A stretch of 64,000 bases of DNA from contig NC_087079.1 in NCBI RefSeq assembly GCF_026151205.1, positions 13,286,445 through 13,350,444 of the forward strand. Reading direction: 5' to 3'. The stretch comes from Bolinopsis microptera (Eukaryota > Ctenophora > Tentaculata > Lobata > Bolinopsidae). The position numbers and the translations under genes are program-made. This document shows positions 1 through 64,000 of the stretch, one piece after another; position 1 is the first letter of the stretch, and the number at the start of each line of letters is the position of its first letter. The notes below the pieces were generated by a model. That model was not told the DNA's origin, did no database searches, and was given only the letters and a program-made list of their open reading frames with translations.

Positions 1-1295
1 GTCTCATGTCTCTACGACCTTTAGTTCTGGCGCTACCAATCACGCGGCGGAGGCGGAGACGCGAGATCCGGTGCGCCTAAACCAAGCGCCGTGGAGACTT
101 GAGACTTTGACTAAAGTTAACCTTTTTCTACCATTACTATTAGACCCCAAACTTTTGGAGCACTAAAAGCACTCCTTCATGCCTAAATTGATGATATGAA
201 GATTTTTACCTGTTAAAAATTGATGAAAAAAATGGGCGTGGCATGTGGGGGTGTTTCCGGTTGGAGTTGAAGCTTCAAAATTTTTTTGGTAGTTATTTGG
301 CCTAAGGAACAACAGATAAGCCTATCGCCGTAATTATTGGATAATATTTTTGTTTTATGAACCGGGCTATGGTGTATGTGTGTGTGTGTGAACTTGTTCT
401 TTTGTTAAACTTTGATCCTTCTAATCATTGTTATTGAACAATGAGCACGGTACGTGTTTAGTTAAAGTTCGCCTGATACCATTCAATCTTGCTCCACTGT
501 TGGTAATAAAAGTCCACTGTTGGTATTAAAAGTCCACTGTTGGTAAATCTGCGATTCTGGCTTTGTAATCTGTACGGTAATATATCTAGTTCCGAATAAG
601 GCGGTCAGATTTTCTAAATAAATTTAATTTTCTTTTCTATTGCATTAATATTGTTCTCGACCGGATGTGACAGCAAAATGATGAGTTGAAAATGTGTTCG
701 AAACGGAACACTGACTTTGTTTAAATCTCGATTAGCAATCACTTCACTAAACTGAACATAAGTTATTATGATAAATGGTCGTTATTTAAATGCCAGAAAC
801 TAAACACGCCCAAACCGGCCGATTTATGGAGATTCAAAACCAATTTAGTTTTCAAGTTTCTACCAATCTTTCCACCAGTAATTTTCTCTCGAAGAGAACG
901 CATCCGGGTTGAGGCCCGTGTTCATCCTATTGTATTGATAGATTCAGCTAATCCTAATATAATGCATATAATTGATTATCATATAATTGAAAACGTAAAG
1001 ATTGGCTTCTTCAGACCAATACTTAGCCAGCCTTTATTACTTGCAATTATTTGGGCACAGTGACCAGTAAGTACTGTCTTGATGTCGACTTTGTCAGTAT
1101 AATAGTACAATGTATTAGCTTTGTTCCGATTTGTAACCATTACGTTTTATTAAACGAACCTGTCATGACCGGTAGAGTTGCCAGTTTTGATCAGAAGAAG
1201 TATTATCTACATAGCTTTCTTACACCGTAATGCTAAATTGTCATGGATTTACATAGATATTCCAATTAATTTTGCTAGTTGTAAATTTCAAGCGT
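1..1295. other. gene-less AT-rich stretch
   Basis: No supported gene. The first 120 bases are clearly more GC-rich than what follows and could be an exon or repeat end cut by the window edge. At about 500-547 there are three tandem copies of a roughly 20 bp unit built on TCCACTGTTGGTA. The rest looks like ordinary non-coding DNA. Confidence 0.5.
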
Positions 1296-1640
1296 GAGGC
1301 TCCAATGATCTACAATCGTCTGCCTGTTACCATCACCTCAGCTCAATCTTTGGAATCTTTTAAAGCTTTTCTTAAAACGTACCTTTTCTAACTGTCCCCA
1401 GATGAACTTGAAAAACTTTATCGATAACTATTCTGGTCATACTTAATATTCGATCTTTGCATGATAAATTTAATTACCATTTTCGGGCTTTAGTATTGAC
1501 GTTATATTTTCAAGCATAAGTTATCTTTTAGCTCAGTATTCATGATACTTTCTGGGATGACTAGTTTAAACACTGCTGAGTATAAGTTTTATCTTAAAAG
1601 CGGTGTTATTAAATTTCAATTTATTATTATTATTGATTAT
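1296..1640 (+). mobile_element. 3' end of a LINE (non-LTR retrotransposon), 5'-truncated
   Basis: The plus strand reads PMIYNRLPVTITSAQS, then LESFKAFLKTYLF, then a stop at 1388-1390. The pattern YNRLP, a spacer, then SFKxxLKxYLF is typical of the extreme C-terminus of LINE ORF2 proteins (CR1/L2/RTE-like). About 230 bases of AT-rich 3' UTR follow and end in an ATT microsatellite at about 1620-1640, as many LINE tails do. No reverse transcriptase core lies upstream, so this is a dead 5'-truncated copy. Clade assignment is not possible from about 30 residues. Confidence 0.6.
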
Positions 1641-1710
1641 GATTTTAAGTAGTAAATTACTATTGGATCTTGCACAACGTGCCTGTAAGTAGAAAATACC
1701 TCTTAATAGA

Positions 1711-2105
1711 GTATCTGGTCAAAACCTGGCACAACTTAGCGAGTTTAGAAGGTTTGAGATGTTATTTGTGCTCCCCAGGGTCTCTACTTCAAAAAAAATT
1801 TGGGTGGATAATTTTTTATGTTTGTTTAAACCCGTGACCACGCCCTTTTTAAAGCGTGGGAAAAATTTGACCAAAATTATCCAAATTTGCCTATATTATT
1901 TGATGAAGGTTTCTAAATGGCTTTTTATGATACTGTCAGTATAATTTGAACATAAACAAGGTAAAATACAATTAATTGAACTTAAGTGGCGCCTTAACCA
2001 CGCCCATTTACGCCATTTTTGGCGCAAAATGATGAAATTTCAAATTTTGTTGTAGCATCATGTGGGGTATCAAACCTTAGGTATTTTGACACGAGAAAAT
2101 GATTG
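1711..2105 (+). repeat. left terminal inverted repeat, 395 bp
   Basis: Reverse-complement match to 8098-8492 over the full length, with about ten differences. The outer tip is GTATCTGGTC and the inner limit is at GAAAATGATTG. A 61-codon open frame inside it is mirrored in the other TIR and is a by-product of the repeat, not a gene. Confidence 0.9.
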
Positions 2106-2244
2106 ATCGTGACATTATGCTTCTCAGGGGCTATCTAAGGTGAGCAAGCTGTTCAAATAAAACTCGACATTATAAAGCAAATTATCAAATTTAGAAAAGA
2201 AGTCAAAATCAAGAAACAAAGTATTGGTAACCTGCAATTAAAAT

Positions 2245-4131
2245 TCATCTATTCTTACAGTTGACACAAAGACAATAGTCAGTACACTTTAATTGTCCTT
2301 CTGCTCTAAAGCATGAACATACTTTCTTTTGACAACCTGTTTTGCACTTGCAAGTTTTAAACAGGTCGTCAGGTAGTAAGTTCAAGTTCTTGCAAGGGAA
2401 CAGTTCACCTTCGTTATCTACCCAACTAAAATCTGTTGGTTCCAGGTGGGTATAATCCATCGCTAAAAGATCACTGCATACCTTGTACAAAAACCACCAT
2501 CGTTTGATGTGTCCTTCTATGATAGAGTGAGAAGTAGGTTCTAATTCCAGAACTGAACTGGATCTCTTCCAAGTTAGTACCCTGAGCTCATCAAAGGTTT
2601 TGGCTAGACACGTGCTCCTGCAGCTTGCAGCAACCTTCACTAAGTACTGCTCAGCTTCTTGAATTTGCTCGTCATCCAGGGTAAACTTCTCTCCGAACTT
2701 TTTTAATGCAACTTCCGGGTTAGCATTAAGGCTGCTCTTCTTAGTCCCTATCTTACTTAGGTAGTCAGCGCCTGTACCCAAATGAGCTTTCAAAAGATTC
2801 TTGCAGAATTGTTCCCCCAGGTTCAAATACATTGTATGTATAGGAAACATCTTTTTGTTACTCCCTCGGCCCTTCTGAAGGTACAGTTTTTGTAGTCCTT
2901 GTTGACTGAAATGTTTGAAGTAGAACAACAAAAGTATCAAGACATCAGTATCATCAGAAATAACAGTGACTGAAGACGGTAAACAGTTAATGACATCCCA
3001 TTGAATGTGAGGTATTAGCCTCATATCCGCCTCTTCAAATGGCAGTTGAAGTTCACTTATTTCAGCAATATCCATAGCGCTGTTCAGATGTTGAGCTGGA
3101 ATCGAATCTTCTCCATCTACAGTGCCGCTAACTATCAATTGTCTATTTACTCGCTTGGCCAAATGAAGCAAATATGACTTGGCGAATCGTTGGAATTTCA
3201 CCTTATTATCACTTAGAGGCCAAAACTTCCCCATTTGTTCCGGTACCTTTGTGTTTTCGTTAATCATAGCAACCCTGATCACACCCTTAGCCTCGGCAAG
3301 CCTTATTCGTCGTTCACCACTCTTTAAGGATGAGTCAAGATAGCTATCAAATATGATATGAAACACCTCGGCAGTTGGGTTGTTCTTCAAAATTCTTGCA
3401 AACGCTTCAGCAATCATGGAACCGAATGTCCAAGAGACATGCTTCCAGGTTAGATTAAAACAGAGTGGCGCGGAAGCTTCTTGAACAGCCTTGTCAAGAT
3501 TCTGGCCTCTGATGAAAGACATAAAGTCAATAACAACAGCATTGTTTTCACCTGGAAGGTAGTTGTAATCGTCTACTGTCAGCTTTGCACGGTTTTCTAC
3601 TTCTCCAGACATTTCATGTTTTCTGGGCTTCTCCATAAGCAGGCCATCAAATAGAGGATTATATCTAGTAAGATCATACTTTAACACTTCACGCAGATCA
3701 CCTTTCTTTTCTTTGGCTATGTTCAAAGTTTTAATTGCCAACCTTGAAGACTTTTCATTCTTTTTGACTGCTTTTGAACTGTCGTCAAATTTAACTGATG
3801 GTACGTGATCAATGGGTAAGAGATTGTGCTTTGTGATCTTATCTGACAAGAGCCTGGTCTTATCAACATAAACAAGCCTGTGAAATTCATTATATTTTTC
3901 TTCCGCTTGTTTGAAGAATTGGCAATGTTGATCAGCGATATATACATCCGCATAAACTTGCGTCACAATGTTTTTAACTTGACCATGATGTTCTTTGAGG
4001 AAAGGGTTACCCTGTAAGCCTATGTACTCTGCGAGGTTTCGAGTATGACTATTGATCTCTTTAGTTTTTGATGGACGAAGATGATGATGAACTTGCATTT
4101 CAGAGTTACCTCGTGGTATATCAGGCACCAC
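2245..4131 (-). CDS. transposon protein 2: FEN1/PIN-like nuclease with CXC zinc tail
   Basis: A 628-codon frame in the -1 frame relative to protein 1, overlapping it by 112 nt. It has no convincing start: it opens at GTG, and the first ATG is at 4098. It may therefore be a continuation of protein 1 by frameshift, unseen splicing or mutation. Acidic blocks match the XPG/FEN1/PIN layout in order: VVIDFMS (D202), IIFDSYL (D262), FEEADMR (E366, E367, D369), ISDDTDVLIL (D393, D394, D396) and AHLGTGADY (D456). The C-terminus has nine cysteines (594, 596, 600, 605, 607, 616, 620, 622, 625) in CXC/CRC spacing, as in tesmin/TSO1-type DNA-binding domains. The family knowledge is solid for both domains; a role in cutting or binding element ends is inference. 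Confidence 0.7.
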   Translation of the reverse strand: MVPDIPRGNSEMQVHHHLRPSKTKEINSHTRNLAEYIGLQGNPFLKEHHGQVKNIVTQVYADVYIADQHCQFFKQAEEKYNEFHRLVYVDKTRLLSDKITKHNLLPIDHVPSVKFDDSSKAVKKNEKSSRLAIKTLNIAKEKKGDLREVLKYDLTRYNPLFDGLLMEKPRKHEMSGEVENRAKLTVDDYNYLPGENNAVVIDFMSFIRGQNLDKAVQEASAPLCFNLTWKHVSWTFGSMIAEAFARILKNNPTAEVFHIIFDSYLDSSLKSGERRIRLAEAKGVIRVAMINENTKVPEQMGKFWPLSDNKVKFQRFAKSYLLHLAKRVNRQLIVSGTVDGEDSIPAQHLNSAMDIAEISELQLPFEEADMRLIPHIQWDVINCLPSSVTVISDDTDVLILLLFYFKHFSQQGLQKLYLQKGRGSNKKMFPIHTMYLNLGEQFCKNLLKAHLGTGADYLSKIGTKKSSLNANPEVALKKFGEKFTLDDEQIQEAEQYLVKVAASCRSTCLAKTFDELRVLTWKRSSSVLELEPTSHSIIEGHIKRWWFLYKVCSDLLAMDYTHLEPTDFSWVDNEGELFPCKNLNLLPDDLFKTCKCKTGCQKKVCSCFRAEGQLKCTDYCLCVNCKNR

Positions 4132-7100
4132 TCCGCAACATAATCAGCTGATTTAGTGTTGCCAATTATCCCATGAGAACTCTTGGCACTCTTATTGATA
4201 GTCTGCTCAAGAGCTAGGTCTGGGGATACAGCATTAAACGACCCAGGTGTTCTCTTTACTACGAAATTTCCTCGAATAAATGCATCATAGAGTTCAGGGT
4301 GGGTTGTTTTGGCCCTTTTTAATAGCTCAAGATGAAAAGATCCGTAGCGTAAATAATTCAACGCATCACAGCCCAAAAATATTGGTAGGAGGCGTTCCAA
4401 AGTTTTCATGTTAAGGAAGAAGTCCCCATCTCTCTCAGAACGCACAAAATCTTTAATTGTGTCGATGATTTTCACAAAGTTGAGCCAAAATCTACATTGT
4501 GATGAGTTTTCACTACATTTGATTGAGAACGCTTCGATATCATCCATTAGTCGTTTCACTTCTTTACATGTTTGCAGTTCAGAAATTAAAGTCGTCGACT
4601 CAGTTTTGAGGTTCTGTACAAGAGCACACTGCAGCTGATCAAGTTTCTGTATTGCTATTGAGTAGTCGTTCATAGAGTTCTCTTTCCAGAAAGCTTCCAT
4701 TTTGAGCTTAGTAAGTGCATCACCTAGCATCATCAAACCATCAAATGACCGATAATAATGAGAGCCACTCATTACAGCTTCGACAGTTTTCGGTCCAAAT
4801 ATGTTACACTCAATGTAAGCGTCTTCTACCCCAGAGCCCCGAACGAACTTACCAGCACAACGTAACGCAGACTTTGTCAAATGAAAACCGCCGAGAAAAG
4901 GAAATATCCGCTCAAAGACGTCAGGTTGTTGGAGATAAATCTTCGTCACTAGGTGATAGACTCCTTCATCGCATATAACAGGCAGTGTCTTCTGTTTCAA
5001 AAGTGCTGCAATGCTAGCGCAGTTCTGCAAAAGGCTGTAAACTGTCTCTATTTTGGTAATGGGGTGTGGAAAGATGGGGAGATATCCAACCGTTTTCAAC
5101 GGTACATCGTTGCTAGTTGATGTGAGAACTTCACAACCGGCCCAAGTTGGTATATGTGTGAGTTGCTGAGTTTCTGGGAGTGGAGTTGATATGTTCCTTG
5201 TAAGATTAAGTACCTTTTCTTTTCTCTCATCAGTTTCGTATTGAAATCGTTCTGATTTGAAGCTTGATGGTAAAGGTTGCTCCTTGCTTTTGAGGTAAAA
5301 TGGCAGCAATTTCTGGAACGGCAACTTTGATATGTACTTCCTGCCTGATACTACAAAATCCGTATGGTGGGAAACTCTGCCTTTGGTAGGAGGGCGGTAG
5401 TTTCTTTGACTGAACGGTACAGTTTGATACATGACCAAGACACTGTCGTGGGTTTCGTTCTTTCCAGTTATCGATGATTGGTCATTATGGTCAAAATTAT
5501 CTATCCCCACACTTGTCTCCTGATTCTCATCAAAATTACTCGGCAGCGAGACTTTCATAAGTAAGTACTTGGTCATGATAAATAGCCCTAACAGCGCTCT
5601 CAGCCTCAAAAGTTCTGGATAGCTAATGCAGAATCCCAGGTGGTTGGATGCTGTGATAAGTTCCCTACTGTGACTTTTATGGTAAATTGCATGAGCTTGC
5701 ATGATATGGAAAGGTGTTCTTATTTCTCCATTATTTGCCATATAATGCATAACCTGAAAGAGGGAGTTTGCTTTGAGAATCTTTTTCGGACTGTTTGTTA
5801 AAACTGATTCAGTTTCATCTTCGATTTCATCGTCAGTTTCTGATATTGTATCTGTTGCCACACTCTTCTGATACTTGAGGAATGTTGCCTTGCTGATATT
5901 AAGCAAACCCCCCAAAAAATCCATTACGGACTCCGGCATTCTTGTATCCCTCAGAGCAGTCTGCAAATCTACAGCATCACAAAATCTGTCTTCAAGCCCA
6001 AAAGTCATTCCTCTCAGCTTTGTTCGTAAAATTCTTCCTGCAGATTTCACTTCGTTCAGGACTTGCAGCTTTTGGATCATCGAGGCAGCATCTGTTGAGG
6101 AGGAATACACGACTTCCGAGTCGCTTTTCCTGTATGGTTTACAGAATGACACTTGATCGGAAAATTTATCAACAACAAATTTTTTAATCTTGTGATTGTA
6201 AAACTTGCCGTCTGGGTGTTCTGCAGACAGAAAATCCCGAATACTTGAAACTGGCAGTCCATATTCTCTATCAATTAATTCTTCGATTATTGGAGTTACT
6301 TGATTTTCGTATATTTTCGATGTTGATGGAGAATCAGAGGAAATGTAAGTGATTTCACAGTTCTTGTGAGCATAGCAATATGATTTCACACACTCTCGTT
6401 CTTCGTCAAATTTCTCTCGAATCTTGTTACTTAGTTCATCGTCGTAGTTATCAACACTCTTAGCGATTAGTGCTTTAATCTGTCCAACGGTCAAAAGATT
6501 ACGTGATTTATCAACAGGTTCCTCGCATAAAAGGCATTTCGTAACCAATCTTTGATAACGGGATAAAAGTAACGCCAAACAGTTGTTGTGATAGTAGAGA
6601 TCCTGTGCGATCAGACGTTCGACTGAGTCTATATCAGCTAACCGCACCGCTGCACTTTCATCTTTGAGATGTTTTATAGCCACAAGCACCTGTTTTGCCC
6701 TTTCAACTTCACAAATTCTGTACTTTTCTCTGATGTTTTTACCATTTATTGTAGTCTGCACCGAGTCACACATAAAACATTTGGTAGAATTCAAAACATG
6801 CCCTTTCGTCTGTATCTCAGAACCTGAAAAAGACATCTATAAATAACTTAAATGGTCTGTTGTTTTTTCTTAACTATTAGTAAAAGGTTGAGTGTTCCAA
6901 ATATATTTTGTACACCGTACAGCAATCATAAAATTTTGAAGAACAGTATAAAATCAAATTTCCATCAAAAGTGACACACATATTTTAAGGATCGATTTAA
7001 AAACAATCAAGTATAAATCGATTATTAGTTGATTGATAATCTTAATCAGGTAAGATTTCCAACAAAGCGATAATTTTTATGACAGATTGGACGTTCATTA

Positions 7101-7820
7101 CTTGGAGTGTTTCTATTGGAAGGGGTTTTGCTTCGTGTATTCCGTTCTGTTACGTTCGAACTCTTAGTATCAGTAGACTGTTTACTCTTAAATTGTGCAT
7201 AAAGTCAGCAGACAGAATATATGACATAATTTGACCATTTAATGTTGTATTGCCTGTATTAAAATATAGGAAGATGTTCTTGGCAAAGGATTGAAAGTTT
7301 AACTCACGTCTTTGCTTTCATCTTCCTCCCGTGCACGTTTTCTTTCTTTAATAGCATCTAAAGTTTTCTTGTGTACATAATCCTTGTAGCACCGATTCAA
7401 TTTCGCGTGATACTTGAATCCATTTGGTAGCAATGCAATACGTCCTAATACCTTTCTATCTGCTCGTGTTTCGGCAGCCTAGAAAAATAGGCTAAATCTA
7501 TTGCAAATTTTATGCTGCGACACCTCAGGAGGTATTGTAAGGAAAGAATTAAAAATTGTCAAAACCACACAATTAAATGTTGAAATGAATTTGCAATAGT
7601 TGTAATAGTTGTAATGACTTGTTAAGATTACCTGCAATACTTTTGTCCTGCCATTGTCACTGCTACTAAGTTTGAAGAGTGTTGTGCTGGCGTCTAAGCA
7701 AAAGATACAGTGTTTTTCTGGATCGTATGCCGATTCTTTAGATAGTTTAAGAGATATTGATCCGGTAGGCTGTGACCCTCCAGCCCCTGAATCATGACCG
7801 CTACCCCCAATGCAGCTCAT
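4020..7820 (-). CDS. transposon protein 1: zinc modules plus large central domain
   Basis: Model: join of 7632-7820, 7308-7478 and 4020-6836, all phase 0, 1058 aa. Donors are CAG|GTAATC and GAC|GTGAGT; acceptors are TTTTTCTAG|GCT and TTATTTATAG|ATG. The 938-codon last exon could also be read alone from its own ATG. Similar putative metal-binding modules recur: CIFC with a downstream H-C in exons 1-2, CFMC (C20, C23) with YYHNNC (H83, C86), and CLLC (C101, C104) with C154/H157/C160 (numbering from the 938-codon exon). A central domain has ICDEGVY (D623), FLGGFH (649-652) and RGSG (666-669). The end carries NYLRYGS and ALEQTINKSAK (875-885). Acidic D623 and the GGFH block could be part of a nuclease site, but that is inference. 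The frame ends inside the start of the nuclease frame, with a 112 nt overlap. Confidence 0.7.
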
Positions 7821-8097
7821 AAAATTGGGTTGTTTGCAAAGGCAACTGTTTAACGAAGTTAGCACAAAAACTGCACAAATTTAACGCAAAGAAATAAAAT
7901 AATCATTGTATCGATTTTAGGGGTTTTAGTCAATGTCATGGGACATCACTTATCAGTTTTTTGCTTGCTCACTTGGTTTCAAATTACAGGAGGTCCTTAG
8001 TTTTATCGGCTACATTAAAGGAATTTATCACGAGTAGGTGATGTTAACCAGAACAATAACTGATCAGGGAACACTCTATTCGAAAAAATACCATCAC
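6837..8097 (-). other. introns and 5' region of the transposon gene
   Basis: Holds two short introns (6837-7307 and 7479-7631) and the 5' leader of protein 1 up to the inner edge of the right TIR. No TATA box stands out. A pyrimidine-rich TTTTTCAG at 6824-6831 would make a stronger acceptor than the one used in the model, but it shifts the frame. Confidence 0.4.
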
Positions 8098-8492
8098 CAA
8101 TCATTTTCTCGTGTCAAAATACCTAAGGTTTGATACCCCACATGATGCTACAACAAAATTTGAAATTTCATCATTTTGCGCCAAAAATGGCGTAAATGGG
8201 CGTGGTTAAGGCGCCACTTAAGTTCAATTAATTATATTTTACCTTGTTTATGTTCAAGTTATACTGACAGTATCATAAAAAGCCATTTAGAAACCTTCAT
8301 TAGATAATATAGGCAAATTTTGATAATTTTGGTCAAATTTTTCCCACGCTTTAAAAAGGGCGTGGTCACGGGTTTAAACAAACATAAAAAATTATCCACC
8401 CAAATTTTTTTTGAAGTAGAGACCCTGAGGAGCACAAATAACATCTCAAACCTTCTAAACTCGCTAAGTTGTGCCAGTTTTAGACCAGATAC
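8098..8492 (-). repeat. right terminal inverted repeat, 395 bp
   Basis: Mirror copy of 1711-2105. It lies upstream of the element's minus-strand genes, so it should carry or border their promoter. Its outer tip is 44 bp from the ATG at 8537. Confidence 0.9.
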
Positions 8493-8536
8493 AGGATTAT
8501 CTGTTCTATGCTTAACCCACCTTCTTATAGGACAGA

Positions 8537-10280
8537 ATGATAGATTGTAAAGATGCGGATGTAAGTTTTTGTTTTATAAATCTCAACTAATACCGAATAA
8601 TTGTTATACATTGATTCAATCTACTACTGTTGATAGGTATTTAAGAATTTTAAATATTTGTAAACAATGCTTAACGACCAACTTTTCAGCATATAAACGG
8701 TGTTGAAGAAATAGACGATCCAGATTTTCAGCATATAAATGGTGTTGAAGAAATAGACGACAAACTACGCAAGCTTTTTGTTGGAGGCCTGAGCGAGCAC
8801 ACCACCGAAGAAACTAGCAAAGAATACTTCGCACAGTACGGCGAGGTTGAAAATATTAATATTCTCAGATATGACGACGGAAAGTCTAGGTGAGCATTGT
8901 CTTAACCCCTCCTACGTAGTGTTCTTTGTGTGTAAAGGTTGTTTGCTCTGTGTGGTGCCGTTGTAGATTTTCCAATCAGCTCTCTGTGCTCAGAAATATT
9001 TATATTTGTACGCCCGAGCTCACCGTATATTTTGTGATTGCTTTCTGATACAAGATACAGCTCCTCTCGTGATATAGCGCTATGATTATAATCATATTGC
9101 AATACTCATGTGGCTGGTTGTTGTCTAGTATGTCTGTATCGTAGTCATCAGGTTTTTGTAATACGTTTGAAGCGTCTTGGCCATCACATCTAATCAGTTC
9201 TGTGATGATTTCATCATTGCACGACTTAATTTTTGTATTTCCCGCAGAAAATTCGGATTTGTGACATACGCCAGCAATGACGCAGCTAAGAGCTGCCTCA
9301 CAGAAAAGAAAGAAAAGAATCACAGACTGGACGAAAAGGAGATTGAAGTAAAACGAGCCATGCCCAGAGGCAACAAAGACAAGAATGCTAGTTTGAAAAC
9401 TCACAAGATTTTCGTCGGAGGTCTTGATACCGATGTTGATGAAGAAACAAGTAGGTGATACAGCTTCAATTTTGCTGCTAATCTGGCTAGCAGAAACTTT
9501 ATACCTTACACATCAGTTGATCTGGGAGCTCAGTGTTATTCTAATTCTAAAGTTCTGTAAAGTAACATATTCATTACTCGTTTTTCTACTGTTGCTCAAT
9601 TTCAGTAAAATCATACTTCGAAGACACATTCGGTGCGACCGTTACAAAGGTTGATTTCATCAAGGAAAAGAAACAAGAAGGCAAAGAGCAGAAGCGACGT
9701 CGGTTCTGTTTCCTGACTCTAGACGACACTGATCTAGTCGACGAACTGTGCATCAGACACTTCCATGAAGTGGCCGGTACCAGGGTCGAAGTCAAGAAAG
9801 CAGAACCAAAAGGGTCTCGTCAACGGTACTATGGCGGTTACTATGACTACGGGTACGGTCCGTACAATGACTATCATGGTTACTACAATGGTCCTGAATA
9901 CTACAACGGTGGTGGTGGTGGTGGTGGCGGCGGCGGCGGCGGCGGCGGTGGTTACGGCTACGGCTACGGCCCAGGTCAGTTAACATCAATTTTGAACCAA
10001 TCTTCAACGATTCGATTGGAAGTCAGTTTTAATATAAATTCATTTCAAATTCGGTACACAAACTCTAGTTCGTAATAAACTATTAAATTTAAAAAACCGT
10101 TTGCAAATCCATAAATGATCCTTAATCTCAGGCTACGGCTACGGAGGTTACGACTACCCTCCTCAATATTACAACGGCAGTGGCCGAGGAAACACGCGAG
10201 GTGTGAACTCCCGACCCCGCTCCAACAACCCCAGTCGTGGCGGCGGACCCCAGCAGCCGCGTAAAGGATCCAACTATTAG
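8537..10280 (+). CDS. hnRNP A/B-like protein with two RRMs and a Gly/Tyr-rich tail
   Basis: Model: join of 8537-8560, 8690-8889, 9248-9450, 9606-9974 and 10132-10280; 945 nt, 314 aa, phases 0, 2, 1, 1, every junction GT-AG. RRM1 has RNP2 KLFVGGL and RNP1 KFGFVTYA. RRM2 has RNP2 KIFVGGL and RNP1-position RRFCFLTL, where the two glycines are lost and the final aromatic is Leu, although the RNA-stacking phenylalanines remain. The tail holds a run of about 12 Gly, GYGYG repeats and a basic RGG-poor end (PRKGSNY). hnRNP A/B proteins bind nuclear pre-mRNA and act in splicing, export and localisation. TATAG|GACAGAATG just upstream looks like a 3' splice site, so a 5' UTR exon probably lies elsewhere, possibly beyond the transposon. 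The next RRM gene is on the same strand 4 kb downstream. Confidence 0.88.
8683..8766 (+). repeat. 42 bp tandem duplication of a 3' splice site and exon start
   Basis: Units 8683-8724 and 8725-8766 differ at only a few bases. Each begins TTTTCAG and continues with codons for HINGVEEIDD. The duplication creates two acceptors (exon starts 8690 and 8732) exactly 14 codons apart in the same frame, so both products are readable. Confidence 0.9.
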
Positions 10281-10297
10281 GGCTGTCCTCAGTAGAG

Positions 10298-10303
10298 AAT
10301 AAA
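10298..10303 (+). terminator. poly(A) signal AATAAA of first RRM gene
   Basis: A canonical AATAAA lies 17 nt past the stop codon, giving a very short 3' UTR with cleavage expected near 10320. Confidence 0.65.
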
Positions 10304-10320
10304 GATGCAACACAACTGGT

Positions 10321-12313
10321 GACATCAAAACAAACTTTACTGACACTCAACTTGCTTGATTGCCGGGCATGGGATGTGATGTCCATTTTAGCGTTTCAGC
10401 CCAGATCTTTAAAATTAAAACATGCAAAAAAGATAGGATAAAAGCCAGAGAAATGGTGAAAGATCCTGGGTCCCATAACGTTGGATGTCTCGTTTCCGTG
10501 CCACAGATAATGTTAGCAGTTCTTTTAAATTTTACCGGATTGAGTAAGTTGAGTCGAGTGTTGGTTGAATGGTGTGGTTATTGTTAACACATGTTTAATC
10601 ATATCTCTTTATTATGTGAAACTATAGCAATGCAGCGCATCAAAACTGAATTCACACAGCGGTGTGGCCTGGATCCAAACATCAAAACAAAATAAATCAA
10701 TTTCAGAATATCTTATCCCTTACCAAACACAAATTTGCTGGTACACACGTCTATCCCAGACGTTTAATTGGTTCAAGATGCGTTTTGGAAGGATCAGTTG
10801 CCACACCGTTTTTCAATAGATATAAATGAGATCGATATTGAGTTTTATTTTCACGTTTATATATAAGTTATTTATAACGAGCTTCGTTGTTTTATACGAA
10901 GCCATTTTGAAACTGGATTTGTTTGTTTATGACGCTGTTAATATATTGTGTTGAACGCAATAGTTAGCGTCACCAGACTACGGTGCTTTGTGAGTTGATG
11001 GTGTCAGCGTGAGGATGAGGAGAGGTAAAAAGTTGGACGAATTTCAGGAATTTGACGTTTTATTTCTTTTAAGGAGGTGAAAAAGGTGATTTATCGTGAG
11101 AATAGCCAAGGTTTTAGATGAGTTGTGTAAGCGCGAGGTTTTCTCTCCAATATTTCTCTCCCCAAGTGGTAACTGGCACTGTTAGCTAGAATGAAAAGCC
11201 CACAGAAATTGTGATCAACGGACAAGGCAAAGCCTGGAGTTTATATCCAGGTTTAAATTACATCAAACTAGGCTATAATTGAGAATTTCTTAGTGCGGTG
11301 ACCCTCTTATCCCGCAAACTTTTTCTCTTTTGGGGGCCTGGAACGTTTATTAAATCTATTAAAACATCTGTTTCGGGTATATCTAGTCCAGCTTGTCCAG
11401 GCTCCAGTTTAAAGTGTAAATTTAATTTACCAACTTACTTCTTATGTAAGATAAGATGAGTCAGATCGTTTTAATTACATAACTTATATATATATAAGAT
11501 ATTTATTTGGACTTCATTACGATCTCTAAAAGATAGGACAAACTTAACATCTGATGATAAATTATTGCAATTCCAACATACAATTATTTTCTGTCCGGGT
11601 CGATTCGTTAATTTCGATTTGTGTATATATCTGATCTCTGGGTTTTGATGTGTCTTTCCCTGAGTGACCAGCCAAGATTAAATAGTAATCGTCACTCTAC
11701 CGCCGACGACTTCACAAAAAATTGCCAAGACAAAATAACAGAATATTTGCTTCTGAGTGTAAAGAAAACAAACCACTCAAATTTGTGCTCCTTGAAAAAA
11801 CAATTCCTGCTGTAAATCAAGTGTCTGATTTACTGCAGTGAAAATCAAATGTTTTACCGATCTAATTTTTCAAAAAAAGGCCAAATTCAAATTTACCCTT
11901 TTTTCTCTGTGTCACCAGGGACATGACATTGCTATGGCTCGACGGACAGGGAGCACTTAGCTATTTATGGGGTATTTTGCGTCCCTGTCCCTTTCTCGGG
12001 CCTTCTTTAAATTTGATGATTCAGTTAGTTGTTGTTGTTATTATGTAAATTTCATTTTGAAGTTTAAATTATTCTTATATTCCCGACTTTTATTCCATCG
12101 CTTCACTCGTCAAAATTGTCAAACATTTTCCCCCAGCTTTTGCATACATTCCTCATATATATTATATGTAAATTATTGCAAAGAAAAAGGTTCGAAATGG
12201 AACTAAATATCCAAGTTTAATTCTCCGTCCATGCTCCAACATTTTGCGTTTTAATGGTAATATTTCTCAGTAGCGATAAAGAATATGTTGAAATACCTCC
12301 GGTGTTTAGTAAC
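10321..12313. other. intergenic stretch between RRM gene 1 and a DNA element
   Basis: About 2 kb with no supported gene. AT-rich; short open frames here have no splice signals or recognisable motifs. Confidence 0.5.
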
Positions 12314-12318
12314 CAGTC

Positions 12319-13429
12319 CACAGTGGGCCACCATACTACAATTGACGAAAAATTGAGTTCTTTTAAAAGGAATTAAGTAAGTTTTGTATTGCAGTAAAAA
12401 ATCTTGGCTATTAGATGCAAAAAACCATAATTGAATTGATTAAATGGCTTTCGCGCAGCGCGTCGGCGAATTTACGAAATTTTTTGACTGCCAATTTTTT
12501 CACTTTTGGCAGTCAAAATTGGCATAACCCATCATTATATTTCTAAAATTGGCTTAAAACACCGTATATTGACTCCTAATCAAGGTGAAAGTACTCTCTT
12601 TGCTTCAATTCATGCAAAAAACCATGTAATCATATCATTTAAGCTGAATTTTTGGCACGCACTCAATTTTAGGCCTCATTTTTGACTAATTTTTGCTTAA
12701 ATTTGGCCAAAAAAAGTTTATTTGCCTCAGGTTGCCCCACTAATGCATGGTACCATCTGAAAGCTCAGACGATTCTCTAAACAATGGTAGAAGAACTGTT
12801 CTGGGTTTTTTTGGGTCTTTTTCAGAAAAAAATTCCAAAGTTGAAAAAAGGCCCAAATTTGATGGAATTTAGACTTACCTTGCAGATTTGAAAAAAATTA
12901 TTTTTTCTCAAACAAACCCCATTTTGAACATCTTTCTTGGCTCTCAATGTCGTGGCCTGGTGCCATGAGGTTATGGGGTACTAAAAAGTGGTCTGTTTTG
13001 GAAATATCATCAAAAAATGCTATTTTTCTGGAATTTTACTGGTATTTTCTGACAATTTCAGAAATTTCTGGCATTTGCGCCCAATTTTCTGGTTTCAATT
13101 TGACATAACTTTGGCTACGATCAATATTTTTTCATAATTCGAAAACTAAAATGATCAATAGCCTCAGGACTATCAATTTAAAAACATTCTAAACACATTC
13201 AACGATTATCTTTAGCAAAAACTCGAATTGGATGCCTCTAGACCTAAATTTCAGCCATGAAAAATTTCTATGGAATGAGCCAAAAAAATTTTTCTGTGAC
13301 TTATAAACGACCAAAATTTGTTTAAAAATCAATATTCAACTGATTTGAAGTAAAAAATAATGTTTGAAATGATCTAAATTGATCACTGATGGTCTATTAC
13401 AGTATGACCCCCTATTCTGGCCCACTGTG
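12319..13429. mobile_element. 1.1 kb non-autonomous DNA element with short TIRs
   Basis: The left end CACAGTGGGCCA (12319-12330) is the exact reverse complement of the right end TGGCCCACTGTG (13418-13429). Both ends are flanked by the same CAGTC (12314-12318 and 13430-13434), a likely 5 bp target-site duplication. The interior is very AT-rich and codes for nothing recognisable. A subterminal palindrome at 12482-12517 pairs TTTTGACTGCCAA with its complement. Superfamily not assigned. Confidence 0.7.
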
Positions 13430-13734
13430 CAGTCCCAGGGACCCCGCGTTTGGCAGAGAGCCAGGTGGCTGAACTAACCGAGATAACATTAATCCTTGAT
13501 ATTGGATACACTGTAATCATGCGTATAAATGCAACAGAACAGCGTTCAATCCAGCATTCCAAGTAAGTTATTCTAAACGTAAACCTGCGTCATATACTTT
13601 TCATTTAAAACTGACGTCAACAAATTGATCATATAAAAAATTGGCACAACTCCAATTCTTCTTAAGATCTAATTACTTCCAGGGTGCAATTATAGCTAGT
13701 AGCTGAACAGATCACCTACCTGACACCTAGATAG

Positions 13735-13850
13735 CTGAATAGATACTGATACTACCTAGTTGAACCTAGCACCAACTTGCGACCTAGTTGAGACCTAGTT
13801 GAGACACCAAGTTGAGACACCAAGTTGAGACTTAGTTGATAGAACTCTAG
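13735..13850 (+). repeat. short degenerate minisatellite (CTAGTTGAGAC-type)
   Basis: Repeated words such as GACCTAGTTGA and GACACCAAGTTGA, in imperfect 11-13 bp units. Confidence 0.65.
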
Positions 13851-14085
13851 CAGTTTGAACATTTCAAGTGGACAGTATTTACATAAAAACAAACTTCGAA
13901 AATTGATTAGCATTGTTGTACTACTTATAAAATTTATATCTTAAATCAATTGTTTACCGTTTAATTTACTGATCTACCATTTTATTATTGTATAATGTAT
14001 TTTACTATTTATTGTATAAGTCACACTCATGACCTAAATCCTTAGCTGGCTCAATAGTTCGGGTTGTTACTTGTTGTAATCCACA

Positions 14086-17039
14086 ATGGCTGAGGTAATA
14101 CATAATGTATAATATACATAATATACATAATGTCAGTGTACTTCATACATGATAATATGGTCTGTTTCTCTGCTTGATTTGATTTACAATGGCTCTAAGT
14201 CTTGATACTATCTACCGTTATCCGCTCTTTGATTTATCTGTAAAGCTGAAGTTTCCGGTGCCAGCTCTAACATAGTTTCTCTTTCCCAGGCTGTCACTGA
14301 AACCCCGGTCACTGATGCACCCGAGGCTCCGGAGGCTGAAGAGAAAGTAGCTGAAGAGATGGCAGTAGAGGAGACACCAGCAGAGGAAGCTCCAGCAGCG
14401 GAGGCTCCAGCAGCGGAGGCACCCGCAGAAGAAGCATCAGCAGAAGAGAAACCTGCCGAGGAAATGCCCGCAGAAGAGGCACCAGCAGAAGAAGCACCAG
14501 CAGAAGAGAAACCAGCAGAAGAGGCACCAGCCGAAGAAAAACTTGCTGACGAAAAACCAGTTGAAGAGAAAATGGATTCCGATTCTTACGAACCCGAAGA
14601 ACCAGAAAACTTGAGGAAGATCTTCGCTGGAGGGCTGAACAGGGAAACCAGTGACGAACAGTTCAAGGAGTTTTTCTCTCAGTTCGGCAAGATCACGGAC
14701 GGTGTTGTAATCAAGGATCAGGGACAGAGTAAGTTGAACAGTTATTTTTATTACATTTTATATGCTCTTTATTATTGTGTGAAACATGTTAAGTGCGGCT
14801 ATGGTCATCTCTTTTTAAAGAGTTGGCAAACGTTGTGGAAAATGATAACTAGTTTGCGGTTAAGGTTGTTGTTATAAAAATTAACTTACTTAAAGCTGTG
14901 GAAAAGTGACCTATTTTAAGGTTCGATCATCCCAACTTAAAGCTTAGTGCGTTTATGACAACACTCCATAATTCCATGCCTTTTAACTTAAACTTAAATT
15001 AATTAACCTTTATATTCATTTCAGTAAGCCGAGGATTCGGTTTTGTAACATTCGAGAGAGTATCAGAAGCTGACGCCTGTATAGCAGTCAAGAAAGAGGG
15101 GGGCCACGAACTCGACGGTAAAACAATCGAAGTGAAAAGAGCTATTCCTAGGGAATTCCAGGAACCTTCCCAGCACGAGAAATCACAAAGGTATGTCCTT
15201 CTGAAAACCAACGGCATATTTTGTTTTTCGTTTCAAATTATCCTAAGTCACGTACACTGTACAGGTATCATTATATTTGTAGAGGGACTGCCTAATCTAA
15301 ACACATGTAGAGCATAAAATGCGTTGTGGACTGTTCAAAGTATTATGCATACATAGAGTGTTCACATTGGACCACCCCACATCAGTGTTAAGAAACAGTA
15401 AGCAAAAAGCGCGTTTTAGCACGCATTAATATTGAAAACATGGCCATTGAAACATAGTGCACAGCTGATATGTGTGGAGAAAAGTTTGAAGTTGAGGCGT
15501 GGTCCTTTAACTGGTTGTGTGTGTGTGTGAGTGTGAGTGAGTGTGTGTGATAGTTTGCACGCGCTTTGCTGGTGTGAGTGGGGATGCACTGTACGTGTCA
15601 GTACACGCAGGGGGGATCAGGTACTAAGTTCTGTACGTGACGTCGACTTAAGTGTATGATCCTCCCCCCGGTACACGCACGTGCAGTGAGTGCTGCACAT
15701 TCTTTTTTTACTGGAGAAATGTAGATGTGGATTCTGGTGGGAAGGTGAGGCATATTTTTTTGTTATGTGCGACAGTGATTGTTAAGCCGATTGGTTTATT
15801 TCTGTCACGTCTAAAAATACGCCTCCCCAGAATCCTCATCTATTCTGCAGAAAGCATTCTAGAGAATTCTCCTGTTTTATTGGAGAATGTGAAATATCCT
15901 ATATTATAACAGTTCCAACCCGCAGGATATATCTTGGAAAAGTGAGAGAAGGAATCACAGAAGAGAACGTCAAGGAGTACTTCGAAGCTAACTACGCGTG
16001 CAAGGTGGAGAATGTCGACCTTATTAAGAATAAAGAGGGCGAAGAGCCAAAACTCAGGTAATTATAATAAGCAAGACGATATAATTTGATTTAAAAAATT
16101 TGTCTCAACTCTGCTCTCTGCTAACGTTAATTATTTTCTGAAATTAGTCTGTACTATGAAGTTACATTTCTAACGTAATTTTAATCTAGGGGTTTCGGCT
16201 TCGTGAGTTTTGACGACGTGGACGCGGTTGATAAGATAATAATCGTCCGTAACCATGAGATAAATGGGATCCAAGTGTTTGCCAAGAAAGCAGAACCGAA
16301 AGGTGGCAGTGGTGGTGGTAGGGGACGTGGTCGTGGACGAGGTGGAGGTTTGTTCATTTATTTACTTGTTTATTTCCACACTGTTTCTGTCATTCCTTGG
16401 TTTATTTTTGCAGAATCTAGCTGTATAAACGTTAATGTAAGCTGATGATTTAGATATGATAATCAAGACAGCTCATTCCACTCATTATCACTACACCAAA
16501 GGCATAATTTTAGTTATATTTCCTCTCTAAACACTAATTTTGGGTATGATCCAACCCACAAATCCTGAGATCATGTTTATATTGGACGTTTACCGGGTGG
16601 CTTGCGGAAGAGATAGCAAGTTGCTGTAGACTTACAGTCCAACATTTAACACCATCTGAGATCTCTGACATGTTACGTTATATCGTGACACTGTTCGTAC
16701 TCTCCGAACATCAAACCATATTATATCATCTTTGTACTGTCCTAACATTAATTCGTGGCAAACCTCACGCAATACATTGTATCTTTGTACCATTATTTAT
16801 CACGGCATACCATAATGTCAATATTCTCTGTCAATAAGTTAGTGTTTAACCATCACCAATATTCTTCAGGCCGTGGACGAGGTGGCGGTTACGGTCATCG
16901 TGGCGGCTACGGCGGTGGCGGTTATGGCGGCGGCGGATACGGTGGAGGTTATGGAGGCGGTGGTGGGTACGGCGGTGGATATGGTGGCGGCTATGGTGGT
17001 GGTTATGGCGGTGGGGGCAACAGATTCCAACCTTATTGA
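14086..17039 (+). CDS. hnRNP A/B (Squid-like) protein with acidic N-terminus, two RRMs and GGY tail
   Basis: Model: join of 14086-14094, 14290-14728, 15025-15190, 15926-16057, 16190-16347 and 16870-17039; 1074 nt, 357 aa, phases 0, 1, 2, 2, 1. Start context CACAATGG is strong. Residues 10-95 are a low-complexity acidic PAEEA-type repeat. RRM1 has KIFAGGL and RGFGFVTF; RRM2 has RIYLGKV and RGFGFVSF, both RNP1 motifs intact. The tail is RGRGRG followed by GGYGGG repeats ending NRFQPY, a low-complexity domain of the kind that drives granule formation. The role expected from the family is binding nuclear pre-mRNA/mRNA. Intron positions differ from the neighbouring RRM gene, so if this is a tandem duplicate it is old. 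ATTAAA at about 17094 may serve as poly(A) signal. Confidence 0.9.
15588..15688 (+). repeat. intronic foldback 1 in RRM gene 2
   Basis: Left arm 15588-15623 pairs with right arm 15654-15688 imperfectly, around ACTGTACGTG / CACGTGCAGT and CAGGGGGGATCA / GATCCTCCCCCCG. It lies in intron 3. Confidence 0.65.
15721..15842 (+). repeat. intronic foldback 2 in RRM gene 2
   Basis: Left arm 15721-15760 (GATGTGGATTCTGG, GGCATATTTTT) pairs with right arm 15813-15842 (AAAAATACGCC, CCAGAATCCTCATC), loop about 50 nt. It ends 83 nt before the exon 4 acceptor. Confidence 0.65.
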
Positions 17040-17098
17040 TCATTGAAACTGGACTCAAAACACTTCGTCACAGCTTATCATTGTACATTATTTATTAA

Positions 17099-17154
17099 AG
17101 ACCCGGCAGTTTCTGTACGATAGACCCCGGACCCGCCAGTTTCTGTGTGATAGA
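17099..17154 (+). repeat. two-copy tandem repeat in 3' flank of RRM gene 2
   Basis: Two roughly 28 bp copies built on GACCCGGCAGTTTCTGT and GACCCGCCAGTTTCTGT, each ending GATAGAC. Confidence 0.7.
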
Positions 17155-19814
17155 CTGAATCTAAATTGCATTTTGAATTATATTTTTATTTATTTTATGA
17201 TTTTATTTTACTAACTGATACTGTGGTTATTCTCTCGTATCCAGCCATAAAGCAAAAACTGTCAGCAAAAATGTAGCAAAACATATGAAAAGTAAGGGGG
17301 ATATCAGCATTCCAGCGCCAACTTTTTGTCACGCGCACGCGTGTTCACGTCGCCAGCATTGTAGAATTGGCATACACCCACGTACAACGTAATCTAATAT
17401 ATATATAATACCCAGTACTCATAATAGCATGTGCACCACAATCCGCCCACATATCAGCTACCAGTTATCATAGGACGTGTTGGCATGTGACCACTTCCTA
17501 ACGTAACTACTTGGCAGTTGAATCCTGCTATCATAATCTGCTGTACATCTGCCAGTTTACATCATTAATGCACAGTACCTAGCAATGGAACTCACTTACA
17601 CTATAAACCAAAACATGATCGCTTCTAAAGAGTTGTGCCTACATTAAACCTACTGCTTCACAGCACACCAATTGAACCGGTCTAACTGCTGATTGGTACC
17701 GAATCGTTGTTGACATAAGTTGCAGACTGGCCAGCTAAGTAGAAGTTAAAGTAAGCTCGCTGAAATCAGTTGAGAGTTTAGAGTGGAGAGAGGCGCGGCA
17801 GTTTACATGATTTCTGATTGATGATACAGGTAGTGAGGCGAGCGGGTTGAAATCTAAACTAATTTCAGTCTGGATGGTTTCAAAATATTTCCTTGTCGTA
17901 TTGGCACTGAACTCACTATGGTCATGCGGTTCAATGTCAGCAGATCGATGCCTTCCCTTAGAATAATTAATCTGAGAAACGTCAGAACTGAGAAATTAGA
18001 TGAAAGGACAAACAAGAAAAGCCCTGAATTGTGAATTAATTATGAATTCTTTTGTATCTTTTTAAACGGGACCATGCTTTGCAGAATGCAAGTTTCTGCA
18101 CACATATGTGTCTTGGTAGCCCTTCATAGTAATCCATGAAAGATATTTAGGGATAGTCTGTGTTTTAATATACATAGTGAGATGTTGTATGGTCTATTTG
18201 AAAAGATAAAATGTCAAATATATACGAATCATCAGTCCACACGTTGACGTACACACTGCGCGCAATATTAAATTGAAGTCGAGCTGAGTGAGACAAATGT
18301 ACTTTATTCACAAATAGAACTGCGCGCCTCCCTTACTTATTTTCCGACTAAAGACTTGGAATCTGGATCAAGGTTTATTAGTTAGGATTGTAAATATTCT
18401 CACTTCCCAGTTCTCAGAGTTCTAAAGATGGAATAATTCGAAGTAATAGAATCCATTCATAGTCTCGGACTGTAAGATTTATTACTATTTAATCAGCAAC
18501 AAGATTATAAAATACTATATACTTTTGTGGATATAAATCATGTAAACTGTAAATTACTCGAGAAGAAAAATAATCTGAGAATGAATCTAATGCCTATTCT
18601 GAAACTAAAAGTTAAGTATTTACAATTTAATTAGTAGGTTCACTTCAAAAAAGTGTCTGTTAAAACAACCCGTATAATTTTCATTGAGCTCCAAGAATAT
18701 GGAATATAGAGTCATATTTCCTTTGTCTAATCCTCTTCCCCTTAGCGAAGAGTTCTACTCCAATTAATGGGGTCTAGTTTAATGAGGCTTCTCTCCTGTT
18801 CTTTTTCGTTCACATGTGAGAATTTCTTCAGAGCTTGTTGTTCCTCCATCATCTGGAATGTACAATGTTAAACTTAATATTCGCTCAGTATTTTATGGAA
18901 ATTAAATATGAGGTGAAGAATGAATATGTTCTTATGTACTATTTTCATCAGCATCATTCTTCAAGTTACTTATTACTTATGAGCCCGAACGTTTTTCATA
19001 AACATAGCTTCTATACCAATTTACCCACTAGACAATTAATAAACGGAATAAAATCATCACAAAAATCCCGATTTCACCCTCAGACGTAAACATTAATTGT
19101 ACATTAACTGTATATATAATACTGTGTACATTACATAAAATACACATTAACTTAATATATGTTGTGATGTGCAGCACCGTGTGCTCTGTATATATCACGA
19201 TAGCAACCAAAACTATGAATCAAATCGGATTACAGTTCCTGTAATGAGTATACTTTACGTTACCATGGCAACCAAATCTCACTCCACCGGAGTTAATCTA
19301 ATTCAAACATACAGGTTCCGTTCCAGAACTAATGTTATCATAGAGCCTGGGGATCAGGGCGAATGAATTTAATTGTTTTATCAATAGTGAAGCCTTATTG
19401 TGCAAATTATATAGGGCTACATAACAGCGGAATAGCAATGAAAGGAGATAAACGGTGACAACAATCAAGGATCTGATGACAGAACTTAGATGTTCAATGG
19501 TTGTTATGGCAATTAGGGTCCCTTCCTATATGATTTTCTCAAAATGTGTCGTGGATGCCGAAGACTATAGCTTGTATTTATGTCATGCAATACTATACCG
19601 TTCAGGATTTGTCAAATTTAAGATTTGGATTTGGAGGAGAAATAAATTGGAAATATGATTTTGAAAATAGTTAGATTTAACCATGATTGCTAAATTTTAT
19701 ACGCTTGCGTCGTAAACGCAAGCCGAAAACCTAGAGAATTGTTGTATCAATCGAAAACTGAAAACTTGAAAAAGATGAAATCAATCTTGAACCTTCTTAT
19801 TTTCGTCTCTGAAG
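17155..19814. other. gene-less AT-rich intergenic stretch
   Basis: I see no supported exon, RNA gene or mobile-element end. Many short AT tracts only. Confidence 0.45.
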
Positions 19815-20018
19815 ATGCGCCTGTTCTGTCTCTTGACCACATCAGCTTTATTATCAGCATCTATTGCTTGTTGTGTTTCCTCCCAAGACTTTCGAGAACT
19901 GAAAGTGAAAGTGAAAGAGATTATTAAAGATAATCTTAAAACCGAACACTGTTTATTGAGATTTCTCCCAGGATTCACTATTATTGGGTCAAACGATCAC
20001 TTTAAGTCTGGTTACTGA
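19815..20018 (+). CDS. possible small secreted protein, 67 aa
   Basis: Candidate only. The frame starts with ATG (A at -3). Its first 20-25 residues look like a signal peptide: MRLF, then a hydrophobic CLLTTSALLSASIACC core with a plausible cleavage site after VSS. The predicted mature part is about 43 aa, basic and amphipathic (RELKVKVKEIIKDNL) with a single Cys. I do not recognise it. No AATAAA is nearby, and a frame is also open on the other strand, so chance is a real alternative. A TCTCTGAAG just before the ATG could be an acceptor of a longer gene. Confidence 0.3.
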   Translation: MRLFCLLTTSALLSASIACCVSSQDFRELKVKVKEIIKDNLKTEHCLLRFLPGFTIIGSNDHFKSGY

Positions 20019-20319
20019 GTTTAATATGTAAAATTAAGTTATAAAATACACGAGAAAAGTAAAATCAATGAGGCACTGACAGTGTCCTTCTTCTTCAGTA
20101 CCTATTTAATGAAGTGTTAAACGCTTGTCTTTTTTTCCAACTCTTCTCTTCCATTTGACTTTTAAGGTATTGCCTGTAGCCTTGCCTGCATGGTAGTTTA
20201 TATACATGATCAAATAGGGCTTAGAGAAACGTAAGCTATAAAATATGGGAAGTTTAAACCTAAATGAAACAACTTCCTCATAAAGAGAAATGATTAAAAT
20301 CACTGATGGTTTAACTTGT

Positions 20320-20325
20320 TTTATT
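20320..20325 (-). terminator. poly(A) signal AATAAA for the three-exon minus-strand gene
   Basis: Minus-strand AATAAA about 110 nt after the stop codon at 20434. Confidence 0.5.
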
Positions 20326-20433
20326 GCCTAGACTGGTGCAGTTTGCAGGAAGGAATTGCAGTCAGTAATTGTTAATTACACAGTTTCTAACTTAAATCAT
20401 ATGCTCATTGCCATGGTAATTTAAATCCCGTCC

Positions 20434-23085
20434 TCACATGAGATTCTCCCTCTGGCTGAAGTTCCCGTAGATGGGCAGGGCCCATGTTTCGTGTTGTCTT
20501 GTGTACACAGCTCTTTTTCTCTCTTCCAGTGCGCTTTGGATCCTGTCGTTTGTGATCTGAAACGGAACTGCTCATTTGCTCATTCCTAAAATAAAGGATT
20601 ATAATTTCAAATTTTGACATGGATCTTGGAACACCCTGTACTTGTAGTTACAAAAACGTCGAAGAAGTGTGGAGAGATTTGGACTTTATTTCAACATTTT
20701 AGACATTTTCACAGTTTTCCTGATAGGTACATTCATTTTTATAACAGGATCGTTTATGGCTTGTTATTAATGACTGTATGCTTTGAAGAAATCTTGAAGG
20801 ATATAATAATAAAGGATATTTAATTTTGTAAACTAGAAAGTTAAATCAGTGTTAAAAGTTAACAAGAAAACAGCAATCTTATAATGGTGAGTGTTCTCTG
20901 CATATTAATGAAATTTGATACGGTCCCACATTGAGCCCAAGAGGTAATGTGAAACTCGTTTTAATCAGCATGTTTACCTCACTGGTAACCATGGTAATTG
21001 GCATAGCAACATAAACATTTTGGGGATTCAGTCACCTCTAACAAGGTTCTAGTTTATATCTCACATTGTCAGGGTGAACTACAATTCATTCATGAATTAG
21101 ATATCATGATAAATTGTAAGTGGAGCACCAGCTTTAATTTTATCCACTGTATGAGAGCTGAGTCTCAAACAGGATAAAAACTGAACCTGAGAACTCGCTT
21201 TGCTGGATTATTTGTTGGGCATTTAGCATGTTAAAAGGAACGCCATGCAACTACAGGAGGGACATCTCATTTTGCATCATTGCCTCCTTCATTACATAAT
21301 CACAATTTTCTACAGACCCATTATAATATTTACAGGAATTAAAACTATTTGCACAGATGCAAGACAGTTATGAAGATTTGGCGATTGCCAGTAACTCAGT
21401 AACTATTTCCAGTCTGCACTGCTCCTTCCAGAGCCGGGGAGGGGTGGATATCGGCTATTTAATCGATAATAAACGAAATTTACCGAGAAAATTTGCCGCC
21501 ACCCTTCGTGGGAGCAATTAGATTATCACCAGAATTTAATAGATTCTTTAAATTTCAAAAACTGTTTTAGTAACGATGTTGGATTCCTAATTTTTGATTA
21601 AACAATATGGCAAACTGCAAAAATTGTTTATATTTCATAAAAATTGAGATGAGGGTGCGCAGCAATCAATTCTTTACGTAATTAAGTGATTTATTTAATT
21701 TTCTGCGAGTTTATACAAATAAGTAAATTCGTGACACTTCGCAGTCCGAATTAAGGTTTCTCCGATTTTCACAAGTTACACGAGGCACCTTAAAAAATAA
21801 AATCATTAGCGATGAGATAAAATAGTTATGCGCAGAAAAACTCAAAGAAAGTTTAATCAATCTTAAGCGTATTATAAACACAGGAAACATTGTATGCCAA
21901 TTAATATCTTTCATTAATCTCTCTGATCGACTGATAACTCCATTGCTTCCACTAATATCCTACCTTCGAGAGATGATGAAAAGGAGGGCCAATAGTATCA
22001 GTTACCAGTCAGTAACCAGTCAGTAACCAGTCAGTAACCAGTCAGTAACCAGTCAGTAACCAGTCAGTAACCAGTCAGTAAACAGTCAGTAAACAGTCAG
22101 TAACCAGTCAATAACCAGTCAATAACCAGTCAGTAACCAGTCAGTAACCAGTCAGTAACCAGTCAGTAACCAGTCAGTAACCAGTCAGTAACCAGTCAGT
22201 AACCAGTCAGTAACCAGTCAGTAACCAGTCAGTAACCAGTCAGTAACCAGTCAGTAACCAGTCAGTAACCAGTCAGTAACCAGTCAGTAACCAACCAGTA
22301 ACCAGCCAGTAACCAGTCAGTAACCAGTCAGTAATTAGTCAGTAACCAGTCAGTAACCAGTCAGTAACCAGTCAAATAATATCCTACCTTGGAAAGATGA
22401 TGGTTGTTTTTTCCCATTCCTCTAACGGGCGCCCCAGGGTAAGGAAAAGGAGGGCCAATAGTGTTTGAGCGAGATTTGAAGGGGATTGCCAGCGGAATGT
22501 TCCGGACATCCTGCTGAAATTTAGACATGTCTGGTTCTGAAATAAAAATAAATTTCAACGTAAAATTAGTAGGTTGTAAGGATCAAAAGGATAGTTCACA
22601 TATTACATAAGCCAGAGTTTGCCTTTTCAGAGTTTCAGACGTCGGAAATCATTTTTACATATAAATATTATGTTGAAGTTAACCCAAGCCTTTCCGAACC
22701 CCCTGAGGTATGGAATATTTGAACGATCTTTAATCATGATTTTGGTCGCTCTCCAAAAATCTAATTCTAGGACATAACAGTTTTGGTTGCGAATCGATTG
22801 AATTGGGTTTCATTTGGCTGGTATCACAAACATAGCGTCTAGTATAAGAAATCCAGTAGCTAGAAATTAACTTGAACGGTCGCAAAATATTCTGCATAAC
22901 ATAATATTGAAAATCATATTGCAAACTTTCTAACCTGGCAAACTGTTTGTCGTTTTGAGGGCTTGAACAAGCTGATGATGAGATACCGAGTCACTGCAAT
23001 GTTTCAACGGCTCCAGCTTTCGTTTAAAGTGAGTTTTAGAGGGCTTGTCTTGTACCATAACCCACCGGGGACTGGACTTGTCCAT
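20434..23085 (-). CDS. unrecognised three-exon protein, 140 aa
   Basis: Model: join of 22935-23085, 22388-22536 and 20434-20556 (minus); 423 nt, phases 1 and 0. Acceptors are TTACAG|GA, TTATTTCAG|AA and CGTTTCAG|AT; donors are CCAG|GTTAGA and CCAAG|GTAGGA. The ATG lies two bases into the first coding exon with G at -3 and +4, so a 5' UTR exon is expected upstream. The protein starts MDKSSPRWVMVQDK, has a Pro/Gly patch (IGPPFPYPGAPVRG) and ends in a charged stretch (ALEERKRAV, then ALPIYGNF). No signal peptide, membrane segment or known domain. All three frames of the last exon are open, so the frame rests on phase consistency. The introns hold two 11 bp minisatellites. Function unknown. Confidence 0.6.
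21964..21996 (-). pseudogene. shortened copy of an exon 3' end with its donor site
   Basis: The minus strand encodes TIGPPFHHLSK followed by AAG|GTAGGATATTAG. This matches the end and donor of the exon at 22388-22536, minus an internal stretch of 15 codons. It lies at the far edge of the 11 bp array, within the downstream intron, and has no acceptor of its own. Confidence 0.7.
21999..22374 (-). repeat. 11 bp minisatellite array 1 (CAGTCAGTAAC)
   Basis: About 34 near-perfect copies. It begins about 14 bp downstream of the 5' splice site at 22388/22387 of the three-exon gene and ends at the copied exon fragment 21964-21996. Confidence 0.95.
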
Positions 23086-23923
23086 TCCTGTAACCTAATT
23101 AGTTAATTAGAGGTTAATTACATTAACATAGTTATTGTTACTTGATTGGTTAATTAATGTAGAATAAACAATTTCTTGGGACAGGATTCGCGAATTGTTA
23201 AAGTCATGTTTACTGTTTTGCGATGTTAAACGTGATTTAAATGGTAGGATATTATTTTAAGTAACTGCAAAAATGTGCTGAAAGGGCGCTATTTAGAAGT
23301 ATTACTTTTGTTATTTATTCGAATAATTACCTGAAATACCTAAAGCTACTGAAATATTTCACTAATAACGAACAAATTTAAGAATAATTTTAGTTGATTA
23401 TTATGCTATTTTCGTATGTTGCTTTCTTTGGATTAAAACAACTCTGATGTAATAAAATCTGATTTTAATATATTTGATAGCATGATAATAATTAAACTGT
23501 ACATATTATTCAAGATAAATTTCAAAACCGGGGAACAAACACTCATATTTCTCACTAAACTTAACTCATAATAAAGGGAACATTGAATGGTTGAGTATTA
23601 AAATAAGCGAAGGACCCGCTCATTTAGTAGTCCAGAAGACTGGTTCCTTTTATCTAGCCTCACCACATGGAGTCCTTCTATTCTTACATTTTTGTGGATC
23701 CTTACTCAATACCCACAAAAGTTAGGATCAGAGAAATCTGGGATTATAAGTCACACAATAGATGTGTGGTAGTGGTAACTATATCACCGTGGTTTAAATT
23801 GTGGTTATTCCGTTGGTTAATTTCTTATAGTGCATCACTCCAAGGATCCACCGTTGGGTAATTGTGCATTGTGCAATGTGCCAGGAGGAATAACATGTGC
23901 AATGGTAGTTATGTAGTTCCCAA

Positions 23924-24115
23924 CTAGTAACCAGTCAGTAACCAGTCAATAACCAGTCAGTAACCAGTCAGTAACCAGTCAGTAACCAGTCAGTAACCAG
24001 TCAGTTACCAGTCAGTAACCAGTCAGTAACCAGTCAGTAATTAGTCAGTAACCAGTCAGTAACCAGTCAGTAACCAGTCAGTAACCAGTCAGTAACCAGT
24101 CAGTAACCAGTCAGG
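23924..24115 (-). repeat. 11 bp minisatellite array 2 (same unit as array 1)
   Basis: About 17 copies of CAGTCAGTAAC, 1.55 kb from array 1. On the minus strand it begins immediately after AAAAG|GTACC, a plausible 5' splice site at 24119/24118. Confidence 0.95.
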
Positions 24116-24118
24116 TAC

Positions 24119-24270
24119 CTTTTCTCCAGTACAATCATAAATAATCCAACCATGTTTAAATAAATAGTTATGTACGTGGTGGAACATGTCTTTTGTTGCA
24201 GTAAAAGTGCGATATGGTATGTAGTTCGGTACTCCGTACGTGATCACTGATAAAGTGTACGTGATCACAT
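24119..24270 (-). other. possible upstream exon of the three-exon gene
   Basis: Weak candidate. The minus strand is open and ends GGAGAAAAG|GTACCTG just before array 2. It could be a 5' UTR exon, since its phase (0) does not match the first coding exon. The upstream part repeats TGATCACGTA three or four times (24230-24300), which could be promoter sequence. Confidence 0.25.
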
Positions 24271-25390
24271 GGTACGATACGTGATCAAGTATACGGGATG
24301 ATGTCATATTGGTTTCTGATCTAATATTTACACTGTTTATAACGGACTAGCTGCTCAAACCTTTGTTTTAAATCTGATGTCTTTTAAGATTCGATTATCA
24401 AGTTTGTCAATGACTGACCTATTTGTTATGAATTATTCACCTGTAACCGATGTTTGTTGTAAGATTCTGATTTATATTTTATCACTAATGAATATTGATA
24501 TGCTGTCTATCAACATATCCAAAATGAAGAACTACCTAATATTATGCAGAGTACAGACCGATTTATAAGTTATCTGGCAAACGTCTACATATAAGCAATA
24601 AGCATGCGTAACCAACGGATCAGATGATGTTTAATTCAAACTGTATGAAAATGAAAATCTTCAGGAGAAATGCATTTTTGTTTATGATCTGATGGGTATT
24701 ATAAAGCGGTTACCAACTAACTCATTTACAATTGGTCAGCTTTCTATAAGGTATTAATATCCATTTCAATAGAACATTTTATGATTAATTCAAACTGTAC
24801 AAGATAAAAATACCAGTCCAGAAATGCTTCTTTTTGTTTGGGGAATCTGAAAAGTCTGCTGCAATGCTGTAATGGGCAGCTCAAAAGCTATATATATACC
24901 CTACTTTTATTTTCTGATCATAAATCTGTGCAGCATCTACCATCGTCGCCAGTATTGAATCTTAGATAGTCTCGCTTTTCTCTGGAGTTAGGAGTAATAC
25001 CAAATCAAAGCTCCTGCAACTGCCAGTGAAATCAATCTGGTATGGAAGGAAGAACTAGAGGACTCATATTTATCCAGATCAGGTCAGAAATGATGCCAAT
25101 TTTTCACACTTTAATAATTTATGGCGATGAATTATCGTCTTACTTTATTCATTACAGCGACTTAACTTAGCATTTGCTAGGGTTTTCAGAATAACCATGT
25201 AGTACACGTAATAACGTCCTCTCTATTTGATATGTATTTAAATAAATCCTCACTGTTCTCGACACACTATCGTTTAAGATGGTTTGGCTAAGAGAAGTTA
25301 AAATAGTTCGCTGCGAATCAGCAAAAAATCTGTCAGCCAGTTCAAAATGGCCGTTTAATAAACACCATGTAAGTTCAGTCTACAATAAGA

Positions 25391-28300
25391 TCAGTCTACA
25401 ATAGTGAGGGGTTCTAAAGGAGTAGCTGGAGTCCAGGTATCAGTGTTCTGAACATCCTGTATATCTTGTAGTGTGTGCCTGTTCCTCCATTTAATGGTTC
25501 CCTCTGGTACACTGAAAATATTGGTCTTTCAGTTTTATTGCAACATTCAAATCGATACTAAAATTTGTAATATTCCCAGATATTTCAGGAAATAGTAGAT
25601 TCGATCATATAATATTAGGTTTTTTGGTTTCATTTCATTTCAAGATTAAACTTGAAGTAAAGTAGCATACCATGTACCTTGTTATGTCCTCTATTACCAA
25701 AGTAAGTAAAGAAGTAGAAGGTAAAGAAGTAGAATGTAGTGTATACACCCAATTCTTACATTATTCAATGTCATTACAACTTTATATTGCAAAGGCAGAG
25801 AGCAGTGGGCTTATACACCATTAAGACTTTTGACTTTAAAAACAACTTGTACAGAAGTGAAGTTTCTTGCACCATCTTGGAATTATTTGAAACGTATTCA
25901 TACATCATACAGGTGCAATTCTTCCAAGAATGATCCCGACCATATTTGACAAAAACCTGATCATCTAGATTCTTCAGATGTGGTATTAAGGAAATCGTAA
26001 CAGTAAGACGACCACAACACCCGATCCAAAGAAGGACCTTTACCGATTGTTGAAGTTCGACATCTAGCGTCATCTAGCGTGAAATGACGCTAGATGATGC
26101 TAGATGCTAGATCAAGATGACAGCGCTAGATGTCGCCCACAAAAAGGCCAGAAATTCTGTGCAAATAGCGCTAACTGTCGCCTGGCGACAGTGTCTAGCG
26201 TCATTTCACGCTAGATGACGCTATCTAGCGCTAGTTCGCGACATTGAAAAGGTGCCACGCTATTGGCGACATTGTCGCTAATTGTCGCTATCTAGTGTCA
26301 TCTAGCGTCATCTAGCGTCATCTAGCATCATCTAGCGTCAATTCACGCTAGATGACGCTAAAATACGCTAGATGTCGAATTTCAACAATCGGTAAAGGTC
26401 CCCAAAGAATTGATTTAGATGCATCCCGTATTTCTTACCGACAATATTGGACAATTGCAAAAGGTATGGCCGCTGACCAGCAAACTAAATTGAACAATTC
26501 ATTTTGGACACAAAAGGTAATTACATCAAATTAATCGTCTAATCATTAAACATTTTTTCTTATTGATGATCTTAATATCTAGATAAAGTTGCACCTGGTA
26601 TATTTTTGGTCTGGATGATGGCCTACGTAAGATACATAATGACAATAAATTCCAGACATTCTTAAAGAATGGTGTCATATTTAAGTAATCAATAGAAATG
26701 ACGTTTTAGGATATAATAAATTAATGAAGCATATAAAACCAGACGACACCACAAATTTGAGCATTCACATCTCCAAACCTCGGCCCATTTCGAAACTTTT
26801 AGATTGTTATTCTTGTTCGTGTTGTTAAGATGAAGCAGATACCAGGACTACTCAGTCTGTTAAACATCAATTTGAGGCTACTTTGTGAAAGGTAAGAAAA
26901 AAAAACTATGCCGTCATTTGACAAAGTACTCGGTTTAGTCTTTAAAAATGATTTAAGAGCTGATACCTGATATTGAGAAAGATATGGTTATTTTAATTAG
27001 CAGATCGTTCATTCTTACACAATGAAGTCAATTCCAAAATGTCAAATATCGCAGTAAACATATCAAAAAACAGCAAAACTTAACTTTTGACTTGCAATTG
27101 TGTAGCCACAATTTGCCACATAATTGTTAAGTTACAGCACAAGGCGACAAAAAGTGGCTGACCAAAAACTGCGTTTCTGTCAATACTACGACCACTTTTA
27201 CAAGTTCAAACCAGGAAGTTTTAAAAAGCAACAAACTTTCTCAAATTTGAAGCAAAACAGTGCAAAGCATCTAAGTATATACTATATATTCGCAGGAGAC
27301 ATGTAAAACTTGTACTATAGTGAGAATAACTGAATGACACGTTTCACAACAGAGCAAATCTTATTTAACGAAGGCAGGGGGTCATTACAATTTTCTAGCC
27401 AGCTATGATAATATGCACGCATATATATATAATACAAGGATACTGATTATAGCTACTTTGCCAGTTAATGCGCATCTTATAGCTTTATAGGTTGTGGGAC
27501 ACTTATTATTGTGAAACAACCTCTTTGGATTGGAGTAGAACTTGTCAACTATATTTATACTTTAATTAATGCGTAAATAATCGGCAGTTTTCTTGAGCGT
27601 CATCTGTTTTATTTGTTTTATAGTTTTCTGATTAGTGGTGCATGATGAAAGTGCATGCATCTTACTATATAGTTCCTTCTAGTAGTGCTGAAGTTATTGT
27701 TAAACAAAACATGACCTGGGTTTTGATTAGAGTGATTTTGTCTCTGTTCTAGAAGGAATCTAGCACGCCCCATGATTTGGTGCGCGTTTTTCTATATTTT
27801 TGTTTAATTTAGATTGTTACAATGCTCACTGTTCTGAAGACATTGTTTTCTTTGCTTCATCGGATCCATCTTAATTCCTACCAATCTCTATATCAGGATA
27901 TTACACGATCTCTATAACATCATCCCGCTAAATTAAGTGCTTTTATTCGTTATTGTATGCCGTAGTAATTGGAAAAACACCCATTCCAGAGAGATGCTCA
28001 TTCCAGAGCATGCGGGAGATTTGTGCACTATTGTTCAAGGGAGATACCACTTGGCCGGTTCTGCGGATCAACGAACCAAGTCCTGCAACTGTGTCTTCCT
28101 AATAGTAAAATAATAATAGTAAATAGATGATCGGATACCCGATTCCTGGTTTCACTGCCCAGATTAACTGCACAACCATCATTCCACGTCTGTGAAAAAC
28201 CTCTGCTCACTATCTAGTTACTAATCTACTAACTGTTATCGTACGAGTTTAGCAGTTGGTTAAAGTGATATTACGTAGCGAGGGGGAGGATATTTCTAGA

Positions 28301-31300
28301 ATGTTACAATGGGTAATTGGTTGGATATTTAGGTGGAGTCAGGATAATCTTGTGATTATTGGCCCCTCCCTTATGGTTTTATTGGCAATTTGGCACGGTA
28401 TAATAAAGCTAATTTACTTTTTGAAAGTCATAATTTGCTTATGTGCTTTTTAGTTTGTCAATATGAAAGGATTAACGTAAACAGGGAATGCTGGACCATA
28501 ATCACCATTTCTTTAACAAGTAAGTTCTTTAACAGTTTAACAAGTATCAACTCATTTTGGAGGCTGTCTTCATAAGTAATAATTTCTATAAGTTACGGTG
28601 AGAATTCCTTTTCTCAAGGTTTCTGTCTGATACTGCTTAGCTAGTTAAAAGTTATACACGTCCATTTATTCCTTCTATGTGAAGAAATATACTATTTCTC
28701 CTGGTAATATACTATTTCTCCTACCTTAATGTGGGAGGTGCACTAAAAATGCACTATTTCTCCTACCTTAAAGTGGGAGGTGCACTAGAAATACACTATT
28801 TCTCCTACCTTAAAGTGGGAGGTGCACTAAAAATGCACTATTTCTCCTACCTTAAAGTGGGAGGTGCACTAGAAATACACTATTTCTCCTACCTTAAAGT
28901 GGGAGGTGCACTAGAAATGCACTATTTATCCTACCTTAAAGTGGGAGGTGCACTAGAAATGGCCCGACTCTCCACGCTTCCCTCCACCTTGTTGAAGTAG
29001 CCGGGCGCATACTCTGGTGCTTTATACGACTTGTCCCCCGGGCTTGCAAGTCCTATCCCGTTCCTGGTGTTCGTTGCTGAAACAAACTGTCTTGTTAGAT
29101 GTTGAATATGGTAGGGTGTTCTTTGCGAATATGTGGTCTTTGGGTACAATCACAACAATTATTATTATTCCATTAATGGTTGTTGATTTCTTTTGAAAAA
29201 ACATAAGCATCAGCAGTTGTCAATCACTGAATTTTTTGAGATCCACTAATTCAGGATTCAGGTTATTTTATTATACTGTAACCAGTAATCCCTCCGCACC
29301 AGAAATTAAACTTGGGCTGTTAGATCTTACGTTAGTTTTAAGCAGACACTAAAAAATCATCACTTTAAATAAAAGGGCGTTTTTGTCAGAAAAAAACTTC
29401 AAAATCACGTTTAAATATCATGCACAAATTTAATCAATACATTGGTGATTATATTCAATGAATAACATTCATGCATAATTCATGCGCATAATTATTCATG
29501 CGTTGTCACAGCACATCAACTCACGACTTCGCTTTTGTTTTATATCATCGTGAGGGAAAACACTGCTCCGCTTCAAGTGATCGTATCGGTGAGATACCCT
29601 AATGGTGAAATGTGAGTTGTGCGGCACGACCAACTTGTGCGGCAACTTGTGCGGTACGACCAACTTGTTTATAACCGTTTGTTTGACGGTAGCGAACAGT
29701 TTCAACCGTGCTTTTCTCGTGATAGTGTTTGGGAAAGTTAGAAACCTTGCCGTCAGTACCTCGAGCTGTACTTTCATGCACTAATGATAGAGTGAGTGAC
29801 GTTGCTTTGTTATACAACTGTTATATAACTGATCAGTTTCAAGTGTGCGATCATCGTACTTAATTCAAGCATGGCACTCTATTTAAGAAATGATTGCTTT
29901 GTAACTTGCCAAACGAACAATTGTTTATTATTGATTGTCACCGAACTGCTCGAAAATCAGCCGAAAATATCTGCGGCAGCGATTGTGAAGCAAAGCTCAA
30001 AGCAAGAGAGCCCCGGAAAGAGAAAGTGCATTAGAAGTAGAAACTACTGTTGTTAAGCAATTGTGGACGCCGATGTGAGAAAGAAATGAAACTGCTTGCT
30101 ACTAAAAACAAAATAATGGAAATGAAAACCACTAGTCTCAACTTTTAAAAAGCATTTACATTCAGCTATCGTGGTTTGTAGAAGTTTAAACTTAAAGAAG
30201 TTTTGAAGGAATATCTGAAATGATAATATTGTTGGAGCCACTTGTAACCACCTGTAACCCCCTGTAACCACCTGTAACCATCTGTAACACCTGTAACCAC
30301 CTGTAACCACTTGTAACCACCTGTAACCATCTGTAACCACCTGTAACCACCTGTAACGAGTCTGTAACTACCTGTAACCATCTGTTACACCTGTAACACC
30401 TGTAACCATCTGTAACACCTGTAACGACCTGTAACGACCTGTAACCATCTGTAACCACCTGTAACCACCTGTAACCACCTGTAACCACTTGTAACCACCT
30501 GTAACCATCTGTAACACCTGTAACGACCTGTAACGACCTGTAACGACCTGTAACGACCTGTAACCATCTGTAACCACCTGTAACCACCTGTAACCACCTG
30601 TAACCATCTGTAACCACCTGTTACCATCTGTAACGACATGTAACGGCCTGTAACACCTGTAAACACTTGTAACCACTTGTCACCTCGTGTAACACCTGTA
30701 ACAACCTGTAACACCTGTAACGACCTGTAACACCTGTAACCATCTGTAACACCTGTAACCATCTGTAACACCTGTAACGACCTGTAACGACCTGTAACCA
30801 TCTGTAACCACCTGTAACCACCTGTAACCATCTGTAACCACCTGTAACCATCTGTAACCACCTGTTACCATCTGTAACGACATGTAACGGCCTGTAACAC
30901 CTGTAACCACTTGTAACCACTTGTCACCTCATGTAACGACCTATAACCATCTGTAACCACCTGTAACTACCTTAACGACCTGTAACCACCTGTAACTACC
31001 TGTAACTACCTGTAACACCTGTAACACCTGTAACTACCTTAACGACCTGTAACGACCTGTAACGACCTGTAACGACCTGTAACGACCTGTAACGACCTGT
31101 AACGACCTGTAACGACCTGATCCTCTCTTCACTGAAGAGATAAGTAAGTCTCATTATGTTTAACTTTAATGTTTAACAAATTACCTGTGTTCAAGCTGTG
31201 GTGTTCCGTCTCTGCTCACCATATTAGTTTTATCTTGATACCCCAACCGTTTGTGCCTTGTGTAGTCAGGGAAATGACGTCTTCCTGCATCTGAACAGGG

Positions 31301-33587
31301 ATCATCGGTTAGAATAAAAATTATTTAATAGTTAATTAAGCCAATTATTTAAAAATGATAGAGGAGAGATTAATGTATTAATAGAAGTGTAGAATGTAGA
31401 TAGATAAGAAAGTGCATGTAAGAAGGTATGTGTAAATGAGTGCCGTCCCTGACGAGCACAAGTCATTGTTGAAATTATTAATTTTTGACTTTTGACGTAG
31501 AATGAAAATTTTCCTCAATCATTTAAATTGGAAAACAATACGTATCAAATTTAGTATCTACGTATTGTAAAAGCAATATCTCTGTACTTCGTTTATTTTG
31601 AATTGCTGGCGTCTTGCAATACGTAACACCTAGGTGCTAGAGTCTGCTAAATGTAGTCTGGGTGTGGTATGATGTGTTTAACAACTTTTCAAGATCAAGA
31701 GTGCGACCCATTGTGTCGCGTTGAAGAGATTCCAATACGCCATTTCTATTTCCGAAAATTTGACGTATTTAGCAAAAACTATGTGTTACTCACACCTGGC
31801 AAAAAATCAAAGTGCGTGAAGACCGTAGGTTTTATTCATAGAACTTTTTATTAATAAATACTTATTCTGGATCATTATGATAATACAAATTACGTAACTT
31901 TCTCTTTTGATAAATATATCCACTTTAGTTTACAGATATATCACATATAAGTGGTGAATAACTGATAAGTGTTGCTCACGCCCAGAAAACCATTAAATGG
32001 ATGAATCTTGAAAAGTAAAGACGTAAATCTTATATATAGAATTTTATATCCGGATATTGCATAGAATTTTTCATTAGTATATAAAGACTTATTTTGGGTA
32101 ATAATGTCATTTTCACTTTTGATTGAAATTCTAGACAGCTACACTCTGGCATACATTTTATTTGGTGTAAGGTCAAATTTTAGTTCCTTCGCCAACCACG
32201 AAATATTCTTTTATTATCCCCTTTCAAAGAAAGAGTCTTCGTTATATCGATTTTGTTAATACACTTGTGACTCTTCTTGTGGTTGTCACGTGTTAGAATA
32301 TTGAATATTAATTTATACCTTTCAAACATATTGATTACTGCAATAAAAAGGGGATAGGATAAATATTGTTGGCTATTTAGGACTTTTTACTTGTAAAATC
32401 TAACTTCTTCAAATGGTATAATTGGCATTATACTGTCTATAAAATAAGTTTGAAATTAACAATATAATAAAACAAATATAATAATAAAACAAATATTTAT
32501 TTTTACGGCACAATCAAACAATATCAATAATAAATAAATCAGGGGAGGTTTGAAGAGGTTTCAAGTGCCGAAGGCCACTGCTTATCTTTAGGATTTGAGA
32601 GTGACCTGTGCTTGAAACCCCCTCAACCATCCACTACGTCAATATACTAATTACAGTATACAAATATAGAAAAATATAATAATCTTAAATTACTTATTGG
32701 TTTAGTTTGGTGACAAAGGAGAGCCCAGTTGAGTTTTAGTTTAGCTTTAGGTTTTGAATCACAGTTTAAAAGGTTAGCCATGTTTCATGGCAGAGAGAGA
32801 TATCATGTGTGCATAGCCGTACCGGATGTAGAGTTTGAGATATAATATAGATTAGTTACCATGTATTAGGGTCATCTCGATTTTGGAGGGATAGCAAGTG
32901 CTTTTTAAGGTTAGATTTAATAACACCTGACGAAGCTGATAAGTCTGAATTCTTGGAAGAACCCGGGATTATCAACCCATCTACATTAGCATCACATATT
33001 TCGAATACATAGGGGCTGACACAACATATAAATGAGACTCCTAATAACAGTCTGAGCTACTAATTATAACCTTCCGTCTGGAATTTGGTAGTGGAATTGT
33101 GACTTGGTTTTTTGAAACTGCTAATTTTCGATTTTTAATGAGAGTTTGATACACTTAATTTTTCTGTTGCTTTCAGGCCTATACTTACAAGAACTGAATT
33201 AAAAGTTCAAGCAATAATTATTTTTCCCGTTCTACAATTTTAAAATCTGGGCGCATTTCTGGGTCCCACACTCTCAGGTGACTTGCCCACCCACTCACAT
33301 TGTAGATCGACAGGTTCAGGATGCCAAACCATAGCGTTCCTCGTCCCCGAACCAGGTCCACTTGGATATGAAAATACTTCATTGCCCTGAAAAGAAGACA
33401 TGTTAAAGTTTGCTCCAGTTTCAGAGATCATCAAACTATGAAGATTACAAAGAATTGTGACAGAATATGTGTAAGCATTTACCTCTTCTCGCTTCAAGTC
33501 TATTCGTCTTCGGAACAAGTTATCATGTAGACCAAATATCCTGGTATCCTGGCCAGAATTCTTGTTCATTACCCCCATTGTGGACAT
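25391..33587 (-). CDS. unrecognised multi-exon protein, about 190-206 aa
   Basis: Model (minus): join of 33483-33587, 33299-33386, 31185-31290, 28935-29120 (or 29090) and 25391-25511. Phases 0, 1, 2, 2 agree at every junction. Donors: GAG|GTAAAT, CAAT|GTGAGT, ACAG|GTAATT, TTAAG|GTAGGA. Acceptors: CTTTTCAG, CTGTTCAG, an uncertain one, ATTTTCAG. An optional 15 nt microexon at 31117-31131 keeps the frame. The protein starts MSTMGVMNKN, has a basic segment IFGLHDNLFRRR, Pro/Gly segments (SYPSGPGSGTRN, LASPGDKSYKAPEY) and ends TWTPATPLEPLTIVD. No signal peptide, membrane helix or domain I recognise; the soluble, Pro/Tyr/Arg-rich style recalls small axonemal proteins, but that is only an impression. 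The 96 nt first intron is itself open, so intron retention would not break the frame. Introns carry minisatellites and a MITE. Confidence 0.6.
26034..26401. mobile_element. 368 bp MITE with 8 bp target duplication (hAT-like)
   Basis: Perfect 8 bp direct repeats CCAAAGAA flank it (26026-26033 and 26402-26409). The ends are inverted repeats of about 36 bp starting GGACCTTTACCGATTG with one mismatch. The interior is a mass of direct and inverted copies of CATCTAGCGT, so the whole element can fold. An 8 bp TSD is typical of hAT transposons. No coding capacity. It lies in the last intron of the multi-exon minus-strand gene. Confidence 0.88.
28688..28962 (-). repeat. 42 bp tandem array containing an exon end and its donor
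   Basis: About six copies. On the minus strand each carries TTTCTAGTGCACCTCCCACT, then TTAAG|GTAGGA, which is the last coding part and 5' splice site of the exon ending at 28935. The first donor is the real one; the remaining copies lie in the following intron. Confidence 0.92.
29480..30232. other. stretch of unclear origin inside a long intron
   Basis: Slightly GC-richer than its surroundings, with open frames of 60-93 codons on both strands and tandem CGACCAACTTGTGCGG-like words at 29627-29667. No splice-consistent exon or known motif found; possibly an old repeat. Confidence 0.3.
30241..31116 (-). repeat. 9-10 bp minisatellite (CCTGTAACCA and variants)
   Basis: About 90 units, mainly CCTGTAACCA, CCTGTAACGA and CCTGTAACA. 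On the minus strand it begins right after GGATCAG|GTCGTTACAG, at the possible microexon 31117-31131. The several open frames it creates (VTGGYRWLQ-type) are by-products. Confidence 0.95.
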
Positions 33588-33903
33588 CTTTAGGTTCTAG
33601 TTAACATAAGGAGTGGTGAATAGATCATAATCTTATCCACAAGTAAAATTGAAGCACTGAGTATAAAGAGTCGGTGTCATCATTCCGTGAGTTATAAAAA
33701 CACACCCAAAGGAAAATATAGTTACAAACTGAGCTACCTACACGCTACACCAGTGAATCTTGGTCACAGGCTTGAGTCTCTAACAGGTCCCTAATAGGTT
33801 CTTCCCAAATTGACCCACTGCCCAAAAGTCCAGGACTCTTAAATGTGATTTATAAATTTTTCAGATATTTCCAAAATCGCGTCACATATAAATGGCTTAG
33901 TAG

Positions 33904-34100
33904 CAGTGGCGCTGACCCCGCCGTGGGCAATGTGAGTGGCCAAGGTCGTTTGAATGTAGGGAAATTTAAAAAAACTTAACTGAGGTACTAGCAAAACTGT
34001 GCGTTTTGCTCTAGAAACACTCAGCCTATCCTCTAAAATCACCTAATTTTTTCAATTTTAAGAGGGGTGGGGGATGCCAACAGGCAACGTTACGCCACTG
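33904..34100. mobile_element. possible 197 bp MITE
   Basis: The ends CAGTGGCG and CGCCACTG are inverted. The flanking 8-mers CTTAGTAG and GTTGGTAG match at 6 of 8 positions, compatible with a decayed 8 bp duplication. It lies about 300 bp upstream of the first coding exon at 33587. Confidence 0.35.
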
Positions 34101-36520
34101 GTTGGTAGAGTTGAAAATATCAACAGTCGACTCTGTCAGATGTGTATAGGTTATACGTGGTTCAGTAATATTGCACTTTGTCTGTTGAAGTGAAGCGATT
34201 GATAAGTATGGCTCAGGGATTTGTCGATCACCCACCACAATTAAAGGAAAAAAGAGAGTCGAAGAAAGAAGGAAAACAACAATTTTATCGATTATGCTGT
34301 TAAATTGTAAATTGTTTGGAACAACAATCTGAACTATTATCTAGAGGTCTGATCAATGAAATCCGTTAACAGCGAGTTTGAACAATTCGAAACAGGCACA
34401 AATCACAAAATACTGAGTATGATGGTGTAAAAGTTTCACAGGCGATCATATTTATACGACTTCTGAATGTGCATATAAGGAAGCAAAACAATGGAATCAC
34501 GTTTAGTAGTTAAACGCGGACGCTCGATTTTGATAATATTTCAAAATCTGTAAAAATTGCGCGGCGTAAATGGTAAATTATTTCATACTTACAGCTAAGC
34601 ATGCGGGCATGCCTTACGTCTCTTAATAAATCAGAATATAAATCCAAATCATTGTTTATCATTATTTTATTACTATTTATTATTATTGTATTTGAAATAA
34701 AAATACATTATTTATTTAACATAAATTCAAATAATATTTAAATTTATGTTGATTATTATAATTAAAGCCGCGCAATGACAGCTAAATAATTAATGGCGTT
34801 CCTGTTTGCGCGTATACAAAATTAGCACATTCCTCCGCAATCCAACTAACGGACCAATCACAACCCAGGCCTTGTTTGAAACCGAAAAAGTGGGTACTTG
34901 ATAAGCGATGTCCTTTTGAAACCTAATAACTCCTCTGCCTCGAAGTCGAATGATTAATGAACATAGTCTCAATCCTAACTACGACTAATCTTATAAATTT
35001 GCCTATAACTAATGACTGTCTTGTACCTGGTAAAAGAAAGCATCAGAATATGGATCTCAAGTTTCCAAGAAGCCTAGTTGATTCAGTCCTTTCTAAATCT
35101 AAGTACGCTGTTTCACGTCATTTTAAGTCGAATTTGAACCTAATCTTTGTCTTAACCTAATTATTGTTTCACGTTGCTTATTAAATAACATGAATACAGC
35201 AGTCACTGTCACGTAAGTTGACTCTCCGTGTCTTATCTGTAACCAGTCTGCACTCCGTCACACGCTTTGTATCCAAATGAATTATCTGAAAGTGACTTCA
35301 AATTTGACGTTCGTGTGGCTTATTTAAAGGTGACACGTTAGAATTTGTGGCTTGAGAATTTGTCCGTATAAGTCCGCTCATGGTCGTGTCCTGCTAGTTC
35401 ATGGCCAGATATCATTTATCGACCATATATGGCGACTTTTACAGTTATAACAGTGATTAATCTGAAAGTTGTTTTTATCACCTTTGAAGAGACGAAGGGA
35501 TACAAAAGATGGAAATGATACTATTAAATTTCATTCTGTCGAGTTGTAATTGGATGGTTCTAAAAGCTTTTTAATAATTTATATCAGTCCTTGGAGTTCA
35601 AGGCTGTTCCTCTTGATAATTAAAGCCGTACTTTTGTAATTTACTTACATGATAACTATCTGAACTATTGGACCAAATTTACCAGCATTTTTTATTGATA
35701 CTCCCTAACCCCCTACAATTCGGTTGCAAGTTGTTTGGCATCATTACTTCCCAGCAAGATAATTCGTTTATCGCATGACATGTCTAAATTTCGTCTAAAC
35801 GCTGCCGAATTTAACAATAACCGTAGTTCCACTACTCTCGTCACAGATTCACGTCATGTTTACCCTGATTTGACCACCGAACCACGTTTATCAATTAGTT
35901 CAGAACACACAATCTGGTTTATGGTTTGGGCTGATGGTTTTATCCCAATAAGCGCGGTTAATTTATACCCGTCGTTCATTAATGATACTCGCCGTCCAAT
36001 AATTAATAAGCCAATTAGCGAGCGTTAGTAATTGGCTCACTAGTAGCGTAATGATTAAATAAATTCAACCCAATTTATTTTCCTAATTATCCTCGTTTGG
36101 TTGTCGTTGTCTTTGACCATTGGGTGGAGCATTGAGGTTTTATCAATAAATCCATCAGAGTAGATAAAATGGTGAGCGTCACTTCCTTTTTAATCAGATT
36201 TAAACATAATCAAATTAAAAGTCGGTGCAGTGTGATTTTTATCTGGTAATATGTCAAATAAGTTAGTATTTAGCCCAGATATAACCTATTCACGGTTCCC
36301 ATGGAAACGCATTATTTTAGGTGGTCCATTTCCAACGCTCACTGCATTCATCACCACTCCAACTCTCAGTTCACTGATTTGCTCATAATCTTACGTACAT
36401 ACTATTTCATTTTTAATTGCCTAATCGCAGTTTTGTTATTACAGAACGAGGGGAAGATTTGCCTTATATAAGTATAACGATAGGAAACGACGCAAATTGT
36501 GTTAGGATGTGATCTATCAA
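34101..36520. other. gene-less AT-rich stretch
   Basis: No exon, RNA gene or repeat array that I can support. It lies between the multi-exon minus-strand gene and the divergent promoter and may hold its 5' UTR intron. Confidence 0.45.
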
Positions 36521-36585
36521 TTTGTAAATAAATGCTGGAGAAAAGAAACAAATATTTGTTTCTTTTTCCAGCGTTTATTTGTTAT
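36521..36585. repeat. about 60 bp near-perfect palindrome
   Basis: Symmetric about AAATATTT at 36550-36557, with GCTGGAGAAAAGAAAC opposite GTTTCTTTTTCCAGC and AATAAA/TTTATT flanks. One bulged base and a few G-U pairs; essentially no loop. Confidence 0.8.
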
Positions 36586-37914
36586 CTTAAGTTCCGTGGA
36601 AGCCATAAAACACCTATTGCTAACCTATTAAAACCTCATACCCTATTCAGTTGTTTCACGTTATTTACACCCCACTGTGTATCCAGAATCACAGCTTTCT
36701 ATTTTGAAATTAAAATCTATTTTCGTACCATTTCCATTTACTGCCTCCAGCATGCTCTAAATTGGAATGATAACACACATAAAAAGATAATGGACACTTA
36801 AGTAACGCTAAGTGTCCAGCTCAAATTCGTAATTGGCGATGAAACTACGAGCTAGCTTCACGTTGCTGTAATGGTAGAGTTTGGGCAGTTTCTATTCCCA
36901 GAGACCCAGTCATAGATAAGTCATACTATGTGCTGACAAATTTAGTTTCCCTATTTTAAGCCCTTCCTTATTTTGAGGGTAGACTTTTCATATCCACCCA
37001 CACCGGTAATGTTATTTTACAGTTTAGGTGTTTGGTGTTGATAGGTGTCACAAGTCACTAGTAAGTGTCACTAGGGGAACTGTCACCAGTCACTAGTGTC
37101 ACAAGTCACTAGTAAGTGTCACTAGGGGAACTGTCACCAGTCACTAGGTATCTGTCACACTGGTTAGTTGTGACACAATGTAAATACGAACACTTAAAAG
37201 TAGCTGCTAGGGCTGCAAAGTGCACGTGTCAGGCTTTGCAGTCTACATCTCAATTACTTTCTGATTCATCCTTCCTCTTATCTTCTACCCGAGAGAGAAA
37301 CCAGCTTTGGAAAACGTCATGTCGTGTAACAGAGCCCAGAGGACATGTTGGGCGAGCATTTAAGTCACAATCATGATTACTAATCCTGGACATTGTCTGA
37401 CTAAATCAGCCGGTCTAAATCAATAATTGACGGGAAATGAGAGAAAGGGAAAATGTACAAATCGTTAGCTTTAGTAATGTTATAACAACGTTTTGATCTT
37501 ATTTTGTGCTCACTACACGGGGAAATTAGGGTCATGATTTGCGTCCGAGCGGCTGGTTATCCTCGTAACACGGTGTTTACAGTTCAGGATGATGTCAGGG
37601 CTGCCTATTATCAAACGAACATCACATACGGGGAAAATTTCATGACGTTTCCCACCCCGCTCAAAAGTGCGATACCTGATTCCTGAATCGTAAGTCGGAA
37701 ATATACTTCCCGAGACTAAAATCTCAGTTTATATGTCCGGTATTTCCCCGGAGGTGAGCTGCGTTTGATAATAACGCAGCAATATTATACTTATAGCTCA
37801 ACAGGTGCAGCGTAATAACGTAATTTGTTTAAAAAGGAGGTGTTTCTCTCCCGTCGCTGCTGCCGGCTCAATTGTGCACTCCGGGCCAAGGTAAAACACA
37901 CGACGTAATGCAGC
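36586..37914. other. gene-less stretch with short tandem repeats
   Basis: At 37040-37150 a roughly 60 bp segment built on GTCACAAGTCACTAGTAAGTG and CTAGGGGAACTGTCACCAGT occurs twice. No supported gene. Confidence 0.5.
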
Positions 37915-38252
37915 TATAAATAGCCACACTTTTGCCGCTCATACCTCCGCTTCCATTCAGCCAATCAAGTTCAGTTAGTGCTGCTTTCAGCCAATCACAG
38001 GACAGTATCATGATCACGTGACCTTGTAGGATATAGGAGTTCCTCGCCGGCTTTTGGTTATAGCTCATTTGTTTGTGTTGGGAGACTAAACCAGACAACC
38101 CTCCTTCCTCCGTCTCCCGCGGTACCATAACCACGTGACCACTCCCCTGTCCTCTGATTGGCTAATTAGTGAGGAGCTGCTTGTTGATTGGTAGATGGGG
38201 TGAAATATGTTGCGGGAAACATGTCTGGTAGGGGATGTCGGGGAGTTATATA
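37915..38252. promoter_or_regulatory. dyad-symmetric, probably divergent promoter
   Basis: Two mirrored arms (37961-38020 and 38132-38191) each contain two CCAATC boxes exactly 30 bp apart and a CACGTG E-box 24 bp (start to start) inside the inner box; the inner boxes share AGCCAATCA, then AGGACAG. Outside the arms lie TATAAATAG (37915-37923, equally readable as CTATTTATAG on the minus strand) and TATATA (38247-38252). CCAAT boxes (NF-Y sites) 40-60 bp upstream of a TATA box are classic core-promoter geometry. The plus transcript would start near 38280 and run into the hairpin at 38489; the minus transcript would run towards the gene at 33587. Confidence 0.55.
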
Positions 38253-38267
38253 GATGAGGTGTCTTGA

Positions 38268-38321
38268 GGTAACCCAGCCAGTAACCGGGGTAACCCAGCC
38301 AGTAACCGGGGTAACCCAGTC
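38268..38321 (+). repeat. 21 bp tandem repeat, 2.5 copies
   Basis: Unit GGTAACCCAGCCAGTAACCGG, sharing the GTAAC core seen in the larger arrays. Confidence 0.85.
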
Positions 38322-38488
38322 TTTAAGAGGTTATTCCAGCTCCTAGAGGTACCACCTCCTCTTGCTTTATTACTACTCCTCGGGCTAGACGTGACCTTTA
38401 TCTTATTTTAACTATTCTATCTTTTTAATGTCATTTCGTTTATATCAGTCAATACTTGAGACAGGGACCATCTCGTCTGACAGTGACA

Positions 38489-38585
38489 GTACCAGGACCC
38501 TGATAGACATTGCAAAGTTCAAACATTATCACAGATAATCTTTGATAATCTTTGAACTTTGAAATGTCTAGTAAGGTCCTGGTAC
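38489..38585 (+). ncRNA. 97 nt hairpin, candidate miRNA/siRNA precursor
   Basis: Position i pairs with 1074-i (last three digits) from 38489/38585 down to 38535/38539. I count five or six mismatches (at 500, 503, 512, 524, 532) and no bulges over about 47 pairs, with a loop of only 3-5 nt. The arms start GTACCAGGACC and end GGTCCTGGTAC. It lies about 240 nt downstream of the plus-strand TATA box at 38247. The length, evenness and mismatch spacing fit a small-RNA precursor; a recent inverted duplication is the main alternative. No mature sequence is recognised. Confidence 0.45.
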
Positions 38586-41500
38586 TTTTAGATTTTAGAC
38601 TATGTGGGCTGGCCCTACGATACTTACGTTTAACAGCATCTGACAATTCACATTTCGTTTGTATCAGATCCTAGCGTAGACTAGAGAATTCTGCTGCTTG
38701 TAAACTGCGTAAAAACTTTGTGTTCCTCGTGGTCCAAACCTCGTGCTGTTGTCCGAGGTATTGTGATCTTTTAAAAACTTAATTCCTGTTATTTTGTCAT
38801 TGTTATCTTTTAAAAGACACTGACTTCAAGGACAATATCATCGTGGATCATTCTCTAAAGTCACGTCTCTGTTTATCACGTGATGCCAACTAATTGTTTA
38901 CATGAGTTGAGCTTTAAACAGAGGGCAGTTTTCATTTCCGAGGGTCACGAATTGGTTTGAAAACATCGCTATTCAATAAATTAATTCTGAGTATTTTTGG
39001 AGCTTTTCCAAAGAATCGGACCGTTCATTCTTCTTAATTTTCGGTGAGTGAGTCGTCTATTAGCAGGAGTGATACCATTGTCAACTCTCTATTTTCATAA
39101 CAATTAATGGTACGAGAGTAAAGAATAGGAATCTTCGATTTCTTCGGTCGGGTTTGCGGGTCCATTGTTTTAAGTTCGCCAAGTTCGCTTCATTTTACCC
39201 ATTTCAATGGGGTCAAAGAGAGGGTGAGGAGGGTGAGTATTAAAGTGGGATGAGTCTTTTGGCTTGGTCAAATTTAAGAACACGTGATTTTCAGCAATAA
39301 TTCTTAAGTACTCCTTCCGTTTTGTTTTGCAACGTTAGGACAAAGTTTCTGTCGGTAGAATCGTAAAATCCTTTACCAATTATCGTTAAATTAACAGGTA
39401 AGCAAAACAGGAAAATGCTTGCGGTTTCGGAAATTTGCTGGAAATTTTATAATTGAAATTTGTCGATACATATCATTGTTTCAGCTGGTTTCAGCGCTTT
39501 TAGAAATAATTAAAGCCAACAATTTGGATTTAAAATATCTGTGATCTTATTGCGCTATTTACCAATCCCTTATACCAATTAATCTGCTGGCAATGATCCT
39601 ATCACGTGACCCTCCCGAACACATATACGAGGGTTCTAGGACTACTTTGTAGTAGTACTATGTTATCCGCAAAGCGGCCGTTTATCTTTGAGCATTCGCA
39701 AACTTTAACCAAATCTGTCTGTCTGTCCGGCAAAGCATCCGTAATATTTCATCAATCTAACAGTTTTTAAAATTCCACTCTTGTTTAATGCACTGATAAT
39801 GACCCGTCGAGAGAGATGTAGACCCGCGGTAATTGTCGCTACTGACGTAAAGAACCCTTTGGGGCCTTTACAGGAAGTTGGCTTGACAGGAAGTTGGTAG
39901 AATCAGAGAAAACAAAAACTATCTGAACGGTTATCTTGTACCGTGTGGGTAATAGTGCATTTTTAGTTCTTATTCGCTAGTACCTCCAACTTCAAGGGGT
40001 AATGGGATCTGCGATGTTTTAATTAACGATTATTACACGATGTGTACTGGGAGGTATTGGTAAGAAGTACACTTGTAACTTACCTTATCATTCTGTAACA
40101 CTTTCTTGGTGTTACAGTGATAATCTACTGTAACACCTCCTTGTACCTCTCATAATCTAATGGGCACCTCACTGGAATTTGCGACGTTTTATTGTTTTAA
40201 TGATTACATAATGCATACATTGTAACATATTACATAGTTACATTATGCGTGCCTGATACTTAAACATAATCTTAAATATTAAATATTATCCGCATATTCC
40301 GGGATAGTTACACGATAAACACGATCGTATCCTGCATCAGTGCATGTTGTAATACTTATCTTGTGATTTTCCTGTTAGCATGCAATTTTAAAACTGATCT
40401 CCAGTGATGAAATAAACTTGGTACACACTAAAATCTGTTAAATATAGGAATGATAACCGTGCTCTTTTATAAATAAAACAAGTCATTTCACGGTACGTCA
40501 TTATCCGATTATTTTGTTTAAATCTATTTGGCACGCGAACAGGTGTGTATAATTCTTCAGAAGGCATCCGTATACAAATTTACTAATAAGTTTATCACCG
40601 GAACATCTTGGTTTTACCATACACCTGTATTCATAACTACAACAAATAATAATCGCACGTATGACGAAAGTTTTGGGACATTTGACGCAAGTTTGGTGAC
40701 AACACAACTATGTCACTATGTTTTCAGCTGGTCTCCCTGGTACATTGTAACGTTAGAGTATAAGTTATAGTGTTGTTATAGTGGTTAGCATGCAACCACA
40801 GACAGAGTGTCACCAGTGCTCCTTTATAAATAAAACAAGTGATTCCACGGTTACAACTAGCAGGTATCTCCCAGTTCCCCACTTTTAAAAAGGAGGGAAT
40901 TTGTTATTTACGTAGGTTTTAAGTCTGGTATCTTGCGTTTTTCTCCCCTTTGCATCTCCTTCTGTCCTTGTTTTTTCCTGAACATAAAATATTTTGTGTC
41001 CTGCTTTCCTCGTGATCCGTTCGGCTTAGTCTGCTTGTCCCGGTGAAGTTCTTTATTTAGTCCTCTTTGCATCTTTAGGGACAATGGACGTAATTTTGGA
41101 TACTTATTGTTTCAGATCGTAGCAGTAATTACAGGAAACTGAAACAATCACTATTAATAATGATAATTCCGGCGGCTCGGTTTATATAAATTATAAGGTG
41201 TTGCAATAATTTAGTGCCTAGTTCTTTTCTCCGTTATGGTCCTGATCGGAAGAATTAATTTGGTTTGTTGCCAGTGGAATTTGACGGAGGATTGGATATG
41301 ACTCTATGTACCTGACTTCACTAATCATTCTTCACGACCACAAGTCTCCAGGTTCCCTCACCTAAATGTTCCCCCCGATTTCATACTCTACCATGTTGTG
41401 AAATCACTGGGAAAATTTGAATGCCGTGGAGCCTCGAGCCTAGATCATCGTTCGGAGAGGACAGTAGATTTGGTGGAGTGGGTAATTAACACGTTAACAG

Positions 41501-44500
41501 TTATCTCTCATTCTTAGGATTTGTAGGGGTGAGATCATTTAAACTGTAAATTTGTTATTGCGATCCTCTCGTTCTCCCGATGAAGTTCTAGATTTTAACA
41601 CTTGCTGATCCGTTACAAACTTCGTCTGAGAGAGGAATTTCCTCTGAAAAATGTGCAACACACACACACACTCACCCGAATAGCCTGTGTTTGGATGGAT
41701 ACCTATAGAGGGGATGATTTGGCACTTTCTGAAATCACTATTTTTAGATCACCGTGGTGTCGATTACTCAACATGATAATCAAATCGATCCCAGCCATTA
41801 GTCGTACCAAAATCCTATTTAAAGGATTTTCAGTCAAGTGAAGAGAGGTCTTCTTCTCTCTCTGTCGGGGTTTTAAAGTGTCCGAATTAGTTTCCAACTT
41901 CTCGAGAGTTAGTTTCCAACTTCTACGTCGTAGTAATTTGGCGCGTCACTTATTTTTCATGATTTAAACATCCAGTTTTCACACCTACCGGTTCCTGGGT
42001 TCTTCAGTTAGGTAACCGTTGATCTGTTCTAATATTGGAGCTATTACATTAACTAAGTACAGTTTGTTATCCTATCCACTATTTGCGTACGTTTATTTCG
42101 GTTATCCGCTCTGTGCTTTGTATTACAGGATTTATCTGATTCAATTACGTTTTGAGAACCAAAAGTTTTGCAGTTGAATCAACCTTCTAAGGTTGAGAGT
42201 CATTTCCTTGTTTCGAACGCCACGCCTTCCAGTGGTTCATTATCCCGTTTTCGGCTGCGATCGTCATTAATCATGGGTGGTGCTCGTTTCAAATTTCCTA
42301 TAGCGAATGTGACAGCTTTTTGGGTGGTGTTCATTTTTGACGCGTACGTTCCTCCCATCATTGTTGTTGACGTACAGCTGTGAATTGCACCTCTGGAGCA
42401 CGGATATGCTGATATATGGTAAACAATATCCTAGATATATGCAGCTGCAACACCTTTAGGACAGACGTATACCACGAAATATTTAACAGTTGTGAAAGAT
42501 GCCTCTAACAAGGTCTGTCTTCCCGAACCTTCCTAAGGTCTTGGCTTGACGTTGGTGGGGAAGGGAACGTGTGAAATAATACCCAGTTGTTAAAACAACT
42601 CCCTGCTCACTAACAGCTCTCTGTTAACCATGGTTAACCATAGCTGGAAGCTGCCCAGTTATCATGTGCAGCCTGTCATTAAGCCAGCCTAGCTGGCTGC
42701 TCTGTCTAGTGCAAGTGAGCCAGTGTTTTACGTCGCACTGGAGAGCCAAGGAGAGAGAGAGAAGGGAAATCTCAAAAGTAGTGCTCTGCAAATGTAGGGG
42801 TTCTCTTTACTGAGCAGCTTAACTTTCACACCCCACGTCAATGCAGATATCTGATCGGTTAATTTCAGTCAGGAGCGGATTCCGAGGAATTTCACTGATC
42901 CGCTCATTCTTGAGTGGTCACTTGAATGGCTTAGGCTAATTAGTTATGATCAATAAGCATTATACATTTCTATCGAGCTTTGACAATTGACATTTATATT
43001 TAGATATCAACATGCACGATATATTTAATCAAATCTAACATCGAATAAAGCATTCCAGAGACATGATCTTTGGACTCTATTTTGCAATGCCAAGTTGGAT
43101 CATGATTGGAGTTGCACCACAAGTCATGAAATGTAAACAAATTGGAATATTATTTGAATTAGAGCATGCTAGATATCTCCACTTTTGGTCTCGGATACCG
43201 CACGTATGTGCTAAATACCCCACAACCGGATCTACTCTGTGTTTATGTTTGGGTAATCCTTGACAATCAGAAGTTTACAGCAACTCACGATGTTTGTTTA
43301 ACACCTAATTGTGAAGCGTGTCACTCCTTTCATCTCTCCGCAACACTGAAACAAGCAAATGCTTTTTGCGTCCACATCCTGCATAAATCATAATTCACAG
43401 TCTCTGGAGCCAGAAACTTCTTCCATTTCCTCTTGTTTCCCACCTCTTTTGTTTCAAATATTCTCTTCTAATTCTCACCTCCAGACTGCATGTTGCTGGA
43501 TTTTAAAATTTCCTCTCACCGCCTTAAAATTAAGATTTAGGGGAGCAGTCACCAAAACAAGCCCGGTTTATTGGCGTGAGTGACAAGAGTTTTTTTGCAG
43601 CAAAGCCATAAAAGAGTACCGGGGTCAGGCCTCCAGTCGGGAAGTCTTCGTGCGGAAAGTATCCCTCTTGATAATCAGCAGTTGTGGGGCTGCAGTAGGT
43701 TATACTATCAAGTCATGTGACGCGGGTGCGGCTTCCTCATTGGAGGTACAACCTTGGTACCTGCCTAAATCGCATAATGTTGCAGTTGAGCTCGTCCATT
43801 TTCATCTTTTCTTCTGATATGTTTGTTCAATGTCCCCTGTCAACTTTGGATTTAATGACAGAATTAGTTCAATAATTACGGCACTCTAAATGTATTGACA
43901 TCATTTTTAGTTACCAGACTTACTCATTTTGACTTGCCACTGTCAGTCAAGCCATTTTCGGCTGTTTCATAGTTACACCTTTGCATTTGTTTCTGTTTTG
44001 CAAATATTCTCTATTGTTTGCGTTCATTCCTGACTCCTGCTTGCTTGTTTTTAATGTCAGTGCGATATTAAGATAGCCAAATTTAAGTGTTTTCGTGTCA
44101 ACGCCCTGGACCTCAAAAACAATTTGCAGCTGTGCGAATAATATTCAGTTTTACCTGAATAAAATCCAGTTTTTTATTCGAATATTATGCAGGTTTATTC
44201 CCAAAACATTGTTGAAAGCTTCAGGAGTTGTTGAAATGTCGGCTAAGAATGTTGGCAAGCTCTGAAGCTCTGGTATATAATAGTATAAGTGATCCTAAAA
44301 GGACTTTAGAGTTACTGTCTCCATGGAAGACATTATCAGATCAGCGCGTGATTTAGACCTCTTATCCAAGTCTGATTCCATCTCTCTCAAGCAGTTCTTC
44401 ATTCCCCTCCATCTTCTCCTCACGCACTACTTTCTTTACCTGTCTGTCATTCACCACCCAGCTCAACCTCTCTCCCTCTCTCTCTCCCTCTCTCTCTCTC

Positions 44501-46363
44501 TCTCCCTATATCTGGGTTCTCCCTCCCTCCCTCCCTCCCTCTCTCTGACTCTCTCAGTTTTACGTATGGCGTGACTCAGCTCACCAATTAGAACTAGCTG
44601 TAACTCCTACGTGTAGCAGTGATTTCAGAGCTCAGTTGTTGATTTGTTGATTTTTGTGGAGCCGGTGTATGTTACGATTTGCAGCTAGTGATAGTGAGCT
44701 GGAGGGTGCTAACGTTCTGATAGATCATTGTTCCAGCTCCGTATCTGACAGTCTGCGCTTATATATCTTGCCAAAACTCGCTTCAATTGTTGCACGCTGG
44801 TCGCTGAGCAGCTTTGTTTCTACGACGCGTTTGTGATTTTAATGATCTGAGCTATTTTGGTCTGTTTGGTTGGACCGTGTGTTGCTCTGATATTATTATT
44901 ACTGATATAGCTCACTAATTTCGTGACAGGCTTCCAATATACGCCGTCATCTGTAAGGTATTTTCTGCCTGTTGTAGCGTGCTTATGATTTCACTTCAAT
45001 GTTGTTCAGTCAGTTGTTGGTCTCAAGAGCTGTTTGCCAAAGCTTGCCAACAGAGCATTGTGTCGGCAAATCATACGATCACCCATAATCTATAAATATT
45101 CTCAAAAGAAGTAGAACAATAGTACACCTATTGAGCTGTTTTTAGATCAATTAGAATTCCGATCATAAATAGCGACATATTCAGGTATCCATAGCAATCG
45201 GTGTGAGGTTTATTATATTCAATTGCGCAAGCCATATGATTTACTAGACTTCTATATAATGTACAGCAGTTATTACACATATTTTATTTCGCTTAGCTGA
45301 TGAGTTAATCTCTGATTGTTTCGTAAAATCCCCTCCCATTTCCTTTTCTATCGCCTGCTTTAAATTGCAAGTATTTCTTCACCTTTGTCCGCTTTTTCTT
45401 CCGCCTCTCTCCACTCAAAATACCTGTAAAACCCTTGCTAGTGTTAGAGTTTTGTGTTGAGTTGTGTACAGTATGTGCTGCTTCTGTGCCAGCAACTATT
45501 GTTCCGGTGCGGGGTATTTCCTTGTTCGTTTCGCTGAAACACCTCTTGTCGGTTCATTATCGGGAAAATCCATCACGGATACCAGGAAAGCTACCAGCCT
45601 AGAACTCTTGGCAAGTGTTGAACTATTATTGTCTGATTGTCTGACTGTAAAGAATGTGGGGGTAACTCCAATTATTTGTCTATCTACTCCCGGATCTTAG
45701 CCTCGAAACTCTCAGTTGCAATTGTGTCCAGTACTATCCAGGATGCATTTTGAGAGAGTTGCAGTTTCTCAAGTTGTATCCGGATATTACCAGGTCGTAA
45801 CTCGTGGGTACATTACAGAACCCTGTAAAGTAGATAGTATCTTACAGCTACAGCTGCCTGGTAGCATTACGTCTAAACCCTTACAAGTGTCAGATACACT
45901 AATTTGCTTAAGTGTCTAATTTGTCGCATTGTTACCGATTTCTCTGATTTCTCTGATATGAGCGAATAATTTTACTAATTTGACCGCTTTCTAGTCTGTT
46001 ATCAGTCAAATGATTACCTAATCCTCCGCGCCATTCGCCAATCCGACTAACAGTTACATAGTGTAAAGTGTTATATCATAGAATGCCATTAACATTACCA
46101 GAATCTGGTTTGACTTTCGTAATTTCGAGTTAATAGTTATCATTGGCAATCCTAAGTGTTGACTGTTGATTAGAATTTGGCTTCATTCATTTTTAGGTTT
46201 ACGAATTACGTAACTTGACAACAATAGACATTATAATTGAGTAAATAACAATGGTAAAGAATGCATGCGGAGATTGCTGCAGAAAAAAAAACGCATTATA
46301 TTTATTGGATACTATCGTTTAAAACGCATGTGCTAAATCTCGTCACTAGTCAATAGTCATAAA
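38586..46363. other. 7.8 kb without a supported gene
   Basis: Contains a small palindrome at 40093-40127 (CTGTAACAC opposite GTGTTACAG, with another CTGTAACACC at about 40135), an (AC)n run at about 41660 and a CT-rich run at 44468-44550. Short open frames lack splice-consistent partners. Scattered CCAAT, E-box and TATA-like words do not group convincingly. Confidence 0.45.
44468..44550 (+). repeat. CT-rich microsatellite
   Basis: Polypyrimidine run of (CTCTCTCC)n, then (CCCT)n. Confidence 0.9.
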
Positions 46364-46858
46364 GTCACTAGGAAGCAACATCTTGTCACTAGGAAGCAGC
46401 ATCTTGTCACTAGGAAGCAGCATCTTTTCACTAGGAAGCAGCATCTTGTCACTAAGAAGCAGCATCTTGTCACTAGGAAGCAGCATCTTGTCACTAGGAA
46501 GCAGCATCTTGTCACTAGGAAGCAGCATCTTGTCACTAGGAAGCAGCATCTTGTCACTAGGAAGCAACATCTTGTCACTAGGAAGCAGCATCTTGTCACT
46601 AGGAAGCAGCATCTTGTCACTAGGAAGCAGCATCTTGTCTCTAGGAAGCAGCATCTTGTAACTAGGAAGCAGCATCTTGTCACTAGGAAGCAGCATCTTG
46701 TCACTAGGAAGCAGCATCTTGTAACTAGGAAGCAGCATCTTGTCACTAGGAAGCAGCATCTTGTCTCTAGGAAGCAGCATCTTGTCACTAGGAAGCAGCA
46801 TCTTGTCACTAGGAAGCAGCATCTTGTCACTAGAAAGCAGCATCTTGTCGCTAAGAAG
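46364..46858 (-). repeat. 21 bp minisatellite (TCACTAGGAAGCAGCATCTTG)
   Basis: About 23 copies, very uniform. Because 21 is a multiple of three, several frames stay open: MLLPSDK repeats on the minus strand (207 codons with a non-repeat start MDVTQNRAINLGA), CFLVTRC in another frame and SILSLGS on the plus strand. I do not call a gene: nothing distinguishes one frame, and no flanking splice or poly(A) signals stand out. Confidence 0.95.
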
Positions 46859-49723
46859 TATCATATTCACATCATATTCCAGTATATCTTGCTCTAACTG
46901 CTCCCGACTTTGCACATGTGTATTGTGACACGCACCTAGATTAATGGCGCGGTTTTGCGTCACGTCCACCAGTCTTCATATCCTCCGCTCTAAACTTGGG
47001 TCCTACATTCTTGTCATTTTCCTACGTTAAAAACTCCTGACAACTCGTTAAAGTATTAACAAATAACAACACACGCACTGCAGTTATTCTAGTTCCATCT
47101 TATAGGAATTGTTTTTGCTTCCCAATTTCCACTTGTAAAAGCATAGTGTAACATGGAAATGACGGTAAAATTTTCAGTATTTTCTGTAATTGAATTTATC
47201 TGTTGGGTGGATCATGGGCTGAGTCCAGCTTGATTAGATTTCACTCTTCTCTCCAATGTGAGGGAGTAACCTATCTGATCTAATAACAAGCTCACGAGCA
47301 AGTTTTTCTTGATGCGCATATTTTTTTATTATTCTTATTTCTGCATTTTATTTTGTCTAAAATACACCAAATGTGCCATGAATTAATTGGAAACGGGGGA
47401 AATTAAACTCATTCCATCCGCCTTGCTGGGCTTCTTTCCTGTTAAATCTATTTTAAAACGGACAATATATTAATACCATTGCAAGGACGAAACGTTACAA
47501 TTCGGGCACATAACACAGCATATTTACCTGTTCTTGTTTAAACGTAACACTAACGAGGGCGTAGGATTCAGAAAGCGCTAGATGAATATTATATATGCTA
47601 TAATATTGCCAGTTTTACAGTTTTAGTTAGGCTTCCCTCCCGTTCTGACGTTTCCCTAGCTTCTATAAAGCTAGTTAGTGCTCTGCCCTAACTTATGCAG
47701 ATTTATTGTACGCAGATACCTCCTGAAATTTGTGTTATTCGTGTTGCATTTTTATTGGTATACCAAGCCCTCATTTGGTATGTTTCAGCGATGTTTTTGC
47801 AAGTTGTTTTGGCCGCTGTTTTGGAATCGGTTATTTCGATTGTTTTTACTGTATGTGACTGATCCTTGTTCGTTGCACAGAAATATGTTGCGAATGATTT
47901 GATACCTACCAGATATGGTTTGATATCCTTAAATTCCTCATACATATTTAAGAATCAAAGGAATTCATCCTCCTTACCGACCGATGAAATACAATGAAAG
48001 AATGAGCTTTGAATGACGATATACCACAGGTATTGAGTACCATGCACTGATTAGTCTAGAGATGAGGCGCCGTTCCAAATGTTGCTTTATCCAGTTCATT
48101 GTTCCAAAATTTGAGATCACTTTATATTTAATTGCTAGGTTGGCTACCATTCAAGGATCACAATGCTTTCCGGTCTGATCAAAAGCTAAGCTTCTGGCCA
48201 GCAAGCAATCGCAAACTTAATTCTTTTCAATTAAGACAGCTATTCAGTTTAATTGTTGTACGGCTATGTCACTGATAAGGATCTAACCGTGAACCACTTA
48301 TCTGTAGAGTAGATGATTTTCTTTGATCTGAACTCCCTGGTGGCCAAGTATTGCCTGATCGAATATAAATTTGTGAATTTGTGACTTCTCAGAAGTCTAT
48401 ATCGGTTACATCTTTGATATTCTTATTTTGAGCGAGTCTCATGTCGCCAAGGTCTGATCTTCCTCTAAATTGACCATCTGGCCTCAAAGATAATATCCTA
48501 TTCTCTTTCTCGTGTGAGTAGGTAACCCTATTTGAACCTCAGCCAACTCATCTCATGATGTCAACTGTTATCTGTCTGGGTAATGGCTCGTATATAAGCC
48601 ATTAGATTTCTTTGAAACAGTCCTACTTCTTCTCTGGGATAGATCTAGCCAGTATCTCAAATTCTAGAATTAGTTTCGTCTTCAATTTCAGTGCTCTAAT
48701 CCCGATTCACGATTCCCGGGGAACATATAATGTTTTAGTTTTGGTTCACAGTTGAGGAGGTTATAGACAAATGAGTTTAGGCTTAATCCAGGGCACAGAT
48801 TTTATTATTGCTGCTCTACTGACTATAAGATTAATGTGATCACAACCAGATCTCGTATTTCCCCTGTTATCACATGACCATGTTATCACATGACCCCCCT
48901 CTCTCCACACATCACCTCCCGTTTGAAATGGCTGCATAACATGGGGCTGAGGTTGAGATAATTCCTATTGGGGGGTGAAGATCACAGGACCTCCACAGGA
49001 CTCGGGGAATGGCTGGTAATCTTGGTTTATGATTAGGTTATTATGATGTATTTATAGCATTTAGCGCCCTTTCTCCACGACTCCTATTACTAATAATAAT
49101 CTTATAGATTGGCCATGTTTTATAACATGTTTACACAAGATTCGCTATGTAAACAAAACACATCACCCGTATATCAAGACCTGCATTTGAAACTAGCGTG
49201 AAAGTGCTGGTCCCCTCTATTAGGTGTGATTCAATCTTCGTTCTAACGATGATTTATCTCGTGTCAGAGAGAAACTCGTGGGAGTTACTTCAGTGCTATA
49301 AACTTACTTCCCAACTATCAGTCCTTCTCTCTCTCTCTCTCTAGCTCCTTACTATATATAACCCCACAATCCACTCTCGAGTGCACAAACTTGTGTCGTT
49401 TGTTCCGAGCCTTGTGCTGTGGCCTAGCTTTGTGAGATGATGATGAGCAGTATCACGTGATGCCCATATAAGGTAGGGTTGTTGTTTTCCCCCGGACCTG
49501 AAGTAGCCAGCACGTCTATGATAAGTGCTTACTACGCTCACTGACCTGTCAGCTAATTTAACACAGGACACCAGAAAGGGGCCTAACAGTCTGTGCTATT
49601 TGCTCGGTACGTGATTTCAGGGTTATTACCTGGTAATCCCCGGTCCGAATAATCCGGGTTTTTGATCTAATTTGCGGTGTTTTGTTTTTCATGCTCAGAA
49701 GTTTATCTGCTGCTCAGTTTATA
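46859..49723. other. gene-less stretch
   Basis: No exon, RNA gene or repeat array supported by the sequence. Confidence 0.45.
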
Positions 49724-49978
49724 TCCCTCTCTCTCCCTCTCTCTCCCTCTCTCTCCCTCTCTCTCCCTCTCTCTCCCCCTCTCTCCCCCTCTCTCCTTCT
49801 CTCTCCCCCTCTCTCCCTCTCTCTCCCTCTCTCTCCCTCTCTCTCCCTCTCTCCATCTCTCCCCCTCTCTCCCCTTCTCTCTCCCTCTCTCTCCCTCTCT
49901 CTCCTTCTCTCTCCCCCTCTTTCCTTCTCTCTCCCCCTCTCTCCTTCTCTCTTCCCCCCCCTCTCTCTCCTCTCTCTC

Positions 49979-50072
<94 letters not shown>

Positions 50073-50075
50073 TCT
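49724..50075 (+). repeat. 350 bp polypyrimidine CT microsatellite
   Basis: Almost pure C/T on the plus strand: (CTCTCTCC)n with interruptions, then about 90 bp of pure (CT)n. Long mirror-like polypurine/polypyrimidine tracts can form triplex (H-DNA). The three overlapping Leu/Ser/Pro-only frames and the Arg/Glu frame on the other strand are artefacts. Confidence 0.97.
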
Positions 50076-50511
50076 GTAGAGAGTGTAACTAGTTACGTCA
50101 ATATCCCGCAGTAAGTGGTTTGATCCGGGTTTGATCAAATGGTGCGGAAATTGCGTCTCATTATGATCCTGCCAGCTGAGTTCCTCCTCCTCCTCCTCCC
50201 CAACTTTACACTATGACGCACAACAACAGTCAAAAGTAGAAGATATCACTGCCACTGTGTAATTGTATACAGTCTGACAGCTACCCTATACACTGTAAAG
50301 AGTAAATATAAGATTATATATAAACCAGGATTAGACTGCGAGCGGGGATCATTAACCCTCATTAGGGTCATTAGCTTATTATCTCTCCTCATTAGGTTTT
50401 ATTGCTGTCTGCAAGAGTAGACAGCTCTCTTTCTCGTGGTGTTACTAAAAATAGACCATTACTCATGATATTTTTGTGTCTACCTGTCTGTATACTGTAC
50501 ATATCACTACT

Positions 50512-50545
50512 ACTACTTAGTACTACTACTACTACTACTACTACA
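50512..50545 (+). repeat. (ACT)n microsatellite
   Basis: About ten ACT units with one interruption. Confidence 0.9.
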
Positions 50546-53500
50546 TTGTACTATATATAAAAGCTTTGTGAAGATCGTTGTGATGAGTCTTCTCAGATCC
50601 GGCCGTCTCTCCTCTGTAGTTGTGACTGATATTATATTATGTGTATTATGTCGCATAATAACATAATAACAGTATACTTTTGTAGTTAATTTGTAAAGTA
50701 GCCATCTGTTTTTTGTGTCTAGGCGGAGGTGGGCGATTACTTTTTAATTGCGATCTAATTCGCTTTTGATTTCCTTCAGTTGTAGTTGCGGCCGGCTTAC
50801 CAGCTGTCTGTCTCAGAAGATGTGATAATATACTGACTAACACAATGAGCAATGAGCTGCTTTTTCCGTACTCAATGCAAACATTATCATTATATTGTCT
50901 GTAGCTGCTTTGTTCCATTAGAAACTAATAGTATAGAAGCTGCCTTTTTGTTTTTTACCTGTCCCCATTGTAAGTTAGTTAGCAAACATAAGTTACAAAA
51001 CTGGTGATTACATAATATGTATCCGTGGCTTGTGCACATTGCACAACCATCTGCTACTTACTACCACTGCAAATTTACAATCAAAACGCTTAAACAATTG
51101 CAATGAGACAATCCGCCACGCACAACACATCATCATCTCAAAACTCATCCTCAGCATACAACGTCCTGCACCTCCCATCGATCCTGACATCATTACAACC
51201 GTTCAAACTATCTCTAAAATGACACTGATACGTAAGAGCTGAGGATATGATCTTATTCCTGGACTATGATACTTGATACTTGATATCCATCAGTGTGTTA
51301 ACTGTTAGCAAGTGTTAAGGACTGCGATAAGATAGTGAGTACAGTGTTAAGATAGTGGTAGTATGTAATGCATATGATAATTGATAATGATTTAGTTCAT
51401 GGTAGGTTGGGAGTGTCGTGTTGGCCGCATATCAGTAGAGTTAGTGCAATCCTTTGACATGCTCACCGTGCTCTGAGCTTATATTTGATAAGCTTTAAAT
51501 GTAGTTGTTAAGCTTTAAATTTAGTTTCATACATTTAATATGAGTTTTAAAGTTTGTTTGTAAAACCCTTCTAGAAGTTTCGGTAAAATGAGACTGGATA
51601 TTTTCTATATTGGACTCGTTCTGTTGGAGGATAGTAATTGGCTTCGTCTCTGTCACCCATTTCTCTCGAAGGGGTAGTATAATTTGATGACATACTGCAG
51701 CAGCCCAGTCTTATTTACTTCAGTCTTGGGAACATTCCTAACTTTAAGTTCTTCACCTCTGAAACATGCCAGCTCGGGCTATTCTTTTGTGGGTGTCATT
51801 TTCTTGCTAAGTCATTTCCCTCCGCAGTCAGTTCTCCCCGCACTTGTTTTTTGTTGTATTTGTTATTGTTAGAGTAATAGTATGCTGGGGGGTGACCTGC
51901 CCAACTGCCCTGGTCAGTTATTTACGTGATTTCAGCGGTGATTTAACCCATGACACATTAACTATTTACCCTTCACAACTTTAAGTCCTTACTTTCCAGT
52001 CATGTTACCTGGCTTAATGTTACTGTCATTTAAATCACCTATCTTATGATATTGTGTGTCATTTATATCCAAAAATATTGGCATCAACACAGTTACCATG
52101 AAAATTGCCACGAATACTGACACTAATTATATTGTTACAACATCTCATTGCTATCTCATGCGATAAGAACAGTTACATAATAAAATTGACAACATGACAG
52201 AATAGATTGCAATCCCGCAGAATTTGCAGCTGATTTGTGCAAAATGTAGGAGCCGTCAGCCGAGACTTATTGGAATTCTAAAGGAGACGTTTTTGCAACT
52301 TTGCTACAAGTTGCATTACTTATTAGATTTGTTTCCATCAATAGGAAGCGGGGACCGATCCCAACATGCTTGACGCAAGCTCGCTTTGTCTGTGGAACTT
52401 AGCACTTTCCAGCCAATGCAGAAAAAAGAGTATTTACGACGTGGGAGGGTCCTGGGGCTGGGTCAATATAAGTAGCAGCGATAACTCCTATTGCTCAATT
52501 TCAGACTTCTGCATTACTATTTACTACGCTTTCGAGATTCCGGAAAACGCTTTTGTTGCTTCCTGCAACTTCATGAGCTGCATTAAATTTTCGGTCTGAC
52601 AGTTGAGGCAGCAGGACTATATATTAAGATACTATAATAATGTCTAGGTACAATGTAACACGATCACTGCTGACGAAAAAGACAGACAAATAATTAAAGA
52701 GTAAAATTTACAAGCGGATGCTATAAAAATACAATTTCTCTTGTAACAATGAAGATCGGTATTCCGCATCATAGGTTACAACGTGTTAATTTTGTGGCAA
52801 TATAAATATATATATTTTTTTACGGCATACTACTCACTCCTTTAAATCGTTTCATTATATAATTAGAAATTTACAACAGTTCAAGCTTGCTGTAGTGGTT
52901 GGTAATTTCATGGGTTATATATAATGTACTTTAATTGCTTCTGCAACCATGTTATGACGTGATAGACAAGTCATGTATAGGTAGGGTTTATTTATTGCAC
53001 ATACTGGATTAGATAATAGATACAACCTCCCACCACACTACCTTTCAGTTCATTTGTTGTCATTCCCATTGCTGTTAGAGTTTCAGAGCTCCTCTCCAGA
53101 TTAAGATGATTCAACGCTGATGTAAGAGAGTTTATACTCAGTTCACATGATTTCACTTCCATCACATCACCCCTAACTTGTCAAATGCAGTTCCCTACAC
53201 TTCTTCTTTAATTCTAATCAGGCAACGTCTCGCCTCCCCCAAGGTCACGTCACATGACCTGTCCCCATGTCACATGACCTGTCCCCATGTCACATGATCC
53301 GTAATCCTTATACCACGTGGTTACTAATCTATTTCCGTCCCCCCCCCCCCTTCACGTGGTCCCTTATCACATGCCCCCAACCTGTCATTCTCATTGCCTC
53401 TAATTCCGGCTCTCTACCAATCTTGTGAGGGTCCTGTTTTTCCTAATAACCGGGGGACAAATCCCCTACTTAATGTCGTCATATCTCATGTTAAAATGAC

Positions 53501-53708
53501 GTGAACCCTACCCAGGGAACCCTGCTTACCTGGGAACCCCTCTTACAATCAAATTAAAAACTCCTTATCTCGCACTAGCCGAACTGTCACCCTCTGCTCC
53601 TCGTCCACGACCTCCGATCTCGTAATCACGTCAAAACCACCTGACACCTCGTACGCTATTTTAATTTTCTAAATTTAACCGTCCCCTGATATCCCCCTCC
53701 TGATACGT
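50546..53708. other. gene-less stretch upstream of the Raw-like gene
   Basis: No supported exon. 53240-53300 has three copies of CATGTCACATGACCTGTCCC and a run of ten C at 53341. The last 500 bp before the promoter are GC-richer, as in a proximal regulatory region. Confidence 0.45.
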
Positions 53709-53718
53709 GTATTTAAAG
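53709..53718 (+). promoter_or_regulatory. TATA-like box of the Raw-like gene
   Basis: TATTTAAAGG, about 200 bp before the inferred start codon, with a GC-rich region before it. Transcription would start near 53740. Confidence 0.4.
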
Positions 53719-53909
53719 GTCTCTGCTCTTGTTGGGAGAGTGTGAGCCTGCAGCACGCGGTGCATAGCTGGCACGAACGAGTCTCCTCACTCGCTGAGAT
53801 TTAACTTAGTTTAGAGTTTAATTTGGTTACCTATCTGTCTTTACTCACATGGTATATCGTTTACAGAATAATAATAATACAGTCCCCATACCGCACATAC
53901 AGTTATACC

Positions 53910-56900
53910 ATGAGCGAGCTCCTGTATTTTAGGTATGTGCAGTGTGCACCTACAGTGTTGTATGCCAGTGCTGGATAGCAATGAAATACTCCGAATTCGT
54001 GTTTTTTCTTGTTGTGAACTTTATTTTATTTTATTTCCCACGGCTGAAACTTTTAATTTTGTTTACAAACATTATTGGATATATCACTCGTTATTCTTTA
54101 GTCCCGACGATTATTAGTATTGTAATTTCCATGTTTTTTTCACAGGTATTTGTAATTTTTTCCGAAAAAATCACGTTCGTCCATTCCTCCCATTATTGAT
54201 ATTGAATCCCCCGCCTAACTGTGATGATGATGATCTAGTCTATCAGGTTTCAGGAGGCGTCCTAATATGGTGCAACTCATATCACTAGGCGTTGAAATTC
54301 CGGCACGTTATTCCAACACTGTCATAATATGCCAGTATCCCTCCCCTAACCGTCTTTACATTAAGTGAACAAGTTCACTCCGCAGGCTTTCACTCCGTGT
54401 TTGTGGCCTGGAATTAAGGCCGGGTTGCATTTCCTACCAGATGGCGTGGTTTAAGACTCGCCTTCCGGAACTGTTTCTAACGCAATGGACGTTTCTAGTA
54501 ATCTGTTTGGGTATTTTAACACGGCACAATTTATATTGTTGGTGCCCGCGATTGGTTGCTCAACAGTTCTGATAACTGTTTTGGTTTCACGGGATACTAA
54601 TGGGATATTGTGTTTCCTTATCATATGCTATTTTTAGTAAATAGTAACTATTCTCCGAGTAATGCTTGTCATGGCCATTAATTCTGCATGTCAGTTCAGC
54701 TTTCCACGCGGCATATCCATTTCATAGCTATTAGTCAGGATTCTGCCCTCTGATTGGAGTAAATCTGCCATCTCATCACCTTTTATTTTTACTATTATCT
54801 ACTATATTTACTCTTCTATCATTCAGCTCTTTCGGCTCACTTTTTGTCAGCTTAATTTTCTTGTAGTACAAGCATATTGCACAACTTGGCAAAACTTATA
54901 TAAACCTCACTCTGCGTTATAACAACATACGTTGCACTATTTGTTCTCTAGACCTTTCAGTATATAATGAATTTAGGATAGAAATATATTCATTGGATTT
55001 AACTTATCTCCGACTTATCAAGCACAGCTCTTTGCTTATTGATCATTGTGCAGCTTTTAACGGCCAGTAAATAATATTAGATGCATGGTGTCGCGGAGAG
55101 ATATGTTGGCGAATATTTTTTTGACTGGCTCGCAGTAATCCTGCCAACGTGCCATTTGCTCGGCCACTTGGCTTTGCTCGTCGTAGTTTGTCGTATGTTA
55201 GTAATTCATGATGAAATTGTCAAGCAAAATCTGACATATTCCTTTTTAAAATTTATTATGTGATTGAGATTCTGTACGGAAGGTTTTCCAAAGTTTCCTA
55301 TACGAAATTTATACTTGATTCGTATAATGCGATTGAGATTCTGTAAAGTTATTCAAAGTTTCTTGTTTCCAAATGTTCTCAATTTCATGATCACTAACCA
55401 TCCCTTCTTCTCTAGGTTATCACGTGACATGTTTGTGATCCTCATCTTCGCCGTTATCTTCGGTATGTGTATCATTCACAAGTCGAAGAAGCTCTACAAG
55501 TACCAGTATGGATCTTTCTCAAAACAAGTTGTCTCAGCTCTGAACATTATCGAAGATGAACTTAATTCGTCCCATCAGCCTCAGATAATTGATGACAGTG
55601 ATATGTCCACGATCTTGGACGCATCTAACGTCCATGTACCGGGAACATATATAGACATTTTGAAGGACCTCAAACGGGAGGGACACTTCACTTTGGGGGA
55701 GGGATTGTTAATAGCTAGCATGTTAAAAGACAAGCAGAACACAGACAATTATTATCACTTAAAGTCACCTAAGCCTGCCAACAGGAAGATTGAGAAGAAA
55801 CCAGTCTTCTTGGGCGGTTCTTGTAATCCTACCACCTGGAGAGGGGACATAGTCATCCCCATGTTCCAGGACCGTCACATCGACTTCTACAACCCACAAG
55901 TAGATGAGTGGACGGAGGCTCTAGTCCAGGCGGAAGCCAAGGCCAAGGAGCAGGCTCAGCTGCTCTTCTTCGTGCTTGACAACGAGACGCGAGCTCTAGC
56001 CAGTATAATGGAGGCTTGCTACTTCTTGGGCACCAGGAAACCCCTGACTCTGATCGTGAAGGAATACGATGGACAGGGCAACAAGTGGGAGATCATGGGC
56101 GAGGAACTGGACGAGTACGAGATCGATCTGCTGAACGATCTCAAAAGGTACGTCCTGGAGATCGCCAAGTTGGAGCACATTCCTGTGTTCAAAGACACTG
56201 CCACTGCTGCTCACTACGTTTCCGCTCTCTACGATGGTACCGCCGACTTCAAGGCTACCAGCAACAACAAAAGGATGGGAATCTCTGCTCTGAAGACGAT
56301 AGTCTCACAGGTGAAACACGCTGAAAACGCTTTCGACACCCACTCTTCTAAGTCAGGATTGATAAAGAACAGCGAACAGCTCTCCAAGATCTGCTGTAAC
56401 TCCTACAAGAGGATGGACTCCGACCCTGAGGTGGAATCAACCATCTCCAGGTTAAGGAAGGTGAAGTACCCACTCGAGAAGGACCAGTACATGGCTTACT
56501 ACAGCGAGTTGTACAGCGAACTCTCAGCTTCCACCATGTCCATGAGGAGAAAACGCAAGATGTCTTCCAGGAGGCGGATCATTGTTCCTGACTGGAGCGA
56601 CAACGCCTTCATCAAGAAGAAAAAGGGGGAGATCGAAGCTTTCGAGAACCTTCTCCGGACGAGCGATGCCCCTGTGGAGATCCTACCCTTCTACGACGTG
56701 CTGTACGAATCCAGACCCGACGACGTCCACCTGATGATCATACCGGAAGGTGAACACTCGACCTTGTGTATGATGCAAGCTGCCTTCCTCTTAGGACGAG
56801 GCAGTCACGTGGTACTCTACATGAAGGACTATTGTGCGGACGGGACCAGGGCCCCACCCTCTCCCACCGCACAGAAGGACTACCGACGGTGTAGGGTGTA

Positions 56901-56994
56901 CCTTCAGGACATGGCCATCCTACATGGGATGCCCATATTCGATAGTCCTGAGGAGTGCGTGGAACATGTTAAACATTCCTTGGTGGGCTCTTAG
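53910..56994 (+). CDS. Raw-like membrane protein with tandem deoxyribosyltransferase-like domains
   Basis: Model: join of 53910-53932 and 55416-56994; 1602 nt, 533 aa. Donor TTTTAG|GTATGT, acceptor CTTCTTCTCTAG|GTTATC, phase 2; ATACCATGA start with A at -3. Residues 13-28 (MFVILIFAVIFGMCII) form one membrane anchor followed by HKSKK, so the body should be cytosolic. Domain 1 (about 138-275) has VFLGGSCNPTTWRGD and a nucleoside 2-deoxyribosyltransferase-like block ASIMEACYFLG (Glu 207). Domain 2 (about 396-528) repeats the fold (HLMIIPEGEHS, TLCMMQAAFLLG, PIFDSPEE) with Gln 462 where domain 1 has Glu. This architecture recalls Drosophila Raw, linked to JNK signalling, but I assign only 'Raw-like'. 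Substrate unknown; a signalling or binding role is as likely as catalysis. Without the first exon, translation could start at residue 13. Confidence 0.82.
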
Positions 56995-59900
56995 TACAGA
57001 TTTGATAATCAGTAGTTTTATTATATTTTACTGTGTTCTAGCAGTCCATTTGAAGTGAATGTTTTCCCAGCTCAATTTGTCCGATTGTTTTGTACTGCAG
57101 ATTTCTAATGATTTTTACGATGCTTTTATTATGGTTTTATGAACGCACTTGCCTCTGCAGTTGCGTCGCCTGCATGTCCTTGAATAATGAGTTTCCAGAT
57201 GTATATAAAATTTCACAAAGCACACTGCAGAGGTGATTGTGTTGAAGCCTTTTGCTCAAACTGTTATTTTCCCGCAAACCTTCCAGGGCTGGAACTGGAG
57301 TTTGCGGCTTTTATGCGACGAGGTTTAAGTTTTTTTTGCCTATATTATATGATGTATGAAGTGATGTGCGCCGCATTCGGTGCTGCAAAGTTTTATATTA
57401 TGCCATGGGTTTGAGTAACGAGTTTATTAGCTTACTAGTAATATATTAAGTTAGTGAAATATAGCGTGAGTGTTAAGTTATGACTTATACTAGGTTCCCG
57501 TTTGTGCCTAAAAACTCAGTGTACTATGATTACTGTTACAAGTTCGAATCCCATGCTGCAGTAAGTATGTTAATGTGATTTCCTAAAAATTATTAATTTT
57601 CTCAAGATTATATGTCTCATCTGATTAATATGTTTAAATAATTTCCCAATTTTGAGATTATAATTCCGATTATAATATTATGTCAAGTGTCAGATTATTA
57701 AGTATCCTATCGCGATTATGGTGCCTTGATGGTAAATCAGCGGAATTGTGCTGTAATTTATTTCCTGAAATCTCCCAGTTTAATTTATTGTTGTGTTTTG
57801 TTATATATATTCTGTAACCAGTTTTACAAATTTATGTGTTGTAAAAATTGCATTTTTGTTTCCATTTCATTTCTTTCACATATCCTCACAAAGTCCGAGA
57901 TTTGATGGTGAATTGAGATAAGGTGAAACTTTTCCAATATTATTCGAATATTTTTCGAATACAATACTATTTCAAGCTTGAAGATATCACCATCCACCTA
58001 ATCTCATTTCTCATTGGATCACAAGTTGTTCATCGAGATTCAAGATGGAAAGCCAGTTTTCTTTCTGACCCTCTCATTGCAAAAGTTTTAAATTCTATCC
58101 AAGAAAACGCTAGAATCTGGCTCCGAATCCCACTCGATGTTCATCTGTTCATAGATTGTTAATATTTCTGAAATTATGTCATTATTGTAATATTATTATG
58201 GAGATATGTACTGAGATATGTGGTATATAATAGTAGAGAGTAGACCGGTATGTCGTGTGTTTTAGTTGAGTGTAGAAATATCCTAAAGTTTAGCTGCTGA
58301 TAAAGCCACAACTTTACCCCGACTCTCTGTTCCGAGAAATGGTTTCAACATTTTCCAGACGTTGACATGTTATTTTTCATGCTGTCGACAGATAAGGCAA
58401 ACCTGTGATCAGTGATTTAGCCGAGAAAACAGGTGATTTTAGAAGTGCTGTGTGACAACTGTTGAAATACCTCAACAGTTTCACACAAGTTGAAATGTTG
58501 AACAGAGGTCGGGATGAAGTTGTGGGATTTAGTATTTATTAGCTTACACCCCTTAGTAGTTAGTATTAGAAATAATAAATCAGATGTGATGTGAAAATAG
58601 AGGAAACTTGATAAAAACTGACAGATTCCGATCATATTTTAGATAAGAAGTCTGGTCGCAATCAGTTTAATACAAACACCATGTTTCCAATGTGGATCTG
58701 GTGTTTCCGGTGGATTATGTCAGTAAAGTTTCCTCAATTAATTAATTAATTAATTGATTTTTCACAGCACATCTGTGGGCCTGGGTTCTAGAGTCTAGAC
58801 TGTATGTGTTTTGTATGTACGTAGAGAAAAGAGCCTTTTTGTTTTTACCACTTTTTATTTCGCCTCAGCTAGGTGTCTTATGCGTATGATTAGCGAGAAG
58901 TTATTGTTGATTAATTAGTTAATTAATTGATTTATTGATCTATTAACTAGTTGGTTTATTATAGTTAATACTATATAGCGAAGCTTTCTTTAGCAGTGTC
59001 GAGTGTATTATATATACCATTTCCATCGTTCATTTTTAGAGTAACTCCTTTATCAATAATGTAACTTGTTTTATTTTGTCAAAGCCATCTAATTCCAGAT
59101 TTCTACAGAAAATATCGAAACAAAAAGTATAAGTATAAGTATCACAAAGTGATTGAATTCTTTGAAAATGTTGAAATTGAAATAAAATTGAAATTTCTGG
59201 CCGAATTATCATAAACCTCAGTTGAATCATTGTTCCTTTAACGGTGAAAATGAGTGTCTAAGTGATGGCAAATCCGATCTTTGTTCTCAGCCATCTCCAT
59301 TCTTCAACTTTCAACAGTTAACCGGTTCCAGGAGGCTTCCTACAACTAACATGCAGAGAGCTTGCAACATATTTTAATCCATGTATCATGAAAACTGATG
59401 AGTGCTCATACACATGTTTAAGTACTTGTACATTTTCAAGTAAAAGTGAAATTCTCTGAGTAAAAGGGAGTATCATCTGGATAGTGGCTTCTTTCTGTAA
59501 GTATACGCTCTCGGACGTGGAATTTATATTCCCTGTGATAGATTCCTTTACAGCTGCCACATTTTCGTATTGGAATTGTTTTGAAGCTGTGCCAAAAAGG
59601 CAAAAGTATGTGACTGGTGCTCAGCTCCTTTTACATTTACAAGACCTGGCAGAGTCGCAGACCGTTGTCTTTTACCTAAACTTATCAGGACATAACAAGA
59701 TCAATCTGACAGTTGTTTTGGTCTACCCAAAGGCCAAATTTGGGCATTGGAAAGATGGATATTTCCTGTTTTCAATCCCATTAATTGATTACAGATCTTT
59801 AACCGTAGGGCCCATACTCTTGTCACCGCTGCTATTATTAATTGATTCAAAACTATAAGGCGGGATGCCGCACCAGGCCGGAAGAACTAAGAAGCGAATC

Positions 59901-60082
59901 TATTTAAAGTTGATACCGCACAAATGCGTGCCTATCACTATGGTTCCCTGTAAAAAACTCGGCAGAAATTTGACTAATCACCAGGGACTCCGGGGTCATT
60001 TCCAAGTACAACAAGTAATATACGGATATCTTGTACTGCAACATCGCCAATATGACTATTAAACGCCAAATCATAATCAACA
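56995..60082. other. 3' flank without a supported gene
   Basis: Probably includes the Raw-like 3' UTR, although no close AATAAA is present; the nearest clear one I see is at about 58573. 58738-58760 is an (AATT)n run. At 59318-60062 frames are open on both strands (plus 59484-59858, 124 codons), perhaps an old mobile-element fragment; I recognise no domain. Confidence 0.4.
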
Positions 60083-61190
60083 CGCCCTTTATCTGGGTGC
60101 CACAGTGTAACACCCTTTATCTGAGTGCTACAGTGTAACACCCTTTATCTGGGTGCCACAGTGTAACACCCTTTATCTGGGTGCCACAGTGTAACACCCT
60201 TTATCTGGGTGCCACAGTGTAACACCCTTTATCTGGGTACCACAGTGTAACACCCTTTATCTGGGTGTCACAGTGTAACACCCTTTATCTGAGTGCCACA
60301 GTGTAACACCCTTTATCTGGGTGCCACAGTGTAACGCCCTTTATCTGGGTACCACAGTGTAACGCCCTTTATCTGGGTGCCACAGTGTAACACCCTTTAT
60401 CTGGGTGCCACAGTGTAACACCCTTTATCTGGGTGCCACAGTGTAACGCCCTTTATCTGGGTACCACAGTGTAACGCCCTTTATCTGGGTACCACAGTGT
60501 AACACCCTTTATCTGGCTACCACAGTGTAACACCCTTTATCTGGGTGCCACAGTGTAACACCCTTTATCTGGGTGCCACAGTGTAACATCCTTTATCTGG
60601 GTGCCACAGTGTAACACCCTTTATCTGAGCTGGGTGGCACAGTGTAACACCCTTTATCTGGGTGGCACAGTGTAACACCCTTTATCTGGGTGGCACAGTG
60701 TAACACCCTTTATCTGGGTGTCACAGTGTAACACCCTTTATCTGGGTGCCACAGTGTAACACCCTTTATCTGGGTGTCACAGTGTAACACCCTTTATCTG
60801 GGTACCACAGTGTAACACCCTTTATCTGGGTGCCACAGTGTAACACCCTTTATCTGGGTGCCACAGTGTAACATCCTTTATCTGGGTGCCACAGTGTAAC
60901 ACCCTTTATCTGGGTGGCACAGTGTAACACCCTTTATCTGGGTGGCACGGTTTTAACAACCTTTATCTGGGTGTCACAGTGTAACACCCTTTATCTGGGT
61001 GCCACAGTGTAACACCCTTTATCTGGGTGCCACAGTGTAACACCCTTTATCTGGGTGCCACAGTGTAACACCCTTTATCTGGGTGTCACAGTGTAACACC
61101 CTTAATCTGGGTGCCACAGTGTAACACCCTTTATCTGGGTGTCACAGTGTTACACCCTTTATATGGGTCTCACTGTGTAACACCTCTTGC
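60083..61190 (+). repeat. 28 bp minisatellite, about 39 copies
   Basis: Unit GTAACACCCTTTATCTGGGT followed by GCCACAGT, with variants of the 3-4 bases after GGGT (GCC, GTC, ACC, GGC). Confidence 0.97.
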
Positions 61191-61358
61191 TGGCCATAAT
61201 TTAGGCCGATCAAAAATTGCAGAAACTTTACCATTTCCGTAGTATAGTAACTGATTCAGCCTGGAAAGTGGAAGGAAGCATAAAACGATTAAAACTGCAA
61301 TCCCGCTTGTAGAAATAATAAGCCATTTAAGTAATTGAAACTGCAATAGCAATATCAT
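61173..61358 (-). CDS. doubtful small membrane ORF
   Basis: Minus-strand frame MILLLQFQLLKWLIIST, then a hydrophobic segment (GIAVLIVLCFLPL) and RLNQLLYYGNGK, ending inside the 28 bp array. It holds one convincing membrane-helix-like stretch and internal splice-like sites (TTTCCAG|GCTG and AAATG|GTAAAG). It could be an exon of a multi-pass membrane protein or chance; no other exon was found. Confidence 0.2.
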
Positions 61359-61364
61359 AGCCAA

Positions 61365-64000
61365 ATCTTCAAATTAAAACATTTCTAGAATATTCTTGAG
61401 TAATTAATCTGATTTTATCCTCAATTTCAGAAACTTTTAAGAATCGCTATTTCCTAAAAGTTCCTGCAATCAAGGTAGGAAATTAACAGTTTAGATAAAC
61501 TGCTCTGAGATTTCATTGTCAATCATCTACTTTTTACCTTATTAGTCTGAGTAATCTAGGGATATTTAAATGCGGGCCGAGAGGTTCATACAACATTTTA
61601 GTTCATTAACTCTGCACTCTGTAGGAATCTGGAATAGTTCTTTAAAGTTTGTTCGGTCACGAGTACCAGATCTAAGTGTCATATACGTACAGTTCTTGAC
61701 CACTGATCATACCAATGAGCCAATGAATCAGGAGGATAGCACGTCAATGTCTAGTTATCCTAGTCTAACGAGGGGAGCAGCGCACTTGTTCATTATTACT
61801 GTTGCAGACCATCATTGAGGAAGCATCATACAATCTAACTTTAGATTTTAGGTATTGCTGTGGAAATTTGCATTTCCTTGATTTCAGTAGTGACCAAAAG
61901 TTAAGTTTAGAATGCAAAGATTGGTTCATTCGTCTTATTGGTATCATTATATAATATGTTTGAGCTTTTCATTCAGAATTAAAACAAGTCCTTCATATCA
62001 TGTAGCCAGGGTGAGGACTGGATACACATGTATAATATATAATATTAAATATTTACCTATATATTTAGCTATAGTATATCTAGGTTTAAACTTGAATATA
62101 AAACGGTCTGCATCAAAATGTATTTCTGAGATTTCTTACTTGGAATTCAGTGAGCCACGCTGATCGTTATTATGGAATAGAAGCTCTTAATTTGTCAGCC
62201 CTTAAAGAATCTCAGCGATCAAACTAAGTCTGTCAGAAAAATAACAGACAGAGTATAGTAGTTTGGAACACATTTAAGTCCCAAAAATAACAGAGAGGAC
62301 ATATTCTCATGGAAAAGAGATAAAATTATTTAAGCCACGAAAAATCGGCATTTATGATACAAATTGATAAAATCTCGTTATCTTCAGGGTGACCTAATTA
62401 TAATCATTATAATCGTTCTGTTAAAAAATATGGTGCGAGAGTTTTTAAAGTTTACGTTCAAGTACGTGCGATTGTATAATCGTACATCCAGGATACGGAA
62501 CCGTATCGTTAATTAAGTTGGCAGGCCCGGTCGATGTTCCACGTAAGTTTCTAAAATTGGTACCTACGTCATCTTCGAGATTAGGGGGATCGATGCAATT
62601 TGTAACCTAAATTACTCGTTTATGGTACATCCCATCCGGGCAGGGGTTTTATTTCCCGTCCCTGTTAACTACTTGGGCCCGTTTCATTTATTATTAGAAT
62701 TTCCCTCAATTTGTGATCAACAAAGTGACGTCCATGAAAAGGTTCTGAAGACATCTGACTAAGTTGAAGATTGAGATTAAATTTTCAAGCATATCAAATC
62801 CAGTGAAATTTAGGTTCATCGATATCAAATTTTGGGAGCTGAAATGTCGTTTGACGTTTAAATGCGTCATCAGAGCCCATACTTTGATGATATAACTTTC
62901 TCAGATAACAAACTTTCCTTCAAGTATGAAAAGGTGACTGTAAATCTAGATTTAGAAGCAAACAAAAAGTACACACATCTCTACACATACACGTCTTTAA
63001 AAGGCAGTGTATTAAGATTTAAAGTACAAAATTTATAACATGAACATTTTTGAAACAATCTTCGAAATGTAACCCCAAAACAATTTTATGTATTACCTTA
63101 TGCCTCGTTTCTTAAAAAGTATAATAAAGTTCAACACATGGTGAAAAGTCTTATTTCATAACCCAATACATATTTGCCATAACTTGAATTCAAGCAATAT
63201 TAGATTAGGATAAAGGAAAATTCTACTCAGATCCTAAATCTTCTGGATCTTTAAATCGCACATTGCACCACGTCCATCACAATCTAGAAAAACTTTTACT
63301 GATAAATATGTGTTATAATCTCAATACTCAAATCTAATTAATAACTCTAATATTCATATTAAACGAATACATTAAAATCAAATCTAAAATAATGTACAGA
63401 GAGTAGAAAAAGTTCCCTACAGATTTAAATCTATAAATTTGGATTCCAAACCAAAGAAATTTCTGCAGAGCCAATCGACCGTAGGGGACAATTTAATTCA
63501 TATAGTATATTTTGGTCACGGTGTAAACATTATTATATGAAGAATGAAAAGACCCAATTAAATAAAACAGTAGGACACCTTATTAAACCGGTCATATGGC
63601 TTTTTTAGGAATTCATGGAGTGATCATTTTTCTCAGAATCCAGAAAGTTGTTCATTAGTCTAATTTAAATATGTATTAATTTTATTAAACAATGCCAAAG
63701 ACCATTTCCATTTTGAGATCCTTAAATGGTTTTTGAATCACTGCACACAGTACTGGGCTTTTTATGTGAACCATTTTGCTTATGTTGAACTTCTTGATTT
63801 GTGGATATTTTTAGGGGAATCTTTATAGCATTGTGATAAATTTGTATGTTATTGGTTGATCTAAAAAATCGTAATATAAAAAAACCACAGAGAAAGTGAC
63901 TGTACAAAACCCCGGGGCCGCGGCGGGCCCAGACCACACTGCCACAACTACACACAGAAACTCATTAGTAAACCGGAAAATCCGGACTAACAACTTGCCA
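61365..64000. other. gene-less AT-rich end of window
   Basis: No supported gene, RNA or mobile-element end. A frame at 61570-61818 has no convincing homology. A short GC-rich patch lies at 63910-63935. Confidence 0.45.

Follow-up and report, generated by a model that had tools for sequence, protein, structure and literature searches.

What kind of element lies between the two long inverted repeats at this locus? The window (the whole 64,000-nucleotide stretch that was analysed, C8:13286445-13350444 of a 264.65-Mb genome) had previously been read as possibly hosting an uncharacterised transposon superfamily. Our own reading, to which we give a probability of about 0.78, is that it carries an Academ element in damaged form, a copy of an autonomous DNA transposon that moves by cut-and-paste and belongs to the AcademX lineage, the one with a nuclease.

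Ends, copies and empty target sites

The transposon spans positions 1704-8499 of the window (6,796 bp), with true ends 5'-TAAT at 1704 and ATTA-3' at 8499. An inverted-repeat search and the comparison of copies place its terminal inverted repeats (TIRs) at 1704-2116 on the plus strand (the A-type end, TAATAGAGTATCTGG...) and at 8087-8499 on the minus strand (the C-type end, TAATCCTGTATCTGG...). Each arm is 413 nt long and the two are 96% complementary, a little longer than the near-identical repeats of 395 bp that had been proposed. Directly outside them the flanks read TCT at 1701-1703 and TCT again at 8500-8502, a 3-bp target-site duplication (TSD). As TAAT is found at every end, TA was suspected first as the TSD; this was ruled out by the flanks read outside TAAT and by the empty sites of the copy L050, described below.

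A 395-nt TIR query gave at least 42 matches in the genome, with 40 of 97 candidates scored. Twenty stretches were fetched, 16 of them with both ends; L044, L045, L046 and L058 have one end only, or altered ends, and were left out of the two-ended set. All 16 two-ended copies start with TAAT and finish with ATTA. Fifteen lie between exact direct repeats of 3 bp, L057 being the one that has none, while 12 of 240 mismatched left/right pairs share a 3-mer.

Empty sites, from which the preliminary description had suggested defining the TSD, give 3 bp. L050 is inserted within repeated sequence. Its flanks, joined with a single ATC and used as a query, yield 41 matches, and in 27 of these, the unoccupied targets, bases 1-215 are covered (26 at 95-100% identity and one at 89%); the occupied site is matched as two halves, 1-109 and 106-215. 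L055 lies within a tandem repeat, the other units of which read unbroken AATAGGTGCATGG, as against AATAGG, element, AGGTGCATGG. By these sites, insertion duplicates 3 bp. All the hallmarks of a DNA transposon are present, namely TIRs, a TSD, dispersed copies and unoccupied target sites, and the earlier identification as a transposon is confirmed by the last and by the TSDs.

The window element belongs to a recently mobile group. L041 and L042, on separate contigs, are 99.5% identical, and identity is 99.7% between the nonautonomous L048 and L049. Eleven of the two-ended copies (L047-L057, 3,811-6,374 bp) are nonautonomous. Their outer ~320 bp are common with the window TIR at about 85-87%, the similarity of L041 to them is limited to the element ends, and frames of at least 150 aa occur in just two of them, L053 and L055, where they are repetitive. 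The TSDs show that these elements, which have similar outer ends and no gene, moved too; they were presumably moved in trans by the protein described below. Among more distant relatives, a query with the upstream gene part of L030 matched three places at 79-83% and four that are near-identical, one of these four being L030 itself.

One gene, split in the window copy

The locus had been described as encoding two separate proteins, both on the minus strand. As to the strand, the minus strand does hold all the long frames, of 938, 628 and 128 aa, and three frames of 81-93 aa that overlap them are found on the plus strand. The two proteins turned out to be one. A single open frame runs across both in L041 and L042 (1,568 aa), L043 (1,550 aa) and L046 (1,524 aa, lacking the usual C-terminal end). 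About 52 bp of L041 are absent from the window copy near 4107-4113, as seen in the comparison with L041, and this loss is what splits the frame. Consistent with this, phmmer comparison with relatives has protein 1 stop near residue 910, with protein 2 taking over at residues 7-13. The window copy is therefore damaged, and cannot encode the whole protein in one frame.

How general is the single frame? At least 14 genome loci host one open frame of at least 963 aa that is matched by both protein queries, and L060, which has the same part order in one frame, makes a fifteenth by eye. Two places stand outside this count: C9:11378355, where both queries match a frame of 435 aa, and C9:116568-119837, where the frame is interrupted. 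Some other loci have a separate frame for each part, e.g. 957 and 671 aa in L025.

All features of the gene are on the minus strand. Two 5' exons, kept in four aligned copies, can be added from the alignment and from splice signals. Exon 1 (7632-7820) would comprise 63 codons with an MSCIGG start, and exon 2 (7308-7478) would comprise 57; with the predicted splice sites, these continue in the same reading frame into exon 3, the putative start of which is at 6809. The N-terminal part of exon 3 (protein 1, 4107-6809) is followed by the C-terminal gene part (protein 2, 2245-4113), which is out of frame with it in the window copy. In the intact relatives the product of this gene model would be about 1,660 aa long.

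Three zinc-module-like motifs can be read directly in the N-terminal region. The first, CIFC...YHAKLNRC, is supplied by the two added exons (CIFC in exon 1 and YHAKLNRC in exon 2); the others, CFMC...YHNNC and CLLC...YAHKNC, are in exon 3, ahead of a transposase-like core. We aligned this core over ten sequences (alignment A2), namely that of the window copy and those of nine relatives, among which the distant ones have 22-26% identity. Residues D623, G649, H652, D873 and E877 do not vary, and D446 is nearly constant, L038 being a fragment without the D446 region. We infer D446 (in DNFDH, 5499-5501), D623 (in CDEGVY, 4968-4970) and E877 (4206-4208) as the candidate first, second and third acids of a catalytic triad. 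The impression that protein 1 has a conserved core was a sound one, with D623 and also G649 and H652 of the GGFH motif (4881-4892) kept in relatives at 22-30% identity. Relatives at this distance share the layout of zinc-module-like motifs, transposase-like core, FEN1/XPG-type acids and CXC tail.

Neither hmmsearch nor phmmer of the PDB returned a transposase, an NCBIfam search gave nothing relevant, and no Pfam transposase family reached threshold in the window copy, the members of alignment A1, L025, L059 or L060. The second half of the core has weak matches to Pfam DUF6589 (PF20231) in six of the nine A1 members (best E 3e-4) and in L025 (E 6e-4), all below the curated cut-off of 27 bits (14.5 bits in the window copy and 19 in L025); it is absent from the Pfam matches listed for L059 and L060, and our literature search found no mention of it. 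Relatives were also sought in viral contigs and prokaryote genomes, where 17 and 95 pattern-matching stretches, respectively, yielded no confirmed case.

The nuclease-like domain is located at 2764-3528, bounded by the aspartates of VVIDFM and TGAD. In an alignment of nine sequences (A3: the window copy and eight relatives) 13 columns are invariant, and five of these are aspartates (D19, D186, D211, D213 and D273) in the order of FEN1. The FEN1/PIN acidic residues reported earlier are present in a conserved, FEN1-like order, and the FEN1-like acids are kept in relatives at 22-30% identity. The motif order VVID, FDxY, EEAD, DxD, TGxD is that of FEN1/XPG nucleases, and the last spacing between aspartates is 60 residues, as compared with 61 in archaeal FEN1, ten sequences of which have invariants that include D27, D80, E152, E154, D173, D175 and D236. 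Against this likeness, hmmsearch and phmmer of the PDB gave no FEN1 or XPG match. A profile comparison with archaeal FEN1 by hhalign was not significant (Prob 0.35 on a 0-100 scale, E 0.17), and a negative control with the transposase part gave equal values.

Could the domain be a DNA-binding or structural remnant of a PIN/FEN fold, and not an active flap nuclease? The non-significant hhalign result would fit, as would the second acid (FDSY), which is Glu in L029, L033, L038 and L025. However, five of the 13 invariant A3 columns are Asp at FEN1-like positions, and at 14 or more loci the domain and the core share a single open frame; we consider a remnant unlikely. As a side observation, the hhalign alignment matched the first FEN1 aspartate with VVID and the second with FDSY, a placement that has no statistical weight.

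The C-terminus carries a CXC (tesmin/TSO1-like) tail at 2248-2358, which had been recognized correctly. The Pfam TCR family matches it below the cut-off in the window copy (E 0.0019) and above the curated cut-off in the relative L059 (E 3.1e-5). The tail resembles the CXC of LIN54 and tesmin in its cysteine pattern and by an hmmsearch match to 5fd3 (E 0.04). LIN54 differs in having two CXC repeats with a Tyr before CxC; the element has a single CXC, in which this position is V in the window copy, Q in L059 and R in L060.

Placing the element among known superfamilies

The nuclease of the AcademX lineage is of the XPG type. The lineage is said to have been introduced by Kojima (2020). A passage in PMC10045372 describes this lineage of Academ as having a nuclease with the transposase and a TSD of 3 or 4 bp, and the AcademH lineage as having a helicase and a TSD of 9-10 bp; how long the TSD is, it says, seems to go with which accessory enzyme is present, a nuclease or a helicase. 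A passage of PMC3627910 mentions that Academ has a RecQ helicase, and curated bivalve Academ elements have a mean length of 5,565 bp, according to part of PMC10294476. The window element would be like AcademX in its candidate nuclease domain beside a transposase-like core, and its 3-bp TSD (15 of 16 copies) falls within 3-4 bp. This is a likeness to the lineage as described, in which the asymmetric ends, the three zinc-module-like motifs and the CXC tail play no part. The element is unlike AcademH, with a TSD of 3 bp rather than 9-10 bp and no helicase family among the Pfam matches listed for it and its relatives.

The proposed uncharacterised superfamily is not supported, the known superfamily being matched in architecture and TSD only. 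Placed by these two traits against Academ as known by description, the element is most likely a new Academ family and not a new superfamily. A separate, still unnamed DDE superfamily might have acquired an XPG/FEN1 nuclease independently of AcademX, an idea in line with the lack of a Pfam transposase match at threshold and of a PDB match, and with a literature search in which nothing contained both 'Academ' and 'XPG' as whole words. Yet a nuclease together with a 3-4 bp TSD is the AcademX signature in the published passage (PMC10045372), and because that signature already exists, it is less economical to assume a second superfamily in which both traits recur; we regard it as improbable. That a host gene was merely caught in an inverted duplication is next to impossible, since, although segmental copies do exist (L045 and L046 have common flanks), it is refuted by the TSDs and empty sites, and near-identical copies are dispersed.

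For an AcademX element, the following mechanism can be proposed. The N-terminal zinc modules and the C-terminal CXC domain would bind DNA, a DDD/E-type core with the candidate residues D446, D623 and E877 would cut and join the ends, and the XPG/FEN1-like domain may process strands at the excision or insertion junction. Insertion duplicates 3 bp, as seen at the empty sites, and related copies with an open frame exist. An open-licence literature search, which is short of a full survey, found no experiments on such a transposon nuclease. The copies presented here form a clean set that was recently mobile, with TSDs, empty sites and exactly defined ends, in a group where the TSD length is said, in the passage of PMC10045372, to seem tied to the accessory enzyme.

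The two unlike ends

The two ends are near-identical apart from bases 5-8, which are A-type at one end and CCTG at the other. All 16 two-ended copies have one end of each kind, TAATA[GAC]AG and TAATCCTG. In the five gene-bearing copies among these the C-type end is at the gene-start side in L039-L042 and at the opposite side in L043; since the orientation of the gene relative to this end differs in L043, the interior appears to have been flipped with the end difference kept. This hints at selection for unlike ends.

Might the transposase pair only an A-type with a C-type end, with the fused flap nuclease handling the two differently and so determining in what order strands are cut and that the TSD is 3 bp? 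Such a rule would explain why the 4-bp difference survives in every copy despite near-identical TIRs and a flipping interior. We offer it as a tentative idea, with the odds well against it; if true, it would give a simple view of how such transposons keep two identical ends from being paired.

The ends were also considered as targets of the CXC tail. In our judgement, the Tyr before CxC in LIN54 is probably a minor-groove contact. The LIN54 consensus is TTYRAA, as given in part of PMC4974476. We scanned the two-ended copies, apart from L049, L052, L056 and L057, with the pattern TTYGAA and its reverse complement, which makes 12 copies of the 16 and 24 ends. One TIR contains three such sites against a mean of 1.05 (P = 0.081, not significant). 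That the tail reads TTYRAA in the TIRs is not supported, because this count is not significant, the CXC domain is single and the tyrosine is not kept. Across the scanned ends, the site at 84 is found in 23 of 24 and the site near 335 in 21 of 24.

Two forms of element end

The two ends of the transposon differ in sequence. In all 16 copies for which both ends were available, namely the window copy, four further copies that carry the gene (L040-L043) and 11 nonautonomous relatives (L047-L057), bases 5-8 are of the A-type on one side versus CCTG on the other. The end comparison places these differing ends at 1704-1711 and 8492-8499 in the window copy. L043 has its interior in the opposite orientation with respect to these ends.

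Damaged and nonautonomous copies

The gene of L040 (C25:10622-19000) hosts about 1.1 kb of extra sequence; at around codon 126 its frame diverges from that of the family, with a second break close to the end of the transposase-like core.

The transposase gene is absent from L047-L058, which are long nonautonomous elements of 3.8-6.4 kb (the 11 with both ends), with TIRs of their own that extend to about 1.17 kb; for L048 the TIR figure is about 94%. One of these, L050, is inserted into a repeated sequence that has 27 full-length unoccupied matches elsewhere and that, judged by eye, appears reverse-transcriptase-like.

Nuclease-CXC matches and the rest of the window

Three tandem nuclease-CXC matches, spaced by about 2.5 kb, were found at C6:15387661-15394493 of the searched genome (G000). 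Two of the three lie in 666-aa frames that have no transposase match among the matches listed.

Outside the element, the window hosts tandem arrays with units of 11 bp (21998-22374 and 23926-24114), 42 bp (28711-28961), 10 bp (30238-31119), 21 bp (46364-46858) and 28 bp (60085-61184). The array at 46 kb falls within a frame of 207 aa that repeats MLLPSDK, and a 576-aa open frame occupies 55264-56994 on the plus strand.
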